DNA of 64,000 nucleotides from Alicyclobacillus pomorum DSM 14955 (GTDB taxonomy: Bacteria; Bacillota; Bacilli; Alicyclobacillales; Alicyclobacillaceae), in the NCBI RefSeq assembly GCF_000472905.1, contig NZ_AXAR01000007.1, positions 124,001-188,000 on the forward strand, written 5' to 3'. Each line of letters begins with the position of its first letter. Position 1 is the stretch's first letter. Below the pieces are notes generated by a model that saw only the letters and a list, made by a program, of their open reading frames with translations, was not told the origin of the DNA and ran no database searches. Positions 1-64,000 of this stretch are shown here, one piece after another. The position numbers and the translations under genes were made by a program.

Positions 1-567
1 GAGGACGTACAGTGCGGGCAGCGCTCCAATCAAGAAAACCATGCGCCAACCGATGGATGGAATCACCAACCGCGAGATGATGGCCGCGGCCAGGGAGCCA
101 AACGCGTAGAACATTTCGAGCAGGACGACGCGGCGGCCACGCTCCGAATCTTCCGAGGACTCCAGAACATACGTCGTGGCAATCGGCAGTTCGCCGCCAA
201 GGCCAAATCCAACCAAGAACCGCAGGACCATGAAAATGCCGATGCCCCAGGCAAACGCCGTCAAGCCGGTGGCAACGCTGTAAATGAGCAGCGTCCACAT
301 GAACATCGTTTTTCGCCCGAATCGGTCCGCAAGCAACCCTGCCAAAGCGGATCCGACCGCCATGCCGAGAAATCCAAGACTGCCGAGCAGCCCCGCAACG
401 CTTTGATGCAGGTGCCATTGCTTTGACAGCACAACCAGAACAAATGAGAACAGCCCAACGTCCATCGAGTCAAACAAGAGCCCAACACCAGATACCATCA
501 ACAGGCGCGTTTTCGAGACCGATTTGGACGGTGGCCGTATCTCCAGCGACGCCTCGTGCGTGGACAT
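1..567 (-). CDS. MFS transporter, 5' part (cut by window edge)
   Basis: The first 189 codons of a major facilitator superfamily permease; the rest lies outside the window. The ATG at 567 follows an AAGGAG ribosome site about 12 bases upstream. After a hydrophilic N-terminus come a first membrane helix containing FDSMDVGLF, a second helix, then the classic loop 2-3 motif GLLADRFGRKT, and a helix 4 region with RFLVGFGLGGELP. The acidic residue in helix 1 and the GGE in helix 4 are typical of the sugar and aromatic-acid transporter branches. It is transcribed away from the yhaO operon. Substrate is not predictable from this fragment. Confidence 0.85.
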   Translation of the reverse strand, partial: MSTHEASLEIRPPSKSVSKTRLLMVSGVGLLFDSMDVGLFSFVLVVLSKQWHLHQSVAGLLGSLGFLGMAVGSALAGLLADRFGRKTMFMWTLLIYSVATGLTAFAWGIGIFMVLRFLVGFGLGGELPIATTYVLESSEDSERGRRVVLLEMFYAFGSLAAAIISRLVIPSIGWRMVFLIGALPALYVL

Positions 568-688
568 GGCAACGTGTCACTCCTTCCAAGATTCGTGACG
601 ATGCTAGGTGCTATATCTATCGACATATGCCTACGCGCGACAATGTGTGCGAGAGGATCCGTGCTGCGTATGTGGATGGGGATGGAAA

Positions 689-717
689 TTGAATCCGAGG
701 CGAGGATGGGCTACAGT
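689..717 (+). promoter_or_regulatory. Probable sigma-A promoter of the yhaO-yhaN-addBA operon
   Basis: TTGAAT (689-694) and TACAGT (712-717) are separated by 17 bases, and the start codon of the first gene follows 33 bases later. Both hexamers are near consensus. No other promoter-like sequence was noticed before the operon. Confidence 0.5.
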
Positions 718-750
718 GTAGGGATGAAAGGACAGTTCGGAGGGGTTATC

Positions 751-2049
751 GTGCTGCGTCCGTTTCGATTTTTACATACAGCGGACATTCATCTCGGTAC
801 ACCGTTTGTCGGGGCCAACCAGCGCGTGTCGGAGGCGTGGTTGGAGCGGTTGAAAGACGCGTCGTACCGCGTGTTTGAACGCATTGTCCGGGCGGCGCTG
901 GACCACGACGTGCAGTTTGTCACCATCGCTGGGGACTTGTTTGACTCCGCGTCCGTTCCGATGAGTGTCTTCTTTGAACTGCGGCGTGGTTTTGAGACCT
1001 TGCAGCGCGCCGGAATCAAAGTTTTTCTGTGTCACGGCAATCACGATCCGCTCGATGCCACGCACCCGTTCACTTGGCCAGACAACGTGGTGACCTTTCC
1101 TCCAATTCCTGCATCGTTGTCGGATGATGATGTCGTGGCCTCCCATGTATTTGAAACGGCAGGACAAACTCGAGTCCAGGTCAGCGGATTCAGCTATCGC
1201 AGCCCGCAACTGTTTGCCTCGTTGGCCGCACAGTTTGTGCGCCGACCGGATGTGGACTACGCGATTGGACTGTACCACGGCGTGGTCGGATCCGCATCCG
1301 GACATGCCAACTACGCGGCCACGTCCCTTGCAGAGTTGGAGAAACGGAATTTCGACTTTTGGGGACTTGGCCACATTCATCAGGCGGGCGTGTTAAAGCC
1401 GCAAAACCCGGTTGTCTTGTACCCGGGAAATCCTCAAGGACGACACATCAAGGAGAGCGGTGCTCACGGCGTGTACCTCGTCGACGTCCTGGAGGACGGC
1501 CGGACGAAGCTGCAGTTTGTGCCCACCGATACCGTTCGTTTTGCCACCGTGAAGCTGGCATTGGATGATATCGAAGATCTTGCCGAGGTGCGAGAACAGC
1601 TTCGCGACGAGATTGCACACGTCATGCAACGGAACGCACAGCACGGTGGAGGTGTGGTCCTTCGCATTCAGTTGTCGGGACGGACGCGTCTGCACAACGT
1701 ACTGTCCGGTCAAGAGGTGGACATGGCCGAAGCGCTCCAAGCGGATCTGGAACATCTCCAGTGGCCTGTCTGCATTGAACGAGTCGACGTGGAAACGGAA
1801 CCTCCGCTGGATCGCGCGGCGTTAGCACACAGTCGGACCTTTGTGGGTGAAGTCCTGCGGCTGTGCGACGACTATCGACAGGACGCCGAGGCTACCCGTT
1901 CGGCATTGCGGCGGTTGTTGCAAGATCTCTTTCACCCTGGCACAGGCCTTTCCGTTGACAACTGGTCCGACGAAGACGTGCTCCAATTGCTCCGCGATGC
2001 TGAGATGAAAATTCTCTCGCAGGTGGAAAAGGCGGTCGATGCCACATGA
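751..2049 (+). CDS. yhaO: DNA repair exonuclease, SbcD/YhaO-type metallophosphoesterase
   Basis: Mn-dependent nuclease subunit of the Mre11/SbcD class, here in the YhaO branch that partners YhaN. The calcineurin-like phosphoesterase signatures are in order at the N-terminus: HTADIHLG, GDLFD, GNHDP and later GHIH, which carry the metal-binding Asp, His and Asn residues. The GTG at 751 is chosen because AGGGG-type pairing (GGAGGGG at 739-745) sits just before it and the protein then begins MLRPFRFLHTADIHLG, as in the family; longer in-frame starts give an unlike leader. About 432 residues, normal for YhaO. Its stop overlaps the ATG of the ATPase gene (ATGA), so the two are probably translated together and form a complex acting on DNA ends. 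Confidence 0.9.
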   Translation: MLRPFRFLHTADIHLGTPFVGANQRVSEAWLERLKDASYRVFERIVRAALDHDVQFVTIAGDLFDSASVPMSVFFELRRGFETLQRAGIKVFLCHGNHDPLDATHPFTWPDNVVTFPPIPASLSDDDVVASHVFETAGQTRVQVSGFSYRSPQLFASLAAQFVRRPDVDYAIGLYHGVVGSASGHANYAATSLAELEKRNFDFWGLGHIHQAGVLKPQNPVVLYPGNPQGRHIKESGAHGVYLVDVLEDGRTKLQFVPTDTVRFATVKLALDDIEDLAEVREQLRDEIAHVMQRNAQHGGGVVLRIQLSGRTRLHNVLSGQEVDMAEALQADLEHLQWPVCIERVDVETEPPLDRAALAHSRTFVGEVLRLCDDYRQDAEATRSALRRLLQDLFHPGTGLSVDNWSDEDVLQLLRDAEMKILSQVEKAVDAT

Positions 2050-5000
2050 TGTTTCACTCACTGTCTTTGTACGGAGTTGGCCGCCACAACGGAACGGTCC
2101 TAGACGACCTCGGGCCGGGACTGACCGTCGTGTACGGCGCGAATGAATCGGGCAAGAGCACGGTTCTCGCCGGAATTCGCGGCATCCTGTTCGGGCGCCT
2201 GACGATGGCGGAACGCGCCATCCACCCAGGACGCGGTGCCTCGGGCAGCCTGGTGGTCTCGAATGCGGATGGAACGATGTACCATCTGGAACGGGCGTTG
2301 AGCCGCAAGAGTCCGCTAAAAATCACGTCTGACACTGGGATTGTTGGGGCCGGTCAGGATGTGCTGAAGGAGCACTTCCCGGAGTTGTCTGAAGTGGAAG
2401 ATGCGGTGTACAGAACCGTGTTTAGTTTTCAATTGGCAGAACTGACCGACCTTCAGCGGTCGGACGCCGTGCTTGCCAGACGAATGTTTTCGCTGGGCGC
2501 GACGGGTGGGGTGTCGCCGGTAGAGTTGGAAGCTTTTCTCGGTCAGGCTGCGAAGAGCCTATTTAACCCGGACAGGCGCGCACGCAACGCCCGACTGAAC
2601 CAATGTCTTTCAGAACTCGAAGCGGTGAAACGGGCCTGGTTAGACAAACGCGACGGTGTGGAATCGTATGAGCGGCTGCAAGCGCAGGTGGAGAAGCTGC
2701 GGCGAGAGCGGCTACGGGCGGAGGAGCAGTGGCACGAAACGCTGCAGGCCAAGCAACGTGTACAAAAGAGACTGGAGGCACTCCCTCTGCATCAGGCGCT
2801 GGTCCAACGGATGGAAGCGCTCCGCCAGGTGACGCCTCACACGCCGGTGACGGAAGAGGCGGTCTCCGCACTCGCTGTGTGCAAAGAGCGAATCGCGGGC
2901 GCACAACAGCGCGTCGAAGCCCTGGTGAAACAACAGGCAGAGTTGGAAAAGCGCGTGGCCGAAATGCCTGCCGTGCACCTGGATGCCGAAGATGTGGTGC
3001 GCGTACACCAGCTGGTGATGCAGTCTTCCGGCGTGTTGCAACAGGAACAAGCCTTGGCCGAGAAAATGGACGAATTGCGTGAAACGGAGCGACAGCGCGT
3101 CGAACTGCGCAAGCACATGTCACCGCTGTGGACGGACGAGGCGCTGGAAGGCGCAGAGACCGGTTCCGAAGCCGTGGCATCTGTCCAACATTGGCATGGG
3201 CAATGGGAGCACTGGGAGCGCGCGGTCGACGCGCTCGAACGGCAACTGGCTGCCCAGGACCGACTCCATCGCGAACAACTGCAGGCGTACGAGGCAGCTT
3301 GCCGCGAGCGTCTCGGCACGGTGCCTTCCGTTCAGCAACTGCGTGCAGAGGAGGCAGCGGTGTCACACGTTCTGGAGCGGTTGGCCGAGGATGAATGGGT
3401 GTGGTCTGACGGGGAACGCGAAGTAGAGCAGCTGCGGCGGATGGATGCAGAATGGGTCGTCCTGCAAGACGAGATGCGACCCGCGCAAGCGGGGGCATCC
3501 ATACCGCTGGCAGGGGTGTTTACCGCGGCCGCAGCTGTGATGGCGATGATAGGGGCGACGCCGACGTGGCTCGCGACCCATTCATTCCTCGACGTCGGTG
3601 TGTCTGTGGTCGGCATCGGGGCGTTGGTGTTCGGCTTGTGGTGGACGGTACGGCGCCGCGTGAAAGCCAGTGACGATTCGTCGTCAGCGCACACCCGACA
3701 ACTGCGCGCACAACGAGAGGCCGTTCGTCGGGCGTTGACAGACCGGATGAACCAATTGCGCTCGTTTACGCAGGAGGAGAAAACACGCCTGAAACCCGAA
3801 GAGGTGCGGAGTACGCTGCGGGACAAACGACGTGTGTACGAGGCCGACAAAGAAAGGTTTGCCGAACTGGTGGCGCTCGGTCTACGAGCGCAGGAAACGA
3901 AGGCCGAGCGTGAGCGACAGGCGAGAGAGCTCGCTGACGCCAGAGCACAGCAGGCGCAAGTGCGCGAGGCGTGGGCACAGTGGCTTCGCCGTTACGGGCT
4001 GGAACAGTCTGAACAAACACCGGCGAGTTTTCACATGGAATTGGAACGGGTCCGCCAGTACAAAGCACTCACGTCGCGACTGCGTGAGCAACGCCAAGTG
4101 GTGGAAACCTTGCAGCGGCAGGTGGAATCGTTTTGCCGCGAAGCGGAGCACGTCCTGTCGCGCGGGATGGAATCAGTGCTGCAGGGAGAAGTGGCAGTGA
4201 CCGTGGAATCGGGCTCCGCAGACTGGATACCGCCTGCGGTTTCGGTACTGTGCGAGCGTCTGCGCCGTGCAGAAGCCGCGATTGCGGACGTAGAACGACG
4301 GAATGCAGAGCGACAACGCATGGCTGACCGCCTGAAGCAGGTGCGCGAGGCATTGACTGTGGCCGAGCGCGAGCTGCGGGAAAGAACGGACGAAAAGTCG
4401 AAGTGGTACAAGGACTTCGGCGTCGCAACGGACGAACAGTACGCCGCTTTGTTGGATACACACGCGAAGGTGAAACGGCAGGAGGACGAAGTGCGGGAGT
4501 TGCAGTACCAGCTGTACGGCATGTTCGGCAGCCAGGCAGCGTATGAAGCGGAAGTTTCGGGTCTCAATGAGGCCACACGCGATGGATTGGAACAGGAACT
4601 GGAGGCATGTGAAGCGGCTGTGCGGGAGGCCAAGCAGCAGTTCGACACCGTGACGCGGACGCTCAACCAGTTGGAACAAACACTGGCCACTTGGGAGGAC
4701 GGCCCATCTGCGTTGGACCTGTACTGGAGAGTCCATCAGTTGGAAGATGAGAAACGAGCACTGGCGCGCGAGTACGCCGTGCACCTTCTCGCCCTGCACC
4801 TCGTGAAGGAGGCACGGCACCGCTTTGAACAGGCGCACCGGCCGAAGGTGCTGGAACTTGCAAGCCGCTGGTTTGCCACCATGACCCACGGGAAGTACGT
4901 CCAACTGAACGTGCACACCGGGGAACGGGGTGCGACGGATTTGACAGCGGTAGATGCGCAGGGCCGCGCATGGCCCGTGTTGGAACTGTCGCGCGGCACA

Positions 5001-5273
5001 CAGGAACAAGTGTATCTCGCGCTACGCCTGGCTGTCGTAGGCGAATACGCGGAGCAGGGTGTGGTGTTGCCTGTCATACTGGATGATCCCCTCGTCAACT
5101 TTGACCCGCACCGCCTATCCGCCGCGCTCTCTACGCTGCGCGACTTTGCAGAGCACCTGCAGGTGGTGTACTTGACTTGCCACCGCGACGTGCTGGCGTT
5201 TGCAGAGGCAGATCCCTGTGTGCAACTGCGCTATCTCGACGACAATGACCGTGTGAGTTCTGGGAGGGTATGA
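2046..5273 (+). CDS. yhaN: YhaN-type SMC/Rad50-like AAA ATPase with membrane segments
   Basis: Large ATPase partner of the YhaO nuclease. Residues 1-50 carry a RecF/SMC-type start with Walker A GANESGKST; the C-terminal 150 residues hold the signature and Walker B region (LSRGTQEQVYLALRLA, then VILDDPLVNFD). Between them lie long charged heptad-rich stretches that predict coiled coil, broken near residues 485-540 by two hydrophobic helices. That central membrane hairpin distinguishes YhaN from soluble SbcC and suggests membrane tethering. 1075 residues, a little longer than the B. subtilis protein as I recall it. It overlaps both neighbours by four bases. Function in DNA end processing is by family, not shown here. 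Confidence 0.85.
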   Translation: MMFHSLSLYGVGRHNGTVLDDLGPGLTVVYGANESGKSTVLAGIRGILFGRLTMAERAIHPGRGASGSLVVSNADGTMYHLERALSRKSPLKITSDTGIVGAGQDVLKEHFPELSEVEDAVYRTVFSFQLAELTDLQRSDAVLARRMFSLGATGGVSPVELEAFLGQAAKSLFNPDRRARNARLNQCLSELEAVKRAWLDKRDGVESYERLQAQVEKLRRERLRAEEQWHETLQAKQRVQKRLEALPLHQALVQRMEALRQVTPHTPVTEEAVSALAVCKERIAGAQQRVEALVKQQAELEKRVAEMPAVHLDAEDVVRVHQLVMQSSGVLQQEQALAEKMDELRETERQRVELRKHMSPLWTDEALEGAETGSEAVASVQHWHGQWEHWERAVDALERQLAAQDRLHREQLQAYEAACRERLGTVPSVQQLRAEEAAVSHVLERLAEDEWVWSDGEREVEQLRRMDAEWVVLQDEMRPAQAGASIPLAGVFTAAAAVMAMIGATPTWLATHSFLDVGVSVVGIGALVFGLWWTVRRRVKASDDSSSAHTRQLRAQREAVRRALTDRMNQLRSFTQEEKTRLKPEEVRSTLRDKRRVYEADKERFAELVALGLRAQETKAERERQARELADARAQQAQVREAWAQWLRRYGLEQSEQTPASFHMELERVRQYKALTSRLREQRQVVETLQRQVESFCREAEHVLSRGMESVLQGEVAVTVESGSADWIPPAVSVLCERLRRAEAAIADVERRNAERQRMADRLKQVREALTVAERELRERTDEKSKWYKDFGVATDEQYAALLDTHAKVKRQEDEVRELQYQLYGMFGSQAAYEAEVSGLNEATRDGLEQELEACEAAVREAKQQFDTVTRTLNQLEQTLATWEDGPSALDLYWRVHQLEDEKRALAREYAVHLLALHLVKEARHRFEQAHRPKVLELASRWFATMTHGKYVQLNVHTGERGATDLTAVDAQGRAWPVLELSRGTQEQVYLALRLAVVGEYAEQGVVLPVILDDPLVNFDPHRLSAALSTLRDFAEHLQVVYLTCHRDVLAFAEADPCVQLRYLDDNDRVSSGRV

Positions 5274-8200
5274 CATTGGGGAGAATTCAGTTGGTACTGG
5301 GGAGAACGGGCGCTGGAAAGTCCCGCTGGATCCGGTCGCAGATCCAAGCTGAGCTGGCACAGTCGCCGCTTGGCAGCAAGCTGTTCTGGGTAGTGCCGGA
5401 TGCGTTGTCATACGCGACGGAGCGCCACTTATTGCAGGCCGTGCCAACCGCCATCCGAGCAGAGGTCGTCCACATGTACCGCCTCGCGGAGCGCGCGCAC
5501 GCCGAGATGGCAAAAGGGCCACAGCACCCTGTGAACACCACTGGACGCCGACTGTTGCTGTCTCACGTGTTTCGGGAATCTCGCGCCCATCTCCAGGTGC
5601 TGTTCAAAGATCAGCCGTCCGTGGCCTTCTTGGACGCAGTGCTTGAGGCGTTTGACGAACTGTCGGCAGCAGGCGTGCGCGTGGAACAACTGCAAGCTTT
5701 GCTGGACGACGCAGATGCGGCCCTCTCCGAGTCCGGAGAAGGTTTTGCACTGACGACGTCGACGATGATGGGCAAGCTGCAGGACCTCAGTTTGCTCTAC
5801 CTTCGTTGGCAGGAGGCACTGGCTGCCGCGAATCTTTACAATCCCGCCAATTTGTACGACATTGTCCGACCCTACCTTCCGTCGTGGAGTGATTTGCAGG
5901 GTGCGAAGCTGTACATTGACGGATATTCGGATCTCACGGCCAGTGAGCTCGCGTTTGTCCTGGATCTCGCCGCTGTTGCCGAGGAGACGGTCATCACCTT
6001 GTGCGTGGACCCTGCCTGGATACAGGAGTTGAATGGCAAGGGCCTGCGGACAGCAAGAGCAGGTGCAATCGATGCACAGCTGTGCACATTGATGGACATT
6101 CTCTCCACCCTGGACAGACCCGAAGCTGTATTCGCACCACAAACGGTCAGGCTGTATCAGCGCATCGTCGAGGCGTGTGCAGAGCGCAATCTGCCGATGT
6201 CCGAGCCTGTGCTGCTGCACAGTCCGAAAAACACGATGCCAAGAGGACTGGAGCTATTGGAGGAACGGATATTCGGGCCGCGTCAGGTGCTTCAGGAGAC
6301 CGGTTCTGGCATTGGTTTGGCCGCCGCTCAGAACATCCATGTGGAGGCGGACGGGGTGGCACGGGAACTGTTACGTTTCCACAACGAGCAAAACGTGCCC
6401 TACGAGCGGATGACGGTGCTGGTTCCCGATGGAGAGCTCTACTTTCCTTATCTGCGAGAGGCGTTCCGGCGGCATGGCATTCCGGTCGCACTCGACGATT
6501 TTCCCTCGCTCGCGAATCATCCATTGGCCAAGTTTCTGTTGGCCGCCGTGCAGTGCGTGGAAGAGGCATTTTCACTGTCGGCGGTCTTGAGACTGCTGAA
6601 AACCGACTTCTGCCAACTGTCGGAAGACGATGCGGATTGGCTGGAGACGTACATCAGACAGTACGAGGTGGAGGGTGAGCACGTCTGGCTGCAAGACGAG
6701 CCCTGGGATTTTGCATGGCAGAACCGGGAGAGCGACGCAGTCGAGGAATCCGTGCAGCGCGATGACGCCAGAGCGGACTGCTTGCGCAGGTGCATGATGG
6801 AGTACATGCATCCGCTGTGGAACGATTTGGAATCCGAAGCGTGCCCGCCGCGGGCGTTTGCAGCGGCCTTGTGGAATCTGCTGCAGCGCGTGGATGCAAA
6901 AAAAGCGGTGGCGGAGTGGATGGTCGGCGAAGACGCAGAAAGATCCCCACTGGAAGCGAGCCTGCACGAACAAGCCTGGCAAAAAATCATGGGGCTGCTG
7001 GGGGATCTTTGGGAAACGTTACCGGAGACACCCGTAAACCGCAGCTTCCTGTTGCAGGTGGTGAAGAGTGATATCATCGGGCAGCGTATGACCAGCATCC
7101 CGGCTGGACTCGGCCAAGTCCTTGTGAGTGACTACCGTCGAGCACAAGGATTTTTCGCCGACATTGTCTTCGTCATGGGGGCGGCGGATGGCGCTTTGCC
7201 GAGGCGTTGGCGCGCGAGCGGGTTGTGGACGGACGATGAGCGCGCGCAGTTTTGCCAACTCGTGGGCCAGCGGCTCGGTGACACGGCCGAGGAGCGCCAA
7301 CTGGCCGAGCGTTTCACCGTTTATACGACGTTGACGAGAGCGAGACGGCGGCTATTCTTGACGTACCCCTTGGCGGACGCACAGGGCAAGGAAATCCGCC
7401 CTGCTGCGCTCGTCCAGTCCGTGCGCGAGATGTTCGCCGCCGGGCTCGAAGAAGACGCCCTGTGGACGGAACAGGGAGAGGGACTCATCAGTGACTGGAA
7501 GTGGTGGACAGAGTCGTCCGCGTTGGACAGGCTCTTGGACGATTTGCGCGACGGTACGGAAAGTCGTTTGCAGCCCACGCACCGCGCCACGATGTACCGC
7601 TGGTTTACTCAGAATGACCAACGGCGCAAGCGGTTGCGAAAGGCGTTGGCTGGCGTGGTCCACAAAACGGGAGCGCCTCCACTGTCCAGCGCCACGGCCC
7701 GGGCACTGTACGGCACGCCACTGCGCTTGAACGTGTACCAATTGGAATCGTTCTTTGCATGTCCGTTTCAGCACTTCGCGAAATACGGGCTGCGGCTGCA
7801 AGAGGATGTGGCACCGGACGTGACAGCTGCGGCACGTGGGACCATTCTGCACGACGCGTTGGACCTGTTTCTCGACAGACTGCGCCAGGATGTAGACGCC
7901 TGGCGCGCGCTCGCGGACGATGAGGCGGTGGCCGTGATGCACAGCGTGTTTGAGGAAGTGCTGGCCTCGCCAAAAGCGGCACTGTGGGGAAGAAAGGCGC
8001 TTCGCCGCTTTCAGGCGTCCGAGGTGTGGAGTGTCTTAGAGCGCGCTGCCGTCGTGTTGACACGTCACGCTCGGTATGGATTGTTCACTCCAGCTGCGAT
8101 GGAAGTGTCTTTCGGTGTTGGGGAAGGCAGCGATTTACCCGGCTTCGAGGTATCTCTAGACAACGGTGTCACCGTGGTATTGCGTGGGCGCATTGACCGG

Positions 8201-8881
8201 ATTGACGCCGTCAAGACCGAGTCTGGGCACGTCTTCCGCATCGTCGATTACAAGAGCAGCGCGTTGGACATTGATTTGTCTTCGGTAGAGTACGGTATGC
8301 AACTTCAGCTGCCTGTCTACGCGGCGGTGGTTGAGCGGCACAGCGAAGCGCTGTTCGGGGAGCGTTCGACACCAGGTGGCTTGATTTACATCCCCATTCT
8401 GCGCAAGATGACGCTTCGCCGTGCGCCGCTGGACAACGATGCCGCACGCGAGGAAAGCCTCAAACAAATGCGCACGCGTGGCTTCATGGTGCACCAGAGC
8501 CACGTCGTGGAGTCAATGGACACGAGGTTGGCGAAGGGCGAAGCCAGCGACTTGTTCAAGCAGGTCTACAAGAAGGACGGATCGCTCATGAAAACCGCGC
8601 CAGCGCTGCCTCCTGAGGACTGGCAGCGACTGCTCGAGACGGCGATGCAGCGCGTCCAAGAAGCCGCGCACCAGATTAGCCAAGGGAACATTTCGGTGGC
8701 CCCGTACATGCTGTCTCCGCAGGACACGGCGTGTCGATTCTGCGCGTACAGCCGCCTGTGTCACATTGACAGGCGGTGGGACGCGAGTCCGTATCGGCGG
8801 TTGGCACGGCTTTCGAAAGACGAAGTGCTTCACCGCTGGAGAGAAGCCGCTGCAGTCCATGAAGGAGGAGAAGAACGTTGA
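5270..8881 (+). CDS. addB: ATP-dependent helicase/nuclease subunit B (AddB)
   Basis: Subunit of the AddAB helicase-nuclease, which resects double-strand breaks and loads RecA, the Gram-positive counterpart of RecBCD. Walker A GRTGAGKS lies at the extreme N-terminus (about residues 10-20). The RecB-like nuclease domain near the C-terminus has the catalytic IVDYKSS around residue 990. Iron-sulfur cysteines of AddB are present: one in FFACPFQ (about 830) and the cluster CRFC-x5-C at about 1155-1165. At 1203 residues it has the usual length. The ATG overlaps the yhaN stop (ATGA) after a GGGAGGG site, and its own stop overlaps the addA start. Confidence 0.95.
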   Translation: MTLGRIQLVLGRTGAGKSRWIRSQIQAELAQSPLGSKLFWVVPDALSYATERHLLQAVPTAIRAEVVHMYRLAERAHAEMAKGPQHPVNTTGRRLLLSHVFRESRAHLQVLFKDQPSVAFLDAVLEAFDELSAAGVRVEQLQALLDDADAALSESGEGFALTTSTMMGKLQDLSLLYLRWQEALAAANLYNPANLYDIVRPYLPSWSDLQGAKLYIDGYSDLTASELAFVLDLAAVAEETVITLCVDPAWIQELNGKGLRTARAGAIDAQLCTLMDILSTLDRPEAVFAPQTVRLYQRIVEACAERNLPMSEPVLLHSPKNTMPRGLELLEERIFGPRQVLQETGSGIGLAAAQNIHVEADGVARELLRFHNEQNVPYERMTVLVPDGELYFPYLREAFRRHGIPVALDDFPSLANHPLAKFLLAAVQCVEEAFSLSAVLRLLKTDFCQLSEDDADWLETYIRQYEVEGEHVWLQDEPWDFAWQNRESDAVEESVQRDDARADCLRRCMMEYMHPLWNDLESEACPPRAFAAALWNLLQRVDAKKAVAEWMVGEDAERSPLEASLHEQAWQKIMGLLGDLWETLPETPVNRSFLLQVVKSDIIGQRMTSIPAGLGQVLVSDYRRAQGFFADIVFVMGAADGALPRRWRASGLWTDDERAQFCQLVGQRLGDTAEERQLAERFTVYTTLTRARRRLFLTYPLADAQGKEIRPAALVQSVREMFAAGLEEDALWTEQGEGLISDWKWWTESSALDRLLDDLRDGTESRLQPTHRATMYRWFTQNDQRRKRLRKALAGVVHKTGAPPLSSATARALYGTPLRLNVYQLESFFACPFQHFAKYGLRLQEDVAPDVTAAARGTILHDALDLFLDRLRQDVDAWRALADDEAVAVMHSVFEEVLASPKAALWGRKALRRFQASEVWSVLERAAVVLTRHARYGLFTPAAMEVSFGVGEGSDLPGFEVSLDNGVTVVLRGRIDRIDAVKTESGHVFRIVDYKSSALDIDLSSVEYGMQLQLPVYAAVVERHSEALFGERSTPGGLIYIPILRKMTLRRAPLDNDAAREESLKQMRTRGFMVHQSHVVESMDTRLAKGEASDLFKQVYKKDGSLMKTAPALPPEDWQRLLETAMQRVQEAAHQISQGNISVAPYMLSPQDTACRFCAYSRLCHIDRRWDASPYRRLARLSKDEVLHRWREAAAVHEGGEER

Positions 8882-11800
8882 AGCTGGATCTGTCTCGGTG
8901 GTCGGCGGAACAGAGGTTGGCCATAGAAACCCGTGGCCAGAACGTACTGGTATCCGCAGGCGCCGGCTCTGGGAAGACGTCGGTGCTCGTGGAGCGCGTG
9001 GTTCACTGCGTGGTTGGCAGCGACGGAACAGACTTGCAGCGCTTGCTCGTGGTGACGTTTACAGAGGCGGCTGCGGCGGAAATGCGAAAGCGGATCAACG
9101 ACAGGTTGGAGAAGCTGTACCAGCAAGCCCAGAAAGACGGGGACAGCGAAGCCGCACGGCGGCTTTCCCAACAGCTCGCCCAGGTGGAGCAGGCCCAGAT
9201 TTCGACGCTACACAGCTTTTGCATGCAGGTGGTGCGAAACAACTTTCTCTTTCTCGGACTGGAACCTGTGTTTTCGTTGATGGCCGAAGACGACGTTGTC
9301 CTGTTGAAAGCAGAAGTTCTGGAGTCGCTGGTGGAGCAGGTGCTGGCAGGTCCGGAGCGCGATGCGCTGGCCCGCGTGATCACGCGGTTCGCCGGCAGCA
9401 ATCCGCAGCGCTTTTCGAAGCTGGTGTTCCGCCTGCATACGTTCGCCGTCAGCCAGCCGCACCCGCTCGAATGGCTGCAAGGGATGGCCGACCGGTTTGC
9501 GGACGCGGTGGGTGCGGCGCCCGGGGATTTACCGTGGATGCCGCAGTTTCTGGCGTGGGTTCGTCGTCAGGTGGCTGCTTCCATGCGAGATTTCGCTGCG
9601 GCTCGGGACGTTGCCGTCGAGTACGAAGAACTGGCGTCCTACGCGGAAAACCTCGTGCAGTTGGTGAACTTGTGCGAGGCGGGGTACGCTGCATTGGCTA
9701 CCGCCGAAGGCTTGGATACAGCCGCACTGTCGCTGCGCGCTGCACTGGGACTGAAATCACCGCGTGCGAAGGACCATCCCGCCAAGGAACTGGTCACGGG
9801 TAAGCGGACAGCCGGCATCAAGCGGTTGCAAAGCCTGGTCCCCCTCCTGGAACGGGGACTGGCCGCGCTGCACCAAGACGTGATTCATTTGCAACCGGAC
9901 GTGGCCACGCTCGTTCGGTTTGTCAAATCCTTTCACGAGCGCTACCAACAAGCGAAGCGGGAGCGTGGACAACTGGATTTCAACGACCTCGAGCATTACG
10001 CGCTGCAGGCCCTCCAAGATCCGGCGAGCGGCGAAGCGAAGCGGTTGCAGGAGCACTTTGTCGAGGTGTTTGTCGACGAGTACCAGGATACCAGCCCGAT
10101 TCAGGACGCCATCGTGTCCCTCATCACCCGGCCAGAGGGCAATCAGTTTGTGGTCGGCGACGTCAAGCAGAGCATCTACCGTTTCCGCATGGCGGAACCG
10201 AACCTCTTCCTCCACAAGTACGAGACGCTCGGTGACACAGCGCCGGGACGGGTCATTGACCTGTCCGCGAACTATCGGAGCCGTGCCGAAGTTGTGAATG
10301 CCGTCAACTTCCTGTTTGAACAGCTGTTTTCGCTAGACTTTGGCGGCATTGTGTACGACGAGCGCGCCAAAATGCGCGTTGGCGCAACCTATCCAGATGA
10401 TAGCGACGCCAGCCTCGCTGGACCGGTCGAATTTCATTTGATAGCCCGGGATGGCGGAGCGGCAGAATCCGAGGTCGACGCAGAATCCGGGACAGAAGTG
10501 TCGTTGTCGGGGGAGGCGGGCGAAGAGCTGGCGCCGGAGGACCTGTCCGCCATCGAACGGGAAGCGACCGTGATAGCCGGACGGATCCTGGAGTTGATGG
10601 GGCAAGCCCCGAACAGCGTCCACCGCACCGTGTGGGACGCCAAGCTCGGTGCGTATCGACCATTGCAATACAGGGACATTGTCATCTTGCTCCGCTCTGT
10701 GAAGACGCGGATGACACCCGTGCTGGAAGTCTTGCGCAGGTTTGGAATTCCCGCGTACGGTGCGACGTCAACCGGCTTTTACGGGTCTTTGGAGGTCGGT
10801 TGGCTGCTGTCGGCGCTGTCTGCCATCGACAACCCACGGCGCGAACTGGACTTTGCAACGTTGCTGCGCTCGCCCATCGGAGGGTTTCAGGACGAGGACC
10901 TGGCCCGCATCCGCGCCGTACAAAAGAGAAACTTTTTCGACGCCTGGAAGGCGGTTCTTCGCGTATCCTCTGCAGATCTGGCAGCGCGCTGGGAGACGTC
11001 GGAGGCGGCTGCGCGGGCACTCCAGGCAAAGGTGCAGGCGTTCATGCACCGCTTCTCGACGTGGCGATCCAAAGCCCGCAAAGCGTCTACGGAAGATGTG
11101 TTGCGGCAGATCCTGGACGACACCGAGCTGGAACGTTACGTGGCGGGCATGAAGGGTGGAGATGTCCGCCGGGCCAATATTCAGGTCCTGTTGGAAAAGG
11201 CAAGGTCGTTTGACCGCGCATCGACCGACGGTGTGTACGGGTTTGTCAACTTTGCAGCCGCCGCCTTGAAACACGACGTGGATGTGGGCGAAGCCCGTAC
11301 GCTCGGAGAGAATGAAGACGTCGTGCGGGTGATGACCATCCATCAGAGCAAAGGGTTGGAATTCCCGGTGGTGTTTGTTGCGGATTTGGGGAAACAGTTT
11401 TACCGCGATCCGCTCGAGGCCTCGTTCCCGCTGCACCGCGAACTCGGCTTTGGTCCACAATGCGTAGACCCCGAAGGTGACCAAAAATGGCCCACCATCG
11501 CCTCACTGGCGATTGAGGACCTGGAACATACGGAGTTTCTTGCGGAGGAGGCGCGCGTGCTGTACGTGGCGTTGACGCGCGCACGCGAGAAGCTGATCTT
11601 GGTTGGCTCGGCGCGGAATTTAGACAAATTAGTAGATAAGGCCGTGGACAGGGCATCTCCGCAGGAACACACATTGCCGGCAGATGCGTTGCTCGAGGCG
11701 AAGTCATGCCTCGACTGGCTGCTGCCCGCCTTGTGTCGGCACCGCGACGGAGGCGCCATTCGCTCGTTGGCAACGGATGACACAGTGAACGCTCGAGTCG

Positions 11801-12747
11801 TCGGGCCATATTGGGATCATCCCGCTCGGTTTCATGTGCAGTTGTGGGATGTACCGATGCATCCACGCGTCTCCCTCGGAGAAGTGGAAGCGGCAGCCAC
11901 AACGACGAAGGACAAGCTGCGCTGGACCGCTCGAACGGTGGATGACGTTCTTCGCTTTCTCGACAACGAATCGAGATCCGTCTCGGAAGCGGCGGATTGG
12001 GTGCTGACGTCAGAAGACGACGCGTCCCCTGAGATGGTGGTACCAGGGAAAGTCTCTGCCACAGACTTGCGCCGATTGTGGGTCGCCAAACAGGTGAAAG
12101 GTCGGAAATCCAAACCCCTCTTCCAAGGTGCGGCCGAGCGCATGTTGGAGGACCCAAGGTTTGTACAGGAGGTAGCGTCGCCCAGGGAAAGCGGCATTGC
12201 CTTCCACGCCGTCATGCAATATCTCGATTTCTCGACCGCACCGGACGTCGGCGCAGTGACGGAGGCCATCGATGCTTTGGTAAGAACCGGGAGGTTGCAT
12301 GCAGACGTCGCGGCGGCCGTTCATGTGGAAGACGTGGTGGCGTTTCTTGCGTCTCCCATCGGTCAGCGACTGGCCCGTGCGAAGCGTGTGATGCGCGAGC
12401 AACCGTTCTTTCAGCGTCTGGACACGCCCGCAGCGAAGAGGTCCAGAGCAACGGATAACGATGTCACTTCCTTTGCCGTTGCGCAAGGTGTCATTGACTG
12501 CCTGGCACAGGACGACCAAGGCTGGATACTCGTGGATTACAAGACGGACAACATCGGTCCTGAGCTTGCCGACGCGAAAGCGGAAGAATACGCAGCACAG
12601 GTGGCGGTGTACCTGGATGCAGCTTCCGCGTTGACGAAGGGTGAGCCGATTTCCGCATATCTCTACTTCGTGCGTCCGAGAGTGTTTGTGGAAATGGGAC
12701 GTATGAATCTGTCCGTGCTGTTTGAGTCCTACCCAGAGCCGAAGTGA
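8878..12747 (+). CDS. addA: ATP-dependent helicase/nuclease subunit A (AddA)
   Basis: Motor and nuclease subunit of AddAB. UvrD/Rep-type helicase motifs are in order: Walker A SAGAGSGKTS near residue 25, motif II VDEYQDTSP near residue 400, GDVKQSIYRFR, and motif VI VALTRAREKL. The C-terminal RecB-like nuclease contains DYKTDNI near residue 1220. The start is TTG, embedded in TTGA with the addB stop and preceded by GAAGGAGGAG, which argues for translational coupling and equal subunit supply. 1289 residues, within the family range. A strong terminator follows after about 70 bases, closing the four-gene operon. Confidence 0.95.
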   Translation: MKLDLSRWSAEQRLAIETRGQNVLVSAGAGSGKTSVLVERVVHCVVGSDGTDLQRLLVVTFTEAAAAEMRKRINDRLEKLYQQAQKDGDSEAARRLSQQLAQVEQAQISTLHSFCMQVVRNNFLFLGLEPVFSLMAEDDVVLLKAEVLESLVEQVLAGPERDALARVITRFAGSNPQRFSKLVFRLHTFAVSQPHPLEWLQGMADRFADAVGAAPGDLPWMPQFLAWVRRQVAASMRDFAAARDVAVEYEELASYAENLVQLVNLCEAGYAALATAEGLDTAALSLRAALGLKSPRAKDHPAKELVTGKRTAGIKRLQSLVPLLERGLAALHQDVIHLQPDVATLVRFVKSFHERYQQAKRERGQLDFNDLEHYALQALQDPASGEAKRLQEHFVEVFVDEYQDTSPIQDAIVSLITRPEGNQFVVGDVKQSIYRFRMAEPNLFLHKYETLGDTAPGRVIDLSANYRSRAEVVNAVNFLFEQLFSLDFGGIVYDERAKMRVGATYPDDSDASLAGPVEFHLIARDGGAAESEVDAESGTEVSLSGEAGEELAPEDLSAIEREATVIAGRILELMGQAPNSVHRTVWDAKLGAYRPLQYRDIVILLRSVKTRMTPVLEVLRRFGIPAYGATSTGFYGSLEVGWLLSALSAIDNPRRELDFATLLRSPIGGFQDEDLARIRAVQKRNFFDAWKAVLRVSSADLAARWETSEAAARALQAKVQAFMHRFSTWRSKARKASTEDVLRQILDDTELERYVAGMKGGDVRRANIQVLLEKARSFDRASTDGVYGFVNFAAAALKHDVDVGEARTLGENEDVVRVMTIHQSKGLEFPVVFVADLGKQFYRDPLEASFPLHRELGFGPQCVDPEGDQKWPTIASLAIEDLEHTEFLAEEARVLYVALTRAREKLILVGSARNLDKLVDKAVDRASPQEHTLPADALLEAKSCLDWLLPALCRHRDGGAIRSLATDDTVNARVVGPYWDHPARFHVQLWDVPMHPRVSLGEVEAAATTTKDKLRWTARTVDDVLRFLDNESRSVSEAADWVLTSEDDASPEMVVPGKVSATDLRRLWVAKQVKGRKSKPLFQGAAERMLEDPRFVQEVASPRESGIAFHAVMQYLDFSTAPDVGAVTEAIDALVRTGRLHADVAAAVHVEDVVAFLASPIGQRLARAKRVMREQPFFQRLDTPAAKRSRATDNDVTSFAVAQGVIDCLAQDDQGWILVDYKTDNIGPELADAKAEEYAAQVAVYLDAASALTKGEPISAYLYFVRPRVFVEMGRMNLSVLFESYPEPK

Positions 12748-12820
12748 GACGTGTCCCGTTTGACCAAGGCTGCTGAGAGTGGGAACGAGGCGGGCGCCAC
12801 ACTTGACCAAGTTTAAATCG

Positions 12821-12857
12821 AAAAACTCCCTTCTGCATGCAAGGGAGTTTTTCTCTT
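12821..12857 (+). terminator. Rho-independent terminator after addA
   Basis: A perfect 12-base stem (AAAAACTCCCTT at 12821-12832 with its complement at 12841-12852), loop of 8, ending in a T-rich run. Confidence 0.9.
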
Positions 12858-12915
12858 CACTCTATTTGTCCAGTGGATAAGCAGCTCCGTGGCTCAACCA
12901 CACCTGTTCAGAATA

Positions 12916-12945
12916 TTGACAGAATCGTATGAAACCGCATACAAT
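12916..12945 (+). promoter_or_regulatory. Sigma-A promoter of the tetR-paaABCD operon
   Basis: TTGACA at 12916-12921 and TACAAT at 12940-12945 with an 18-base spacer. Both hexamers are at or one base from consensus. Confidence 0.75.
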
Positions 12946-12948
12946 GTT

Positions 12949-12966
12949 ACCAAGCAAGCGCTTGGT
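12949..12966. promoter_or_regulatory. Palindromic operator, probably for the adjacent TetR protein
   Basis: Perfect inverted repeat ACCAAGC-AAGC-GCTTGGT placed three bases after the -10 box, so it covers the transcription start. A bound repressor would block initiation. It lies just upstream of the tetR ribosome site, which fits autoregulation of the regulator and control of the paa genes behind it. Confidence 0.65.
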
Positions 12967-12980
12967 TTGGAGGCTGGGAC

Positions 12981-13610
12981 ATGGCCGAACGCAACCGTCG
13001 CGAGCAGATATTACAGGCGGCGAAAGCACTGTTTAAAGAAAAAGGCTATCACGGCACAACCATCCGCGACATTGCGGAACAAAGTGGAGTGCTGTCGGGA
13101 AGCTTGTACGCACATATCAAAACCAAGGAAGATTTGCTGTTCGAGATAACCAACGAAGTCGCGGATCACTTTGTTCAGCGTTTGGAGAAGGTTGTGGCAT
13201 CACAAAGGACACCGCCGGACAAGTTCCGCGCCGCGTTGGCAGTCCACATTCAGGTGGTGGCGGAACACCTCGACGCGGCTTCCGTGTTCTCACATGAATG
13301 GAAAGCGCTTTCGTACGAACGGCGCGCCATCATCCAGGAGAAACGCGACCAGTACGAGGCACTCTGGGCGCGCATTCTCGAGGAAGGTGTCAACTCGGGG
13401 CACTTTTACCCCGAACACCTGCGGTTTTCGCGAATTGTGACCTTGTCGGTGGCCAACTGGCTGTATCAGTGGTTCCAACCGGGTGGGAAGCTTTCCGCCA
13501 AGCAAGTCGCTGACGAACTTGCGACGGTGCTTCTACGCGGTGTGCAGATGAGCGCATCACCGGCATCGGACAGCACGAAACCAGGATCGGTGCGAGAGGA
13601 GGAAACGTAA
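12981..13610 (+). CDS. TetR family regulator, probable repressor of paa genes
   Basis: 209-residue TetR/AcrR repressor. The N-terminal helix-turn-helix is clear: REQILQAAKALFKEKGYHGT, then TIRDIAEQSGVLSGSLYAHI and KTKEDLL. The remaining helical ligand domain is of the kind that binds acyl-CoA in related regulators. ATG at 12981 follows TTTGGAGG. Its stop shares one base with the paaA start, so it is the first gene of the paa operon. Known PaaR proteins are TetR members that respond to phenylacetyl-CoA; that this is one is inferred from position only, and a fatty-acyl-CoA responsive type is also possible. Confidence 0.85.
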   Translation: MAERNRREQILQAAKALFKEKGYHGTTIRDIAEQSGVLSGSLYAHIKTKEDLLFEITNEVADHFVQRLEKVVASQRTPPDKFRAALAVHIQVVAEHLDAASVFSHEWKALSYERRAIIQEKRDQYEALWARILEEGVNSGHFYPEHLRFSRIVTLSVANWLYQWFQPGGKLSAKQVADELATVLLRGVQMSASPASDSTKPGSVREEET

Positions 13611-14551
13611 TGGATTCGGAACGGTTGCACGAGCAGTTTATGGAACGAATTCGACGCGGTGAGAAGATTGAGGCGACAGATTGGATGCCGGACGACTACC
13701 GCAAGTTGTTGCTCAAGTTCATTCAGATGCACGGTGTCAGCGAAATCATGGGTGCCTTCCCCGAGAAGGAGTGGGTTCCGAAGGCGCCGACGCTCCGCCG
13801 CAAATTGGGGATTATGTCAAAAGTGCAGGACGAAATGGGGCACGGTCAACTATTGCTCCGCGTCGCGGAAGAGCTGGGTGCTCCGCTGGGCGTGACGCGT
13901 GAACAGCTGATTACGGATATCTTCACCGGCCGAACCAAATTTCACAACGTGTTCCACATGGCATCGCCGACGTGGGCGGACGCCGGTGTCATCGGGTGGT
14001 TGGTGGATGGTGCTGCCATCGTCTCACAAGCAGCATTGCTGGATACCTCGTACGCACCGTACGCACGCGTGCTGAAGCGCATCTGCGCGGAAGAGAGCTT
14101 CCATATGCAACACGGCGAATCCATTATCTTGTCGCTGGCAGAAGGAACCCAGGCACAGCGGCAAATGCTACAGGACGCGCTGAACCGGTGGTGGGACTCG
14201 CTCATCTTCTTCTTTGGTCCGCCGGAAATTTCGGAATCGGCACGGCGCATGATGGAGTACCGGATTCGGGAGAAGACCAACGAAGAGCTGCGGCAGAAAT
14301 TTTTGTCGCGGTATGTACCACGCATCCGCTCGCTCGGTTTGACGGTTCCAGATCCGAACCTCCACTTCGATGAATCCACGGGCAAGTGGGTGTATACGCA
14401 GCCGGATTGGGAAAAGTTCGGACGAATGGTGCGCGACAACACGGGACCGAAGTCGCAGGAGAGAATTGCGCTGCGCAGGCAAGCGCACGAGGGCCAAGCG
14501 TGGGTGCGGGAAGCGATGACAAGGTCCACTGCCGTTCCAGTGGGTGTGTGA
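13610..14551 (+). CDS. paaA: Phenylacetyl-CoA epoxidase catalytic subunit PaaA
   Basis: Ferritin-like diiron subunit of the multicomponent oxygenase that converts phenylacetyl-CoA to its ring 1,2-epoxide. Two diiron motifs of the ExxH kind are visible: DEMGHGQ near residue 75 and AEESFHMQHGE near residue 165. 313 residues, the usual length. ATG overlaps the tetR stop by one base and is preceded by GAGAGGAGG. Genes for PaaB, PaaC and PaaD follow with short spacing or overlaps. The electron-transfer reductase PaaE is not in the cluster. Confidence 0.93.
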   Translation: MDSERLHEQFMERIRRGEKIEATDWMPDDYRKLLLKFIQMHGVSEIMGAFPEKEWVPKAPTLRRKLGIMSKVQDEMGHGQLLLRVAEELGAPLGVTREQLITDIFTGRTKFHNVFHMASPTWADAGVIGWLVDGAAIVSQAALLDTSYAPYARVLKRICAEESFHMQHGESIILSLAEGTQAQRQMLQDALNRWWDSLIFFFGPPEISESARRMMEYRIREKTNEELRQKFLSRYVPRIRSLGLTVPDPNLHFDESTGKWVYTQPDWEKFGRMVRDNTGPKSQERIALRRQAHEGQAWVREAMTRSTAVPVGV

Positions 14552-14564
14552 GGAGGGACGCTTG

Positions 14565-14918
14565 ATGCAACTCAAAGAAGCAGAGGGACTCTATCATCCC
14601 TACGAAGTTTTTGTTCAGTACGACCACTTGGCACACCATCAACATGTGGGTAGTGTTCTGGCTGCATCACCGGACATCGCTCTCCAACTGGCGCGCGAAA
14701 ACTTTCTTCGACGCGACAAGGCGGTCAACATCTGGGTGGTTCGCAAGGACCACATTCACGCGACACCGTACGACGTGCCCGAGTTTTTCGCCAACGAGTT
14801 TGACAAGGACTATCGCCGCGTCGATGGATACGCTGACAACGCACGGCGCTGGAAGGCGTTCAAACAGAAGGCTTTGCATATCGAGGACATTGTGAACGAT
14901 TTGGAGAAGGGAGGTTGA
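14565..14918 (+). CDS. paaB: Phenylacetyl-CoA epoxidase subunit PaaB
   Basis: Small non-catalytic subunit of the epoxidase that bridges PaaA-PaaC units in other bacteria. The protein begins MQLKEAEGLYHPYEVFVQYD and has the family pattern HVGSVLAASPDIALQLARENFLRR followed by IWVVRKDHI. I start it at the ATG at 14565, behind GAGGAGGG, rather than at an in-frame GTG inside paaA; it is then 117 residues. The stop overlaps a TTG in the paaC leader. Confidence 0.9.
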   Translation: MQLKEAEGLYHPYEVFVQYDHLAHHQHVGSVLAASPDIALQLARENFLRRDKAVNIWVVRKDHIHATPYDVPEFFANEFDKDYRRVDGYADNARRWKAFKQKALHIEDIVNDLEKGG

Positions 14919-14926
14919 CAGTCCCG

Positions 14927-15715
14927 ATGGTGATGGAGAATGTGCAAGCGGTGATTTCAAATCCAGAAGTGCTCACGGCACTGAAAGACCTCTTATACCA
15001 ACTGGCGGATGACGACCTGGTCATCGGCCACAGGGCGTCCGAATGGCTGGGCCTGGCGCCGGAGATTGAGGAGGACGTGGCGTTCAGTTCCATCTCGCAA
15101 GACGAAGTCGGGCATGCGGTGTTCTATTACAACTTGTTGGCGGAACTCGGAGAGGATGTGGCGGATAAACTTGCGTTTGAGCGGTCGCCGCACGCGCGTC
15201 GGAATGCCGTCATGCTGGAGCGAGAGAATGGAGATTGGGCGCATACGATTGTTCGCCACTGGTTCTACGACAGCTTCGAAGATCTCCGGTTGCAAGCACT
15301 GGAGACATCGGCGTACGTTCCACTTCGACAGGGTGCCGTCAAAATCCGCAGGGAAGAGTTTTACCACAACCTGCACCACGACCTGTGGTTCAGGCGACTC
15401 ATCCGTGCGGGGGGAGAAGCGCGCCATCGGATGGAGGCGGCCATTGCACAGTTGTGGAGCGATGTGCCAAGTTTGTTTGATCTCGGTCCACATGCGGACA
15501 TGTTGCGGGAATCGGGTATCCTGCCGGTTACGTCGGTAGAGCTGCAGAAGGCATGGCGCGACAAGGTAGCGGGTGTGATGCGTGAGCTGGATGTTCAGGT
15601 GCCCACCCAGTGGTGCGATGCATCCGATGGACGCCGACGGCACACGGATGCCCTCAGCGAGTTGTTGCAGACCATGGGTGAAGTGTACTTCATCGACAAA
15701 GCTGCGGTGTGGTGA
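14927..15715 (+). CDS. paaC: Phenylacetyl-CoA epoxidase structural subunit PaaC
   Basis: Ferritin-fold partner that forms the heterodimer with PaaA. Visible features are DDDLVIGHRASEWLG near the N-terminus, SISQDEVGHAVFYYNLLAELG, and REEFYHNLHHDLWFRRL. The start is uncertain: ATG 14927 stands 12 to 13 bases after GGGAGG, while a TTG at 14915 is too close to it but would give coupling with the paaB stop. About 262 residues, as expected. Stop is 30 bases before the paaD start. Confidence 0.9.
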   Translation: MVMENVQAVISNPEVLTALKDLLYQLADDDLVIGHRASEWLGLAPEIEEDVAFSSISQDEVGHAVFYYNLLAELGEDVADKLAFERSPHARRNAVMLERENGDWAHTIVRHWFYDSFEDLRLQALETSAYVPLRQGAVKIRREEFYHNLHHDLWFRRLIRAGGEARHRMEAAIAQLWSDVPSLFDLGPHADMLRESGILPVTSVELQKAWRDKVAGVMRELDVQVPTQWCDASDGRRRHTDALSELLQTMGEVYFIDKAAVW

Positions 15716-15745
15716 GTGCATGTGAGCCGGGAAGGAGGGGGCTGT

Positions 15746-16255
15746 ATGGCCACTGAAGAACAGGACGTGACGACCCGTGACCTGGAGTTGGAAAGTGCGG
15801 TGCGCGATGCACTGCAAACCGTATACGATCCGGAACTGCCCACCCTCACAGTGCTCGACCTAGGCATGGTTCGCGACGTGCGCTGCCAAGACGGCACAGT
15901 CGAAGTATCCATGATGCCGACGTTTGTCGGGTGTCCCGCGATTCCCATGCTGCGCAAAAATGTGGAGCAGGCCCTCATGCAAGTACCTGGTGTGGAGCGG
16001 GTCTCGGTCCAATTCGTGTTCGACGAGACGTGGACGACAGAACGCATCAGTGAAGAGGGAAAACGCAAGTTGCAGGCGTTTGGGATTGCTCCCCCGGCCT
16101 GTTCCTTGTTACAGATGAAGCAGTTGACGGCGGATTGTCCATATTGTGGGTCTAACAACACCAGGCTCGACAACCTGTTTGGGCCAACGGCGTGCCGCTC
16201 GGTGTTCTTCTGCAACCATTGCAAGCAACCGTTTGAAGCGATGAAACCCGTATGA
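15746..16255 (+). CDS. paaD: PaaD, Fe-S/metal cluster maturation factor of the epoxidase
   Basis: MIP18/DUF59-family protein needed for an active PaaABC epoxidase. The N-terminal domain has VYDPELPTLTVLDLGMVRDV and PTFVGCPAIPML, containing the conserved Cys. The C-terminus has a zinc-ribbon-like pair, CPYC and CNHC, with a Cys between them, as in PaaD and unlike shorter SufT. ATG 15746 is chosen because of the strong GAAGGAGGGG just before it; an upstream in-frame GTG lacks a site. 169 residues. Last gene before a terminator shared with galU. Confidence 0.9.
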   Translation: MATEEQDVTTRDLELESAVRDALQTVYDPELPTLTVLDLGMVRDVRCQDGTVEVSMMPTFVGCPAIPMLRKNVEQALMQVPGVERVSVQFVFDETWTTERISEEGKRKLQAFGIAPPACSLLQMKQLTADCPYCGSNNTRLDNLFGPTACRSVFFCNHCKQPFEAMKPV

Positions 16256-16271
16256 TGCGCATCCGAAATGG

Positions 16272-16303
16272 AACGAGTGAGGCGCATGGCCTCACCCGTT
16301 TTG
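16272..16303. terminator. Bidirectional terminator between paaD and galU
   Basis: Stem GTGAGGC (16277-16283) with GCCTCAC (16289-16295), extended past one mismatch to AACG/CGTT, ending in TTTT on the plus strand. It sits between two convergent genes and can serve both. Confidence 0.65.
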
Positions 16304-16306
16304 CTG

Positions 16307-17209
16307 TTAGCGGGTGGACGCCTTTGCCTGTAATGCCAGCATCGCGCGCTCATCGCTGCTGATTTGGCGGAGTACCGCTTCTGCTAACTGCGGATCTGCC
16401 ATCGCAAAGGAGATGTTCGCGTTCAGCCAGCCCTTGAGGTTCCCAATGTCGTGCCGGATGCCTTCGAATTGATACGCCTGAAGCTTCCCGGCCACAGCAA
16501 ACTTTTGAATGGCGTCTGTCAATTGCAATTCACCGCCGTGGCCAATGGGCGTATTCTCCAATGCCTCGAAGATTTCAGGCGGAAGTATGTAGCGACCGAG
16601 TACAGCCAGCGTTGACGGCGCTTTTGCCGGGGTTGGCTTTTCCACGATGTTCCGGATCTCCAACGTTCCATTTGTGGAAGTAGAAACGGGCTCGACAATG
16701 CCGTACTTGGACACATCTGCCTCTGGTACGCGCTGTACACCAACCAAGACTTTGGATTCGTCCGTGTATTGGCGCATCAGTTGTTGCGTCACCGGAGTCG
16801 AGGATTGAATGATGTCGTCGCCGAGCAAGACAGCGAATGGCTCGTTCCCCACGAACGACTTTGCGCAGAGGATGGCGTGTCCCAGACCAAGGGGGCTCTT
16901 CTGCCGTACGTAGTGAATGTCCACCAAGTCGGAGATGGCTTTGACCTCCGTCAACATGGATGCCTTGCGGCTTTGCTCCAAGTGAAACTCGAGTTCTGGC
17001 GACCGGTCAAAGTGGTCTTCAATCGCTTTTTTCGTCCGACCTGTAATAATCAGAATTTCCTCGATTCCAGCGTATACCGCTTCTTCTACGATATATTGAA
17101 TGCATGGTTTGTTTAGAATGGGCAGCATTTCTTTGGGGACTGCTTTGGTCGCAGGCAACATGCGCGTGCCGAACCCTGCTGCCGGAATTACCGCTTTGCG
17201 GACTTTCAA
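16307..17209 (-). CDS. galU: UTP--glucose-1-phosphate uridylyltransferase
   Basis: Makes UDP-glucose from UTP and glucose-1-phosphate for wall polymers and exopolysaccharide. The N-terminus KAVIPAAGFGTRMLPATKAVPKEML is the nucleotidyltransferase signature of GalU/GtaB, followed by KPCIQYIVEEA and, later, LLGDDII. The start taken is TTG at 17209, which stands seven bases after AAGG; a GTG at 17218 overlaps that site and is less likely. About 300 residues, normal for GtaB. Monocistronic, facing paaD across a shared terminator. A cluster of palindromes lies 50-85 bases upstream. Confidence 0.93.
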   Translation of the reverse strand: MKVRKAVIPAAGFGTRMLPATKAVPKEMLPILNKPCIQYIVEEAVYAGIEEILIITGRTKKAIEDHFDRSPELEFHLEQSRKASMLTEVKAISDLVDIHYVRQKSPLGLGHAILCAKSFVGNEPFAVLLGDDIIQSSTPVTQQLMRQYTDESKVLVGVQRVPEADVSKYGIVEPVSTSTNGTLEIRNIVEKPTPAKAPSTLAVLGRYILPPEIFEALENTPIGHGGELQLTDAIQKFAVAGKLQAYQFEGIRHDIGNLKGWLNANISFAMADPQLAEAVLRQISSDERAMLALQAKASTR

Positions 17210-17259
17210 TAGAAACACCTTCTCAGACGTAATGGATTGTCAGTTTCAGTTCCACTTCA

Positions 17260-17293
17260 GCATTTTGCACTTGCAAGGTGCATTTTGCAAAAT
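17260..17293. repeat. Nested palindromes and direct repeats upstream of galU
   Basis: GCATTTTGCA occurs at 17260-17269 and 17280-17289 (20-base period). Between and over them lie the inverted repeat TGCAC-TTGCAAG-GTGCA (17266-17282) and the perfect palindrome ATTTTGCAAAAT (17282-17293). The rest of the 342-base gap between galU and the divergent MFS gene shows the decamer ACTGTACAGT (17366-17375) and nothing else I can name. Confidence 0.5.
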
Positions 17294-17551
17294 ACAAGCG
17301 ACACCTCGTCCTCGCTGAACCACGGCCAAGAATCGTTGCAACGCACCAGCTTGCAAAAGACGTTCACTGTACAGTATACACCGGAATTGGGACATGTGGT
17401 AACACGCCCACGGGAATGGGCGAATGTCGGGCAGAGTGCGTCGTAAGCCATGGTTTCGAGTCATTTTGAAGGAATTCACGCCAAATTACCGATTCCTTCG
17501 AAGGTCGAAATAGCATACAATCTGTGCATACACAAGATGAGGGGGTTTGCG

Positions 17552-18787
17552 ATGGTGCACGAAAGTTGGCGAAGAAATCTCTTCATCCTGTGGTGTGGCG
17601 TACTCATCACTTCATCCAGTTTCTCCATGGTCATTCCGTTCCTCCCGCTGTTTCTCCTGAAAATTGGTGTCCACCAACACGTTGAACTCTGGTCCGGCCT
17701 TCTGTTCAGCGTGGCGTTTTTATTTAGTGCCATGATGTCGCCGTATTGGGGATCGCTCGCGGACAAGTACGGGCGCAAACCGATGATTTTACGGTCCGGA
17801 TTTGTCCTTTGTCTGGTATACCTGCTCGATGCGTTCGTCACAAACCCGTACCAACTCCTGTTCCTGCGGGCCTTGCAAGGTCTCCTGTCCGGGTATATCC
17901 CGAGCGCCATCGCGCTGGTCGCGACGAATACGCCGGAGGACAAGGTCGGGTATGCGTTGGCGATGATTTCCACATCCACATCGACAGGGAGCATCGTGGG
18001 TCCCTTGCTCGGTGGAGGGCTTGCGCGCCTGTTCAACTATCGGGTGGCATTTGGCAGCGCTGGTGCCATCATGCTGATTGCCACCACCCTCGTCTGGCTA
18101 TGGGTGCGGGAAGACCGGTTCGTTCCCGCAAAGACGCGGAGTTCCGTGCTGGACGCATGGAAGATTGCAGGCTCCAACAAGCCGCTGCTGATTACGTTGG
18201 TCATCACGTGGTTGACCTCAATTTCCGTGATGACCATCGAGCCCGTGTTGCCGCTGTACATTGCGCAAATCGGGGGATCGCTCAATAATGCCAGTTTGCT
18301 CGCTGGGATCACCTTTTCCATCGCTGGCGTGGCGAGCGTTTTGTTTGCCGCGCGGTGGGGCAAATTTGCGGATAAAATTGGCTTTCGTACGGTGCTGTTG
18401 ATTGGCCTCGTGGGCGGAGGTCTAGGTAACCTGGCGCAGATTCCCTTTCATGAGATCTGGGGGTTCTCCGTCGTTCGCTTCGTCTACGGAGCGTTCTTTT
18501 GCGCCGTTTTCCCGGCACTCAACGGGATGGTGGTCCAACACACAGACCCAGAGTTCCGTGGACGTGCGTTCGGGTTGAATCAGACAGCCAACCAGGTAGG
18601 AACCTTGCTCGGTCCCCTGATGGGCGGATTCCTAGGTGGGACCTGCGGTGTGCACAGCGTGTTCCTGTTGACTGGAGCCTTGTTATTGGTCACGGCTGGC
18701 GTGACGTACATCGGTCAACGGTTGGGTCCAAACCGAAGCCGTGTTGCTGGTTGCGAAACACCCAAGTCGCCCCATTCGTTGCCGTGA
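17552..18787 (+). CDS. MFS drug efflux transporter (DHA1 type)
   Basis: 411-residue, 12-helix major facilitator. Visible motifs: MMSPYWGSLADKYGRKPMIL in loop 2-3, a repeat of it in the second half (WGKFADKIGFRTVLLIGL), and GPLLGGGLARL, the antiporter motif C region of helix 5 (TGSIVGPLLGG). This pattern is that of the Tet/Bmr multidrug branch. ATG 17552 is preferred because GAGGGGG lies six bases before it; an upstream extension of 34 codons has no membrane start and no site. A possible -10 TACAAT is at 17516. It converges with the DUF309 gene, leaving only 11 bases between stops. Confidence 0.88.
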   Translation: MVHESWRRNLFILWCGVLITSSSFSMVIPFLPLFLLKIGVHQHVELWSGLLFSVAFLFSAMMSPYWGSLADKYGRKPMILRSGFVLCLVYLLDAFVTNPYQLLFLRALQGLLSGYIPSAIALVATNTPEDKVGYALAMISTSTSTGSIVGPLLGGGLARLFNYRVAFGSAGAIMLIATTLVWLWVREDRFVPAKTRSSVLDAWKIAGSNKPLLITLVITWLTSISVMTIEPVLPLYIAQIGGSLNNASLLAGITFSIAGVASVLFAARWGKFADKIGFRTVLLIGLVGGGLGNLAQIPFHEIWGFSVVRFVYGAFFCAVFPALNGMVVQHTDPEFRGRAFGLNQTANQVGTLLGPLMGGFLGGTCGVHSVFLLTGALLLVTAGVTYIGQRLGPNRSRVAGCETPKSPHSLP

Positions 18788-18798
18788 CGTGGTGAGCT

Positions 18799-19227
18799 CT
18801 AATTCTCTTCGAGAGGAACAGGGTGCCACGTCGGCAGCGCTTGTTCCAGGTCTTTTTGGACGATGCGGATTTTGACCGTTGGCAAGTGAAGTTTTTCGAT
18901 GTCTTTTGACGACACCACTTTGCTGTACCACTCGCTTGGAACCAGTGCAAAAACGGCGTCGATGTCATCCGTTAACTGCTGCAGATCTATGTTCTGGTAA
19001 ACGGGACAGGCGTCTGCCATGTATCGCCTGGCCCTCTGCCACATCTTCCACCCGCCTTTGACGTTTCCGTTGCGCAGGTGGTACAAGCAGACGGCCGCCT
19101 GGATGAGGCCTTTCAGCACCACGGGGCGTCCGGTTTCCAGCCATAAGTGTTCTCCATATTCATGACATTCGTAGTAGTCTTGCTCTATGTTGAAGTAGTA
19201 CAGGTAAGAGATCAGGCGCGCGTCCAT
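18799..19227 (-). CDS. DUF309 family protein
   Basis: 142-residue helical protein. The segment YYFNIEQDYYECHEYGEHLW followed by KGLIQAAVCLYHLRNGN is the DUF309 signature (HE-x-E-W type helix and a QaAval-h-h-GN helix). The C-terminal 45 residues are less conserved. The function of the family is unknown. It stands alone between convergent MFS and divergent hypothetical genes, with a weak ribosome site (GAGGCGG). Confidence 0.75.
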   Translation of the reverse strand: MDARLISYLYYFNIEQDYYECHEYGEHLWLETGRPVVLKGLIQAAVCLYHLRNGNVKGGWKMWQRARRYMADACPVYQNIDLQQLTDDIDAVFALVPSEWYSKVVSSKDIEKLHLPTVKIRIVQKDLEQALPTWHPVPLEEN

Positions 19228-19375
19228 TTGTCAACCGCCTCACGGAATTGGAAGATGGCTGGGTGAGGAGGCACGGATAGCCCAATCCACTCCAGCCCAC
19301 ATCTACATCATATCATGGGGGGCAGAGAGACGTGGCATAATGGATTTGGTCCTTGCAATGGGAGGGATGTATTTA

Positions 19376-19663
19376 GTGGGAGAATGGACATGGTTGTTCA
19401 CAAGGTTTCCTCTCGCCGACATCGAGTTAATGAGTCCACCGATTGAACCCCAGGTGGCCAATGTGCTGGTGAGAACCTTCCGTGCTGTGCCAGGGATGGC
19501 ACAGACCTACGAGGTACGAGTGGCTCCGCACAACGTCGCTCCATTTCGGGCGGGCCCCTGGATCAAACGGTTCTCAGAAGCGGAGTTGGAGTCACCCGGA
19601 GATGCCGTCGCTCAGTTTCGGACCGAGATCTGGGAAGGCGTCAGGCAGGTTCGCCACAAATAG
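19376..19663 (+). CDS. Hypothetical protein
   Basis: About 95 residues, not recognised. It has a Trp-rich start (GEWTWLFTRFP) and a mixed charged body with no membrane segment or metal motif. The GTG at 19376 is chosen because GGGAGGG ends nine bases before it; an ATG at 19340 has no site at normal distance. If the GTG is right, CATAAT at 19336-19341 could be its -10 box. Coding is supported mainly by the ribosome site and by an intact frame between two known genes. Confidence 0.5.
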   Translation: MGEWTWLFTRFPLADIELMSPPIEPQVANVLVRTFRAVPGMAQTYEVRVAPHNVAPFRAGPWIKRFSEAELESPGDAVAQFRTEIWEGVRQVRHK

Positions 19664-19751
19664 ACCAGCTGTCCGTAAAACGTATGCTGATGTCGGGGTT
19701 CGTCGTGATTTTGCAACGGATTGATCACAATTAGGTCAAAAAACGATAAAA

Positions 19752-19796
19752 AGTATGTCAAAATAGGTACACAGAACGTATATAGTATGTCATAAT
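19752..19796 (+). promoter_or_regulatory. Two direct repeats upstream of pckA resembling CcpN operators
   Basis: AGTATGTCAAAAT (19752-19764) and AGTATGTCATAAT (19784-19796) start 32 bases apart, about three helical turns. The second contains TATGTCATAAT, which matches 10 of 11 positions of the CcpN consensus TRTGHYATAYW as I remember it; the first matches 9. The second repeat overlaps the likely -10 region of pckA. Confidence 0.5.
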
Positions 19797-19830
19797 GGAT
19801 TTCGTAAGAAATACGTGAGGAGTGAAGCTC

Positions 19831-21318
19831 GTGACGTCGAACCCATGGCAGCGCCTGACGCCTGTAGAACTGATTGAGGTTGCAATACAAAGGAAGGAAG
19901 GAGTCCTACTTGCCAACGGTGCGTTCTGTGCACACACAGGCAAGTTCACCGGAAGGTCTCCGAAGGACAAGTACTTCGTCGCTTATCCGGGATGCTCCCT
20001 GCCGAGGGAACAACATCAATGGCTGAGCGAGTCACAGTTTGAAAACCTGTTTCGGAAAGTGGTAAACCACCTCAAAACGACAGGCGGCTATGTGTTTGAT
20101 GGAGCTGTCAATCAGCATCCTCGCTATAAAGTGCCTGTTCGCTTTTACACAGAGTACGCATGGCACAACTTGTTCGTGCAGCGACTGTTTATGTCGGGGT
20201 CGGAACATGTGGAACCCCGTTACGCAGTGTACAGTGCACCGACGTTGAAGGCCAATCCAGACACCGATGGTACGCGAAGTGAGACGTTCATCGTCTTGCA
20301 CCCAGAGCGGGGCATTGTGCTCGTCGGTGGTACGGAATACGCCGGAGAACTGAAGAAGTCCATCTTTACGTTGATGCACCACCATCTCGCCGAACAGAAT
20401 GTGATGCCGATGCACTGCTCGGCTTCTCTTGGCGAACGTGGGGATGTCGCCCTGTTCTTCGGACTGTCCGGCACGGGGAAAACCACACTGTCGGCAGATC
20501 CGAAGCGAAAATTGATTGGCGACGACGAACACGGCTGGGGTGAAGACGGCGTCTTCAATATGGAGAACGGATGCTACGCGAAGTGCATCAACTTGTCCAA
20601 GGAGAAGGAACCGGATATTTACAACGCCATTCAGTTTGGCGCGGTGTTGGAAAACGTGGTCTACGACGAACGTCGTGAACCGTTGTACGACGACAAGAGT
20701 CTGACGGAAAACACGCGCGCCGCTTATCCGCTGTCATTCATCCGCAACCGTGAACCGGCAGCGCGCGGTGGTCATCCGAACGTCATCGTGTTCCTCTCTG
20801 CTGACGCATCCGGGGTATTGCCTGCAGTGGCGAAGTTGACGCCAGAAGACGCGAAAAAGCACTATCTGCTCGGATACACCAGCAAACTGGCCGGCACGGA
20901 ACGCGGGGTTGTCAATCCGGAGCCTACGTTCTCGGCTTGCTTCGGACAGCCCTTTTTGACGGACCACCCGGTTCGGTACGCTGATATGTTGATGGAACGC
21001 GTGAGACAGCACGATGTATCGGTCTACCTGCTCTCTACAGGTTGGGTTGGCGGCGGCTACGGCAACACAGACAGAATGCCGCTCCGTCTGACGAGAGAAT
21101 TGGTGAACATGGTAATTCGCGGCGAGTTGGACGCGTTGGAGACGCGTCGCGACGACGACCTGTTCTTAAACGTGCCACTCCACGTCCCAGGTATTCCGGA
21201 ACAATATTTGCGTCCGGAACTGGGCTTCCACGACCCTGTGGAGTATCAGACGCGTCGTCAGGAACTTGTGTCGTCTTTCCAGAAGGTGTTGAATCGATTT
21301 CAAGAATTGACGGTGTGA
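19831..21318 (+). CDS. pckA: Phosphoenolpyruvate carboxykinase (ATP)
   Basis: Gluconeogenic enzyme converting oxaloacetate and ATP to phosphoenolpyruvate. Signatures in order: TGRSPKDKYFV (substrate), HCSASLGERGDVALFFGLSGTGKTTLS (P-loop kinase-1a), IGDDEHGW (kinase-2 with metal Asp) and the adenine-binding FSACFGQPF region. GTG 19831 follows GTGAGGAG by eight bases; a GTG nine bases earlier overlaps that site. 495 residues, about 30 shorter at the N-terminus than B. subtilis PckA. Monocistronic with a strong terminator. Regulation probably by glucose through the repeats upstream. Confidence 0.95.
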   Translation: MTSNPWQRLTPVELIEVAIQRKEGVLLANGAFCAHTGKFTGRSPKDKYFVAYPGCSLPREQHQWLSESQFENLFRKVVNHLKTTGGYVFDGAVNQHPRYKVPVRFYTEYAWHNLFVQRLFMSGSEHVEPRYAVYSAPTLKANPDTDGTRSETFIVLHPERGIVLVGGTEYAGELKKSIFTLMHHHLAEQNVMPMHCSASLGERGDVALFFGLSGTGKTTLSADPKRKLIGDDEHGWGEDGVFNMENGCYAKCINLSKEKEPDIYNAIQFGAVLENVVYDERREPLYDDKSLTENTRAAYPLSFIRNREPAARGGHPNVIVFLSADASGVLPAVAKLTPEDAKKHYLLGYTSKLAGTERGVVNPEPTFSACFGQPFLTDHPVRYADMLMERVRQHDVSVYLLSTGWVGGGYGNTDRMPLRLTRELVNMVIRGELDALETRRDDDLFLNVPLHVPGIPEQYLRPELGFHDPVEYQTRRQELVSSFQKVLNRFQELTV

Positions 21319-21392
21319 AGCACTTTTCCAATAGGTGCAAGGTTCGTCTAACCGAACGGAATCATGACGCACAATGATATACGGTGTTACAG

Positions 21393-21444
21393 GACTTCGC
21401 GATATGGGACAGGGTACTTGCCCGTCCCTCGCGAAGTCTTTTTT
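21393..21444 (+). terminator. Long rho-independent terminator after pckA
   Basis: GACTTCGCGA (21393-21402) pairs with TCGCGAAGTC (21429-21438); inside it GGGAC/GTCCC and GGG/CCC add a second stem. A run of six T follows. Confidence 0.85.
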
Positions 21445-21577
21445 ATGTCGCACGTCTACTGGCCGTCCGGTGGCTGTTGACACGTATGTTCAGGTTGGAT
21501 GGCTGCCCGTCGATGGATGTGAAGTGTACGTGGCGATTTCCCCTTTACAAACCAATCGGTGTCCATGTATTGTCTGT

Positions 21578-21600
21578 GTGTACTAGGTGAACTGGTACAC
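21578..21600. promoter_or_regulatory. YtrA-type operator before the gntR gene
   Basis: GTGTACTA (21578-21585) and TGGTACAC (21593-21600) form an 8-base inverted repeat with one mismatch around a 7-base spacer. GTGTACTA-type palindromes are typical of YtrA-family GntR repressors. It lies 48 bases before the regulator start. TTTACA at 21544 and TGTATT at 21566 could be the promoter, which would place the operator just downstream of the start. Confidence 0.55.
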
Positions 21601-21647
21601 TAGTACAAGTAGGATACATCCGAAAGAGAGACGGGTAGGTGCTGCAC

Positions 21648-22043
21648 GTGTGGCTGCATATAGACCCTCGCTCTTCCGTTCCGATGTACCAACAAGTCGT
21701 CGAAGGAGTGAAGGAAGCGGTGGCGCGAGGTGTCCTGAATCCGGGAGATAAATTGCCTTCGGTGCGAGAGTTGGCGATGGAGCTGACGATAAACCACAAC
21801 ACTGTGGCAAAGGCGTACCAAGAGTTGGAGCGCGAGCACGTCATTGAAGTCATCCGCGGCCGAGGAACATTTATCGCCACTGAACCAGACATTCCAGATT
21901 TGTCGGTGCGAGTTCGCGAACTGAAGGAGGAGATGGTCCGGTGGATTGTCGAAGCTCATCACTTGCACTTGAGTGATGAGGAGTTAGTGGAGTTGTTTCA
22001 AACGGTGCTTCGCGAGTGGCGCGAAGGGAGGGAAACATTGTGA
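21648..22043 (+). CDS. GntR regulator, YtrA subfamily
   Basis: 131-residue short GntR protein: winged helix only (VPMYQQVVEGVKEAVARG, LPSVRELAMELTINHNTVAK, RGRGTFIA) with a short helical tail and no effector domain, the hallmark of YtrA/YhcF regulators that control ABC transporter operons next to them. The GTG at 21648 has a GGGTAGG site; an in-frame GTG nine bases earlier overlaps it. The stop overlaps the start of a truncated ABC ATPase gene (GTGA). The regulator itself looks intact. Confidence 0.85.
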   Translation: MWLHIDPRSSVPMYQQVVEGVKEAVARGVLNPGDKLPSVRELAMELTINHNTVAKAYQELEREHVIEVIRGRGTFIATEPDIPDLSVRVRELKEEMVRWIVEAHHLHLSDEELVELFQTVLREWREGRETL

Positions 22044-22130
22044 CCAACGCCATCGAGACGGCGAGTGTGAGGAAGGTGTTTGACGGGAAATTGGCTGTGG
22101 ATGGTGTCACGGTCTGTTGCTTGGAACGCT
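22040..22130 (+). pseudogene. Remnant of ABC transporter ATPase gene (5' end only)
   Basis: GTG 22040 overlaps the gntR stop and has a strong GGGAGGG site. The first codons read VTNAIETASVRKVFDGKLAVDGVT, which is exactly how ABC ATPases begin (recognition of the A-loop aromatic and the AVDGV strand). After that the similarity stops: no Walker A or any later motif follows, and the frame runs into unrelated sequence. The right-hand boundary is an estimate (between about 22110 and 22170), taken as the junction of a deletion. Confidence 0.7.
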
Positions 22131-22268
22131 GGTCTCGGCAGGTTTTCACAGGAGTCAAACGGCTCAACGACGGCATTTCTCACTACATACGTCCTCTCGA
22201 CGGCCGTTTGCTGGTTTGTCATCCGATGGCTGATCCGACTGTACCGGAAAAAATTCTTGGAGGCGTGA
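22131..22268 (+). pseudogene. Remnant of ABC permease gene (3' end only)
   Basis: In the next frame to the ATPase remnant, codons encode a hydrophobic helix ending in positive charge (FLTTYVLSTAVCWFVIRW, then LIRLYRKKFLEA) and stop at 22266-22268. This is a typical last helix of an ABC-2 type permease. A GGAGG site and an ATG overlapping the stop (TGATG) show that the original stop-start junction with the following gene has survived. No start of its own is left. Confidence 0.6.
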
Positions 22269-22678
22269 TGCATGTCTGTACCATGCTCGTTGCCCATTAC
22301 GACCACGCCGCCGTCATGGCACAGGGGCAGTTCCTGTTCACGGGGTTCTTCTACACAGCGCTTGCCATGATGGTGGTGGCAACCATCGCAATGCTGTGCT
22401 CCACAATATTCAAATCGGCCATGGTGAGTACGGCGGCCGCAATGGGTTCCGTCATTGTAGGTTTTATCGTCGTGCAGATGGCCAGACATGAATCGTGGGT
22501 CAATTGGCTCTTCCCGACGCACCTCAACCTGATGGGGAACTGGTCCGGAGATCTCTCTCAACAGCTCGAACAGCACGTTGGACTGGCCAGCGTCGTCGTC
22601 GTTCTCCTCGCGTGGGCGATCGTATCGTTGGTCGTTTCTCTCGTTCAGTTCACCAGGCGCGACGTGCTCAATGCGTAA
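22268..22678 (+). pseudogene. Second ABC permease, truncated
   Basis: From the ATG at 22268, behind GGAGG, 136 residues are open. The first dozen are a plausible start (MHVCTMLVAHYDHAAVMAQGQ), then come three to four hydrophobic helices (FLFTGFFYTALAMMVVATIAML, VSTAAAMGSVIVGFIVVQMA, ASVVVVLLAWAIVSLVVSLV) and the end FTRRDVLNA, a usual ABC-2 permease C-terminus. Full permeases of this type have about 250 or more residues and six helices, so the N-terminal half is missing, probably by an internal deletion. The frame also continues upstream into the ATPase remnant, giving a 212-codon chimera. Confidence 0.65.
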
Positions 22679-22725
22679 TCAAGGGAGTGGAGGCGTAGTA
22701 CCGCGTCCATCCGATACGGGAATAC

Positions 22726-22760
22726 ACCGCCACGAGTGCATTGTGTGGCGGTTCTATTTT
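22726..22760 (+). terminator. Terminator of the decayed ABC operon
   Basis: Perfect 8-base stem ACCGCCAC/GTGGCGGT (22726-22733, 22745-22752) followed by TCTATTTT. Confidence 0.7.
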
Positions 22761-22775
22761 CGCGACACGGCAGAC

Positions 22776-23723
22776 CTAGTACCCTTTCTTTAAGTTCACA
22801 GCCGTCGGCAACGGCTTGCCTTCGCGGTACGCCCGGTAGTTCTCCAGGATGATGGGAATGAGCCGCTTATCGTGATGCGGTGTCCATCCTCCGTTGTGCG
22901 GCGAAATCAACACATTGTTCATGGTCCACAACGGACTGTCGGCAGGGAGCGGCTCCTCATGGAACACATCGAGCGCCGCACCTGCGATGGTTCGGGATTG
23001 CAATGCGGCGATTAAAGCCTTCTCATCGACCACGTCGCCGCGGGCAAAGTTCAGGAACACGGCTGTCGACTTCATGGACCGAAATGCCGCCGCGTCAAAC
23101 AAATGGTACGTCTCCGCCGTCAAAGGTGTCAGGGCCATCACGAAATCACTGACCTCGAGTACCTGATGCAGTTCTGAGAATTCGACCACTTCGTCGTGGT
23201 TCGGCAGTGGCAATGGCGTTCTTTTGACGCCAATGACTCGCATGTCGAACGCCTTTGCTTTGCGCGCGACCTCCAGCCCGATGGTGCCGGACCCAACAAT
23301 ACACAGCGTCTGGTCGGTTAACTCTGTCAAGGGATACTCGCGTTCCCAGCGGTGTTCCCTCTGGTTGAGCAGGTTGATGTGCAGCCCGCGCGTAAAGGAA
23401 ATCATCATGCCAAGCGCTTGCTCAGCAATCGACTTGGCGTGAATTCCGCGTGAGTTCGACAAGAGGATCCCGCGCTGTTCAAGCAGTCGAAAAGGAACCT
23501 TGTCGACGCCCGCGGAAACGGAATGGTACCAGCGAGCGTTGGCGCAGTGGTCGACAAGGTCTTCCGAGATTTCGGACCCTGGGCAGACGATGATTTCAGC
23601 CTCTCTTAAAGCAGCTGCCCACTGGCCGTCCACGCGCAATGGACCTGCAATCACTTCCTCGTCGACAGCGTTCATGAATGTCTTCAGATCTTGTGCTTGC
23701 ATGCGATGAGCAAAGTAGATCAA
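22776..23723 (-). CDS. D-2-hydroxyacid dehydrogenase (NAD(P))
   Basis: 315-residue member of the D-isomer 2-hydroxyacid dehydrogenase family. The Rossmann domain shows VGSGTIGLEVARKAKAF, with the variant GSGTIG for GxGxxG. Catalytic residues can be placed: Arg in NFARGDVVDE, Glu in DVFHEEPLP and His in ISPHNGGW. The start is TTG 23723, nine bases after a strong GGAAGGAGG; a longer frame has no site. The substrate (phosphoglycerate, glyoxylate, other 2-oxoacids) cannot be fixed. It lies 46 bases after moeA on the same strand and may be cotranscribed. Confidence 0.88.
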   Translation of the reverse strand: MIYFAHRMQAQDLKTFMNAVDEEVIAGPLRVDGQWAAALREAEIIVCPGSEISEDLVDHCANARWYHSVSAGVDKVPFRLLEQRGILLSNSRGIHAKSIAEQALGMMISFTRGLHINLLNQREHRWEREYPLTELTDQTLCIVGSGTIGLEVARKAKAFDMRVIGVKRTPLPLPNHDEVVEFSELHQVLEVSDFVMALTPLTAETYHLFDAAAFRSMKSTAVFLNFARGDVVDEKALIAALQSRTIAGAALDVFHEEPLPADSPLWTMNNVLISPHNGGWTPHHDKRLIPIILENYRAYREGKPLPTAVNLKKGY

Positions 23724-23769
23724 CCCTTCGTGCCTCCTTCCTGAGTCTAGGTGGGACGCTATGTGTTGT

Positions 23770-24975
23770 TCAAGCACGTAGCCAACGCAGGGGCACCACA
23801 GTGCCTGGCAATGCATCGCTTTCGTCCATGCGAATCAAACAGTTCGCGGAGGCTAGGCTAGAGAGGACGCCTGGAGATTGCGAGACACCCGGATGTACGC
23901 GAACTTGTCCGTCCTCGATTGCGGCAGTCGCGCGCAGAATCCGCACATGCTTGATGGGTTTCAGGTGCAGTTCTTCTTCTAGAATGCCGGAGGCTGGAAA
24001 TACCTGAGGGTCACGTCCGAAACATCCATCGAAATAAGCGCGAACCAACGTTTCAAACTGCACGGTGCACGCGGCCGGATTGCCCGACAAGCCGAAGACA
24101 ACCGTGTCGCCCAGTGTCGCTGCAACAAATGGCGATCCCGGGCGCATCCACACTTTCTCGATATGCAGTTGGGCGCCGAGCTGCCTGAGGGCTTCTGGCA
24201 CGAAGTCGCAGTCACCCGCGGAGACACCTCCGGTGGTGATGACGCAGTTCACTTGATTCACGTATCTCTCCAGCGCCTGTCCGATGAGCCGCGGATTGTC
24301 GGTAACGTATTCGATTTGGAGTACGGTTCCACCGAGAGCCGCGACGCCGCCAGCAACGAGCAGGTCGTCACATCCGTAGATCTGACCGGCGCGTAGGGAG
24401 CGCGACGGGTCGTGGCAGAGCTCTGAACCGGTGACGAGAATGGCGACGGTCGGCTTCTGAAACACCGAGGCGTAAGAGATGCCGCACGTCTTGAGCAAGG
24501 CGGCGTGCGCAGAGGTCAAGCGCGTTCCGCGTTCGACCACGACTTGTCCTTGCTGACAGTCCTGCCCCGCGGGTTGGATGGATTCTCCTGGCGCAACCGG
24601 ATGAAGCACGACGACTGTGCCGGGGGTCGGCTGGTCGCACCACTCGAACCTCGCCACAGCGTCGGCGCCCGCTGGCACTGGGGCGCCAGTCATAATGCGT
24701 AGGGCCTGACCAGGTTGCAGTGAATCGGGGTAGCGTTGGCCTGCTGGCAAAGTACCAATGACCTTCAATTCACGGGAAGGTACCGCGTCATTCGAGCGGA
24801 TGGCGAAACCATCCATCATCGCGCGGTCAAACGGTGGGACGTCGACAGCAGCGAAGGCATCTTGCGCCATCACTCTATCCACAGCGCCATCCACCGGAAC
24901 TTGTTGAACATCGAGCGGGCTGGCGAGGGTGTGTACCTTTGCCACCGCTTCGTCAAATGGCCAGAACCGGCTCAT
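23770..24975 (-). CDS. moeA: Molybdopterin molybdenumtransferase
   Basis: Inserts molybdenum into adenylylated molybdopterin. MoeA signatures are present: VPPFDRAMMDGFAIR, ATGAPVP-type segment (RIMTGAPVPAGADAV), ILVTGSELC, DDLLVAGGVAALGG and ITTGGVSAGDCDFV plus VFGLSGNPAACTVQFE. ATG 24975 follows GAGGAG by 11 bases; 401 residues, normal. No other cofactor genes (moaABC, mogA, modABC) are in the window, so it is separated from the rest of the pathway here. Confidence 0.92.
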   Translation of the reverse strand: MSRFWPFDEAVAKVHTLASPLDVQQVPVDGAVDRVMAQDAFAAVDVPPFDRAMMDGFAIRSNDAVPSRELKVIGTLPAGQRYPDSLQPGQALRIMTGAPVPAGADAVARFEWCDQPTPGTVVVLHPVAPGESIQPAGQDCQQGQVVVERGTRLTSAHAALLKTCGISYASVFQKPTVAILVTGSELCHDPSRSLRAGQIYGCDDLLVAGGVAALGGTVLQIEYVTDNPRLIGQALERYVNQVNCVITTGGVSAGDCDFVPEALRQLGAQLHIEKVWMRPGSPFVAATLGDTVVFGLSGNPAACTVQFETLVRAYFDGCFGRDPQVFPASGILEEELHLKPIKHVRILRATAAIEDGQVRVHPGVSQSPGVLSSLASANCLIRMDESDALPGTVVPLRWLRA

Positions 24976-25055
24976 CGTTGGCACGTCTCCTCGACTTGAC
25001 GTCAAAAAGGGAGAACCGCTGCGCGTTCCTCCCTCTCCACAGCAATGCATGACGT

Positions 25056-26021
25056 TTACTTCGTGTTGCCGTTCAATACGTCCTCAATCGCCGCTAGTGT
25101 CTCGTCGTCCAGACGGACGCCGGACGCTTTGACGTTTTCAACGACCTGTTCCGGACGGCTGGCTCCAATGAGTGCGCTGCTGATACTGGGCAAGCGCAGT
25201 ACCCAGGCTAGTGCCAACTGGGACAACGTGAGGTCGAGGTTCTTCGCAATGTTGGCGAGCGCGTCGACCTTATCTAGGAAGTCGTCTTGCAAAAAGCGCT
25301 CGACAAAGCGACTCACCTTGGGCGTTGCGGCACGAGAACCCTCCGGCGCTGGTTGGCCTTTCTTGTATTTTCCTGTCAAGACACCCTGTGCGAGCGGCGA
25401 AAATACAACCTGACCAATCCCCGCGGCATCGCAAATCGGGATGACGGCATTTTCAATGTAGCGGTTGAACATGTTGTACACCGGCTGGCTGGCTGCCAAC
25501 TTGCGCAACCCGAGTTGCTTTTGCAGTTGTACCGCTTCGGCAATTTTTTCCGCTGGCCACTCGCTGATTCCGCCATAGAGGATTTTGCCCTGTGCAATGA
25601 GGTCGTCGATAGCGCGCAAGGTTTCTTCCAGGTCTGTGTCGGGATCAAAGCGGTGGCAGTAGAAAATGTCTATGTAATCCACGCCGAGAGACGAGAGACT
25701 CTTCTCCACTTCCTGGACAATGTGTTTGCGACTGAGGCCGCGGTCATTTGGACCGTCACCGACAGGCCAAAATGCTTTCGTGGTGACGACGTAACTTTCC
25801 CGCGGATATGCGGCCAACGCTTCCCCGAGTACTCGTTCCGCCGCGTGCGGCTCTGCACCATAGACATTCGCGCAGTCAAAATGGTTGACGCCAAGGTCGT
25901 ACGCCTGTTTGATACAAGCAACGGCCTGTTCGCGTTCGGTCACGGTGCCGTATGTGAGCCAACTGCCCAGTGCGATTTCCGAGACTTTCAAACCACTTTT
26001 GCCCAATCTGCGATATTCCAT
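25056..26021 (-). CDS. Aldo/keto reductase
   Basis: 321-residue NADPH-dependent oxidoreductase of the aldo/keto reductase fold, close to the K+ channel beta subunit/YghZ group. It starts MEYRRLGKSGLKVSEIALGSWLTYG; catalytic residues can be placed as Asp and Tyr in HFDCANVYG, Lys in VTTKAFW and His in FYCHRFDPD. QPVYNMFNR and FSPLAQGVLTGKYK are further family motifs. ATG 26021 stands nine bases after GGAGGTG. Physiological substrate unknown. Confidence 0.9.
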   Translation of the reverse strand: MEYRRLGKSGLKVSEIALGSWLTYGTVTEREQAVACIKQAYDLGVNHFDCANVYGAEPHAAERVLGEALAAYPRESYVVTTKAFWPVGDGPNDRGLSRKHIVQEVEKSLSSLGVDYIDIFYCHRFDPDTDLEETLRAIDDLIAQGKILYGGISEWPAEKIAEAVQLQKQLGLRKLAASQPVYNMFNRYIENAVIPICDAAGIGQVVFSPLAQGVLTGKYKKGQPAPEGSRAATPKVSRFVERFLQDDFLDKVDALANIAKNLDLTLSQLALAWVLRLPSISSALIGASRPEQVVENVKASGVRLDDETLAAIEDVLNGNTK

Positions 26022-26103
26022 TCGCCGGGTCACCTCCACGTCCATTGTAGGGGTTTCGGCGGATTTGTTGCAAATACTTTCTAGCGGAACCAATTGCACG
26101 GTT

Positions 26104-26640
26104 TTAGTGGAAGTATCCCATTCGTTTGAACGTGAAAGCATCGTGCCGGCTGAACCCGAGGTCTCTCCAAAATTCCACCTCGTTTGGCTCCGGCGCACAA
26201 CTCACCCAGCCATAGCAGCCCATGGAGATGCTTTCGTCCATGGCCGCCTCGAGGAGACGCTGTGTAATCCTGTGTGAGGCTGTCTCGTTGGCAGCGTACA
26301 GCGGGTGAATGGCCATCGACTGAACAAAAAAGTCTTTGTGACCATACCGGCGAAATCCCGACATAACGCCGAGGACCTGTTTATCACGTTTGGATGGAAC
26401 CAAACAGATATCTGGTTCGGGACATGCCCCATGTTGCGCTACCCAGAGTTCGTGCTGTATGGACGCGAATGATTCCAGGGTTCCGGTGCCACTGCTTTGT
26501 TGCCAGCTCTGGTACACTGCCTTCAGGGTCGGGCGAACTTCCCTGCTGGATAGCCATCGCACAGGCCCCAGTGAAGGAACCGGGGATGAGAACGTTAAAC
26601 CCGATTCCGGGTGCGATAGTGAAAGGTGATGGTCGTGCAA
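26104..26640 (-). CDS. GNAT family N-acetyltransferase
   Basis: 178 residues. The central part fits an acetyl-CoA binding GNAT core: VLGVMSGFRRYGHKDFFVQSMAIHPLYAANETASHRITQRLLEAAMDE, with strand beta4 (VQSMAIHP) and the pantetheine-binding loop and helix, though the loop lacks the full R/Q-x-x-G-x-G/A form. The C-terminal EPNEVEFWRDLGFSRHD is the usual strand-helix-strand ending. The TTG at 26640 lies nine bases after GGAGAGGG. A 9-base inverted repeat stands in its leader. Substrate unknown. Confidence 0.65.
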   Translation of the reverse strand: MHDHHLSLSHPESGLTFSSPVPSLGPVRWLSSREVRPTLKAVYQSWQQSSGTGTLESFASIQHELWVAQHGACPEPDICLVPSKRDKQVLGVMSGFRRYGHKDFFVQSMAIHPLYAANETASHRITQRLLEAAMDESISMGCYGWVSCAPEPNEVEFWRDLGFSRHDAFTFKRMGYFH

Positions 26641-26673
26641 ATCTGTCAACCCTCTCCAACAACCTTATCGAGA

Positions 26674-26713
26674 GGCACTGCGCTTCCCAGACAACCCGGG
26701 TAAACGCAGTGCC
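26674..26713 (-). promoter_or_regulatory. Leader hairpin upstream of the acetyltransferase gene
   Basis: GGCACTGCG (26674-26682) and CGCAGTGCC (26705-26713) form a perfect 9-base inverted repeat around 22 bases, just before the ribosome site of the minus-strand gene. No T run follows, so it does not look like a terminator. Confidence 0.4.
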
Positions 26714-26848
26714 CACGCTGTGTGTATTCTCATCTGTGTGACTGCAACAAGTCTATCCAAAACAGACGAAGTACAAACAAGGCATCTGGATAGCGGGCGA
26801 GAAGTGTACATGAACACGATTCAACCGTCGCCGTGCCTGCGCCGGGCT

Positions 26849-26877
26849 TTGAATTCTCCAAGTACGTATGGTAACAT
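26849..26877 (+). promoter_or_regulatory. Promoter of the cyclophilin gene
   Basis: TTGAAT (26849-26854) and TAACAT (26872-26877) with a 17-base spacer, about 48 bases before the start codon. Confidence 0.45.
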
Positions 26878-26924
26878 GTGGTAAGTTATCGCGATGAATA
26901 GACGACATAGAGAGGACGACGCAT

Positions 26925-27467
26925 GTGATGAAACAGTACAAACAGCCACCAGCCATGAACCTCAAGGACAATGTGACCTATCAAGCAGTGATTCGAACCA
27001 ATAAAGGCGATTTCACAATTGAACTGTTGAGCCGACAAGCGCCGAAAACGGTCAACAACTTCGTGGCGCTCGCTCGTGATGGATACTTCGACGGCATCGT
27101 GTTTCATCGGATCATTGAGGAATTCATGGTGCAGACAGGGGACCCAACGGGTACGGGTATGGGAGGCCCCGGATACCGATTTGAAGACGAACTGCCACCC
27201 GCATTGCCGTATGAGCCTGGGATTGTAGCGATGGCAAACGCCGGACCAAACACGAATGGATCACAATTTTTCATCTGCACAGGGGAACAGTGCAGGCATC
27301 TCAACAATTACCCCAACTACACAGTGTTTGGCAAAGTCACAGATGGGATGGACACGGTTCGTAAGATTGCAGCTACGCCTGTGACGACATCAGGTATGGG
27401 TGAACGCAGTCGGCCGCTAGAAGAGGTTCGTATGGAGTCGGTTGAGATTGTGGAAATCGGTGAGTAA
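26925..27467 (+). CDS. Peptidyl-prolyl cis-trans isomerase, cyclophilin type
   Basis: Cytosolic proline isomerase. Cyclophilin motifs are complete: APKTVNNFVALARDGYFDGIVFHRII (catalytic Arg-Phe region is IVFHRIIEEFMVQTGDPTGTG), MANAGPNTNGSQFFI and YTVFGKVTDGMD. No signal peptide. 180 residues, longer than B. subtilis PpiB by an N-terminal lead of about 20 residues. GTG 26925 lies nine bases from AGAGAGG; an ATG three bases on is equally possible. Converges with the next minus-strand gene. Confidence 0.92.
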   Translation: MMKQYKQPPAMNLKDNVTYQAVIRTNKGDFTIELLSRQAPKTVNNFVALARDGYFDGIVFHRIIEEFMVQTGDPTGTGMGGPGYRFEDELPPALPYEPGIVAMANAGPNTNGSQFFICTGEQCRHLNNYPNYTVFGKVTDGMDTVRKIAATPVTTSGMGERSRPLEEVRMESVEIVEIGE

Positions 27468-27501
27468 GGACTTCGTCTCAGGGTAGCCGGTTACACCGCG
27501 C

Positions 27502-27840
27502 TCACTTCTCGCGGTCTCGGTGTTCGGCAGCCGTTTCCAGGACCTGTACTGAAAGCGAGGGATCTACGCGCTGCCACGTGTTCAGGTCGTGGATTCGGCT
27601 GGCGTAGTCCGCAATTTGGTCAAAGTAGCTGGCGATGACATCCCAATTCTCTTCGTGGTGAATCGCTTCCAGATACGTTTCAATGACGCGTTCAAAACGC
27701 ATGATTTGATCTGGAATGGAGGAGCGGATGTTCTCCCACTCCACGAGTACCTGTTCCTGCACGTCGGCCGGTAGATCATCGTAGGAGACGGGAAAATCCG
27801 GCAGGGAAATTCCGAGACGCGGATTGTGCTTAAAGTACAC
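27502..27840 (-). CDS. Hypothetical protein
   Basis: 112 residues, not recognised. It begins MYFKHNPRLGISLPDFPVSY, then is mainly helical and acidic (VQEQVLVEWENIRSSIPDQI, FERVIETYLEAI), with no membrane segment or Cys. GTG 27840 is chosen because AGGAGGTG precedes it by five bases; the open frame continues 200 codons further upstream, but that part is antisense to the methyltransferase gene. It is divergent from that gene with 120 bases between starts, so the two could share regulation. Confidence 0.65.
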   Translation of the reverse strand: MYFKHNPRLGISLPDFPVSYDDLPADVQEQVLVEWENIRSSIPDQIMRFERVIETYLEAIHHEENWDVIASYFDQIADYASRIHDLNTWQRVDPSLSVQVLETAAEHRDREK

Positions 27841-27960
27841 GGGGCCACCTCCTGAATGGTCGTAGGCAGTACAGTGTATGGCGTTACCTGCGGTTACTTT
27901 CATAATAGAAGAGGAATTGCGAGAAAACAACTGGGGATGTGGGCTGACGGAGGTGGTTGT

Positions 27961-29508
27961 GTGGATACAGCGCGAATCGTTCACAACGTAAAGACGATGC
28001 TCGACCACGACATCTTCATCGATCCGCTGCTCGTCAACACGCACTTTCGGGATCAGGCGCATCCACTGTACGCGAAGACGGAGGCGCTGGTTGAAGACAT
28101 CTACCAACGGTGCGTGCGAGTGGAGGAATTCGGGCATCAATTGGAGGACGTTCCGTTTTCGCCCACCTTGATGCGCTACTGCTTGATGGACACCTTGTTG
28201 TCTACTGCCATGTCGCGGACGTTCGAAGCCATCGGGTCCGTTGTTCCATCCGAGGCGGATTTGGAACTGGCGAGCCGCGCGCTGCACGACTTGATAGACA
28301 AGGTGGGCGTGGACGGACTGTACATCCTGTACTTCGTCATCGTCGGAAAGGATATTGTGCAGCCGGTCTTCTACTACAACGGCATCCGAGAAGCCGACTT
28401 TCTCGACGCCAGCCACCATCATCCCTACCGTCCGGAACAAATGGACCTATTTTTGATGATGGGCGTTGCGAGGCGTTCGTTTCGGGTGAAGACAGTGGGA
28501 GATCAGCGCTACGTTCAACTCACCCGGCTCGGTCACGAGCGATTCCGCTGGACGGTGGATGTGTTGGAGAAATCCGGATACGATGCGAAACGGGTTCCGC
28601 TGTCTTACGTGTACCAGTTTGACTCTGTTGCAGACTGGGATCACATCTACGACGTCGTGTGGCCGGATCACCTGGACGCGCGGAGGCAGTTTGTTCGATG
28701 GTTGAACGTCTCGGCAGGGAGTCGCGTTCTGGAAGTGGGATGTGGGACAGGACCGCTCACGTGGGAAGCGGGGCTTGTGGATGCTGAGGGATCCAAGGGC
28801 CAGTGGATTGCAGTCGACGTATCCACAGGAAAGCTGAAGCAGGCGGAGCCAAAGGGAGATCCACTGGGTGATGGCCGACGCGTTTCGTTACAGCACGCGT
28901 CCCTGGAACACTTGCCGTTCAGGGATGACACGTTTGACATGTGTGTAGGGAGCGCATTCCTGCAATTCACGAATCCGACGAAGGCGCTCTGCGAAATGAC
29001 TCGCGTGGTGGTTCCTGGCGGCACTGTAGGTCTCCTGCAAGCGCTCGCGTGTACGCTAGACAAGCCGTTTTTCCTGGAGTGGTTCCATCCGGTTTTCCAG
29101 CTTGCGCGCAAGCGCAGCGCCGGCATGCAGCACCATGGTCTGCCGGACCACGACGAAGTGTTGCAATGGTTTCATGCAGCGGGGCTGACCCAGGTGGAAA
29201 GTGAGTTGGTTCATATCGCCTGGCTGTTTGACAACCCAGACATGGTCGTGCAGCATCTGCTGCGAGGCGTGAGTTCCTTTGACACGGAAATGCGTAAGTT
29301 GCCCTGGGATTACCGGCGCACGTTGATCAACGAGTTGATTGACCGTGGCCGTGATGTGTGTCGAAAGTATCCGCTGTCTGAGCGAACGGTCGACCTGCCG
29401 TGCCTGATGGTGAAAGGTCGCGTTCTTCCGAAAAACCATGAAACGCGTGATATGATGGAAGGAAGACGGAAGGGAGCGAAATCATGGCAGACCGCATCGC
29501 CTTCGTGA
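27961..29508 (+). CDS. Two-domain protein with C-terminal SAM-dependent methyltransferase
   Basis: 515 residues. Residues from about 250 on form a class I methyltransferase: VLEVGCGTGPLTWE (motif I), IAVDVSTGKLKQA (motif II), LEHLPFRDDTFDMCVG (motif IV) and PGGTVGLLQAL. The first 230 or so residues match no domain I know; they are helical at first (FSPTLMRYCLMDTLLSTAMS) and then contain LYILYFVIVGKDIVQPVFYYNGI and an HHHPY segment. GTG 27961 follows GGAGGTG by five bases. The last 25 bases overlap the SDR gene, so they form an operon. Substrate unknown. Confidence 0.75.
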   Translation: MDTARIVHNVKTMLDHDIFIDPLLVNTHFRDQAHPLYAKTEALVEDIYQRCVRVEEFGHQLEDVPFSPTLMRYCLMDTLLSTAMSRTFEAIGSVVPSEADLELASRALHDLIDKVGVDGLYILYFVIVGKDIVQPVFYYNGIREADFLDASHHHPYRPEQMDLFLMMGVARRSFRVKTVGDQRYVQLTRLGHERFRWTVDVLEKSGYDAKRVPLSYVYQFDSVADWDHIYDVVWPDHLDARRQFVRWLNVSAGSRVLEVGCGTGPLTWEAGLVDAEGSKGQWIAVDVSTGKLKQAEPKGDPLGDGRRVSLQHASLEHLPFRDDTFDMCVGSAFLQFTNPTKALCEMTRVVVPGGTVGLLQALACTLDKPFFLEWFHPVFQLARKRSAGMQHHGLPDHDEVLQWFHAAGLTQVESELVHIAWLFDNPDMVVQHLLRGVSSFDTEMRKLPWDYRRTLINELIDRGRDVCRKYPLSERTVDLPCLMVKGRVLPKNHETRDMMEGRRKGAKSWQTASPS

Positions 29509-30251
29509 CCAGCGGCGCGACGGGGTTGGGATACGCCACCGTGCGGGCGCTGTTGGAAGCTGGGTGGGACGTGTTTTTCACCTATCGAAATAACGCCGCA
29601 AACGCGGACACCCTGGTCAAGTACGGACAAAATCTCGGCCGCCGGGTGACATGTGCGCAGGCCGACTTGTTGGACAAATCCGAGGCGGTGGCTGCTGCAG
29701 AGCAATGCCTTGAGACATTTGGACGAGTCGATGCATTTGTGCACAACTTCGGTCCATTTGTCTTTGAACACATGGCTGTCGCCGACTATCCCACGGACCT
29801 GTGGGTCAAAATGTTGGATGGAAACTTGACCAACTTTTTGTGGCTGTATCCCTTGTTCGCAGGCGGGATGCGGAAGAATCGGTTCGGCAGAATCGTCACG
29901 GTTGGCTTTGCGGGCGCCGGTGACGCGGCCGGATGGCGGTACCGCGGTCCCTACGCAGCAGCGAAGTCGGCGTTGGCTTCTTTAACCCGCACTATCGCGC
30001 GGGAAGAGCGAACCAACGGGATCACAGCAAACATGGTTTGCCCCGGCGATATTCAGGGCGCACACAAGATGGAACGCATTGAAGATGTCTTGCCGACTTC
30101 GGACCCCGTTCACCGCCCACCTGTGGGGGAAGACGTTGCGCGTTTGATTGTCTTTCTTTGCCATCCGCTCAGTTCGCAAGTGAACGGAACCGTGACGGAG
30201 ATTACCGGAGGATATGACATTCTGCACACAAACTGGAAGAACGAACGATAA
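29484..30251 (+). CDS. Short-chain dehydrogenase/reductase, YtkK-like
   Basis: 255-residue classical SDR. Cofactor motif is TSGATGLGYATV (TGxxxGxG with Ser for Gly early), and the active site is YAAAKSA. The usual NNAG strand reads VHNFGPF and the catalytic Ser position sits in VTVGFAGAGDAAGWRY, where the Ser of the Ser-Tyr-Lys triad is not obvious. The end ITGGYDILH is normal. ATG 29484 follows GGAAGGGAG. It starts inside the methyltransferase gene and is followed 14 bases later by the aminotransferase gene. Oxidoreductase substrate unknown. Confidence 0.85.
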   Translation: MADRIAFVTSGATGLGYATVRALLEAGWDVFFTYRNNAANADTLVKYGQNLGRRVTCAQADLLDKSEAVAAAEQCLETFGRVDAFVHNFGPFVFEHMAVADYPTDLWVKMLDGNLTNFLWLYPLFAGGMRKNRFGRIVTVGFAGAGDAAGWRYRGPYAAAKSALASLTRTIAREERTNGITANMVCPGDIQGAHKMERIEDVLPTSDPVHRPPVGEDVARLIVFLCHPLSSQVNGTVTEITGGYDILHTNWKNER

Positions 30252-30265
30252 GGGGGGATGGCGGC

Positions 30266-31423
30266 ATGGCGCACGCGGACAATCTTCGCAGGCATTTTCC
30301 AGCCGTTCGAACCGTGGCATACCTGAACACAGGGACATTCGGGCCGTTGCCAGACAGCGCCATTACTGCCATGAAGGCCGCCTTGGATGCGCAGTTACAG
30401 CAAGGTCGGTTCGCCCATGAAACCCATGCTACGTTCGCTCAGGTGCGAAGAGAGATTCGTGAACAGTTAGCGGCGTTGTTTCATGTGAAGCCGGAGCACT
30501 TTGCGCTCGTGGATAGCACGACGCACGCGATGAACATTGTGCTTTGGGGACTGCCGCTTGACCGGGGCGACGAAATCATTTACACGAACGTGGAACACCC
30601 GGGTTCACTATTACCGGTCTACATTCAGAAGCAGCGCCGAGGCGTCGTCCTGAAGCGATTGGACGTTTCACTTTCCGAGGACGAGCTGATTTCAAATTTG
30701 CAAGCGTTGCTCACCAGTCGGACGCGGGTGATTGTGGTATCCCACGTGTCCTATCAGACTGGGCAACGACTACCCATTGAGAAGATTGCGCAGTTGGCCC
30801 ACCGTGAAGGCGCGTACTGCCTCGTTGACGGCGCGCAAGGCGCGGGGGCGGAACCGCTGTCCCTCGGGGGGAGTGACATTGATTTTTACGCTTTTCCCGG
30901 GCAGAAGTGGTTGTGCGGACCAGACGGAACGGGCGCACTGTACATCGCTCCGCGACTTTTGCACGTATTGGATCCGACTTACGTAGGTGCTTCGACGCTG
31001 GAAGAACCGCACTTGTACAATTTTTCGGGCGATTACCTCGGTGCAGAGACTGCACGCCGATATGAACACACGCACGCCAGCCTCGTAAACTGGGTTGGTT
31101 TTCTCGAGAGCCTGAAGTTTTTGCGCGTACAGGTCGGGTGGGATTACGCGTTCACGCGCATTCACGGGCTATCCGGGAGTTTGCTGGACCAGTTGCTCGA
31201 TGTCAAGGATGTCCGGCTGGTGACGCCCCGAGAGGCACGTGTCGGCATTGTCAGCTTCCAGGTGCAAGGGATGGCTGCCGACCGATTTGTCGAAGAGGCA
31301 AAGTCGCGCGCAATCGACATCCGGTACATCCGCGAACGGGATCTGGTACGCGTGTGTTGCGGCTTTTACAACAACGAAAATGACTTACAACGACTTGTCA
31401 ATCTCTTGAAGGTTCCGCGGTGA
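30266..31423 (+). CDS. Class V aminotransferase/cysteine desulfurase-fold enzyme
   Basis: 385-residue PLP enzyme of fold type I, class V. VAYLNTGTFGPLP begins the domain; the cofactor region is DSTTHAMNIVL, VSHVSYQTGQRLP, VDGAQGAGA, and the PLP lysine is in YAFPGQKWLCGPDGTGALY. The absence of the Cys loop of NifS/SufS enzymes argues against a desulfurase; an aminotransferase, isopenicillin-epimerase-like or kynureninase-like role is possible. ATG 30266 is eight bases after AGGGGGG. Third gene of the methyltransferase-SDR unit. Confidence 0.85.
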   Translation: MAHADNLRRHFPAVRTVAYLNTGTFGPLPDSAITAMKAALDAQLQQGRFAHETHATFAQVRREIREQLAALFHVKPEHFALVDSTTHAMNIVLWGLPLDRGDEIIYTNVEHPGSLLPVYIQKQRRGVVLKRLDVSLSEDELISNLQALLTSRTRVIVVSHVSYQTGQRLPIEKIAQLAHREGAYCLVDGAQGAGAEPLSLGGSDIDFYAFPGQKWLCGPDGTGALYIAPRLLHVLDPTYVGASTLEEPHLYNFSGDYLGAETARRYEHTHASLVNWVGFLESLKFLRVQVGWDYAFTRIHGLSGSLLDQLLDVKDVRLVTPREARVGIVSFQVQGMAADRFVEEAKSRAIDIRYIRERDLVRVCCGFYNNENDLQRLVNLLKVPR

Positions 31424-31456
31424 CGGTGGAGCCAGTACGACAGGGATCTCGACGAA

Positions 31457-31594
31457 TCAGTGGTCGTCGCTTGTTGAATGGTCGACCGCGCTCGATTGCT
31501 TGACCCCGGAGCGCAACTTCCAGAGCAGCAACAGTTGAATGACAACTGCGACGAGCAGTGCCATGGCGATGTACAGGGGATGACCTCGATGCAT
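31457..31594 (-). CDS. Small single-pass membrane protein
   Basis: 45 residues, too short for usual annotation. A perfect AAGGAGGTGAG site precedes the ATG at 31594 by four to five bases. The peptide begins MHRGHPLY, has one hydrophobic helix (IAMALLVAVVIQLLLLW, residues 9-25), then KLRSGVK and a hydrophilic tail ending in TSDDH. No known family recognised. It is antisense-oriented between the aminotransferase and thiolase genes and has no overlap with either. The exceptional ribosome site and clean helix support it. Confidence 0.7.
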   Translation of the reverse strand: MHRGHPLYIAMALLVAVVIQLLLLWKLRSGVKQSSAVDHSTSDDH

Positions 31595-31764
31595 GGACTC
31601 ACCTCCTTCCATGGTTACTGTTCCGTTTTTTGTATCCGCGTATACCTGGCGACATCCGCCGGGCCTCGAATGGTTTACGCTACTTCATATCCAGGCTGTA
31701 CAAAAAGATTCTTCCAGTCTCTACTCGCATCGTGTCATAATGGAGATGGGAAGGAGGAGTCGGT

Positions 31765-32949
31765 GTGGTACAGCAAACTGTATACATTTTGGACGGCGCC
31801 AGGACGGCGTTTGGAGCCTATGGAGGCGCTTTCGTCCAGGAGACTGCGACTCGGTTGGGAACGATTGCCGCAAAGGCGGCGCTGGAGAGAGCTGGTGTAG
31901 AGGTAACGGACGTAGATAACGTCGTGTTTGGAAACGTGATTCAGTCGCACAACGGCGCCGCGTATTTGGCGCGGCACATCGCCCTTGACACTGGGATTCC
32001 CATTGAGGTGTCGGCGTTGACCGTCAACCGCCTGTGCGGGTCGGGGTTGCAGGCGGTGGTCACCGCTGCAAAGGACATTGCATTGGGAGATAGTCGGGTG
32101 TCTCTCGTCGGAGGCGCAGAGTCTATGAGTATGACACCGTACTTGTTGCGGGGGGTACGCTTTGGTCTACGAATGGGAGATGGCCAGGCTATCGACATGC
32201 TGGGTGAAGTTCTGACGGACTGCCGCGGCAATATTGCCATGGGCGTGACTGCAGAGAACCTAGCCAAAAAGTACGAGATTTCCCGAGAAGAACAGGACGA
32301 GTTCGCGGTATTGAGCCATCAGCGGGCGGCAGCGGCACAGTCCTCTGGGCGCTTTGCAGAGGAAATCGTGGCAGTGGAGGTCAAGAGTAAACGAGGAACC
32401 ACGCTGGTGAAGTTGGATGAACACATTCGACCGGGCACCTCCGTGGCGAGCCTCGCCAAGCTGCGACCGGCGTTTGTGTCGGACGGAACCGTGACAGCAG
32501 GAAATGCCAGCGGCATCAACGACGGCGCGGCTGCCTTGGTGATTGCCGGCGAAGACGCTGTGCGGAGTCACGGATGGACGCCAAAGGCGAAAATCGTGAG
32601 TTACGGGGTCGCCGGCGTGGACCCTGCGCACATGGGCATTGGTCCTGTGCCCGCAATCCGGAAAGCGCTTCAGGCGGCAGGACTGCGTAAGGAAGACATC
32701 GCGCTATGGGAAGTGAACGAGGCGTTTGCAGCCCAATATCTGAGTGTTGAAAAAGAACTCGGTTTGCCACGGGATAGGACGAACGTCAACGGCGGCGCCA
32801 TCGCGCTCGGACACCCGGTTGGCGCGAGTGGCGCGCGTCTGCTGTTGTCACTCGTCTACGAGCTGAAGAAGCGAGGAGACCGATACGGTGTCGCCTCCTT
32901 ATGTATCGGTGGCGGCCAGGGCATCGCCATGGTTGTGGAAGCGGTATAA
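31765..32949 (+). CDS. Acetyl-CoA acetyltransferase (thiolase)
   Basis: 394-residue biosynthetic or degradative thiolase. The nucleophilic Cys is in NRLCGSGLQAV near residue 90, the catalytic His in GGAIALGHPVGASGARL, and the second Cys in CIGGGQGIAM; NEAFAAQ is also present. This is the AtoB/ThlA type. GTG 31765 follows AAGGAGGAG. It is probably monocistronic. It could serve acetoacetyl-CoA metabolism or the last step of phenylacetate breakdown; position does not decide. Confidence 0.9.
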   Translation: MVQQTVYILDGARTAFGAYGGAFVQETATRLGTIAAKAALERAGVEVTDVDNVVFGNVIQSHNGAAYLARHIALDTGIPIEVSALTVNRLCGSGLQAVVTAAKDIALGDSRVSLVGGAESMSMTPYLLRGVRFGLRMGDGQAIDMLGEVLTDCRGNIAMGVTAENLAKKYEISREEQDEFAVLSHQRAAAAQSSGRFAEEIVAVEVKSKRGTTLVKLDEHIRPGTSVASLAKLRPAFVSDGTVTAGNASGINDGAAALVIAGEDAVRSHGWTPKAKIVSYGVAGVDPAHMGIGPVPAIRKALQAAGLRKEDIALWEVNEAFAAQYLSVEKELGLPRDRTNVNGGAIALGHPVGASGARLLLSLVYELKKRGDRYGVASLCIGGGQGIAMVVEAV

Positions 32950-32990
32950 CGGATGCGGTCAAGCATTGAATTGACCTGAACTGTACATCC

Positions 32991-34451
32991 CTATGCCTCG
33001 AATCCTGTCCACAAACAACCGAATTTTCGTAGACCTTTTGGATACAGGTTGTTGACGCGGCCTGTCACAGCCTTTCCAAAGCCGAGCGGCAATTCGGCGG
33101 TTTCCACGTGGACGTATCCCGCAGCCATGCTTGTTGGTGGAGACAGTGTGGCGCCGGACAGATAGGCGCTTGCGGCTTCAGGGGACACGTCCATTCTCTG
33201 CCGAAAGTGGCGGCCGTCCATTACCATCGCAAGGTGGTGGTGTGGCTGCATGCGGCCTCGTGAGGCGGTCGCCAGGCAGATTCCCGGGCGTAGGACCTTG
33301 AGCCGTCGTTCACCGAGTCTTCCGGACAAGGGAGACCTGGCAAACAGGACATCTCCACGAACCTCCGGATACCGCCAGGTGTCTGGAACATCCAGTACTG
33401 TCAAGGTTCTGAGAAACTCCTCCCACTCTGTGGCTCGGACAGGTAAACGGGTGGATGGAGCGGATCGAGTCGGTTGGGACGTGCCTTCAGCGCTCGACTG
33501 TACCACCCGAAGGAGGGCGATGAAGTGCCCTTCGCCTCGGCCCCGATGCGGCCACATGCGGCGCGTGTGGAGCAGACGTGGATTGTCCCCGGCCCAGTCG
33601 GGACGCCCGGTTTCCCAGCCTGGCCACTCGGGAAGCTCGACCACCTCTACGGGTAGGTGTTCCAGTGCCCATGCGACAACCTGCTCGTTTTCTAGTGGAT
33701 TGAAGGTGCATGTGGAATACACGATTCGGCCGCCTGCCCGCACCATCTTGACCGCTTCTGTAAGGATGTCGCACTGTCTAGCCGCGCACACCTCTGGCGC
33801 GGTGGGCGTCCATTCAGCGACCGCGCCAGGGTCTTTGCGGAACATGCCTTCACCAGAACAAGGGGCGTCCACGAGCACGGCGTCAAACTGTCCTGGGAAT
33901 GCATCCGCGAGGTTTTGCGGGGTTTCGTTGGTAACGACGGCCGGCACGCCCAACCGTTCGAGATTTTGTGCCAGCACCAGCACGCGAGACGGGTGGATTT
34001 CATTGGCCACGAGGAGGCCTTCCCCGCGCATGAGTTTTCCAATGCCCGTCGTCTTGCCGCCGGGCGCCGCGCATAAGTCCAAAATCGACTCACCGGGTTT
34101 GGGCGACAGGGCGGCGACAGCCGCCATGGCGGAGGGCTCTTGCATGTAGAATGCACCGCACTCATGATAGATGCTTTTGCCGAGTTGACTATCTTCAGCA
34201 ATGTAATACGCATTTGGAAACCAGGGCACAGGTTCCCGCAGGGACTCGGCGACCGTTGTAGGTGCGGGTACGGACGACGCGACAGCAAACAGGCTGTTGG
34301 CGACATTGTGCATGTTGGCTCCAACGTGAAGGCGGTGCAATCGCACCGCTCGATGCGCGGGGCCGTCCAATGCATCTCGTAATTGAGGCCACTCGTCGCC
34401 CAGCCACTGTTGCATGTGCGTTTGAAATTCAATCGGCAGTTCCAATGTCAA
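32991..34451 (-). CDS. rsmF: RsmF/RsmB-type 16S rRNA m5C methyltransferase
   Basis: SAM-dependent RNA cytosine-5 methyltransferase. Core motifs: DLCAAPGGKTTGI (SAM), VDAPCSGEGMFRKDP (first Cys), STCTFNPLENE (catalytic Cys), and the N-terminal MQEPSAMA. After residue 300 comes a C-terminal PUA-like region as in the YebU/RsmF branch (final segment GFGKAVTGRVNNLYPKGLR). The TTG at 34451 lies about nine bases after AAGGAAAGG; longer in-frame starts exist (for example MANHPP) but lack a clear site. About 486 residues. Alone, convergent with the thiolase gene. Confidence 0.88.
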   Translation of the reverse strand: MTLELPIEFQTHMQQWLGDEWPQLRDALDGPAHRAVRLHRLHVGANMHNVANSLFAVASSVPAPTTVAESLREPVPWFPNAYYIAEDSQLGKSIYHECGAFYMQEPSAMAAVAALSPKPGESILDLCAAPGGKTTGIGKLMRGEGLLVANEIHPSRVLVLAQNLERLGVPAVVTNETPQNLADAFPGQFDAVLVDAPCSGEGMFRKDPGAVAEWTPTAPEVCAARQCDILTEAVKMVRAGGRIVYSTCTFNPLENEQVVAWALEHLPVEVVELPEWPGWETGRPDWAGDNPRLLHTRRMWPHRGRGEGHFIALLRVVQSSAEGTSQPTRSAPSTRLPVRATEWEEFLRTLTVLDVPDTWRYPEVRGDVLFARSPLSGRLGERRLKVLRPGICLATASRGRMQPHHHLAMVMDGRHFRQRMDVSPEAASAYLSGATLSPPTSMAAGYVHVETAELPLGFGKAVTGRVNNLYPKGLRKFGCLWTGFEA

Positions 34452-34649
34452 TCCAGCCTTTCCTTCCGAACGTGGCGGATGGTTTGCCATCCGCCGAGCT
34501 ATCGGAAACATCATACCACGGCGTGGGCCAATTCCTTGCGTCTCGGTTCTCTCGCGCCTCACTTGGCGCACACCGAACGTCATGCGTTGCGCATAGGCAG
34601 GCGGGCAGGTATAGTATTCAAGTGAAACATCATTGGGGAGGGCAAGCCC

Positions 34650-35018
34650 ATGCCGACGCAACCTTCAAAGGAACTGGTCGTCGTACCAAATCCGCACCCG
34701 GATAAGGTCTATCAAGTCGAGATGAGTACGTCGGAGTTTACGACACTGTGTCCGATGACGGGTCAGCCGGATTTTGCGACCATCACGATACAATACGAAC
34801 CAGGTCCACATCTGGTGGAACTGAAGTCGCTGAAGCTGTACCTCTGGAGCTTTCGCAACGAGGGACATTTCCATGAGGATGTGACAAACATCATCCTGAA
34901 CGACTTTGTCGAGGCGGCCAAGCCCCGCTACGCCAAGGTTATCAGCGACTTCACGATTCGCGGCGGCATTCATACCAAAGTGACCGTCGAATATCGAGAT
35001 CCGAACTACTCTGCATAA
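34650..35018 (+). CDS. queF: NADPH-dependent 7-cyano-7-deazaguanine reductase
   Basis: Reduces preQ0 to preQ1 in queuosine synthesis. The tunnelling-fold signature is complete: TTLCPMTGQPDFATI with the catalytic Cys and Asp, LVELKSLKLYLWSFRNEGHFHEDV with the substrate Glu and NADPH-binding motif. 122 residues, shorter than B. subtilis QueF as I recall it, mainly at the N-terminus, but all active-site parts are there. ATG follows GGGGAGGG. No other queuosine genes and no preQ1 riboswitch were seen beside it. Confidence 0.93.
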   Translation: MPTQPSKELVVVPNPHPDKVYQVEMSTSEFTTLCPMTGQPDFATITIQYEPGPHLVELKSLKLYLWSFRNEGHFHEDVTNIILNDFVEAAKPRYAKVISDFTIRGGIHTKVTVEYRDPNYSA

Positions 35019-35030
35019 GGAATCTTGCCA

Positions 35031-35064
35031 CAAAGGGGAGGACACCGTCCTCCCCTTTGTTGTT
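35031..35064 (+). terminator. Terminator after queF
   Basis: A perfect 13-base stem (35031-35043 with 35047-35059) around loop ACC, then TTGTT. Confidence 0.85.
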
Positions 35065-35227
35065 CGAGGTGCCATGCGGTTCAGCCCCGCATTGGCTTTG
35101 ACGGGCCTGAACGAGTACAATCTAGGTGGAAATTGCAAAGGAATGAGTATACGATTTGCATCCTCATCTTACAACGAGGCTTTCGGCGTGGACGCGGCAA
35201 CGCGTTCTCGAGAGGCGGTTGAGATAT

Positions 35228-37252
35228 ATGACTGTGCAGCGCCAACAACGGTGCGCTGAAAACATTCGGAATCGCAGCGGCAAGTGGTGGCGTCGAGCGT
35301 CACTGGCTCTGTTCGTTGCTATGGTGCCGTGGAGTCTACTAGGAAGCCCGCTCGTGTCCGCCCAACCGAGCATTCATATGTCGTCTGTAGTCGGATTCAA
35401 CGGTTTTTATTCAAAAAACCAGTGGGTTCCCGTGACCATGACGATTGTCAACAACGGGCCTGCCACCAATGCCGAACTCGACTCGTACGTCGACTTTGGC
35501 GTCGGGGACAGAATGGCGCAAGGTACCCTGCGTTGGCAAGTGCGACTTCCGGCGTATCAGACCGTGACCAAACAAATCGCGGTACCGGGGCCCATGGTGG
35601 ACAGAGAGACCGTGGAGTGCGTCGTGAACGGACAACCTGTGGCGAGCTCAAAGTTGAGCGGGACGGCGCTGGGTTCCGTGTCGCTGGTTGGCGTGCTGTC
35701 CAAGGACGCGCAACTCGCGCGCGTCTTGACGGGATTGACGGACGGCGAGGGCGGGAATCCCGTCTTGCCCGTCACTTTGTTTCCAGCCAACCTTCCAGAT
35801 GCAGCGAATTTGTTATCGGGATTGACGGCCATCACACTGAAGCCGGATACGATAACAGACACCCTGACCCCCCAGCAGCGCAACGCACTGCTGACCTGGG
35901 TGAAGTTGGGTGGCATGTTGATTGTCACAGGCGCCGACACGGTACCTGGCTGGACCAACTACCTGCCCATCCTGCCCGGCCCTGAAAAAGTGGTCAAGGG
36001 CGACAAGCTGGCATCGTTTCTGTCTGGCTCAGTGACGCCGCCACAGGATTTTGAGATGTACGGGAAAGGCGTTCTGTCGAGTGCCACGGTCTGGGCAGGG
36101 ACTTCGGACGAGCCGTATATTGCTGCCCTCAAATTGGGGCGCGGCACCATTGTACAAACGTCGTTCAACCCAACCCAGCCGTCGCTGGTATCGTGGTCCA
36201 GCAATGCGGCGCTCTGGACGAAGTTACTCCAGCAAGGAAATCCGCAGGGCGCGAGCGCGATACCGGATCTGTTGTCTTCCAGCGGAGCCTTGCAATTGGT
36301 CTCCGCCAGTGACGCATTGTCGCCACTCAAAATTCCATCGTTGTCATTTTGGGCCTCCGTGTTTTTGGTCTATGCAGTGTGTGCAGGTCCTGTTTTGTTC
36401 CTTGTCTTGCGCAAATGGAAGTCTGAGCCGTTGGCTTGGTTCATCCTGCCATCCATCAGTGTGGTGACCACCATTGGGATTTACCTGTTCGGTGCCAACC
36501 AGCGTCCACCCGGCATGCTCACCGAAGGCGTCGGGGTACTCGACCTGGTAGGCGACGGGACAGCAGAGTCGTACGGAATTCGGGGCTTTATGTCGCCTGC
36601 TGTCACGTCCGGGTTTGCCACGACGGAACAGCCCATGCTTGCGCTTCCTTTGGAGCAACACAACGTCCGAGAGTTGGGTTATGCGTCGACGTGGTTCCGA
36701 AATAACACAACGGTCGCGTTTGACAACGTCGGGCGGTGGGGCGTGCGCTACATCTACACCGCAGGCGCTGTACAGCACCAGGGTGAGCTGGATGCTGAAC
36801 TGTGGGCGGATCACAATACACTCATCGGTCGCATTACCAACCATACGAAATATCCGTTACACGACCTCGCTGTATTCTGGGGAGGACGCATGCTCGCGGT
36901 GGGGGATCTGAAGCCTGGTGAATCCACCGTGCTGAATCGCCAAACCAGCGTACAAGTCGTCGCCACGAATGGAAACCTCTCGTCGTATAGTTCGTACAAT
37001 CGGGACATTGTCCATGGTATCGGACGGCCGCTCGGGACGTTGGCCGCCAACGAGCATCTGTTTGAGCCCTACTCAGGTTCTTCTGACACGATGGTGAACA
37101 CGGCCATGCTGATTGCCACCACGCCGAGCGCTACGCCCGGCCTGCCTGACGTCGTGACCGGACAAGCTGTTGCACAGTCGCAAGCCGTTGTGTTGGTGCG
37201 GCAGTTCACGCCAGTTTCCATCTACCCCAACACCGAGGTGACGGCAGAGTGA
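35228..37252 (+). CDS. Large membrane-anchored extracytoplasmic protein, ABC-linked
   Basis: About 674 residues, function unknown. A signal-anchor is seen at residues 20-45 (RRASLALFVAMVPWSLLGSPLVSAQ, with AxA-like cleavage possible). The ectodomain starts with a beta-rich segment on vectors like WVPVTMTIVNNG, followed by a region that resembles a glutamine-amidotransferase/DJ-1-like fold (TWVKLGGMLIVTGAD). Two hydrophobic helices lie near residues 375-420 (WASVFLVYAVCAGPVLFLVL, WFILPSISVVTTIGIYLFG), then a second beta-rich part. ATG 35228 is preferred because of GAGGCGG and the signal sequence. Stop overlaps the ABC ATPase start. Confidence 0.7.
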   Translation: MTVQRQQRCAENIRNRSGKWWRRASLALFVAMVPWSLLGSPLVSAQPSIHMSSVVGFNGFYSKNQWVPVTMTIVNNGPATNAELDSYVDFGVGDRMAQGTLRWQVRLPAYQTVTKQIAVPGPMVDRETVECVVNGQPVASSKLSGTALGSVSLVGVLSKDAQLARVLTGLTDGEGGNPVLPVTLFPANLPDAANLLSGLTAITLKPDTITDTLTPQQRNALLTWVKLGGMLIVTGADTVPGWTNYLPILPGPEKVVKGDKLASFLSGSVTPPQDFEMYGKGVLSSATVWAGTSDEPYIAALKLGRGTIVQTSFNPTQPSLVSWSSNAALWTKLLQQGNPQGASAIPDLLSSSGALQLVSASDALSPLKIPSLSFWASVFLVYAVCAGPVLFLVLRKWKSEPLAWFILPSISVVTTIGIYLFGANQRPPGMLTEGVGVLDLVGDGTAESYGIRGFMSPAVTSGFATTEQPMLALPLEQHNVRELGYASTWFRNNTTVAFDNVGRWGVRYIYTAGAVQHQGELDAELWADHNTLIGRITNHTKYPLHDLAVFWGGRMLAVGDLKPGESTVLNRQTSVQVVATNGNLSSYSSYNRDIVHGIGRPLGTLAANEHLFEPYSGSSDTMVNTAMLIATTPSATPGLPDVVTGQAVAQSQAVVLVRQFTPVSIYPNTEVTAE

Positions 37253-38181
37253 TCTATACGCAGAACCTATGCAAACGGTACGGGAAATTCACAGCGGTGG
37301 ATCACCTCAATCTGCACGTCCGGCGTGGCACCGTGTTTGGGATTGTCGGCGAAAACGGCGCTGGCAAGACGACGACGTTGTCGATGTTGGCAACGCTTAC
37401 GTCACCGACGTCGGGTCGTGCGTATATCAACGGATTTGAGGTGAGTAAGAACCCTCAGGACGTGCGCCGATGCATCGGGTACATGCCCGATTCGTTCGGC
37501 GTATACGATGACATCACGGCCGAGGAATATCTGCAATTTTACGCAGACTGTTATCGAGTGCCGAAGGCGTTAGCCGCACAACGTGCCAAAGAGTATCTCT
37601 CGTGGGTTGGCCTGGAGGACAAGCGCGAGACCTACGTCAATGCATTGTCGCGCGGCATGCAGCAGCGGTTGGAGATTGCGCGATGCTTAATTCATGATCC
37701 ACCTGTGCTCATTCTGGACGAGCCCGCCTCGGGTTTGGACCCGCGGTCGCGCATAGAGATGCGCGGCGTCCTAAACCGCCTGCGGACATTGGGAAAGACC
37801 ATCGTCATCAGTTCTCACATTCTGCAGGAATTGTGTGAGGTGTCGGATGAAATTGGCATTATGCGCGAAGGGCAGCTCGCGGCTGTCGCGGCGGTCAGTG
37901 TCATGCTGAATCACTCGACCGCCTATCGAACGCTTCACATCGTGGCGGATGCAAAGCCTGTAGTCTGGGAGAAGGCCGTTCGTCCCCTGGAACACGTTGT
38001 GGATCTACGCTTCAAGCCCGATGGCGTCGAAGTGGTGTTCGCGGGGACGCTCCAGCAGCAGGCGGAACTGTTGCAATATTTACTGGACCACGGTGTGACT
38101 GTGTATCAGTTTCGTGAACGGCCAACGGATATTGAAGAGCTGTTTCTGCGGCTGACGGAAGGGACGGTGGATCAGTCGTGA
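37249..38181 (+). CDS. ABC transporter ATP-binding protein
   Basis: 310-residue ATPase of the CcmA/DrrA type. Walker A GENGAGKTT, Q-loop region with YMPDSFGVYDDITAEEYLQF, signature LSRGMQQRLEIARCLIHDP, Walker B LILDEPASGLDP and switch His in ISSHIL. The signature reads LSRGM instead of LSGGQ, common in this branch. A C-terminal 80-residue domain follows. Starts at GTG overlapping the upstream stop and ends overlapping the permease start, so the three are translationally coupled. Confidence 0.93.
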   Translation: MIYTQNLCKRYGKFTAVDHLNLHVRRGTVFGIVGENGAGKTTTLSMLATLTSPTSGRAYINGFEVSKNPQDVRRCIGYMPDSFGVYDDITAEEYLQFYADCYRVPKALAAQRAKEYLSWVGLEDKRETYVNALSRGMQQRLEIARCLIHDPPVLILDEPASGLDPRSRIEMRGVLNRLRTLGKTIVISSHILQELCEVSDEIGIMREGQLAAVAAVSVMLNHSTAYRTLHIVADAKPVVWEKAVRPLEHVVDLRFKPDGVEVVFAGTLQQQAELLQYLLDHGVTVYQFRERPTDIEELFLRLTEGTVDQS

Positions 38182-39017
38182 TACACAATCCTTTGTTGCT
38201 GAAGGAATTTAGACAGCGGATGCGCACCGTGCGCGCACCCATCGTGGTGACCGGATACTTTGTGGGGATGGCGCTGATCACCTTTTTCCTCCTGTACGAA
38301 AACGTCCAAGGGCAACTCTCGTTGTTTTTGCCAGCTCGAAGTGAACAGGTGTTTGTCACATTGAGCCTGCTGCAAACCATTGTAGCGGCGTTTCTCACGC
38401 CGGCGTTCGCCGCCGGATCCATCAGTGGCGAGCGCGAGCGCCGCACGCTGGCCGTCCTGCTGACAACACCGCTGCCGCCCGGGGGCATTCTGTTGGGCAA
38501 GGTGCTCTCTTCATCCGCACTGCTCACGCTACTGCTGGTGGTCACACTACCTTTGTACAGTCTGGTCTTCCTCTTTGGCGGCGCCGTTCCACAGGAAGTC
38601 ATCGCGGTGTTTGCGTTTCAATTATTCACCGTTGTGCTGATTGCGGCCATCAGCGTCATGTGGTCGACCATCTCGCTGAGATCCGGTTGGAGCACTGTAC
38701 TCTCGTACGCAACGGTGACCTGGATGGTGTTCGTGACAGGCGCACTCGGATACGGGTTACACATGATTGCACAGCGGTTCCCCATGGAGTACTTCGTGTC
38801 CGAGTGGGGGGACGTGCTATTAAACCTGAATCCTTTGTGGATTCTCGCGTGCATTGAAGATCCCGGGTTGGGTAGGCCCTTGGGTTGGTTGTGGTTTGTG
38901 GGTGTGTATGTGGGATTTTGTCTCCTGCTCACAATTCCCAGTGTGTGGCGGCTGAGACCGCAGGCGTTTCGGTTTGTTCCCGGTGCTTTGCGTGCAGAGG
39001 AAAAAGATTATCAATAG
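38178..39017 (+). CDS. ABC-2 type permease
   Basis: 279 residues with six predicted membrane helices, among them TGYFVGMALITFFLLYENV, VTLSLLQTIVAAFLTPAFAAG, LLTLLLVVTLPLYSLVFLFGGA, VFAFQLFTVVLIAAISVMW, VTWMVFVTGALGYGLHMI and VGVYVGFCLLLTIPSVW. The cytosolic loop GSISGERERRTLAVLLTTPL is the standard ABC-2 coupling segment. The start GTG overlaps the ATPase stop. Together with the ATPase it forms a full exporter or a mechanotransmission complex with the large ectodomain protein. Confidence 0.88.
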   Translation: MIHNPLLLKEFRQRMRTVRAPIVVTGYFVGMALITFFLLYENVQGQLSLFLPARSEQVFVTLSLLQTIVAAFLTPAFAAGSISGERERRTLAVLLTTPLPPGGILLGKVLSSSALLTLLLVVTLPLYSLVFLFGGAVPQEVIAVFAFQLFTVVLIAAISVMWSTISLRSGWSTVLSYATVTWMVFVTGALGYGLHMIAQRFPMEYFVSEWGDVLLNLNPLWILACIEDPGLGRPLGWLWFVGVYVGFCLLLTIPSVWRLRPQAFRFVPGALRAEEKDYQ

Positions 39018-39037
39018 TGTCCAAAGGGGGGTGTCCG

Positions 39038-39808
39038 GTGTCTGGAAACACAGCTGTGGTTGGATTTTCCGTCGCTTTGCTTGCGCTGATTATCATTTGG
39101 CTTTGGCTGAACGTGATGTTGATTCGGCGGATGCGCACGAAGAAAGCCCAAGCAACACCGGTTACCGATTTGGCAGCAGACACCAGAGAGGTGTCGACAT
39201 CTGAACCGCGCGGACGCGTGTCGGGGACAGTGACGGACATCGCTCCCGGCCCAGACGAAGCGGATGCGGTGGTTGGACAAGCACTGCAGGACGCGCGGTC
39301 GCCGCGTGCTGAGATGGTTCCAGGCAACGCACCGGACACCGTTTCGGATGCGGATGACACGTTTCACAGTCCGGAAGTCTCAATACAGGAGACGCCTGAA
39401 GGACGTTCTGTGTTCAACTCGAAACAGGTGCCGTTTTATGTAAGAAACACGCCCGATTCCCCGTTTCTGTCCGGTGCGTGGATGACGGCTTTACAGAAAC
39501 TGAGTCAGGATTCAAACATTCTTGGCTGGATTGCGTTTCATGGGAACACGGTCGGCGCTTCAGACCATCGCTACGACGACGCGTTGACAGAGGTCCTCAA
39601 GTCGTACCGGTCGATGTTGGAACGCTTGCGGCAGGAGGTCGGTTTGACGCAGGTGCTAGAGACGTCCATCGTCGGAGTGGAAGGAAAAATTTGGATGTTG
39701 TCGGCGCGGGATGATGTCTGGCTCTCTCTTTTCCTCGACCATACCGTGAACGCGCAAGAGGTTGTCAAAGAACTGCTCCCACCGGAATTGTCCGCAACCA
39801 CTCGGTGA
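39038..39808 (+). CDS. Single-pass membrane protein with possible Roadblock/LC7-like domain
   Basis: 256 residues. One N-terminal helix (AVVGFSVALLALIIIWLWLNVML) followed by RRMRTKK, then a low-complexity acidic linker of about 110 residues, then a folded C-terminus: ILGWIAFHGNTVGASDHRYDDAL, VLETSIVGVEGKIWMLSARDDVWLSLFLDHTVN. The strand-helix-strand order and length suggest a Roadblock/LC7 fold, which is my reading and not certain. GTG 39038 follows AAAGGGGGG by six bases. It ends the operon before a terminator. Confidence 0.6.
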   Translation: MSGNTAVVGFSVALLALIIIWLWLNVMLIRRMRTKKAQATPVTDLAADTREVSTSEPRGRVSGTVTDIAPGPDEADAVVGQALQDARSPRAEMVPGNAPDTVSDADDTFHSPEVSIQETPEGRSVFNSKQVPFYVRNTPDSPFLSGAWMTALQKLSQDSNILGWIAFHGNTVGASDHRYDDALTEVLKSYRSMLERLRQEVGLTQVLETSIVGVEGKIWMLSARDDVWLSLFLDHTVNAQEVVKELLPPELSATTR

Positions 39809-39821
39809 TCCCATCCTGTTC

Positions 39822-39848
39822 CGCGCGCCCAAGTTGGGTGCGCGTTTT
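39822..39848 (+). terminator. Terminator of the ABC/ectodomain operon
   Basis: Nine-base G+C-rich stem (39822-39830 with 39836-39844, one G-T pair), loop AAGTT, then TTTT. Confidence 0.8.
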
Positions 39849-39916
39849 GCATATCTGGACAGACTCCCGCGTAAGTGTGAAAGGAGGAGTATTGTCCACC
39901 TGTGGGAGGGACGAGT

Positions 39917-41014
39917 GTGAGAGTCGCTGCATCCATGGTACTGTCACTGGCCATGATTTTGTTTGGCGCCGAGTTGTTTACCAACGCTGTCGAATGGCTG
40001 GGGCGCAAGTTACATCTCGGTGAAGGTGCGGTGGGAAGCGTACTGGCTGCACTGGGTACCGCTCTCCCGGAGACGGCTGTACCCATCACCGCGATTGCCT
40101 TTGGCCACGGTGCGAAAGCTGCAGAGGATGTTGGTATCGGTGGCATTCTCGGCGCGCCATTTCTGCTGGTGACCCTTGGTTCTGCGATTGTTGCGTGTTC
40201 CCTCTGGATGTTCAGAAAAGGCGGACCCACTGGATACATGGTAAAATTGCGCCTGAGTGCGTACCGTCGGGATATGTCGTTTTTCCTCATTGCGTACGCT
40301 TTGGCCATCGCGGTTGGGTGTTTTCCCGAGGAAGACTTGCACCAGTTCACCTCCTGGGTATTGGTGGGACTGTACCTCGTATTCATTGTTTTGACCTTCC
40401 GAGATAAAAGTCAGAGCGCGATGCCCGGAGAACTGCACGTGCTATATCTACAGTGGAACCAACCTGGAGAGCCCCGAATGGGCGCGGTCCAATTGCAACT
40501 GGTCTGTGCACTCGGTCTCATTGTTGGAGGGGCTCACCTACTCACTGGTGCGGTGGAACAGGTTGCGCTGTGGTGGAACATTCCGCCATTTGTGTTGTCG
40601 GCCATTTTGATTCCCCTCGCGACAGAACTGCCGGAGACGCTGAACAGTGTGGTCTGGATTCGACAGGGGAAAGACGCCCTTGCCATCCGCAATATTACTG
40701 GTGCGATGGTGTTTCAAAGCACGCTGGTTCCAGCATTGGGCATTGCACTCACGAAGTGGGACCTCCACGCAGAAGCTTTGCTGACGGGAGGACTGACACT
40801 GGCGGCTGGGGCGATGTTGTTCGGCGTGTTCCAACTGAGGGGACAGATTGTTCCAGGCATCCTGATGGCTGTTTCGATGTTGTACTGGGTGTTGCCGCTG
40901 CAAACGGTGGCCACCCGTTATCATTTGTTGCACCTCTATTGGATGGGATATGCCATCCTCGGTCTGTTGTTTTTTTGGTTCCTGAGACGGGGACTGCACA
41001 CGAACAACGCGTGA
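39917..41014 (+). CDS. Cation exchanger of the CaCA superfamily
   Basis: 365-residue antiporter with about 11 helices arranged as two inverted halves. The alpha-repeat motifs are visible: GSVLAALGTALPETAVPITA in the first half and ILIPLATELPETLNSVVWI in the second, each with the essential Glu in the GT(S/A)-x-PE pattern. This places it with Na+/Ca2+ or H+/Ca2+ exchangers. GTG 39917 lies six bases after GGGAGGG; an earlier GTG overlaps the site. Single gene between two terminator or promoter regions. Confidence 0.88.
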   Translation: MRVAASMVLSLAMILFGAELFTNAVEWLGRKLHLGEGAVGSVLAALGTALPETAVPITAIAFGHGAKAAEDVGIGGILGAPFLLVTLGSAIVACSLWMFRKGGPTGYMVKLRLSAYRRDMSFFLIAYALAIAVGCFPEEDLHQFTSWVLVGLYLVFIVLTFRDKSQSAMPGELHVLYLQWNQPGEPRMGAVQLQLVCALGLIVGGAHLLTGAVEQVALWWNIPPFVLSAILIPLATELPETLNSVVWIRQGKDALAIRNITGAMVFQSTLVPALGIALTKWDLHAEALLTGGLTLAAGAMLFGVFQLRGQIVPGILMAVSMLYWVLPLQTVATRYHLLHLYWMGYAILGLLFFWFLRRGLHTNNA

Positions 41015-41039
41015 CCATCGGAAGGTGGGCGGTGTTCCA

Positions 41040-41067
41040 TTGCAGGCAAAAATGGGTATGCTACAAT
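41040..41067 (+). promoter_or_regulatory. Promoter of trxA
   Basis: TTGCAG (41040-41045) and TACAAT (41062-41067) with a 16-base spacer and a TATG element just before the -10 box. Confidence 0.6.
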
Positions 41068-41112
41068 AGGAAGTGCGGTGACCATTTATACATAGCGAGG
41101 AGGATATAACAC

Positions 41113-41430
41113 ATGGCGAAAGAGGTAACGGATGCGACGTTTTCCGAATTCCTTTCATCCGATAAACCGGTACTCATTGATTTCTGGGCGACGTGGTGCG
41201 GACCTTGTAAGATGATGGCACCCGTGATTGAAGAAGTATCGGAAGAATACGCAGACAAACTGAAGGTCGGTAAGCTGGATGTTGACCAGAATCCGGAAAC
41301 CGCTCAAAAGTACGGAATCATGAGCATCCCAACGCTTCTCGTCTTCAAGAACGGCCAAGTTGTGAAGCAACTCATCGGGTATCGTTCCAAGAACGACCTG
41401 GTCAGCCAATTGGCGGACGTTCTGCAATGA
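41113..41430 (+). CDS. trxA: Thioredoxin
   Basis: 105-residue cytosolic thioredoxin. Active site WCGPCK in [15 protein letters not shown]; the cis-Pro is in [14 protein letters not shown] follows GAGGAGG by about ten bases. Own promoter and terminator, so monocistronic, as trxA is in B. subtilis. Confidence 0.97.
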
Positions 41431-41448
41431 CAGACTGCGTTGATGACA

Positions 41449-41484
41449 CAAAGTGCCGGGCATCCTTGCCCGGCACTTTGTTTT
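41449..41484. terminator. Strong terminator between trxA and hemL
   Basis: Perfect 14-base stem (41449-41462 with 41467-41480), loop TCCT, then TTTT. The T run reaches the hemL stop, and the reverse strand ends in a weaker run, so it may work both ways. Confidence 0.92.
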
Positions 41485-42784
41485 ACCGTGATGTACGCAT
41501 CGCGTGAAAGCTGTCGCGCACGGCACGCAGCGTGACTTCTACATCTTCCTCCGTATGCGCCGCGGATACGAACCACGCTTCGTATTTTGATGGCGCGATA
41601 AAGACACCCCGCTTCAGCAGTTCGTGGAACCAGCGACCAAATCGTTCGCCGTCCGTCGCTTGTGCATCATCGTAATTGCGCACACGCTGACTGCCGAAAT
41701 AGACTGTGAATGCACCACCGACGCGGTTGATAGTGATGGTTTCCCCGAACTCTTCTGCCGCTTGCAGGATCCCCTGCTCCAGGAGGGCGCCCAAGCGTGC
41801 CATCTCGTCGTAAACCCCCGGTTGCTTGAGTACGTCGAGGCAAGCGATGCCCGCGCGCATGGAGGCGGGATTGCCCGCCATGGTGCCAGCTTGGTAGACC
41901 GGGCCGAGCGGAGCCACAGACTCCATGATGTCCTTCCGCCCACCGTACGCGCCAATAGGAAGTCCACCGCCAATGATTTTACCAAGCGCGTACAAGTCTG
42001 GATGCACTCCGTACAGTTGCGCCGCGCTGCCGTAGTGGAATCGGAATGCTGTGATGACTTCGTCAAAAATCACCAATGCACCGGCTTCGTGCGCGAGATC
42101 AATGACATTTCGAAGGTAGTCGTCTGAATCAGGTGCGACGATGCCAAAGTTCCCCACAATGGGCTCGACGAGGACTGCGGCAACATCGTCGCCGTGAACA
42201 GCCAACGCTTCCTGAAGTGCGGGGATGTCGTTGAACGGAACCGTGATGACTTCCGCCGCGATGGCTTGTGTGATCCCTGCACTGTCCGGAATGCCGATGG
42301 AGGACGGACCCGAGCCGGCTGCGACGAGCATCGGATCTGAGTGGCCGTGGTAACAACCCGCGAACTTGATCAGCTTGTTTCGTCCTGTGACGCCACGAGC
42401 CACGCGAATGGTGGTCATGACCGCTTCTGTTCCGGAGTTGACAAACCGAATCCGCTCCAAATCTGGGATGGCGGCTCTCAGCATGTCAGCAAACTGGACC
42501 TCCCAAACGGTCGGTGTTCCATAGAGAATTCCGTCCTCGGTTGCCTGCCGCAGCGCACTCATGACGTGAGGATGTGCGTGTCCGAGGACCAGGGGACCGT
42601 ACGCACCGAGGTAATCGACGTACTCGTTCCCGTCCACGTCAATAAATCTTGATCCCCGACCTTTCGCCATCACAATCGGCGTACCGCCGCCCACCGATTT
42701 AAAAGAGCGAGAGGGACTGTTGACACCGCCCAATATCACTTCCTGTGCACGCTTGTACCAAAGGTGTGACTGTGCCCAGTTCAC
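41483..42784 (-). CDS. hemL: Glutamate-1-semialdehyde 2,1-aminomutase
   Basis: PLP enzyme making 5-aminolevulinate for heme. Motifs: [60 protein letters not shown] (cofactor Asp) and the PLP lysine in [19 protein letters not shown]. The start is GTG 42784, eight bases after GAGGAGG, giving [19 protein letters not shown] and 433 residues, normal size. No other heme genes are adjacent, so it could be the second, GsaB-like copy that several Bacilli carry. Confidence 0.92.
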
Positions 42785-42919
42785 CGAATCAACCTCCTCA
42801 CCAGTGTCCGCAGAACATGTTACCACAACCTTGTCTCGGCGTATGCCTCTGTCACGAGGTCGCCACACTAGGGGAAGCCAAGACCGACGTGTCGGTCCAA
42901 CGAATGGGAGGGCAGGGCG

Positions 42920-43102
42920 ATGCACCTTCGCGAATTGGATGGGTACACGCTTCAGGTGCTGCCTGGAGCGTTGAATCGCGGAATGATGAATGGAGAACGC
43001 CGCTTGCTCGAGATCAGCGAGCAGGACAGGAATTCGCTCGGCGAGTACGAGCGTGGACGTCAGTCCATCGTGTGGATGATTGCGCAATTGCGCCGGAATT
43101 GA
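42920..43102 (+). CDS. Small hypothetical protein
   Basis: 60 residues, [20 protein letters not shown] at the start and a helical end, no known family. A GGGAGGG site stands seven bases before the ATG, and the frame is open up to the hisS promoter, whose -35 box overlaps the stop codon. It is divergent from hemL. Coding status rests on the site and on its ordinary amino-acid make-up only. Confidence 0.5.
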
Positions 43103-43127
43103 CATGTGGATGTCGGCTCAGTATACT
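43099..43127 (+). promoter_or_regulatory. Sigma-A promoter of the hisS T-box transcript
   Basis: TTGACA (43099-43104) and TATACT (43122-43127), spacer 17. Confidence 0.8.
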
Positions 43128-43133
43128 CCAAGT

Positions 43134-43419
43134 TATATATTTTCCATATTGGATTCGATGATGAGGAAGAGTACCGCCGCACTCGGCGCCCAGAGAGACC
43201 TGCCACTGGCTGGAAGCAGGTTCGCTGATCGGAGTTGGGAAAGACACCTCGAAGAACTTGCGCAACCGAAACGTTCGTTTCCAAAGCGCACAGCGTCACG
43301 CGCACGTTACGCGCCAAAGTGGAACGACGGGTGAGTCCGTCGTTCAAACAGGGTGGCACCGCGGAACCACGCCCTTTCGTCCCTGTCGAGTAGCGACAGT
43401 GGAGAAAGGGCGTTTTTTT
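43134..43419 (+). promoter_or_regulatory. T-box leader of hisS-aspS
   Basis: Transcription-attenuation riboswitch that senses uncharged tRNA. The T-box itself, AGGGTGGCACCGCGG, is at 43350-43364. It is followed by the terminator CGCCCTTTC/GAAAGGGCG (43370-43378, 43404-43412) and seven T, with a nested CTGTCG/CGACAG. Stem I starts with GATGAGGAAGAGTA; its GAGG can pair with CCTC at 43247-43250, placing the triplet CAC at 43245-43247 in the specifier loop. CAC is a histidine codon, in line with hisS downstream. Confidence 0.92.
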
Positions 43420-43495
43420 CTACGTGTCACCACGGCTGTGCGAGGTGCTGTGCGCTGTCAAATACCTAGGTGCAATGGTAAAGGAGGTCATCCCT

Positions 43496-44785
43496 GTGCT
43501 CACTCAAAGGCCACGCGGGACGGCAGACTTACTGCCCGGAGAAGTGGAGCAGTGGAAGCGTCTCGAGGATATCTTTCGGGCGGTCTCCCGGACGTACCAC
43601 TACCAGGAAATTCGGACGCCCGTGTTCGAACACACGGAGTTATTCGCCCGCGGCGTCGGTGAAACGACAGACATCGTGGAGAAAGAGATGTACACGTTCG
43701 AAGACCGCGGCAACCGCAGCTTAACCCTTCGGCCGGAAGGGACAGCTGGCGTGGTGAGAGCGTACGTGGAAAACAAACTGTACGGACTGCCGGATCTGGC
43801 GAAGCTGTACTACGTGGGACCGATGTTCCGCTACGAAAAGCCACAAAAGGGCCGGTGGCGTCAGTTTCACCAGTACGGCGTGGAAGTCCTCGGATCCGAG
43901 GCGCCGGAAGTCGACGTGGAAGTGATTGCGTTTGGTGCCGAATTCCTCACGAAGCTCGGACTCAAGGACGTGCAGGCGGAGGTCAATAGTGTGGGCTGCA
44001 GCGAGTGTCGCCCACGGCACCGGGAAGCTATGGTGGAAAAACTGCGGCCGGTGGCCGATAGGCTGTGCAAGGATTGCCAAAGCCGATTGGACCGCAACCC
44101 GCTGCGCATCTTCGACTGTAAAAACGAGTCTTGTCAGGCCATTTTGCGTGAAGTGGAAGCACCGACGGTGTTGCAGTGTCTGTGCGATGCGTGCCAGAGC
44201 CACTTTTCTGCGGTTACCGAACTCCTGCAGGAGGTCGGCGTTCGATTCGTCATCAACGACCGACTGGTGCGGGGCTTGGACTATTACACGCGCACAGCGT
44301 GGGAGTTCACGGTGCCGGGGTACAGCACAGTCGCTGGCGGTGGACGGTATAACGGTCTGGTCGCTCAAATCGGGGGGCCAGAGACGCCTGGCGTTGGCTT
44401 TGCAGGCGGCATCGAGCGCGCCCTCCTCGTGCTGCAGGAACAGGGGGCTGCCGTGACCGAGCGAAGTCCATTGACTGCCTACGTGGCGGTAGCCGATGCG
44501 CAAGCGTCGCAAACGGCGACGAAGTTGTTGCAGGAATTGCGTTGTGCAGGCATATCTGCAGACAGAGACTACCAAGGCAAGGGCCTGAAGGCACAGTTGA
44601 AAGCAGCCGACCGAGTACAAGCGAAGTACGTGCTGATACTCGGTGAGGAAGAGCTGAAGAGCGGCACCGTGTCAGTCAAGGATTTGGCGACCGGGGAACA
44701 GGTCACTGTTGCCCGCAATGAGATTGTTTCATATCTGAGCGATTTGCAAAATTCCTCTGGAGTGGTTGAGCACGACCAGATGTAG
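43496..44785 (+). CDS. hisS: Histidyl-tRNA synthetase
   Basis: Class II synthetase charging tRNA-His. RPRGTADLLP at the start, motif 2 YYVGPMFRYEKPQKGRWRQFHQYGVE, histidine motifs RGLDYYTRTAWE and GGGRYNGL, motif 3 GVGFAGGIERALLVL, and the C-terminal anticodon-binding domain. GTG 43496 lies eight bases after AAAGGAGG; upstream in-frame codons are in the T-box terminator region. 429 residues. The last 16 codons (from LSDLQNSSG on) fall inside a repeat element also found at 50.5 kb, so the C-terminus may have been altered by insertion. Confidence 0.96.
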   Translation: MLTQRPRGTADLLPGEVEQWKRLEDIFRAVSRTYHYQEIRTPVFEHTELFARGVGETTDIVEKEMYTFEDRGNRSLTLRPEGTAGVVRAYVENKLYGLPDLAKLYYVGPMFRYEKPQKGRWRQFHQYGVEVLGSEAPEVDVEVIAFGAEFLTKLGLKDVQAEVNSVGCSECRPRHREAMVEKLRPVADRLCKDCQSRLDRNPLRIFDCKNESCQAILREVEAPTVLQCLCDACQSHFSAVTELLQEVGVRFVINDRLVRGLDYYTRTAWEFTVPGYSTVAGGGRYNGLVAQIGGPETPGVGFAGGIERALLVLQEQGAAVTERSPLTAYVAVADAQASQTATKLLQELRCAGISADRDYQGKGLKAQLKAADRVQAKYVLILGEEELKSGTVSVKDLATGEQVTVARNEIVSYLSDLQNSSGVVEHDQM

Positions 44786-44864
44786 TGCTTTCCTAATGCC
44801 GAAAACATCGTATACTGTGCTGCACCAGTTGTTCGTCGTGATTTTGAAAATTGCCGATCTGACA
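44736..44864. repeat. Inverted-repeat element, copy 1 (3' end of hisS)
   Basis: The left end TGAGCGATTTGCAAAATTC (44736-44754) is identical over 19 bases to 50491-50509, and similarity goes on for about 15 more. The right end, around GATTTTG at 44840 and TGACA ending at 44864, resembles the right end of the other copy in degenerate form. The interior differs and includes the possible aspS -10 TATACT. Confidence 0.55.
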
Positions 44865-44882
44865 GAAAGGGTGTGATGCAGC

Positions 44883-46685
44883 GTGACGCAGCAGTATCGT
44901 ACGCATGCCGTGGCAGAAACCGCACACGTCGAAGAAAACACCACCGTTACGTTGTCCGGTTGGGTACAGCGACGGCGCGACCTCGGTTCGCTGATGTTTG
45001 TGGATCTCCGAGATAGGAGCGGTATTGTGCAGTTGGTGTTTGACCCCGAACGCGGAACGCCGGACGACGTCATGCAACGGGCGGATCAGTTGCGCAACGA
45101 GTACGTGATTACGGTCGGAGGACAGGTGGTCCGGCGCGACCCAGGTGCTGTCAATCCGAAGATTGCCACGGGCCACATTGAAGTGGTGGTTTCGACACTG
45201 ACTATCCTGAACGCAGCGAAGACGCCGCCGTTCTACATCCAGGACAACATCGACGTGGATGAGTCACTGCGTCTGAAGTACCGCTATCTGGACCTGCGGC
45301 GGCCAGTCATGCAGAACATGTTGATGGTCCGCCACAAGGCAGTCAAGGTATTTCGCGATTTTCTGGACAAGCACGGATTCATCGAAGTGGAGACGCCGAT
45401 GCTGACGCGCAGCACGCCGGAAGGCGCACGGGACTACCTCGTGCCGAGTCGTGTACACCCAGGCGAATTCTACGCTTTACCGCAGTCGCCTCAGTTGTTC
45501 AAGCAGCTGCTGATGGTCTCTGGTCTCGAGCGGTACTTCCAATTCGCGCGGTGTTTCCGTGACGAGGACTTGCGTGCAGACAGACAACCGGAATTCACAC
45601 AGCTAGACATTGAGCAGTCGTTCATCCCGCTCGACGAGTTCCAGGCCATGATGGAAGAGATGATGCAGACGGCGTTCCGCGAAGTGCTGGGCGTAGAAAT
45701 CCCCGCTCCTTTTCAGCGAATGCCATACCGAGAGGCCATGGAGACCTACGGATCTGACAAACCGGACCTGCGCTTTGGCTTGCCGCTTGTGGACATCAGT
45801 GAGTATGTCAGGGACGCAGACTTCCGCGTATTCCGTGAGGTGCTGGATAACGGCGGTGTGGTGAAAGCCATTTCCGCTCCAGGGTGTGCAAAGTACTCGC
45901 GCAAACAGACGGACGAACTCGTCAAATTTGTCCAGGCGTACGGACTCAAGGGTCTGGCCACCATTGCGGTGCAGGGTGAAGAACTGAAGTCCTCCATCGC
46001 AAAGTTCTTCTCGGAAGATCAGCTGCGCGCGGTCGTGGCAGCAGTCGGAGCAGCGGACGGAGACTTGGTGCTCATTGCTGCGGCGGATAGGCCCACGGTG
46101 AACCAGGCGCTGGGCGCACTGCGGCAACATTTGGCGCGGACATTGAACCTGATTCCGGAAGGTCAGTTCAAGTTTGTGTGGATCACGGACTTCCCGCTGC
46201 TCTCCTACGACGAAGAACAGGGGCGCTATGTCGCGGAACACCATCCGTTTACCATGCCAAACTTGGAAGATCTTCCGTTATTGGACACAGATCCGGGCGC
46301 GGTGCGAGCGCAGGCTTACGACTTGGTGCTCAACGGCTTTGAGCTGGGTGGCGGCAGTATGCGCATCTACCAGCGCGAGATTCAGGAAAAAATGTTCTCG
46401 GTGCTTGGCTTCACCAAGGAGCAAGCGTATCAGCAATTCGGCTTCCTGCTTGACGCGTTTGAGTATGGAACGCCGCCGCACGGCGGCATTGCCTTCGGTA
46501 TTGACCGTTTGATTATGATTATGGGAAATGCCAAGTCACTGCGCGACTGCATTGCGTTTCCGAAAACATCGAGTGGCACCGACTTGTTGACCGACGCGCC
46601 GTCCACCGTCACGGAGGCGCAGTTGGAGACGCTGCACCTCGAACTCCGGACCTCCGCGTCTCATGCGCCCGTCGGTTCGAACTGA
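44883..46685 (+). CDS. aspS: Aspartyl-tRNA synthetase
   Basis: Class IIb synthetase. N-terminal OB fold ([25 protein letters not shown]), motif 2 [26 protein letters not shown], the bacterial GAD insertion domain around residues 300-400, and motif 3 [13 protein letters not shown]. 600 residues. GTG 44883 follows AAAGGGTG. Whether it is discriminating or also charges tRNA-Asn cannot be told from motifs here; gatCAB is not in the window. It is 97 bases after hisS and probably shares its T-box transcript. Confidence 0.96.
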
Positions 46686-46756
46686 TGGTGCAATGCTTTT
46701 GTGGCACCCGGTTTCACTTGCATGAGAAACGGTCGCGGTGGTAACATAAGACCACG

Positions 46757-46780
46757 AGTTTCAACGACAGTTTCAACGAC
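46757..46780 (+). repeat. Tandem 12-base repeat
   Basis: AGTTTCAACGAC occurs twice in a row (46757-46768, 46769-46780), ending four bases before a TTGACG box. It could be an upstream control site of the candidate small RNA. Confidence 0.6.
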
Positions 46781-46783
46781 GCG

Positions 46784-46813
46784 TTGACGCGTTCCCTGCG
46801 CTGTTGGTGTAAA
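46784..46813 (+). promoter_or_regulatory. Possible promoter of the candidate 6S RNA
   Basis: TTGACG (46784-46789), spacer 18, TGTAAA (46808-46813). The -10 box is weak. Confidence 0.35.
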
Positions 46814-47010
46814 CCTAAGGTGTTTTGAGCCAACACCCGACCATAGGGAGCCCGGCGTCTTGACTGTGAGCACATGCCTCAACGACACTTCTGTTTGCGA
46901 AGTGTTCGTACGTGGACTTGCGAGCAGGGCAAGCAGGGCACCCACCTGCTGAGAGCAGGCTTCAAAACGGTGGGTTTCACGGCAGCCGCGGGGCAATCGT
47001 ATACTTACTC
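46806..47010 (+). ncRNA. ssrS: Candidate 6S RNA
   Basis: No convincing ORF lies in the 589 bases between aspS and rarA, yet the region ends in a strong terminator. In B. subtilis a 6S RNA gene (bsrA) lies in this neighbourhood. Two stretches resemble conserved 6S parts: TTGACTGTGAGCACATGCCTC (from 46861) against the E. coli GGTTGGTGAGCATGCTCGG, and GGCTTCAAAACGG (from 46958) against GCCTTAAAACTGC of the central bubble. GGTGTAAACC (46806) can pair with GGTTTCAC (46973) to close a molecule of about 180 nucleotides. Ends are estimates; the call is tentative. Confidence 0.5.
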
Positions 47011-47040
47011 AGTGACCTCCCTCTCGGAGGTCACTTTATT
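47011..47040 (+). terminator. Terminator after the candidate 6S RNA
   Basis: Perfect 10-base stem AGTGACCTCC/GGAGGTCACT (47011-47020, 47026-47035), loop CTCTC, then TTATTT. Confidence 0.85.
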
Positions 47041-47099
47041 TGTGCAGCGAGCCCACTAAAGATATGCCGAACGGTGGATATCGGCATGTTGCAAATCGC

Positions 47100-47108
47100 T
47101 GGTATAAT
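47100..47108 (+). promoter_or_regulatory. Extended -10 promoter before rarA
   Basis: TGGTATAAT, a perfect TG-N-TATAAT. No -35 box at the right distance. The 13 bases ending at 47101 (TTGCAAATCGCTG) equal the right end of the repeat element at 50.5 kb. The remaining 165 bases to the rarA start show nothing I can name. Confidence 0.5.
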
Positions 47109-47274
47109 AAAGTCGACTGCAATACTGGGAAATGAGGAACCGACATGCGAGACATCATGGACTTACACAGCAACACCGTGACAAAACCGGCACCCAAGAC
47201 ACGGTGGGCAGGGGCCGAGGCAGCAGTCGGAGACGACGGTCATTGCGAATTCCGTAGGTGGAGGCGTATTCAAC

Positions 47275-48633
47275 GTGGACTTGTTTGACTTTGCAGGTGA
47301 GGCTGAGCAATCGGCAACGGCGCCGCTGGCGCATCGCATGCGTCCGCAGACACTGGACGACATCGTCGGGCAAACGTCAGTGGTTGGGCCGGGGAGCCCG
47401 CTTCGCAAGGCGATTGAACGCGACCTCTTGATGTCGGTCATTCTGTACGGCCCGCCGGGGACGGGGAAGACCAGTTTGGCCCAGGTTATCGCCCACGCCA
47501 CGAAGGCGCGATTCGAGACCTTGAACGCGGTGACAGCCGGCGTCGCTGACATTCGCCAAGTGGTGCAGCGAGCGACCGATGAGCGGTCCCTGTACCGCAG
47601 AAAAACGGTAGTTTTCATCGACGAGATTCACCGCTTCAACAAAGCCCAGCAAGATGCTCTGCTGCCTTACGTGGAGCAAGGGACCATTGTGCTGATTGGG
47701 GCGACCACGGAAAATCCATACTTTCAAGTCAACCCGGCACTTGTATCGAGATCTCACGTATACCGTCTCGATCCGCTCTCCGACGAAGATATTCGCACCT
47801 TGCTGGAGCGCGCGCTGCGGGACGAAGCGAACGGTCTCGGCCGCCACCAGGCCGAAGTCTCAGAGGAGGCTTTGGATGCACTCGTCAAGTACAGTGGCGG
47901 TGATGCACGACGTGCCTTGAATGCACTGGAAATGGCTGTGCTCACTGCGCCTGTGCAGTCGGATGGCCGAGTGACCGTCGACCTCGAACATGTGCGCGAA
48001 TCTGTGCAAGGTCGGCAAGTTCTCTACGACACCCGGGGAGATGAGCACTATGACACCATCTCCGCGTTTATCAAGTCGGTGCGGGGCTCCGACCCGGATG
48101 CGGCCATCCTGTGGCTTGCCAAGATGCTGGCAGCTGGCGAAGACCCGAGGTTCATCGCGCGCCGCCTGGTGATTCTCGCAGCAGAAGACGTCGGCAACGC
48201 GGATCCGCAAGGCTTGCAAATGGCCACGGCAGCATTACATGCGGTGCAGGCGATTGGCATGCCGGAGGCGAGAATTGTCCTGAGTCAGGTGACGACCTAT
48301 CTGGCGTGCGCGCCGAAGTCGAACGCGGCGTACGTCGCCATCAACAAAGCCTTGGCGGATGTAGAATCTGGGATTCGGTTGCAGGTACCACCTCATTTGA
48401 GAGGGTCGGGCTATTCTGGCGCGAAGGAGCTAGGCAGTGGTGTCGGATACATTTATCCACACGACCACCCAGAGGAAGCCAAGGCACAAAGTTACTGGCC
48501 ATTAGGTACGGAGCCGAGAGTGTACTACGTACCGACAGCGTTCGAAAAGGTTCAGCGCCCATCTTGGAGACCGGTATCGGGCGCGATGGTGGGCGATGGG
48601 GAGATTGATACTGAAGGGAAGTTGAATCTGTGA
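47275..48633 (+). CDS. rarA: Replication-associated recombination protein RarA (MgsA)
   Basis: AAA+ clamp-loader-like ATPase acting at stalled forks. MRPQTLDDIVGQTSVVGPGSPL is the family start; Walker A GPPGTGKTS, Walker B VFIDEIHRFNKAQQDALLP, sensor 1 GATTENPYF, and the C-terminal MgsA region DPDAAILWLAKMLAAGEDPRFIARRLVILA. 452 residues, normal. GTG 47275 follows GGTGGAGG. Its stop overlaps the cymR start. Confidence 0.95.
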   Translation: MDLFDFAGEAEQSATAPLAHRMRPQTLDDIVGQTSVVGPGSPLRKAIERDLLMSVILYGPPGTGKTSLAQVIAHATKARFETLNAVTAGVADIRQVVQRATDERSLYRRKTVVFIDEIHRFNKAQQDALLPYVEQGTIVLIGATTENPYFQVNPALVSRSHVYRLDPLSDEDIRTLLERALRDEANGLGRHQAEVSEEALDALVKYSGGDARRALNALEMAVLTAPVQSDGRVTVDLEHVRESVQGRQVLYDTRGDEHYDTISAFIKSVRGSDPDAAILWLAKMLAAGEDPRFIARRLVILAAEDVGNADPQGLQMATAALHAVQAIGMPEARIVLSQVTTYLACAPKSNAAYVAINKALADVESGIRLQVPPHLRGSGYSGAKELGSGVGYIYPHDHPEEAKAQSYWPLGTEPRVYYVPTAFEKVQRPSWRPVSGAMVGDGEIDTEGKLNL

Positions 48634-49040
48634 AAATATCCACCAAAGGACGTTACGGATTGATGTTGTTGGTCGATTTGGCGATGAATCAGGCGGGGGC
48701 GCCGGTGTCGCTCAAATCGATTGCGGATAGGCAAGGGTTGTCGGAACACTACCTGGAGCAGCTGATTGCGCCGCTGCGCAACGCTGGCATTGTGCGAAGT
48801 ATCCGGGGCGCCTACGGAGGTTACGTGCTTGCGAAGCCGACCACGGAGATACGCGTATCGGATATCATTCTCACCTTGGAAGGGCCGATTTCGATTGTGG
48901 ACGAGGACGTCCACGATGGATTGGAAGAACTGTGGGAGCGCTTGCGACAGGCCATCGTTTCAGTACTCGAATCGCTGACCCTGCAAGATCTGGTGGATAT
49001 GAAACACCAAGGCGGCGAAACGTTTATGTATTACATTTGA
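48630..49040 (+). CDS. cymR: Rrf2 family regulator CymR
   Basis: 136-residue Rrf2 winged-helix repressor. MKISTKGRYGLMLLVDLA, then SIADRQGLSEHYLEQLIAPLRNAGIVRSIRGAYGGY. It has no Cys at all, so it cannot bind a cluster as IscR does, which matches CymR, the cysteine-metabolism repressor that works with CysK. GTG 48630 overlaps the rarA stop (GTGA), and the cysteine desulfurase gene follows. Order rarA-cymR-desulfurase is as in B. subtilis. Confidence 0.9.
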   Translation: MKISTKGRYGLMLLVDLAMNQAGAPVSLKSIADRQGLSEHYLEQLIAPLRNAGIVRSIRGAYGGYVLAKPTTEIRVSDIILTLEGPISIVDEDVHDGLEELWERLRQAIVSVLESLTLQDLVDMKHQGGETFMYYI

Positions 49041-49087
49041 GGCGCTTCACCGAGCGCTGACGTCACATCGGAAGAAGGAAAGGGACT

Positions 49088-50218
49088 ATGATTTACCTCG
49101 ACAACGCAGCGACGACGCAAGTGCATCCAGATGTATTCGAGGCAATGCAGCCATACCTGGCACTTCAGTACGGAAACCCGTCGAGCATTCACGCGTTCGG
49201 CAGAGCGGCCAAGGCAGCGCTGGATAAGGCGCGCGCGCAATTGGCGTCGTTCGTTGGGGCATATCCGCAGGAGCTGACGTTCACCAGCGGCGGCACTGAG
49301 GCCATTCACGCTGCTCTGTTTGGGTCGTTTCTCGCGTCTGGCGGCCGAAAGCACTTGGTCACGACGGCGCTGGAACACCATGCCGTGTTGCACACATGTG
49401 ACTTCCTCCGGACGTTGGGATGCGAAGTCACCATCGTCGAGCCGGCCGCAGATGGACGGATCCGCGTGGAAGATGTAGTGGAGCGGGTGCGGCCCGATAC
49501 GTTCCTGGTCTCAGTCATGGCGGTCAATAACGAAACGGGTGCGGTCCTGCCTGTGACGGACATCGCCCGCGCCGTGAAGGAAAAGGTACCAACGGTGCAA
49601 GTTCACTCGGATATGGTTCAGGCGTTAGGTACGCTACGGCTGGACTTACACGAGTCCGCCGTGGATTTCGCGAGCTTCTCTGGCCACAAAGTGTACGGTC
49701 CGAAGGGGGTTGGCGCCCTGTATATACGCAAGGGCTCCAACTGGAAGGCGGTGTTGCACGGCGGGGCACAGGAAAGAGAGCGCCGCGCGGGAACCGAAAA
49801 CGTGGCAGGGATTGTGGGATTTGGAGCTGCTGTACATCGGTTGCACGAGCATTGGGACGCGCATATTCGACACATCATCGGTCTTCGCGACGCGTTTTGG
49901 CGTGCGCTTCAGGGGCTGCCAGGTGTCACTCGAAATAGCCCACAGGATGCGGTGCCGAGTATTCTGAATGTCTGGTTCGAAGGCGTGCGCAGTGACACCT
50001 TGTTGATGCGGCTGGACATGGCGGGTGTCGCTGCTTCGGCGGGATCGGCCTGTACAGCAGGATCCTTGGAGCCCAGTCACGTCCTCCAGGCTTGCGGGTA
50101 TCCGGACGAGCGCGTCCGTCAATCCATTCGATTCAGTTTCTCCGAGTTCAATTCGGAAGAAGAAGTGACGCGCGGTGCAGAAATCACGAGGGACATTGTA
50201 CAGGAGCTGAGGCGCTGA
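49088..50218 (+). CDS. iscS: Cysteine desulfurase (IscS/YrvO type)
   Basis: 376-residue PLP enzyme supplying sulfur, in B. subtilis YrvO chiefly for tRNA 2-thiolation through MnmA. Motifs: YLDNAATTQVHPDV, TSGGTEAIHAAL, VNNETGAVLPV, PLP lysine in FSGHKVYGPKGVGALY, RAGTENVAGIVG, and catalytic Cys in SAGSACTAGSLEPSHVL. ATG follows AAGGAAAGGG. The expected next gene, mnmA, is not here; a 450-base gap with a repeat element follows. Confidence 0.93.
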   Translation: MIYLDNAATTQVHPDVFEAMQPYLALQYGNPSSIHAFGRAAKAALDKARAQLASFVGAYPQELTFTSGGTEAIHAALFGSFLASGGRKHLVTTALEHHAVLHTCDFLRTLGCEVTIVEPAADGRIRVEDVVERVRPDTFLVSVMAVNNETGAVLPVTDIARAVKEKVPTVQVHSDMVQALGTLRLDLHESAVDFASFSGHKVYGPKGVGALYIRKGSNWKAVLHGGAQERERRAGTENVAGIVGFGAAVHRLHEHWDAHIRHIIGLRDAFWRALQGLPGVTRNSPQDAVPSILNVWFEGVRSDTLLMRLDMAGVAASAGSACTAGSLEPSHVLQACGYPDERVRQSIRFSFSEFNSEEEVTRGAEITRDIVQELRR

Positions 50219-50490
50219 CGTGTGGGCTGTCGCAACGCACAAGCGTAACAAATTTATCACAATCGGGCCAAGGGGAATGATTGGAGAATTTGTCGAATTT
50301 CCATTTGCTTCATTGCCAGGACACGCATCGTGCGTTACCATGACAGAGGCGACACGATTCGTCTTCGGTCGTCTCCTGAACTAATGCTTTAGCAAGATAA
50401 TATTTCGAGCACGGTGGCAGTTCTCCCTTGCTTGCGTTTTGGCCGTCTGGTGGTTTATGGAGAACCGACTGTGGACAGGCTAATACAAGG

Positions 50491-50583
50491 TGAGCGATTT
50501 GCAAAATTCGGCTCGAGTGGTTCAGTGTTAGGATGTCTCTAGCGTCTGGACTTTGATTCGTCCGATTTTGCAAATCGCTGACA
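50491..50583. repeat. Inverted-repeat element, copy 2
   Basis: AGCGATTTGCAAAAT (50493-50507) and its exact complement ATTTTGCAAATCGCT (50565-50579) bound about 90 bases. TGA and TGACA flank the ends. The left 35 bases match the copy in hisS at about 30 positions. No ORF inside. The rest of the 450-base gap after the desulfurase gene (50219-50490) shows only a short ACGCA/TGCGT hairpin near 50325 and no gene. Confidence 0.65.
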
Positions 50584-50671
50584 GAGTGTCAGACAGAGAA
50601 CCTTGTTCGAATCGGCCGGTGGGGCCCAACACACAGTCCTTTTCGAACACCACACAAAAGGAGATTTGGCT

Positions 50672-50863
50672 ATGCGTTGTCCGCACTGTAACTGCAGAGA
50701 TATCGGCAAGATTGGTGCAAACCAGTTCTATTGCTGGAATTGCTTTATGGAGTTTAACGTGTCCGGATCTGACGTTCGCGTGTATGAAGTGGCTGAAGAC
50801 GGGTCGCTCGTCGCGGTAGATGACGCGATACAGTCGATGCAGCTCGGGACTGGAACATTATAG
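50672..50863 (+). CDS. Small zinc-ribbon protein
   Basis: 63 residues. Two knuckles, MRCPHCNCRDIGKIG and YCWNCFMEF, give CxxC-x(n)-CxxC, a zinc ribbon; the acidic tail (VYEVAEDGSLVAVDDA) follows. ATG 50672 has AAGGAGA seven bases before it. Close small zinc-ribbon proteins are common in Bacilli with unknown function. It has its own terminator. Confidence 0.8.
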   Translation: MRCPHCNCRDIGKIGANQFYCWNCFMEFNVSGSDVRVYEVAEDGSLVAVDDAIQSMQLGTGTL

Positions 50864-50895
50864 GCTGAACAGAGCATGGAACTGATGCTCGCTGC

Positions 50896-50923
50896 AAAAG
50901 ACGCCGTTTCGGCGTCTTTTTTT
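50896..50923 (+). terminator. Terminator after the zinc-ribbon gene
   Basis: Stem AAAAGACGCCG/CGGCGTCTTTT (50896-50906, 50910-50920), loop TTT, run of T. Confidence 0.9.
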
Positions 50924-50941
50924 GATCCACGCTGATGTACG

Positions 50942-51319
50942 TCAGCGGATGGAAGGAAGGCCAAACAACCCCACGGCCGCGGCTGCAAATCCGAGCACGG
51001 CCGATGCTAGGTAGTACATGATGGCGGTAGAGAACCGGCCCTCGCGCGCTAACATCGTGAACTCGTACGTGAACGTGGAAAACGTGGTGTACGCTCCGCA
51101 AAAACCGGCGCCGAGAAACAGCATGGCATGCGGTTCCGCGTGAGGTAACCAGTTTCCCAAACCACGCGTAAACAGCCCAAGTAGAAACGAACCGCTGACG
51201 TTGATAAACAGGGTCGCAAATGGGAACGACACGACCAGTCGCTCACCAATCCACTTGGACAGCGCGTAGCGTACCAGCGCTCCAATCACACCACCACTGC
51301 CAACCAACACCCACGTCAC
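50942..51319 (-). CDS. crcB: Fluoride channel CrcB/FluC, subunit 1
   Basis: 125-residue four-helix fluoride exporter subunit. Motifs: GGVIGALVRYALSKW, FPFATLFINVSGSFLLGLF with the conserved Asn, and GAGFCGAYTTFSTFTYE with the Phe-box region. GTG 51319 follows GGAAAGGA; the frame is open further upstream but that part is antisense to the second copy. It overlaps the stop of the upstream crcB gene by four bases. Confidence 0.92.
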   Translation of the reverse strand: MTWVLVGSGGVIGALVRYALSKWIGERLVVSFPFATLFINVSGSFLLGLFTRGLGNWLPHAEPHAMLFLGAGFCGAYTTFSTFTYEFTMLAREGRFSTAIMYYLASAVLGFAAAAVGLFGLPSIR

Positions 51320-51723
51320 GGGTCCACATCCTTTCCCGTTGAAACGGTGTGCAGCCTGGACTGACGCATTGCCAAGGTGTACCCGGCACCGGATGCCAGT
51401 ATGCCGCCAATGTAGGAGGCCACAGCGTACAGTCCAAACCACCCCCACAGCCCGCTCCGCCAGAGTGACCAGAGCTCCACATTGAGCGTGGAGAAGGTGG
51501 TAAAGGCACCGATAAATCCTGTTCCAATGCCCGCCCGTACGTGCGGATGAATCGGGAGGCGCTCCACGGTAATGGTGTAAAACCAGGCAAGTCCAAAACT
51601 GCCGCACAGATTGATGAGTAACGTGGCGATGGGAAATCCGCGCAGGGTTCCGAGTGCCTCGGTCACGAGGTACCGGGCGCACGCTCCCAGAAATCCGCCG
51701 ATGGCGACTGCCAGGTATACCAC
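51316..51723 (-). CDS. crcB: Fluoride channel CrcB/FluC, subunit 2
   Basis: 135 residues, first gene of the pair. AIGGFLGACARYLVTEAL, FPIATLLINLCGSFGLAWFY and GTGFIGAFTTFSTLNVE are the same three motifs as in subunit 1. Tandem overlapping crcB genes usually make the two antiparallel subunits of one heterodimer; charge differences would decide which faces which way. GTG 51723 follows GAGAGGGGG. No fluoride riboswitch was recognised in the leader. Confidence 0.92.
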   Translation of the reverse strand: MVYLAVAIGGFLGACARYLVTEALGTLRGFPIATLLINLCGSFGLAWFYTITVERLPIHPHVRAGIGTGFIGAFTTFSTLNVELWSLWRSGLWGWFGLYAVASYIGGILASGAGYTLAMRQSRLHTVSTGKDVDP

Positions 51724-51994
51724 GGCGCAACCCCCTCTCGGCGCATGTTCCAACACATCGCGTCTACCGTGCTTGTCTGCAACAGTATACGGAAGATATC
51801 TAGCGGCAAGCAACTCAATGGCCGTGACACCTTGCCACAAGTTGTGGACACAATCCGCATATACTGTCTACAGCTGGACAGAACTGAGAGAACGAGGTGT
51901 TCAACGGAGCGTCTGACACACATCCTTTCAAAGGGTTTTGTGGAGCGCTGTTGTTCCCTCCGCAAACCGGTACAGCGACTGGGGGAGAACTGCC

Positions 51995-53059
51995 GTGGAT
52001 ATTCAAAACAGGTACCTGCGCATCGCGCTATTCGTCCTGGCCATCCTTCTCTGCCTCCACTTGATAGCTGGGTTGCGCCCGTTCTTTCATGACGTTTGGC
52101 TGGTCATCAAGGTGTTGTTTATTCCGTTTCTCGCTGCGATGATTGTCAGTTACTTGTTGCAGCCGCTCGTTGAAAAGTTAGCCAGTCGCAAGGTTCCTCG
52201 TGGCGCGGCCATTCTCATTATTTACTTTGGATTTGCCTTATTGTTTGTGATTCTTGTTGTAAAAACCATTCCTGCAGCGAGTCGGCAGTTTACACAACTC
52301 GCGGAACATCTGCCCGAGCTGATTGCGCGCGTCGATGGGTGGTTGGACGGCCTGGCCGCGCAAAAGCGGTACCTGCCGGATGCGCTTCGCATTGGCGTGG
52401 AACGCGGCCTCGCACAAATTCAGAACAACGTGACGCACTACGCCGCCGGTGTGTTTGATATGTTGAGCAGTACGCTAAACGCAGTGTTTGTAGCGTTTGT
52501 GGTCCCGTTCTTGGTGTATTACATGTTGAAAGATGGCAAGGCGATGGGACGAGCGGTGGTACATCTGTTTCCCAAGCAATACCGCGATGAAGTGCAAGTC
52601 ATCTTGGTGGGCATTGACGATACGCTGGGAAGTTACGTTCGCGGACAGATGATGGTGATGACTGCGGTCGGGGTGCTTGGGTTCGCAGGGTACCTGATTA
52701 TCGGCTTGCCTTACGCGTTGCTCATGGCGATATTCCTTGCGGTGATGGACGTCGTGCCGTATCTCGGACCGTTCCTTGGCGCTGCGCCGGCGCTCATTCT
52801 TGCTTTCACCGTTAGCCCTCTTATGGCGCTCAAGGTGCTGATTGTCAACGTGCTCGTGCAACAGTGCGAAGGGAACTTGATTTCGCCTGCGATTATGGGG
52901 CGGACACTGCATCTGCACCCGATGGCCATTGTCGCAGCTATCCTCGTCGGCGGAGAAGTCGGTGGGATGCTGGGCCTCATCTGTGCCGTGCCCGTACTGG
53001 CTGTGGCGAAAGTGGTGTATACCAACGTTCGTGAATTCCGAAATCGCCAAACCCCTTGA
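51995..53059 (+). CDS. yrrI: AI-2E family permease (YrrI-like)
   Basis: 354-residue membrane protein of the AI-2E exporter/PerM family, about eight helices. Family marks: FLAAMIVSYLLQPLVEKLASRKVPRGAAILIIY, VVPFLVYYMLKD, DVVPYLGPFLGAAPALILA and the ending of helices HPMAIVAAILVGGEVGGMLGLICAVPV. GTG 51995 is selected by GGGGGAG. In B. subtilis yrrI likewise stands before alaS. Substrate unknown; AI-2 transport is only a family name. Confidence 0.9.
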   Translation: MDIQNRYLRIALFVLAILLCLHLIAGLRPFFHDVWLVIKVLFIPFLAAMIVSYLLQPLVEKLASRKVPRGAAILIIYFGFALLFVILVVKTIPAASRQFTQLAEHLPELIARVDGWLDGLAAQKRYLPDALRIGVERGLAQIQNNVTHYAAGVFDMLSSTLNAVFVAFVVPFLVYYMLKDGKAMGRAVVHLFPKQYRDEVQVILVGIDDTLGSYVRGQMMVMTAVGVLGFAGYLIIGLPYALLMAIFLAVMDVVPYLGPFLGAAPALILAFTVSPLMALKVLIVNVLVQQCEGNLISPAIMGRTLHLHPMAIVAAILVGGEVGGMLGLICAVPVLAVAKVVYTNVREFRNRQTP

Positions 53060-53129
53060 CAGTTGGACAAGTTTCCTGAAAACTGACACAATGAGTGTTG
53101 ATTGGCTCGGTTTGGGAGGGGTGTGGCCC

Positions 53130-53429
53130 GTGCGGGTGACGCGAAGCTTGGTTGTCGTCTCTGGCGTGGACTGTGTCCTGTTCCTGGCCGCGTGGGTGCT
53201 CTACGACGTTCCATCCGCTGCTTTCGCTCACGTTCATCCCCTGGTTGGCGTGGGGTACTGGATTGCGGCGTTCGCGGGCTTCGTTCTCAGTGCATGGTCG
53301 TTTTGGGTGGTCACCCGCGGACGCCCGGAGGACTTTCGGCGGTCCGTCGTCTGCATCTTGTTGACGTTTTTGCCTGGTTGCGTGGGTCTCGTCGAATTGT
53401 TGTCAAAACTAGGGACACATCCGGTTTGA
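53130..53429 (+). CDS. Small membrane protein
   Basis: 99 residues, not recognised. Three predicted helices: LVVVSGVDCVLFLAAWVLYDV, GVGYWIAAFAGFVLSAWSFWVV and SVVCILLTFLPGCVGLVELL, with a basic loop RGRPEDFRR. GTG 53130 lies eight bases after GGGAGGGG. An ATG at 53091 in frame lacks a site. Between the permease and the alaS leader. Confidence 0.65.
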   Translation: MRVTRSLVVVSGVDCVLFLAAWVLYDVPSAAFAHVHPLVGVGYWIAAFAGFVLSAWSFWVVTRGRPEDFRRSVVCILLTFLPGCVGLVELLSKLGTHPV

Positions 53430-53455
53430 CAAGGTCTGTCGCTTCAAAGTAAACT
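53426..53455 (+). promoter_or_regulatory. Promoter of the alaS T-box transcript
   Basis: TTGACA (53426-53431), spacer 18, TAAACT (53450-53455). The -35 box overlaps the stop of the small membrane protein gene. Confidence 0.7.
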
Positions 53456-53461
53456 AATTCA

Positions 53462-53696
53462 CAAATGCGAAAGCGATGCGGGAAACAAGTACGCATGCGG
53501 TATCGCCGTCCAGAGAGGACGTCCGTCGGCTGGAAGACGTCTCGGTCAACGTATGCGGAAGCCAGTCCCAAGCGCGTGTAAAGACGCCGGGTTCGCCCGT
53601 TACAGCGACAGAGTGACGGTGTGCAAGAACAAGACACCGTAATCAGGGTGGTACCGCGAGACAAACCTCTCGTCCCTGTGGGACGCGGGGTTTTTT
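53462..53696 (+). promoter_or_regulatory. T-box leader of alaS
   Basis: T-box AGGGTGGTACCGCG at 53645-53658, then a terminator stem made of ACCTCTCGTCCC (from 53665) and GGGACGCGGGGT (from 53680), followed by six T. Upstream, GCGGGAAACAAGTA is the stem I 5' side and AGAGAGGACG the usual AG-bulge region. I could not fix the specifier triplet; GCG triplets (alanine codon) occur near 53567 on the 3' side. Confidence 0.92.
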
Positions 53697-53754
53697 ATAT
53701 GTCCTGAAACTGAAAGGCGCATAGGCATAGGGACGCGAAGCGAGGAGGATCATC

Positions 53755-56397
53755 ATGAAACGACGAACAGCCGCTGAAATTCGCAAGATGTACAAGCAGT
53801 TTTTCTCGGAACAAGGGCACCTCGTCTTGCCGAGTGCAAGTTTGGTGCCGCATGACGACCCCACGTTGTTGTGGATCAACGCCGGGATGGCTCCGTTAAA
53901 ACCGTACTTCGACGGTCGCGTGATCCCGGAGCGGCCGCGGATTGTCACTGCCCAGAAATGTATCCGCACCAACGACATCGAGAACGTGGGGCACACCGCC
54001 CGCCATCACACGATGTTTGAGATGCTCGGCAATTTTTCGTTTGGCGACTACTTCAAACGGGAAGCCATTCACTGGGCATGGACGTTCCTGACAGAGTGGC
54101 TGGAACTGGAGGCGGATCGGCTGTCTGTCACGGTTCATCATTCGGACGACGAAGCCTTCAAGATTTGGCACGAAGAAGTGGGCATCCCGAAGGAGCGCAT
54201 TGTCCTCGGCGATGAAGATAACTTCTGGGAGATTGGCGAAGGCCCCTGCGGCCCGTGTTCAGAGATCTTCTTTGACCGAGGAGAAGTGTACGGCTGTGGG
54301 TCGGCAGACTGTAAACCCGGATGCGACTGCGACCGCTTCTTAGAGATTTGGAACCTTGTGTTCACCCAGTACAACAAAGAGGCGGACGGAAGCTACACGC
54401 CGCTTCCGAAGAAGAATATCGATACTGGGATGGGACTGGAACGCATCGCTTCCGTGCTGCAGGATGTTCCGAACAACTTTGAAACGGATCTGTTTATGCC
54501 CATCATTCAGGCCACGGCGGACGTCGCTGGCGTCGCTTACGGGGAAGACGAGCAGAGAGATGTGCACTTCAAAATCATCGCGGATCACCTTCGGACGGTT
54601 ACGTTTGCGATTGGTGACGGCGTTTTGCCGGGCAATGAAGGGCGCAACTACATCATTCGCAGGTTGTTGCGTCGGGCAGTGCGCAGTGGCCGAAAGCTGG
54701 GCATCGAACGCCCGTTCTTCTTCCAGCTCGTTCACGTGGTGTCCGACATCATGGGAGACGATTACCCAGAAGTGCGAGAGAAAAAGGACTTCATCGGTCG
54801 CGTGGTGCACACAGAGGAAGAGCGGTTCCTAGAAACGCTGGCGGAAGGGGAGTCGCTCTTGCAGGACACGCTCGACCGCTTAAAGCAAGAAGGGAAGACC
54901 GTCTTGTCTGGAGAGGACGCCTTCCGGCTGTATGATACATTTGGATTCCCGATTGACTTGACGGAAGAAATGGCGCAGGAACAAGGTGTATCGGTCGACC
55001 GGGACGGCTTTATGCAACACCTCGAGGAACAGCGTGAACGCGCACGCGCAGCGCGGCAGGCAGCGGAGGGCATGAACTCCGAACGAGGTGTTCTGGAATC
55101 GCTGACGACGCCGAATCAGTTCGTAGGCTACACGCAGTTGGCTACAAACAGTGTGGTCACGGCATTGATTCGCGACAACACCTTGGTAGAGCGATTGGAG
55201 GCCGGTCAGGAAGGTGAAGTTCTGCTGGACGTGACACCGTTCTACGCAGAGAGTGGTGGTCAAGTGGCAGACATCGGCATCCTGCAGAGCCAAGAGGGCA
55301 GCGCGGAAGTGGTTGACGTGAAGAAGGCGCCGCACGGGCAGCATCTGCACCGCGTCCGGGTCCTGTCGGGCCAGTTGACCACAGGACATCCGGTGAAGGC
55401 CGAAGTGAAGGCGGACGTTCGCCGCGATATCGTGAAGAACCACACCGCGACACACCTGCTGCACAAAGCGTTGCGAGAAGTCCTTGGAGAACATGTGACA
55501 CAGGCTGGATCGCTCGTCGAAGGGCCGCGACTCCGGTTTGACTTCTCCCATTTTGGCGCATTGACGCCCGAGGAACTCGCAGAGGTGGAACGGCGTGTCA
55601 ACGACGTCATTTGGCGCGATGAGCCCGTGGAGATTCGTGAGATGGATATCGACGCCGCCAAGTCGATGGGTGCCATGGCGTTGTTTGGGGAAAAATACGG
55701 AAAGGTTGTGCGGGTGGTCAAAGCTGGCGACTACAGCATCGAGTTGTGCGGTGGCTGTCACGTGGAGCGGACCGGGCTGATAGGGTTGTTCAAAATCACG
55801 TCGGAGGCGGGCATTGGCGCCGGTGTCCGACGGATTGAAGCTGTCACGGGGCGCTATGCATATCAATATGTGCGAGCGCAGGAAGAGCTGTTGCAGGATG
55901 CTGCACAATTGCTCAAGACTTCGGTGGCCGAGTTCTTGCCTCGACTGGAACGAGTGCTCGAGGAAGGGCGGCAGTTGGAACGCGAGCTGGAATCTGCGAA
56001 AGCGAAACTGAATCGTGGCCGCGCTGCGGAACTCGCCAACCAGGTGACCGTCGTCGCCGGTATTCCCGTGGTCTCAGCCATCATTCCTGATGTTGACATG
56101 GATGGCCTTCGCCAAACGGTGGACGAACTTCGCGAGAAACTGCAGTCGTACGTCATCGTGCTCGGCAGTGTCGTAGGGGACAAGGTGCAGTTTGTGGCGG
56201 CGGTATCTAAAGATCTGCAAGCCAGGAAGTTGCACGCTGGGCAACTGGTCAAGCGCGTAGCCGCAGTGGCCGGTGGCGGCGGTGGTGGAAGACCTGACCT
56301 GGCCCAGGCGGGTGGAAAAAACCCAGCGAAAGCGCGCGAAGCAGTGGAGTGCGCGGCACAATTTGTCAAGGAGATCGCAGGAGAATCAGAGGGCTGA
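53755..56397 (+). CDS. alaS: Alanyl-tRNA synthetase
   Basis: 880 residues, full length. Class II core: FFSEQGHLVLPSASLVPHDDPTLLWINAGM, RIVTAQKCIRTNDIENVG and FEMLGNFSFGDYF. The editing domain has HTATHLLHKALREVLG and the zinc-site CGGCHVERTG. The C-terminal C-Ala region is rich in Gly (VAGGGGGGRPDLAQAGG). Cys-rich VYGCGSADCKPGCDCDRF is a normal AlaS insertion. ATG 53755 is preceded by GCGAGGAGGA. ireB and ruvX follow as in B. subtilis. Confidence 0.97.
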   Translation: MKRRTAAEIRKMYKQFFSEQGHLVLPSASLVPHDDPTLLWINAGMAPLKPYFDGRVIPERPRIVTAQKCIRTNDIENVGHTARHHTMFEMLGNFSFGDYFKREAIHWAWTFLTEWLELEADRLSVTVHHSDDEAFKIWHEEVGIPKERIVLGDEDNFWEIGEGPCGPCSEIFFDRGEVYGCGSADCKPGCDCDRFLEIWNLVFTQYNKEADGSYTPLPKKNIDTGMGLERIASVLQDVPNNFETDLFMPIIQATADVAGVAYGEDEQRDVHFKIIADHLRTVTFAIGDGVLPGNEGRNYIIRRLLRRAVRSGRKLGIERPFFFQLVHVVSDIMGDDYPEVREKKDFIGRVVHTEEERFLETLAEGESLLQDTLDRLKQEGKTVLSGEDAFRLYDTFGFPIDLTEEMAQEQGVSVDRDGFMQHLEEQRERARAARQAAEGMNSERGVLESLTTPNQFVGYTQLATNSVVTALIRDNTLVERLEAGQEGEVLLDVTPFYAESGGQVADIGILQSQEGSAEVVDVKKAPHGQHLHRVRVLSGQLTTGHPVKAEVKADVRRDIVKNHTATHLLHKALREVLGEHVTQAGSLVEGPRLRFDFSHFGALTPEELAEVERRVNDVIWRDEPVEIREMDIDAAKSMGAMALFGEKYGKVVRVVKAGDYSIELCGGCHVERTGLIGLFKITSEAGIGAGVRRIEAVTGRYAYQYVRAQEELLQDAAQLLKTSVAEFLPRLERVLEEGRQLERELESAKAKLNRGRAAELANQVTVVAGIPVVSAIIPDVDMDGLRQTVDELREKLQSYVIVLGSVVGDKVQFVAAVSKDLQARKLHAGQLVKRVAAVAGGGGGGRPDLAQAGGKNPAKAREAVECAAQFVKEIAGESEG

Positions 56398-56489
56398 GCG
56401 AATCATTTACCATGAGGGGTTTCGATGGAGTGTTTACGCCATGGAAACAGAGTACAGTGATTGTTTGCGAAGGGGTGGCCGCTTTGAAC

Positions 56490-56753
56490 ATGGACGAAAC
56501 GATGCGGTTTGAAGCCAAATCTGAGAATGAGGAGGCACGTCGCGCGTTCCAACTCGCCTATCAGGCACTGTCCGAAAAAGGCTACAACCCGGTTTACCAG
56601 ATTGCTGGGTATCTCATTTCTGGAGATCCAGCGTACATCACCAGCCATCTCGATGCACGCAATACCATTCGCAGGATTGAGCGCGACGAGTTGATTGAGG
56701 AACTGGTACGGGCATACGCGGAGAATTTTCAAGATGAGAACGCTCGGGGTTGA
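56490..56753 (+). CDS. ireB: IreB family regulatory protein (DUF965/YrzL)
   Basis: 87 residues. DETMRFEAKSENEEARRAFQ and LSEKGYNPVYQIAGYLISGDPAYI are diagnostic of IreB, a substrate of the IreK/PrkC kinase and a negative regulator of cephalosporin tolerance in enterococci; the DETM threonine region corresponds to the phosphorylated site. The start is uncertain: ATG 56490, or TTG 56484, which sits better on AAGGGGTGG. Its 3' end overlaps ruvX by 20 bases. Confidence 0.9.
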   Translation: MDETMRFEAKSENEEARRAFQLAYQALSEKGYNPVYQIAGYLISGDPAYITSHLDARNTIRRIERDELIEELVRAYAENFQDENARG

Positions 56754-57162
56754 CTACGGACTTGCGAAGATTGGCCTTGCTATCAGTGATCCGACAGGAT
56801 TGCTGGCGCAGGGCCTGTCCGTGTTGCGGCGAACGAGCGATGAGCAGGCTGTTGAAGCCATTGTGAACGTCATTCGGGAGTACGACGTCAAACAAGTTGT
56901 CGTAGGACTGCCACGACACATGAATGGTTCCATCGGTGAACGCGCAGAGCAGTGCCAGGCGTTTGCCGATTTGATTGAAAAAGCGGCAGGCATTCCGGTC
57001 CATATGTATGACGAGCGGTTGACTTCGGTGGCTGCTGAACGCATGCTCATCGGTGCGAACGTACGGAGGGACAAGCGGAAGAAAGTCGTGGACGAGGTAG
57101 CGGCAACGTTGATGCTGCAGGGCTACCTCGACCGCCAATCGCACCAACGCGACGTAACGTGA
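56734..57162 (+). CDS. ruvX: Putative Holliday junction resolvase / rRNA-processing nuclease RuvX (YqgF)
   Basis: 142-residue RNase H-fold protein. LGVDYGLAKIGLAISDPTG (first catalytic Asp), VVVGLPRHMNGS, and MYDERLTSVAAERML (Glu) then KVVDEVAATLMLQGYL (last Asp). ATG 56734 inside the end of ireB is the start that matches the family N-terminus. Order alaS-ireB-ruvX-mltG is as in B. subtilis, but the yrzB (DUF1292) gene that usually follows is absent; about 96 bases separate ruvX from mltG, with a weak C+G-rich hairpin and CTCTTTT near 57175-57213. Confidence 0.93.
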   Translation: MRTLGVDYGLAKIGLAISDPTGLLAQGLSVLRRTSDEQAVEAIVNVIREYDVKQVVVGLPRHMNGSIGERAEQCQAFADLIEKAAGIPVHMYDERLTSVAAERMLIGANVRRDKRKKVVDEVAATLMLQGYLDRQSHQRDVT

Positions 57163-57258
57163 ACAGGACGTCGTCCGCCCAGCGCCGACAGCGCGGGGCA
57201 GGCGGCTCTTTTGTGCGCAGACCGCGTATTGTACAACGGTGAGGTGAGGAAAACCAAC

Positions 57259-58341
57259 GTGTGGAATTCACAGGAACGTGGCCACCGTCCAGGGAAGTGG
57301 CGGCGCGGCGTGAGGAACGCCATTCTGCTTCTGTTGCTGGCGGTCATCCTCCTCGCTGGGGGGGCCACGTATTACACGTATCGCGAATTTGCTCCACCAC
57401 AGAGCACGGGGCGACTCGTCGACGTCGACATCGCAAAAGGTGAGTCTACGTCGGAGCTTGGTCAGGAATTACAGCGGATTGGTCTCATTCGGAACGCGTG
57501 GGTCTTCCGGATGTATGTCAGATTCCGAGACGGGGGAGACAGGTTCCTGGCGGGGCACTACCAAGTCCGTCAAGGTACAGGCATCCCGGAACTGGTCTCC
57601 ATATTTGCGGATGGTGCCGTCGTGAGCAACGCCGTGTCGGTGACCATCCCGGAGGGCTACACGGTCGTTCAAATTGCGGATAAACTAGCTGCCCTGAACG
57701 TATGCAGCAAGAGCGCTTTTCTGAAGGAAGTGCAGTCTGGATCCTTCAATGCGCCTTTTCTTTCCAAATTACCACACAATCCGGCCATCAAGTACCGCCT
57801 GGAAGGGTACTTGTTTCCGGATACCTATCAATTTGTCCGCGGGGAGTCCGCACACACCGTGGTGCAAGAAATGCTCAATGACTTTGCGGAACACGTGAAC
57901 GCCAGTGTGCTGCAGCGCTTGCAGAAGGCCGGATTAACGCTCCCGCAAGCAATCACGGAGGCGTCTTTGGTGGAAAAGGAAGCCAAGGTGAATCGGGAGC
58001 GCCCCATCATTGCCAGTGTGATACAGAACCGGTTGCACAAGTCCATGAAGCTGCAGATTGATGCTACGCTGGAGTACATTTTGGGGCACAAGGACGTATT
58101 GAGCACGAAAGATACGGAAGTGAACGATCCGTACAACACTTATCGAAATCCCGGCCTTCCACCGGGCCCCATTGCCAATCCAGGGATGGCGTCGATTCTG
58201 GCTGTGATTCAACCCGCGCATACTTCGTATTTGTACTACGTCGTGAAGAACGATGGGACAGGCGAACACTACTTCGCCGAGACGTATCCCGAGCAGTTGC
58301 ACAATGAAGCGTTGAGTCAAAAGAACTTGCACACACATTAG
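57259..58341 (+). CDS. mltG: Endolytic murein transglycosylase MltG (YceG-like)
   Basis: 360-residue membrane-bound enzyme that cuts nascent glycan strands. One N-terminal helix (NAILLLLLAVILLAGGATYYTY), LysM-like region, then YLFPDTYQF, the catalytic Glu in ITEASLVEKEAK, SVIQNRLHKSMKLQIDATLEYILG and YNTYRNPGLPPGPIANPGMASI. GTG 57259 follows GAGGTGAGG by nine bases. Followed by a strong terminator. Confidence 0.94.
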   Translation: MWNSQERGHRPGKWRRGVRNAILLLLLAVILLAGGATYYTYREFAPPQSTGRLVDVDIAKGESTSELGQELQRIGLIRNAWVFRMYVRFRDGGDRFLAGHYQVRQGTGIPELVSIFADGAVVSNAVSVTIPEGYTVVQIADKLAALNVCSKSAFLKEVQSGSFNAPFLSKLPHNPAIKYRLEGYLFPDTYQFVRGESAHTVVQEMLNDFAEHVNASVLQRLQKAGLTLPQAITEASLVEKEAKVNRERPIIASVIQNRLHKSMKLQIDATLEYILGHKDVLSTKDTEVNDPYNTYRNPGLPPGPIANPGMASILAVIQPAHTSYLYYVVKNDGTGEHYFAETYPEQLHNEALSQKNLHTH

Positions 58342-58376
58342 CGGTAGCGCTCGACCTTCGAAGCCAGCTCTACCTC

Positions 58377-58406
58377 AACAAGCCACCCCTGGGGTGGCTT
58401 GTTTTC
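58377..58406 (+). terminator. Terminator after mltG
   Basis: Twelve-base perfect stem (58377-58388 with 58392-58403), loop CTG, then T run. Confidence 0.9.
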
Positions 58407-58474
58407 GTATTGGTGAGTGCACAGCAGGCATTCGCTTGCGGTTGCAGGGCACACTATCCGAAGGAGATGGCTGC

Positions 58475-58531
58475 GTGGCAAACATCATTCGCCTCCCTGA
58501 ACAACGATACAGGCTGGCTGTTCGTAGATGA
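58475..58531 (+). CDS. Possible 18-residue upstream peptide
   Basis: GTG 58475 stands eight bases after a good AAGGAG and opens an 18-codon frame, VANIIRLPEQRYRLAVRR, ending TGA 35 bases before the penicillin-binding protein start, whose own ribosome site is weak. This could be a leader peptide that feeds ribosomes to the next gene. Coding is not proven. Confidence 0.35.
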   Translation: MANIIRLPEQRYRLAVRR

Positions 58532-58565
58532 TGATCCCCTAACTCTTGCGATGTGGTGAAGAATC

Positions 58566-60074
58566 GTGCGCAAACGCCGTATCTTTTGGCTCAACCTGTT
58601 TTCTCTACTCGCCATGGCCGTACTTTTGGCTCGCGTGTTCCAGCAGACCGTATTGCCGCCCGCATCCATTTCGAAGATGGGGCGTTGGCAAGATACATGG
58701 CCCGCGAAGGCGGACCTTGAGCATTTTGATGTACTGCAAGTAGACGACGGCCGCGGCAGAGTCCTCTACCGCAACGGGGCTCCTTGGTCCGGCCAGTGGC
58801 AGCGGGTTCAGTGGTCTGGTGTGGGCATGCGGGTACACAGCGAGCAGGTTCCACCCTTGCTGGCGAATCCCCTGGTCGGCGTGGTTGGACTTCCGGACAA
58901 GTGGCCAGACGCAGAGCGGGCCGTCGCGGAGCAGGGCCGTTCGGGGCTGGAATATACGTTTGATCAGACACTCCAGTCGCGCAGACCGGGTTTCGTCGCC
59001 AGGCTGCGGTCGCCGACGCACAATGTGTACAACCCTCAATGGTTTGGGATTCAGGCGGTACCCGGTGCGGACGTGCGTACTTCTATCGATCCGGCGTGGC
59101 AAACCGTAGCACAGCGCGCCCTGCGCAACGCTCACGTCGCGAACGGAGCCGTTGTGGTCCTGGACGTTAAGACGAATGAAGCGCTGGCTATCGCCGGCGT
59201 CAAAGCGGAGCGCGTAGATCCGAGGGTGGCGCTGTCTGCCCAGACACCCGGATCCATCTTTAAATTGGTCACTGCTGCTGCCGCTCTCGATGCGTTCCGC
59301 TACCGTCCGGACTCGCAATTTTACTGTTCAGGCGGCATCCACATCCCTGGTGTCTCCATGAACTGCTGGACCGCACACGGCGCATTGTCGCTGATTGCTG
59401 GGATTGCGCAATCGTGTGATACCGCGTTTGCGGAAGTTGGAATGGCTCTTGGCAGGGCAGGGCTGGAGACGGAAGCGCGCCGACTTTACCTGGACGAGAC
59501 CCATTTGCAGTCCATCAATGGTCGGCCTGTGCTTGCGGAGGCAGACGCGGGAGCGGTGTTTCGGCATTCCGGCACGGACGACGGGCTGTTGGCCAATACC
59601 TCCATCGGCCAAGAAGACGTGCGGATGACGCCGCTGCAGGCAGCCAATGTGGCGCGGACGGTTGCCATCGGTGGTCAAATGAGCAGGGTGCGGGTGGCTT
59701 TGGATGCAGAGAAACATGGGAAAGCCATCTTGACGTTCCGGGGGTATGACCATGTTCGCGCGATGTCGCGACATGCTGCGTACTGGATTGGCGTCGGCAT
59801 GCGGGAGGCCGTTCTGTCGCGGTCTGGCACGGCACACGCGCTGGCGCACCACCCTGTGCACGCGGCCGTCAAAACGGGAACCGCGGAACTGGGTAAGTCT
59901 CCACGGGTAAATGGTTGGATTGCTGGGTTTGCACCGTATGAACACCCCGACATTGCGTTTGCCGTCTATGTGGGCAACAGCGGCTCTGACCAAGCACACC
60001 AGGCCGTTCGTCGGATCACGTGGAACCTGTTGGATGCGTACAGGCAGTTTCACCCACACTCCGACATACGTTAA
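58566..60074 (+). CDS. Class B penicillin-binding protein (transpeptidase)
   Basis: 502 residues, one N-terminal membrane helix ([20 protein letters not shown]), a short pedestal, and a transpeptidase domain. Active-site motifs: SxxK as SIFK with Ser about 230, second motif SCD at about 283-285 in QSCDTAFAE, and KTG at about 436 in VKTGTAEL. The second motif has Asp where FtsI-type enzymes have Asn; PBP2/MrdA types also use Asp. It is shorter than FtsI and lacks PASTA domains, recalling sporulation PBPs such as PbpI or SpoVD relatives. Location just before sigK would fit a sporulation role. Confidence 0.85.
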
Positions 60075-60103
60075 TGACAGCGGCCCGGATGGAGGTGGGA
60101 CCA

Positions 60104-60808
60104 TTGCCTGGCATTCTCACTTTGCTTGCACTCGTGTTGAAGGATGTTTCGGTCTTTGTCTCCTACGTCAAAAACAACGCATTTCCTCAACCGTTGACGG
60201 CCGAAGAAGAAGCGGCATGCATTGAACGTATGTTTGCAGGGGATGGCACAGCGCGGAACAAACTCATTGAGCACAATCTGCGCCTCGTCGCGCACTTGGC
60301 CAAAAAATTCGAGGGCTCTGGAGAGGACGCGGACGACCTGATTTCCATTGGTACCATTGGACTGATCAAGGCAGTGGAGAGCTATCACCCAGACAAAGGA
60401 ACCAAGCTCGCCACATTCGCAGCCCGCTGTATCAACAACGAGATCCTCATGTACCTGCGCAGCAATCGCAAGCACAAACGCGACACGTCGTTGTACGACC
60501 CCATCGGGACGGACAAGGACGGCAATGAGATGACGCTTGTGGACTTGTTGGGGACGGATCCGGACGAGATTGTAGATCAGGTGGATTTCTCGTGGGAAAA
60601 GCAAAAGATGTTTGAAAACTTGCCTCTACTTCCTGACAGGGAGCGAGAAGTGATCTGCAAGCGGTTTGGCATTCCGGATGGAGAGGAGCGAACGCAGCGC
60701 GAAATTGCCTCAGAACTTGGCATTTCGAGATCTTACGTCTCGCGAATTGAACGGAAGGCGTTGAACAAGCTCTACGACCAACTGCGGGCGGGACGAGGCC
60801 TTCACTGA
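60104..60808 (+). CDS. sigK: RNA polymerase sporulation sigma factor, pro-sigma-K
   Basis: 234 residues. After a 20-residue hydrophobic pro-sequence ([20 protein letters not shown]) comes [12 protein letters not shown], identical to the processed N-terminus of B. subtilis sigma-K. Region 2 has [30 protein letters not shown] and region 4 [24 protein letters not shown]. The gene is whole, not split by a skin-like element. TTG 60104 follows GGAGGTG by six bases; upstream in-frame codons overlap the PBP gene. Drives late mother-cell genes for coat and cortex. Confidence 0.95.
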
Positions 60809-61024
60809 AACGATTGCGCGACTGTTGCCTGGTGACCTGTCGGATGGACAGGGTGGCTTGGGCAGTGACTTGCTTCCATGCGGTCAATCGGAGACAGCGG
60901 TGCTCTGCCACTGGCGTACCGCTGTCTTTGCCTCCATTTGTGCGTGTGTGATACAGTTTGGATTACTGAGTTCCATGAAATCTTGGAACGAAAGGCACAC
61001 AGCAAGTCTGGAGGCTGGGTATAC

Positions 61025-61567
61025 ATGCGTTGGTTGGAGCGGCTGCGGCCAGATGCATACGTGGCGGAAGTGGCCGATATTGACTTGGACAAGCTGCGGG
61101 AGCAGGGATACCGCCTCCTCCTGACCGATTTGGACAACACCTTGGTGCCGTGGAACCATCCGGAGGTTTCAGAAGACTTGGCGGATTGGTTGCAGCAGGC
61201 GAAGAACAAAGGATTCCAGGTGTGCATTGTGTCCAATAATCACGGCCCGCGCGTGGAGAAATTTGCCGCAAAGGCGGACGTTGCGTTCATTGCTGGTGCA
61301 AAAAAACCGAAACCCGCTGCGTTTCTCCAGGCGATGGAGCGATTTCGAGCGACGCCGGAGACTACCGTGATGGTAGGAGACCAGTTGTTTACCGATATCC
61401 GCGGTGGAAACCGCTGCGGCTTACATACGATTCTGGTATTACCCATCCATCCTAAAGAGTGGTGGGGAACGCGGCTGGTGCGGCGGGTGGAACGGATTGC
61501 TATGTACATGTTGGTACGTCGGGGACTCGTTGTCCCGGAAAGAAAGGTGAAGCAGGAGAATGAGTGA
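61025..61567 (+). CDS. yqeG: YqeG family HAD IIIA-type phosphatase
   Basis: 180 residues. LLLTDLDNTLVPWN is HAD motif I (DxDxT), IVSNNH motif II, KPKPAAF the Lys motif and VMVGDQLFTDIRGGNR motif III. ATG 61025, behind TGGAGG, gives the family N-terminus MRWLERLRPDAYVAEV; longer in-frame starts are unlikely. Overlaps the yqeH start. In B. subtilis the same pair is followed by aroD(E). Confidence 0.93.
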   Translation: MRWLERLRPDAYVAEVADIDLDKLREQGYRLLLTDLDNTLVPWNHPEVSEDLADWLQQAKNKGFQVCIVSNNHGPRVEKFAAKADVAFIAGAKKPKPAAFLQAMERFRATPETTVMVGDQLFTDIRGGNRCGLHTILVLPIHPKEWWGTRLVRRVERIAMYMLVRRGLVVPERKVKQENE

Positions 61568-62765
61568 ACACCAAGAAGATCGCGCAGCGCTTGTGCGTTG
61601 CACTGGCTGCGGAATTGAGTTGCAAAGCGAATCCCCGGACCATCCCGGTTACGTCCCGGAGAGCGCGCTGTCCAGAGAATCTCCAGTTTGTCGGCGGTGC
61701 TTCCGTATCCGCCACTACGGCGAGTTTTCGCGCATTGTGGTGCCGCACGACGTCTACGAGCGTGAAGTATCCACCATCTCCTCGCATCCGGGGCTCGTGT
61801 TTTACGTCATCGACGTGTTTGATCTGCCAGGCTCTGTGATCCCTGGATTGGCCAAGTTGATTGGGACCAGCCGCGTGGTTGCGGTTGTCAATAAAGTGGA
61901 TCTGCTGCCCAAAGAAGTGCATGTGGAAGCGTTGGAGCAATGGATCCGCAAGGAACTGCTGACAACAGGTGTGGCATTGTCCGAAGTGTTGTTTGTCAGT
62001 GGACGGAGCGGGCGCGGCATCCGCGACGTACTTGAGACGATGGAGCGTTACCGCACAGACGCTGTCTACGTGGTCGGTATGGCAAACGTGGGGAAGTCGA
62101 CCATGCTCAATCGACTCGTGGATAGGTTGGAGCGCCATCAGCCATTTACCGCATCACGCGTTCCCGGCACCACCATCGGCATGGTCAGCACGCGCGTGAC
62201 GTTGCCGAACGGAGACAAGACTGTGCTGGTGGATACGCCTGGTTTGATTCATGGAGATAGGGTCATTGACAAGCTCTGTGGCTCCTGCCTCAAGACGGCC
62301 ACACCCCAACAACCCATTCGTCCGAAAATCTACCAATTGGACGCCGGTCAATCGGTGTGGATGGGTGGATTCGCCCGTTTCGACTTTGTTTCAGGACCGC
62401 ATCAGCCCGTGGTGTTCTACGTCAGTAACGACCTTGTCCTGCACCGCACAAAGCTGGAAAAAGCGGCAGCTTTCGGAGAACAGCACGCGGATGACATTCT
62501 CAAGGTACCGTGTCCCGAGTGCCGCGAAAGTCTAGGTTCGCTTCGCCCTCTCTCCATCCGGTCTTCACGTCAGAGACCGATTCCGGGAGAAACAGAGCGC
62601 GTACTGGAAGTGCCCACGCACGGATGCGACATCGTCCTCTCTGGCTTAGGGTGGATGGTTTTGCAAGGTCAGAACATTCGCGGGACGCTGTGGGTACCGG
62701 AAGACGTGCGCGTAACCACGCGCCCGCGGCTCGTCGGGCATTTGAGCAGGGGCGCGCGCGTGTAA
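61560..62765 (+). CDS. yqeH: Ribosome biogenesis GTPase YqeH
   Basis: 401-residue circularly permuted GTPase for 30S assembly. The N-terminal zinc finger has CTGC and CRRC; the motif order is permuted, G4 VVNKVDLL before G1 GMANVGKSTML and G3 VDTPGLI, with G2-like TTIGM between. The C-terminal domain carries CPEC. ATG 61560 lies inside the end of yqeG, ten bases after AAGGTG. Confidence 0.95.
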   Translation: MSEHQEDRAALVRCTGCGIELQSESPDHPGYVPESALSRESPVCRRCFRIRHYGEFSRIVVPHDVYEREVSTISSHPGLVFYVIDVFDLPGSVIPGLAKLIGTSRVVAVVNKVDLLPKEVHVEALEQWIRKELLTTGVALSEVLFVSGRSGRGIRDVLETMERYRTDAVYVVGMANVGKSTMLNRLVDRLERHQPFTASRVPGTTIGMVSTRVTLPNGDKTVLVDTPGLIHGDRVIDKLCGSCLKTATPQQPIRPKIYQLDAGQSVWMGGFARFDFVSGPHQPVVFYVSNDLVLHRTKLEKAAAFGEQHADDILKVPCPECRESLGSLRPLSIRSSRQRPIPGETERVLEVPTHGCDIVLSGLGWMVLQGQNIRGTLWVPEDVRVTTRPRLVGHLSRGARV

Positions 62766-62961
62766 CGTTCGCCCTCGTCACACATTGGGCCGTCGAGGGG
62801 CCACCTCTATGAAACTGTTGTGATAATGTCGATTCGCTTGCAATACACCTAGATCAATAAGACGCGCGAAACCGTGGTTTCCATGGACCGTGTTCTGGAC
62901 ATGCTGACGGTAGGGCGCAATCTAGGTGGTGGGTGGATTGATAGAATCGGATAGGAGAACA

Positions 62962-63150
62962 GTGGTCGTACCCGTGTCCGCGGCTGAAACTGAGGCGTCT
63001 GTCACAGTCGATGACTTGCTGGGACAACTGCGGCGTGTGGTGAAAACAGCGCGCGCGTCGCACCCGGACTTGTCTGACTACCGCCTCTACGACGTCGCTC
63101 TGTGTGCGGGTCAAAAACAGCGAAACGCACTGCTCGACTTTCGACCGTGA
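62962..63150 (+). CDS. Small hypothetical protein
   Basis: 62 residues, not recognised; an acidic first part (AAETEASVTVDDLLGQL) and a basic helix (RRVVKTARASHPDL). GTG 62962 has AGGAG only four bases away, so the start may be another GTG nearby. The frame stays open and a terminator follows it, which supports a short transcript. The 196 bases before it (62766-62961) hold only a 9-base inverted repeat, CACCTAGAT at 62846 and ATCTAGGTG at 62920. Confidence 0.45.
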   Translation: MVVPVSAAETEASVTVDDLLGQLRRVVKTARASHPDLSDYRLYDVALCAGQKQRNALLDFRP

Positions 63151-63184
63151 CAATCGCGATGTACCGACGGCTCAACATAAAAAC

Positions 63185-63208
63185 GGGCGCCGAGGCGCCC
63201 AATTTTTG
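63185..63208 (+). terminator. Terminator before aroE
   Basis: GGGCGC-CGAG-GCGCCC (63185-63200) followed by AATTTTTG. Confidence 0.75.
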
Positions 63209-63333
63209 TAGAAATCGTCTATCGGCCTATCACAATCAAAGGCTTGGGACGACATGCAATGATAGCGAACTTATGTTATAGTTAAGCCGTTTTCTAGATT
63301 GCCGATACGGTGGCGTCACGGGGAGGATTGGCG

Positions 63334-64000
63334 GTGACGATGCGACTGTTTGGGTTGCTGGGGTGGCCGGTTGGACACAGCGTGTCTCCAGCCATGATGA
63401 ACGCGGCGTTTGCGGCGGTTGGCGTGGATGCCGTATACGTGCCCTTTGCCGTACCACCCGAGCGGTTTCAAGCGGCTGTGGATGGATTGCTCGCGCTTCA
63501 GGCAGTCGGGGTCAATGTCACCATTCCCCACAAGCAGCGTGCGTTCCAGATGGCTGTGGATAGAACGCCTGAAGCGGCACTGGCCAAGGCTGTGAACACG
63601 CTGCGTTTCGATTCGAACGATGGTGTGATTTCAGGGCATAATACAGATGTTGGAGGTTGGTGGGCGTCGGTGCGCGCCTACGCTGAATCTGGGCCTGCTC
63701 GAGTGACGCTCCTCGGTGGGGGAGGCGCTGCGCGGGCTGTGGTGGCCGCGCTCGCACTGCACAGACCCCAGGTCCAACTCGCGATTACCGCTCGTCACCA
63801 AGAACGAGTGAAGCCGCTGATGGCCGACTTTGAACATGACATTCATATTACCTTTGTCCCCTGGGAGAAGCGCCACGACGCCATTGCGGACTCGGACTGG
63901 GTCGTAAACTCCACACCGGTGGGAATGCATCCGAATGTGGACGCTTCCCCTGTCGACGATGCGGGATGTTTTCAAGCCGGGCAGCTGGTGCAGGACCTCA
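63334..64000 (+). CDS. aroE: Shikimate dehydrogenase, cut by window edge
   Basis: First 222 codons. GLLGWPVGHSVSPAMMNAAF is the shikimate-binding start with the two Ser; NVTIPHKQRAF has the catalytic Lys, AVNTL and GHNTDVGG with the catalytic Asp, and VTLLGGGGAARAVVAAL is the NADP site. WVVNSTPVGMHP follows. GTG 63334 is seven bases from GGGGAGG; ATG 63340 is possible. It reduces 3-dehydroshikimate in aromatic amino acid synthesis. Same neighbour order (yqeG-yqeH-aroE) as in B. subtilis. Confidence 0.95.
   Translation, partial: MTMRLFGLLGWPVGHSVSPAMMNAAFAAVGVDAVYVPFAVPPERFQAAVDGLLALQAVGVNVTIPHKQRAFQMAVDRTPEAALAKAVNTLRFDSNDGVISGHNTDVGGWWASVRAYAESGPARVTLLGGGGAARAVVAALALHRPQVQLAITARHQERVKPLMADFEHDIHITFVPWEKRHDAIADSDWVVNSTPVGMHPNVDASPVDDAGCFQAGQLVQDL

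Follow-up and report, generated by a model that had tools for sequence, protein, structure and literature searches.

The 3' end of hisS in Alicyclobacillus pomorum DSM 14955 is very probably the product of a mobile element. A nonautonomous, MITE-like element bounded by terminal inverted repeats of ~16-18 bp would have inserted into the last codons of the gene, duplicating the 4-bp target ATCT and putting an element-encoded tail and stop codon in the place of TERV and its stop. The element would have been moved by a transposase of the DDE type that acted on its arms in trans. In terms of the protein, the insertion exchanged TERV and its stop for the 15 residues SDLQNSSGVVEHDQM and the stop of the element, a net gain of 11 residues. 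The features discussed here are collected in Table 1. Most lie in the window, that is, the whole stretch of 64,000 nucleotides that was analyzed, which corresponds to positions 124001-188000 of one contig (the genome assembly comprises 3.40 Mb in 36 contigs).

Table 1. Features of the hisS-aspS locus, further members of the repeat family in the window, and candidate genes elsewhere in the genome that end in an arm. Positions are those of the window unless a locus handle (L) is given.
Feature	Position	Strand or protein end	Details
hisS, histidine--tRNA ligase	43496..44785	+	NCBIfam TIGR00442, 501.4 bits vs. cut-off of 286.75
Target duplication ATCT, left copy	44733..44736	.	4 bp, the modal duplication of the family
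MITE-like element copy	44737..44856	+	120 bp; long form with an arm spacing of 103
Left arm AGCGATTTGCAAAAT	44738..44752	+	exact
Element-encoded residues SDLQNSSGVVEHDQM, 15 aa	44738..44782	+	from the reading frame and the C-termini of relatives
Right arm of hisS copy	44841..44855	-	decayed, 3 mismatches
Target duplication ATCT, right copy	44857..44860	.	from the sequence
Stranded original hisS end	44861..44876	+	once ...CTG ACA GAA AGG GTG TGA (LTERV-stop)
aspS, aspartyl-tRNA synthetase	44883..46685	+	named by sequence recognition; reading frame intact
Solitary family arm	47086..47100	-	1 mismatch
Second paired copy in window	50492..50580	.	strong hairpin; without clear target duplication
iolG-like Gfo/Idh dehydrogenase	L010 424-1521	ends ...IYLSDLQNS-stop	NCBIfam E 6e-35, below family cut-off
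Patatin-like fragment	L112 1104-1517	ends ...QRCAK-stop	NCBIfam E 1.6e-5, below family cut-off
D-amino-acid transaminase	L119 534-1517	ends ...TSQPFSK-stop	NCBIfam E 9e-72, below family cut-off
Alpha/beta-hydrolase-like protein	L144	-	TGA stop from arm; named by recognition

The hisS copy matches a long copy of the family, used as the query, at 82% identity over 122 bp (E 7.8e-29). Its arms can be read as an inverted repeat of 14 nt that is 86% complementary, with 88 nt between the two halves, and the stop codon of HisS (TAG, 44783-44785) also falls inside the element. The start codon of the gene is likely the GTG that follows AAAGGAGG (assigned by eye). An earlier note on this DNA, made from the sequence alone, had pointed to 19 bases (TGAGCGATTTGCAAAATTC, 44736-44754) that recur exactly at 50491-50509, and had placed the last 16 codons of hisS in an element extending over 44736-44864. 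The exact recurrence is borne out by sequence matching, and the final codons do read LSDLQNSSGVVEHDQM-stop. The element proper is narrower than proposed, and only 15 of the 16 residues are new: the first (L) has a codon lying partly in the target repeat and was therefore already encoded by the uninterrupted gene.

Removal of 44737-44856 and one ATCT in silico restores a HisS that ends in ...EIVSYLTERV-stop. This reconstructed, element-free protein is 11 residues shorter than the present one, and its stop lies 6 bp before the aspS start. The sole same-genus relative (G001) lacks the element, and its HisS, which is 80% identical, ends in ...DQLVSYLSTRV-stop. When the reconstructed empty site is aligned with the DNA of this relative, the insertion point is free of gaps; those that occur are all downstream, close to the aspS start. 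The idea that an insertion replaced the original stop of the gene, as the earlier note had it, is thus upheld by the 4-bp target duplication together with the gap-free alignment of the empty site. The stranded original end of hisS overlaps the putative ribosome-binding site of aspS; judged from the sequence, the putative ribosome-binding region is kept in place by the insertion. The first bases of aspS align with the relative L062. Just downstream from aspS is a 6S RNA (RF00013, 74.6 bits; window 46790-46998, +).

A match to HisS was found in 61 of 61 genomes (60 relatives and the A. pomorum genome itself), and the C-termini and downstream DNA were read in 29 of the 60 relatives with a match. 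These C-termini differ from one another in both sequence and length. SDLQNSSGVVEHDQM is present in none of them, and that of the nearest relative ends in VSYLSTRV-stop, in agreement with the earlier suggestion that the final residues of the protein are extra. Among the 37 PDB matches to HisS listed, none extends past query residue 421. As the new residues occupy positions 419-433, the tail is located at the end of the conserved fold or beyond it.

For comparison, 10 long copies were chosen and aligned (the set excluded L001 and L046 as well as L039, which is truncated). The hisS frame is readable in seven of these, hisS included, and the other three are without the GAGCG start. Five of the six other readable copies (L031, L032, L033, L034, and L035) stop before hisS does, at TGA or TAG, and the frame of L038 runs longer than that of hisS. 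As most other readable long copies stop earlier, later point changes probably eliminated such stops and thereby lengthened the tail, and the final QM of HisS is probably the product of the loss of a TAG after insertion.

The element belongs to a family. The window contains eight matches to AGCGATTTGCAAAAT at ≤3 mismatches, whereas 1.36 would be expected; a count of eight was not reached in any of 100 shuffles. The 19-base match reported in the earlier note is not the sole one in the genome, given that the 15-base arm within it recurs 211 times (115 forward and 96 reverse, ≤2 mismatches); a reversed-pattern control yielded three matches genome-wide (1+2). The arm counts in the window and in the genome therefore indicate a dispersed family rather than a chance pair. 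Copies were drawn from at least 146 places among the matches listed, and further stretches were then fetched. The 66 arm pairs obtained were reduced to 54 by dropping six with a spacing of >125 bp and six that were overlapping or doubtful. Arm spacing in these 54 pairs (among the matches listed) is 29-115 bp and clusters near 37, 53, and 103 bp, and we therefore recognize short, medium, and long forms. Arms also occur singly. One of these, near position 1263 of L172, lies in the upstream part of a gpr-like frame (germination protease), beside an rpsT-like gene (both named by eye), and may touch the N-terminal region of the gpr-like frame.

With element ends taken as [G/C]AGCG...CGCT[G/C], exact 4-bp direct repeats flank 13 of the 54 pairs (the hisS copy is one of them), compared with a mean of 0.9 and a maximum of 4 in 1000 re-pairings. 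Repeats of 5 bp were found in five, and of 6 bp in two, of the same 54 pairs. The remaining 41 pairs, among them the copy at 50491, lack an exact 4-bp repeat: either the insertions are old, or some of the boundaries were set wrongly, or the length of the duplication varies.

The family works like a MITE and most probably is one. Its members are short (below ~600 bp) and multicopy and have no internal transposase gene, they are bounded by terminal inverted repeats (the AGCGATTTGCAAAAT arms, in inverse orientation), and they generate a target duplication of characteristic length. A parental IS whose ends match was not detected among the loci and the three transposase families examined, unlike the situation for RUP, which has a presumed partner IS. 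In the A. pomorum genome, DDE_Tnp_1 has four weak matches, none above the cut-off, and DDE_Tnp_1_6 has five, of which four exceed the cut-off, at three places and in short or broken frames. When the DDE_Tnp_1 loci were scanned for arms, L172 had a single arm ~600 bp beyond the transposase remnant, L173 had none, and L171 and L174 had only arm matches with four mismatches. Overall, among the matches examined, the searches with DDE_Tnp_1, DDE_Tnp_1_6, and Y1_Tnp revealed no element bounded by an arm pair. Arm pairs 300-3000 bp apart (≤2 mismatches) occur at seven distinct places in the fetched loci, and three of these (L154, L144, and L025) were rejected as the autonomous partner, with host genes or no evident transposase in them. 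There are also two IS1182-like copies, both cut off at contig ends (L172/L211 at the start of C16, and L173/L212 at the start of C18). Their shared 3' end appears to resemble the arm, having 10 of 15-16 bases in common with it (0.6% of random sites match this well), and we treat this as a lead, not a result.

Short imperfect palindromes that are present in many copies, and in one species among those searched, could also be REP/BIME-type elements moved by a RAYT (Y1-HUH) transposase. However, the A. pomorum genome has no match to Y1_Tnp (PF01797), for which the control was positive in eight of 14 genomes, and the family shows 4-bp target duplications, which are not expected of single-strand HUH transposition. 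Such an origin is very improbable indeed. Another reading dispenses with transposition and takes the sequence to be a host regulatory or terminator hairpin, present by descent or convergence, next to a hisS C-terminus that is variable anyway. The differences among the HisS C-termini of relatives in length and sequence would fit this, as would the copy at 50491, which folds far better than shuffled sequences (z −7.5). The hisS copy, by contrast, is not stable, its hairpin being no better than those of shuffles (z −0.81), and 44600-45000 contains no terminator-like site. Neither copy matches Rfam (a scan of window 44000-51500 returned the 6S RNA only, with no match to the element above the gathering score), and the family is absent from the same-genus relative. 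Above all, the reading is contradicted by the empty site with its target repeats, and we regard it as extremely unlikely.

Two further proposals accept the insertion and assign it a function. The earlier note had suggested that the element brings or surrounds a −10 box for aspS, and TATACT at ~44811 does match TATAAT in five of six bases. It has no −35 partner, however, and there are 0 promoter-like sites in 44600-45000 (0.3 expected); moreover, TATACT is present at that place in 0 of the nine other aligned long copies. The proposed box is therefore not supported, and it is very unlikely that aspS is transcribed from a promoter brought by the element. The new HisS tail could instead be under selection, for example, by altering stability or activity. 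The hisS copy is off consensus at three of 46 coding sites vs. 14 of 67 noncoding sites (p 0.058, uncorrected), a difference that favors selection but is not significant. The same split applied to the nine other copies gives p values ranging between 0.0003, for a difference of the opposite sign, and 1.0, and the tails of orthologues vary freely. As one other copy shows the opposite pattern (p 0.0003), we make no claim of selection, which we consider improbable. Under a MITE-like insertion, the HisS tail would be tolerated rather than useful, because it lies past the region of HisS that can be aligned with solved structures, and because the ribosome-binding region of aspS is retained.

The family appears to be restricted in its distribution. 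The 18-base arm AGCGATTTGCAAAATTCC (≤2 mismatches) has 87 matches in the A. pomorum genome, none in the same-genus relative, and 0-3 in each of 59 other relatives. The exact 18-mer was found in 12 stretches of GTDB genome contigs, with one match each (the A. pomorum genome was possibly excluded there), for a chance expectation of ~7 matches by our own arithmetic. In none of these stretches does a second arm (≤3 mismatches) face the 18-mer as a pair, and a distant blastn search of plasmids returned 0 matches to the family. A literature search on MITEs in Alicyclobacillus gave, among the titles listed, papers on arthropod mites or unrelated topics, and the best match of a search that included histidyl-tRNA synthetase made no mention of that enzyme. 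The repeat family seems to be new.

It is worth asking how often genes end in this element. Among the 54 paired copies (from the matches listed), two coding-like frames run into the element, that of hisS and one in L157; the latter was rejected as a gene based on its low complexity. In a scan of 153 distinct arms, 35 frames, that of hisS among them, had ≥90 codons upstream; of these, 12 were inspected in full and four were judged by eye to be genes (Table 1). The dehydrogenase has its frame, its TATCT target, and the element-encoded peptide SDLQNS, with which it ends, in common with hisS. It is followed by an apparent second Gfo/Idh gene. Although it has no match in the same-genus relative at E 1e-40, a nearest relative was identified in another genome (G007); that of the transaminase is in the same-genus relative. 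In both cases, the nearest relative has a different end at about equal length, so exchange of the tail rather than its extension is likely. On sequence grounds, the four further gene ends in arms seem to be candidates, and they are weaker cases than hisS, for which the target repeat and the empty site exist.

Protein ends that are encoded, with their stop, by a MITE have already been described in Coxiella (PMC5896051), and this kind of event is not new. QMITE1 and QMITE2 of Coxiella burnetii are short inverted-repeat elements with ~50-60 copies each; among functional annotated genes, the insertions occupy the 3' end, so that the terminal residues and the stop come from the element (pntAA is an example, with a 42-bp overlap and AQTHRRQLKGAR-stop) (PMC5896051). 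As in hisS, the element thereby confers terminal residues and a stop on a functional gene. The two cases are likened by description only: QMITE1 is 300-400 bp and QMITE2 150-190 bp, vs. 120 bp for the hisS copy, the direct repeats are 2-3 or 7-11 nt, vs. 4 here, and the host is different (PMC5896051). In-frame palindromic insertions have been described for Rickettsia and enterobacteria, and the Rickettsia palindromic elements form in-frame fusions with Rickettsia genes, in a total of 19 reading frames (PMC2229807). Like the element studied here, they are palindromic repeats by which conserved proteins gain residues; the paired copy here differs in that it terminates its protein, in a single clear case (PMC2229807). 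The same source describes the enterobacterial ERIC/RU-1 and RU-3, the Neisseria Correia/NEMIS, and the pneumococcal RUP elements as forming stem-loops in RNA, several with reading-frame fusions; Correia, RUP, and ERIC (~107-155 bp) are MITE-like, as is the family here, and are likened to it by description only, as they belong to other hosts (PMC2229807).

A bolder, and in our view doubtful, reading is that this one-species MITE family serves as a ready-made gene ender that repeatedly swaps the tails at the 3' ends of genes (hisS, the iolG-like dehydrogenase, and the D-amino-acid transaminase), with the host surviving. The left end of the element would then start with TGA, read a short SDLQNS peptide, or soon meet TAG. 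If this were true, essential genes would be included, and the transposase would perhaps lie outside the three families searched. The hisS case leaves knowledge of such bacterial elements unchanged. It is, however, a clean case in which an essential enzyme of universal conservation had its end rewritten by mobile DNA; the target repeat and the empty site are both available, and the case serves as a warning to annotators and phylogeneticists that C-terminal residues may derive from transposons.
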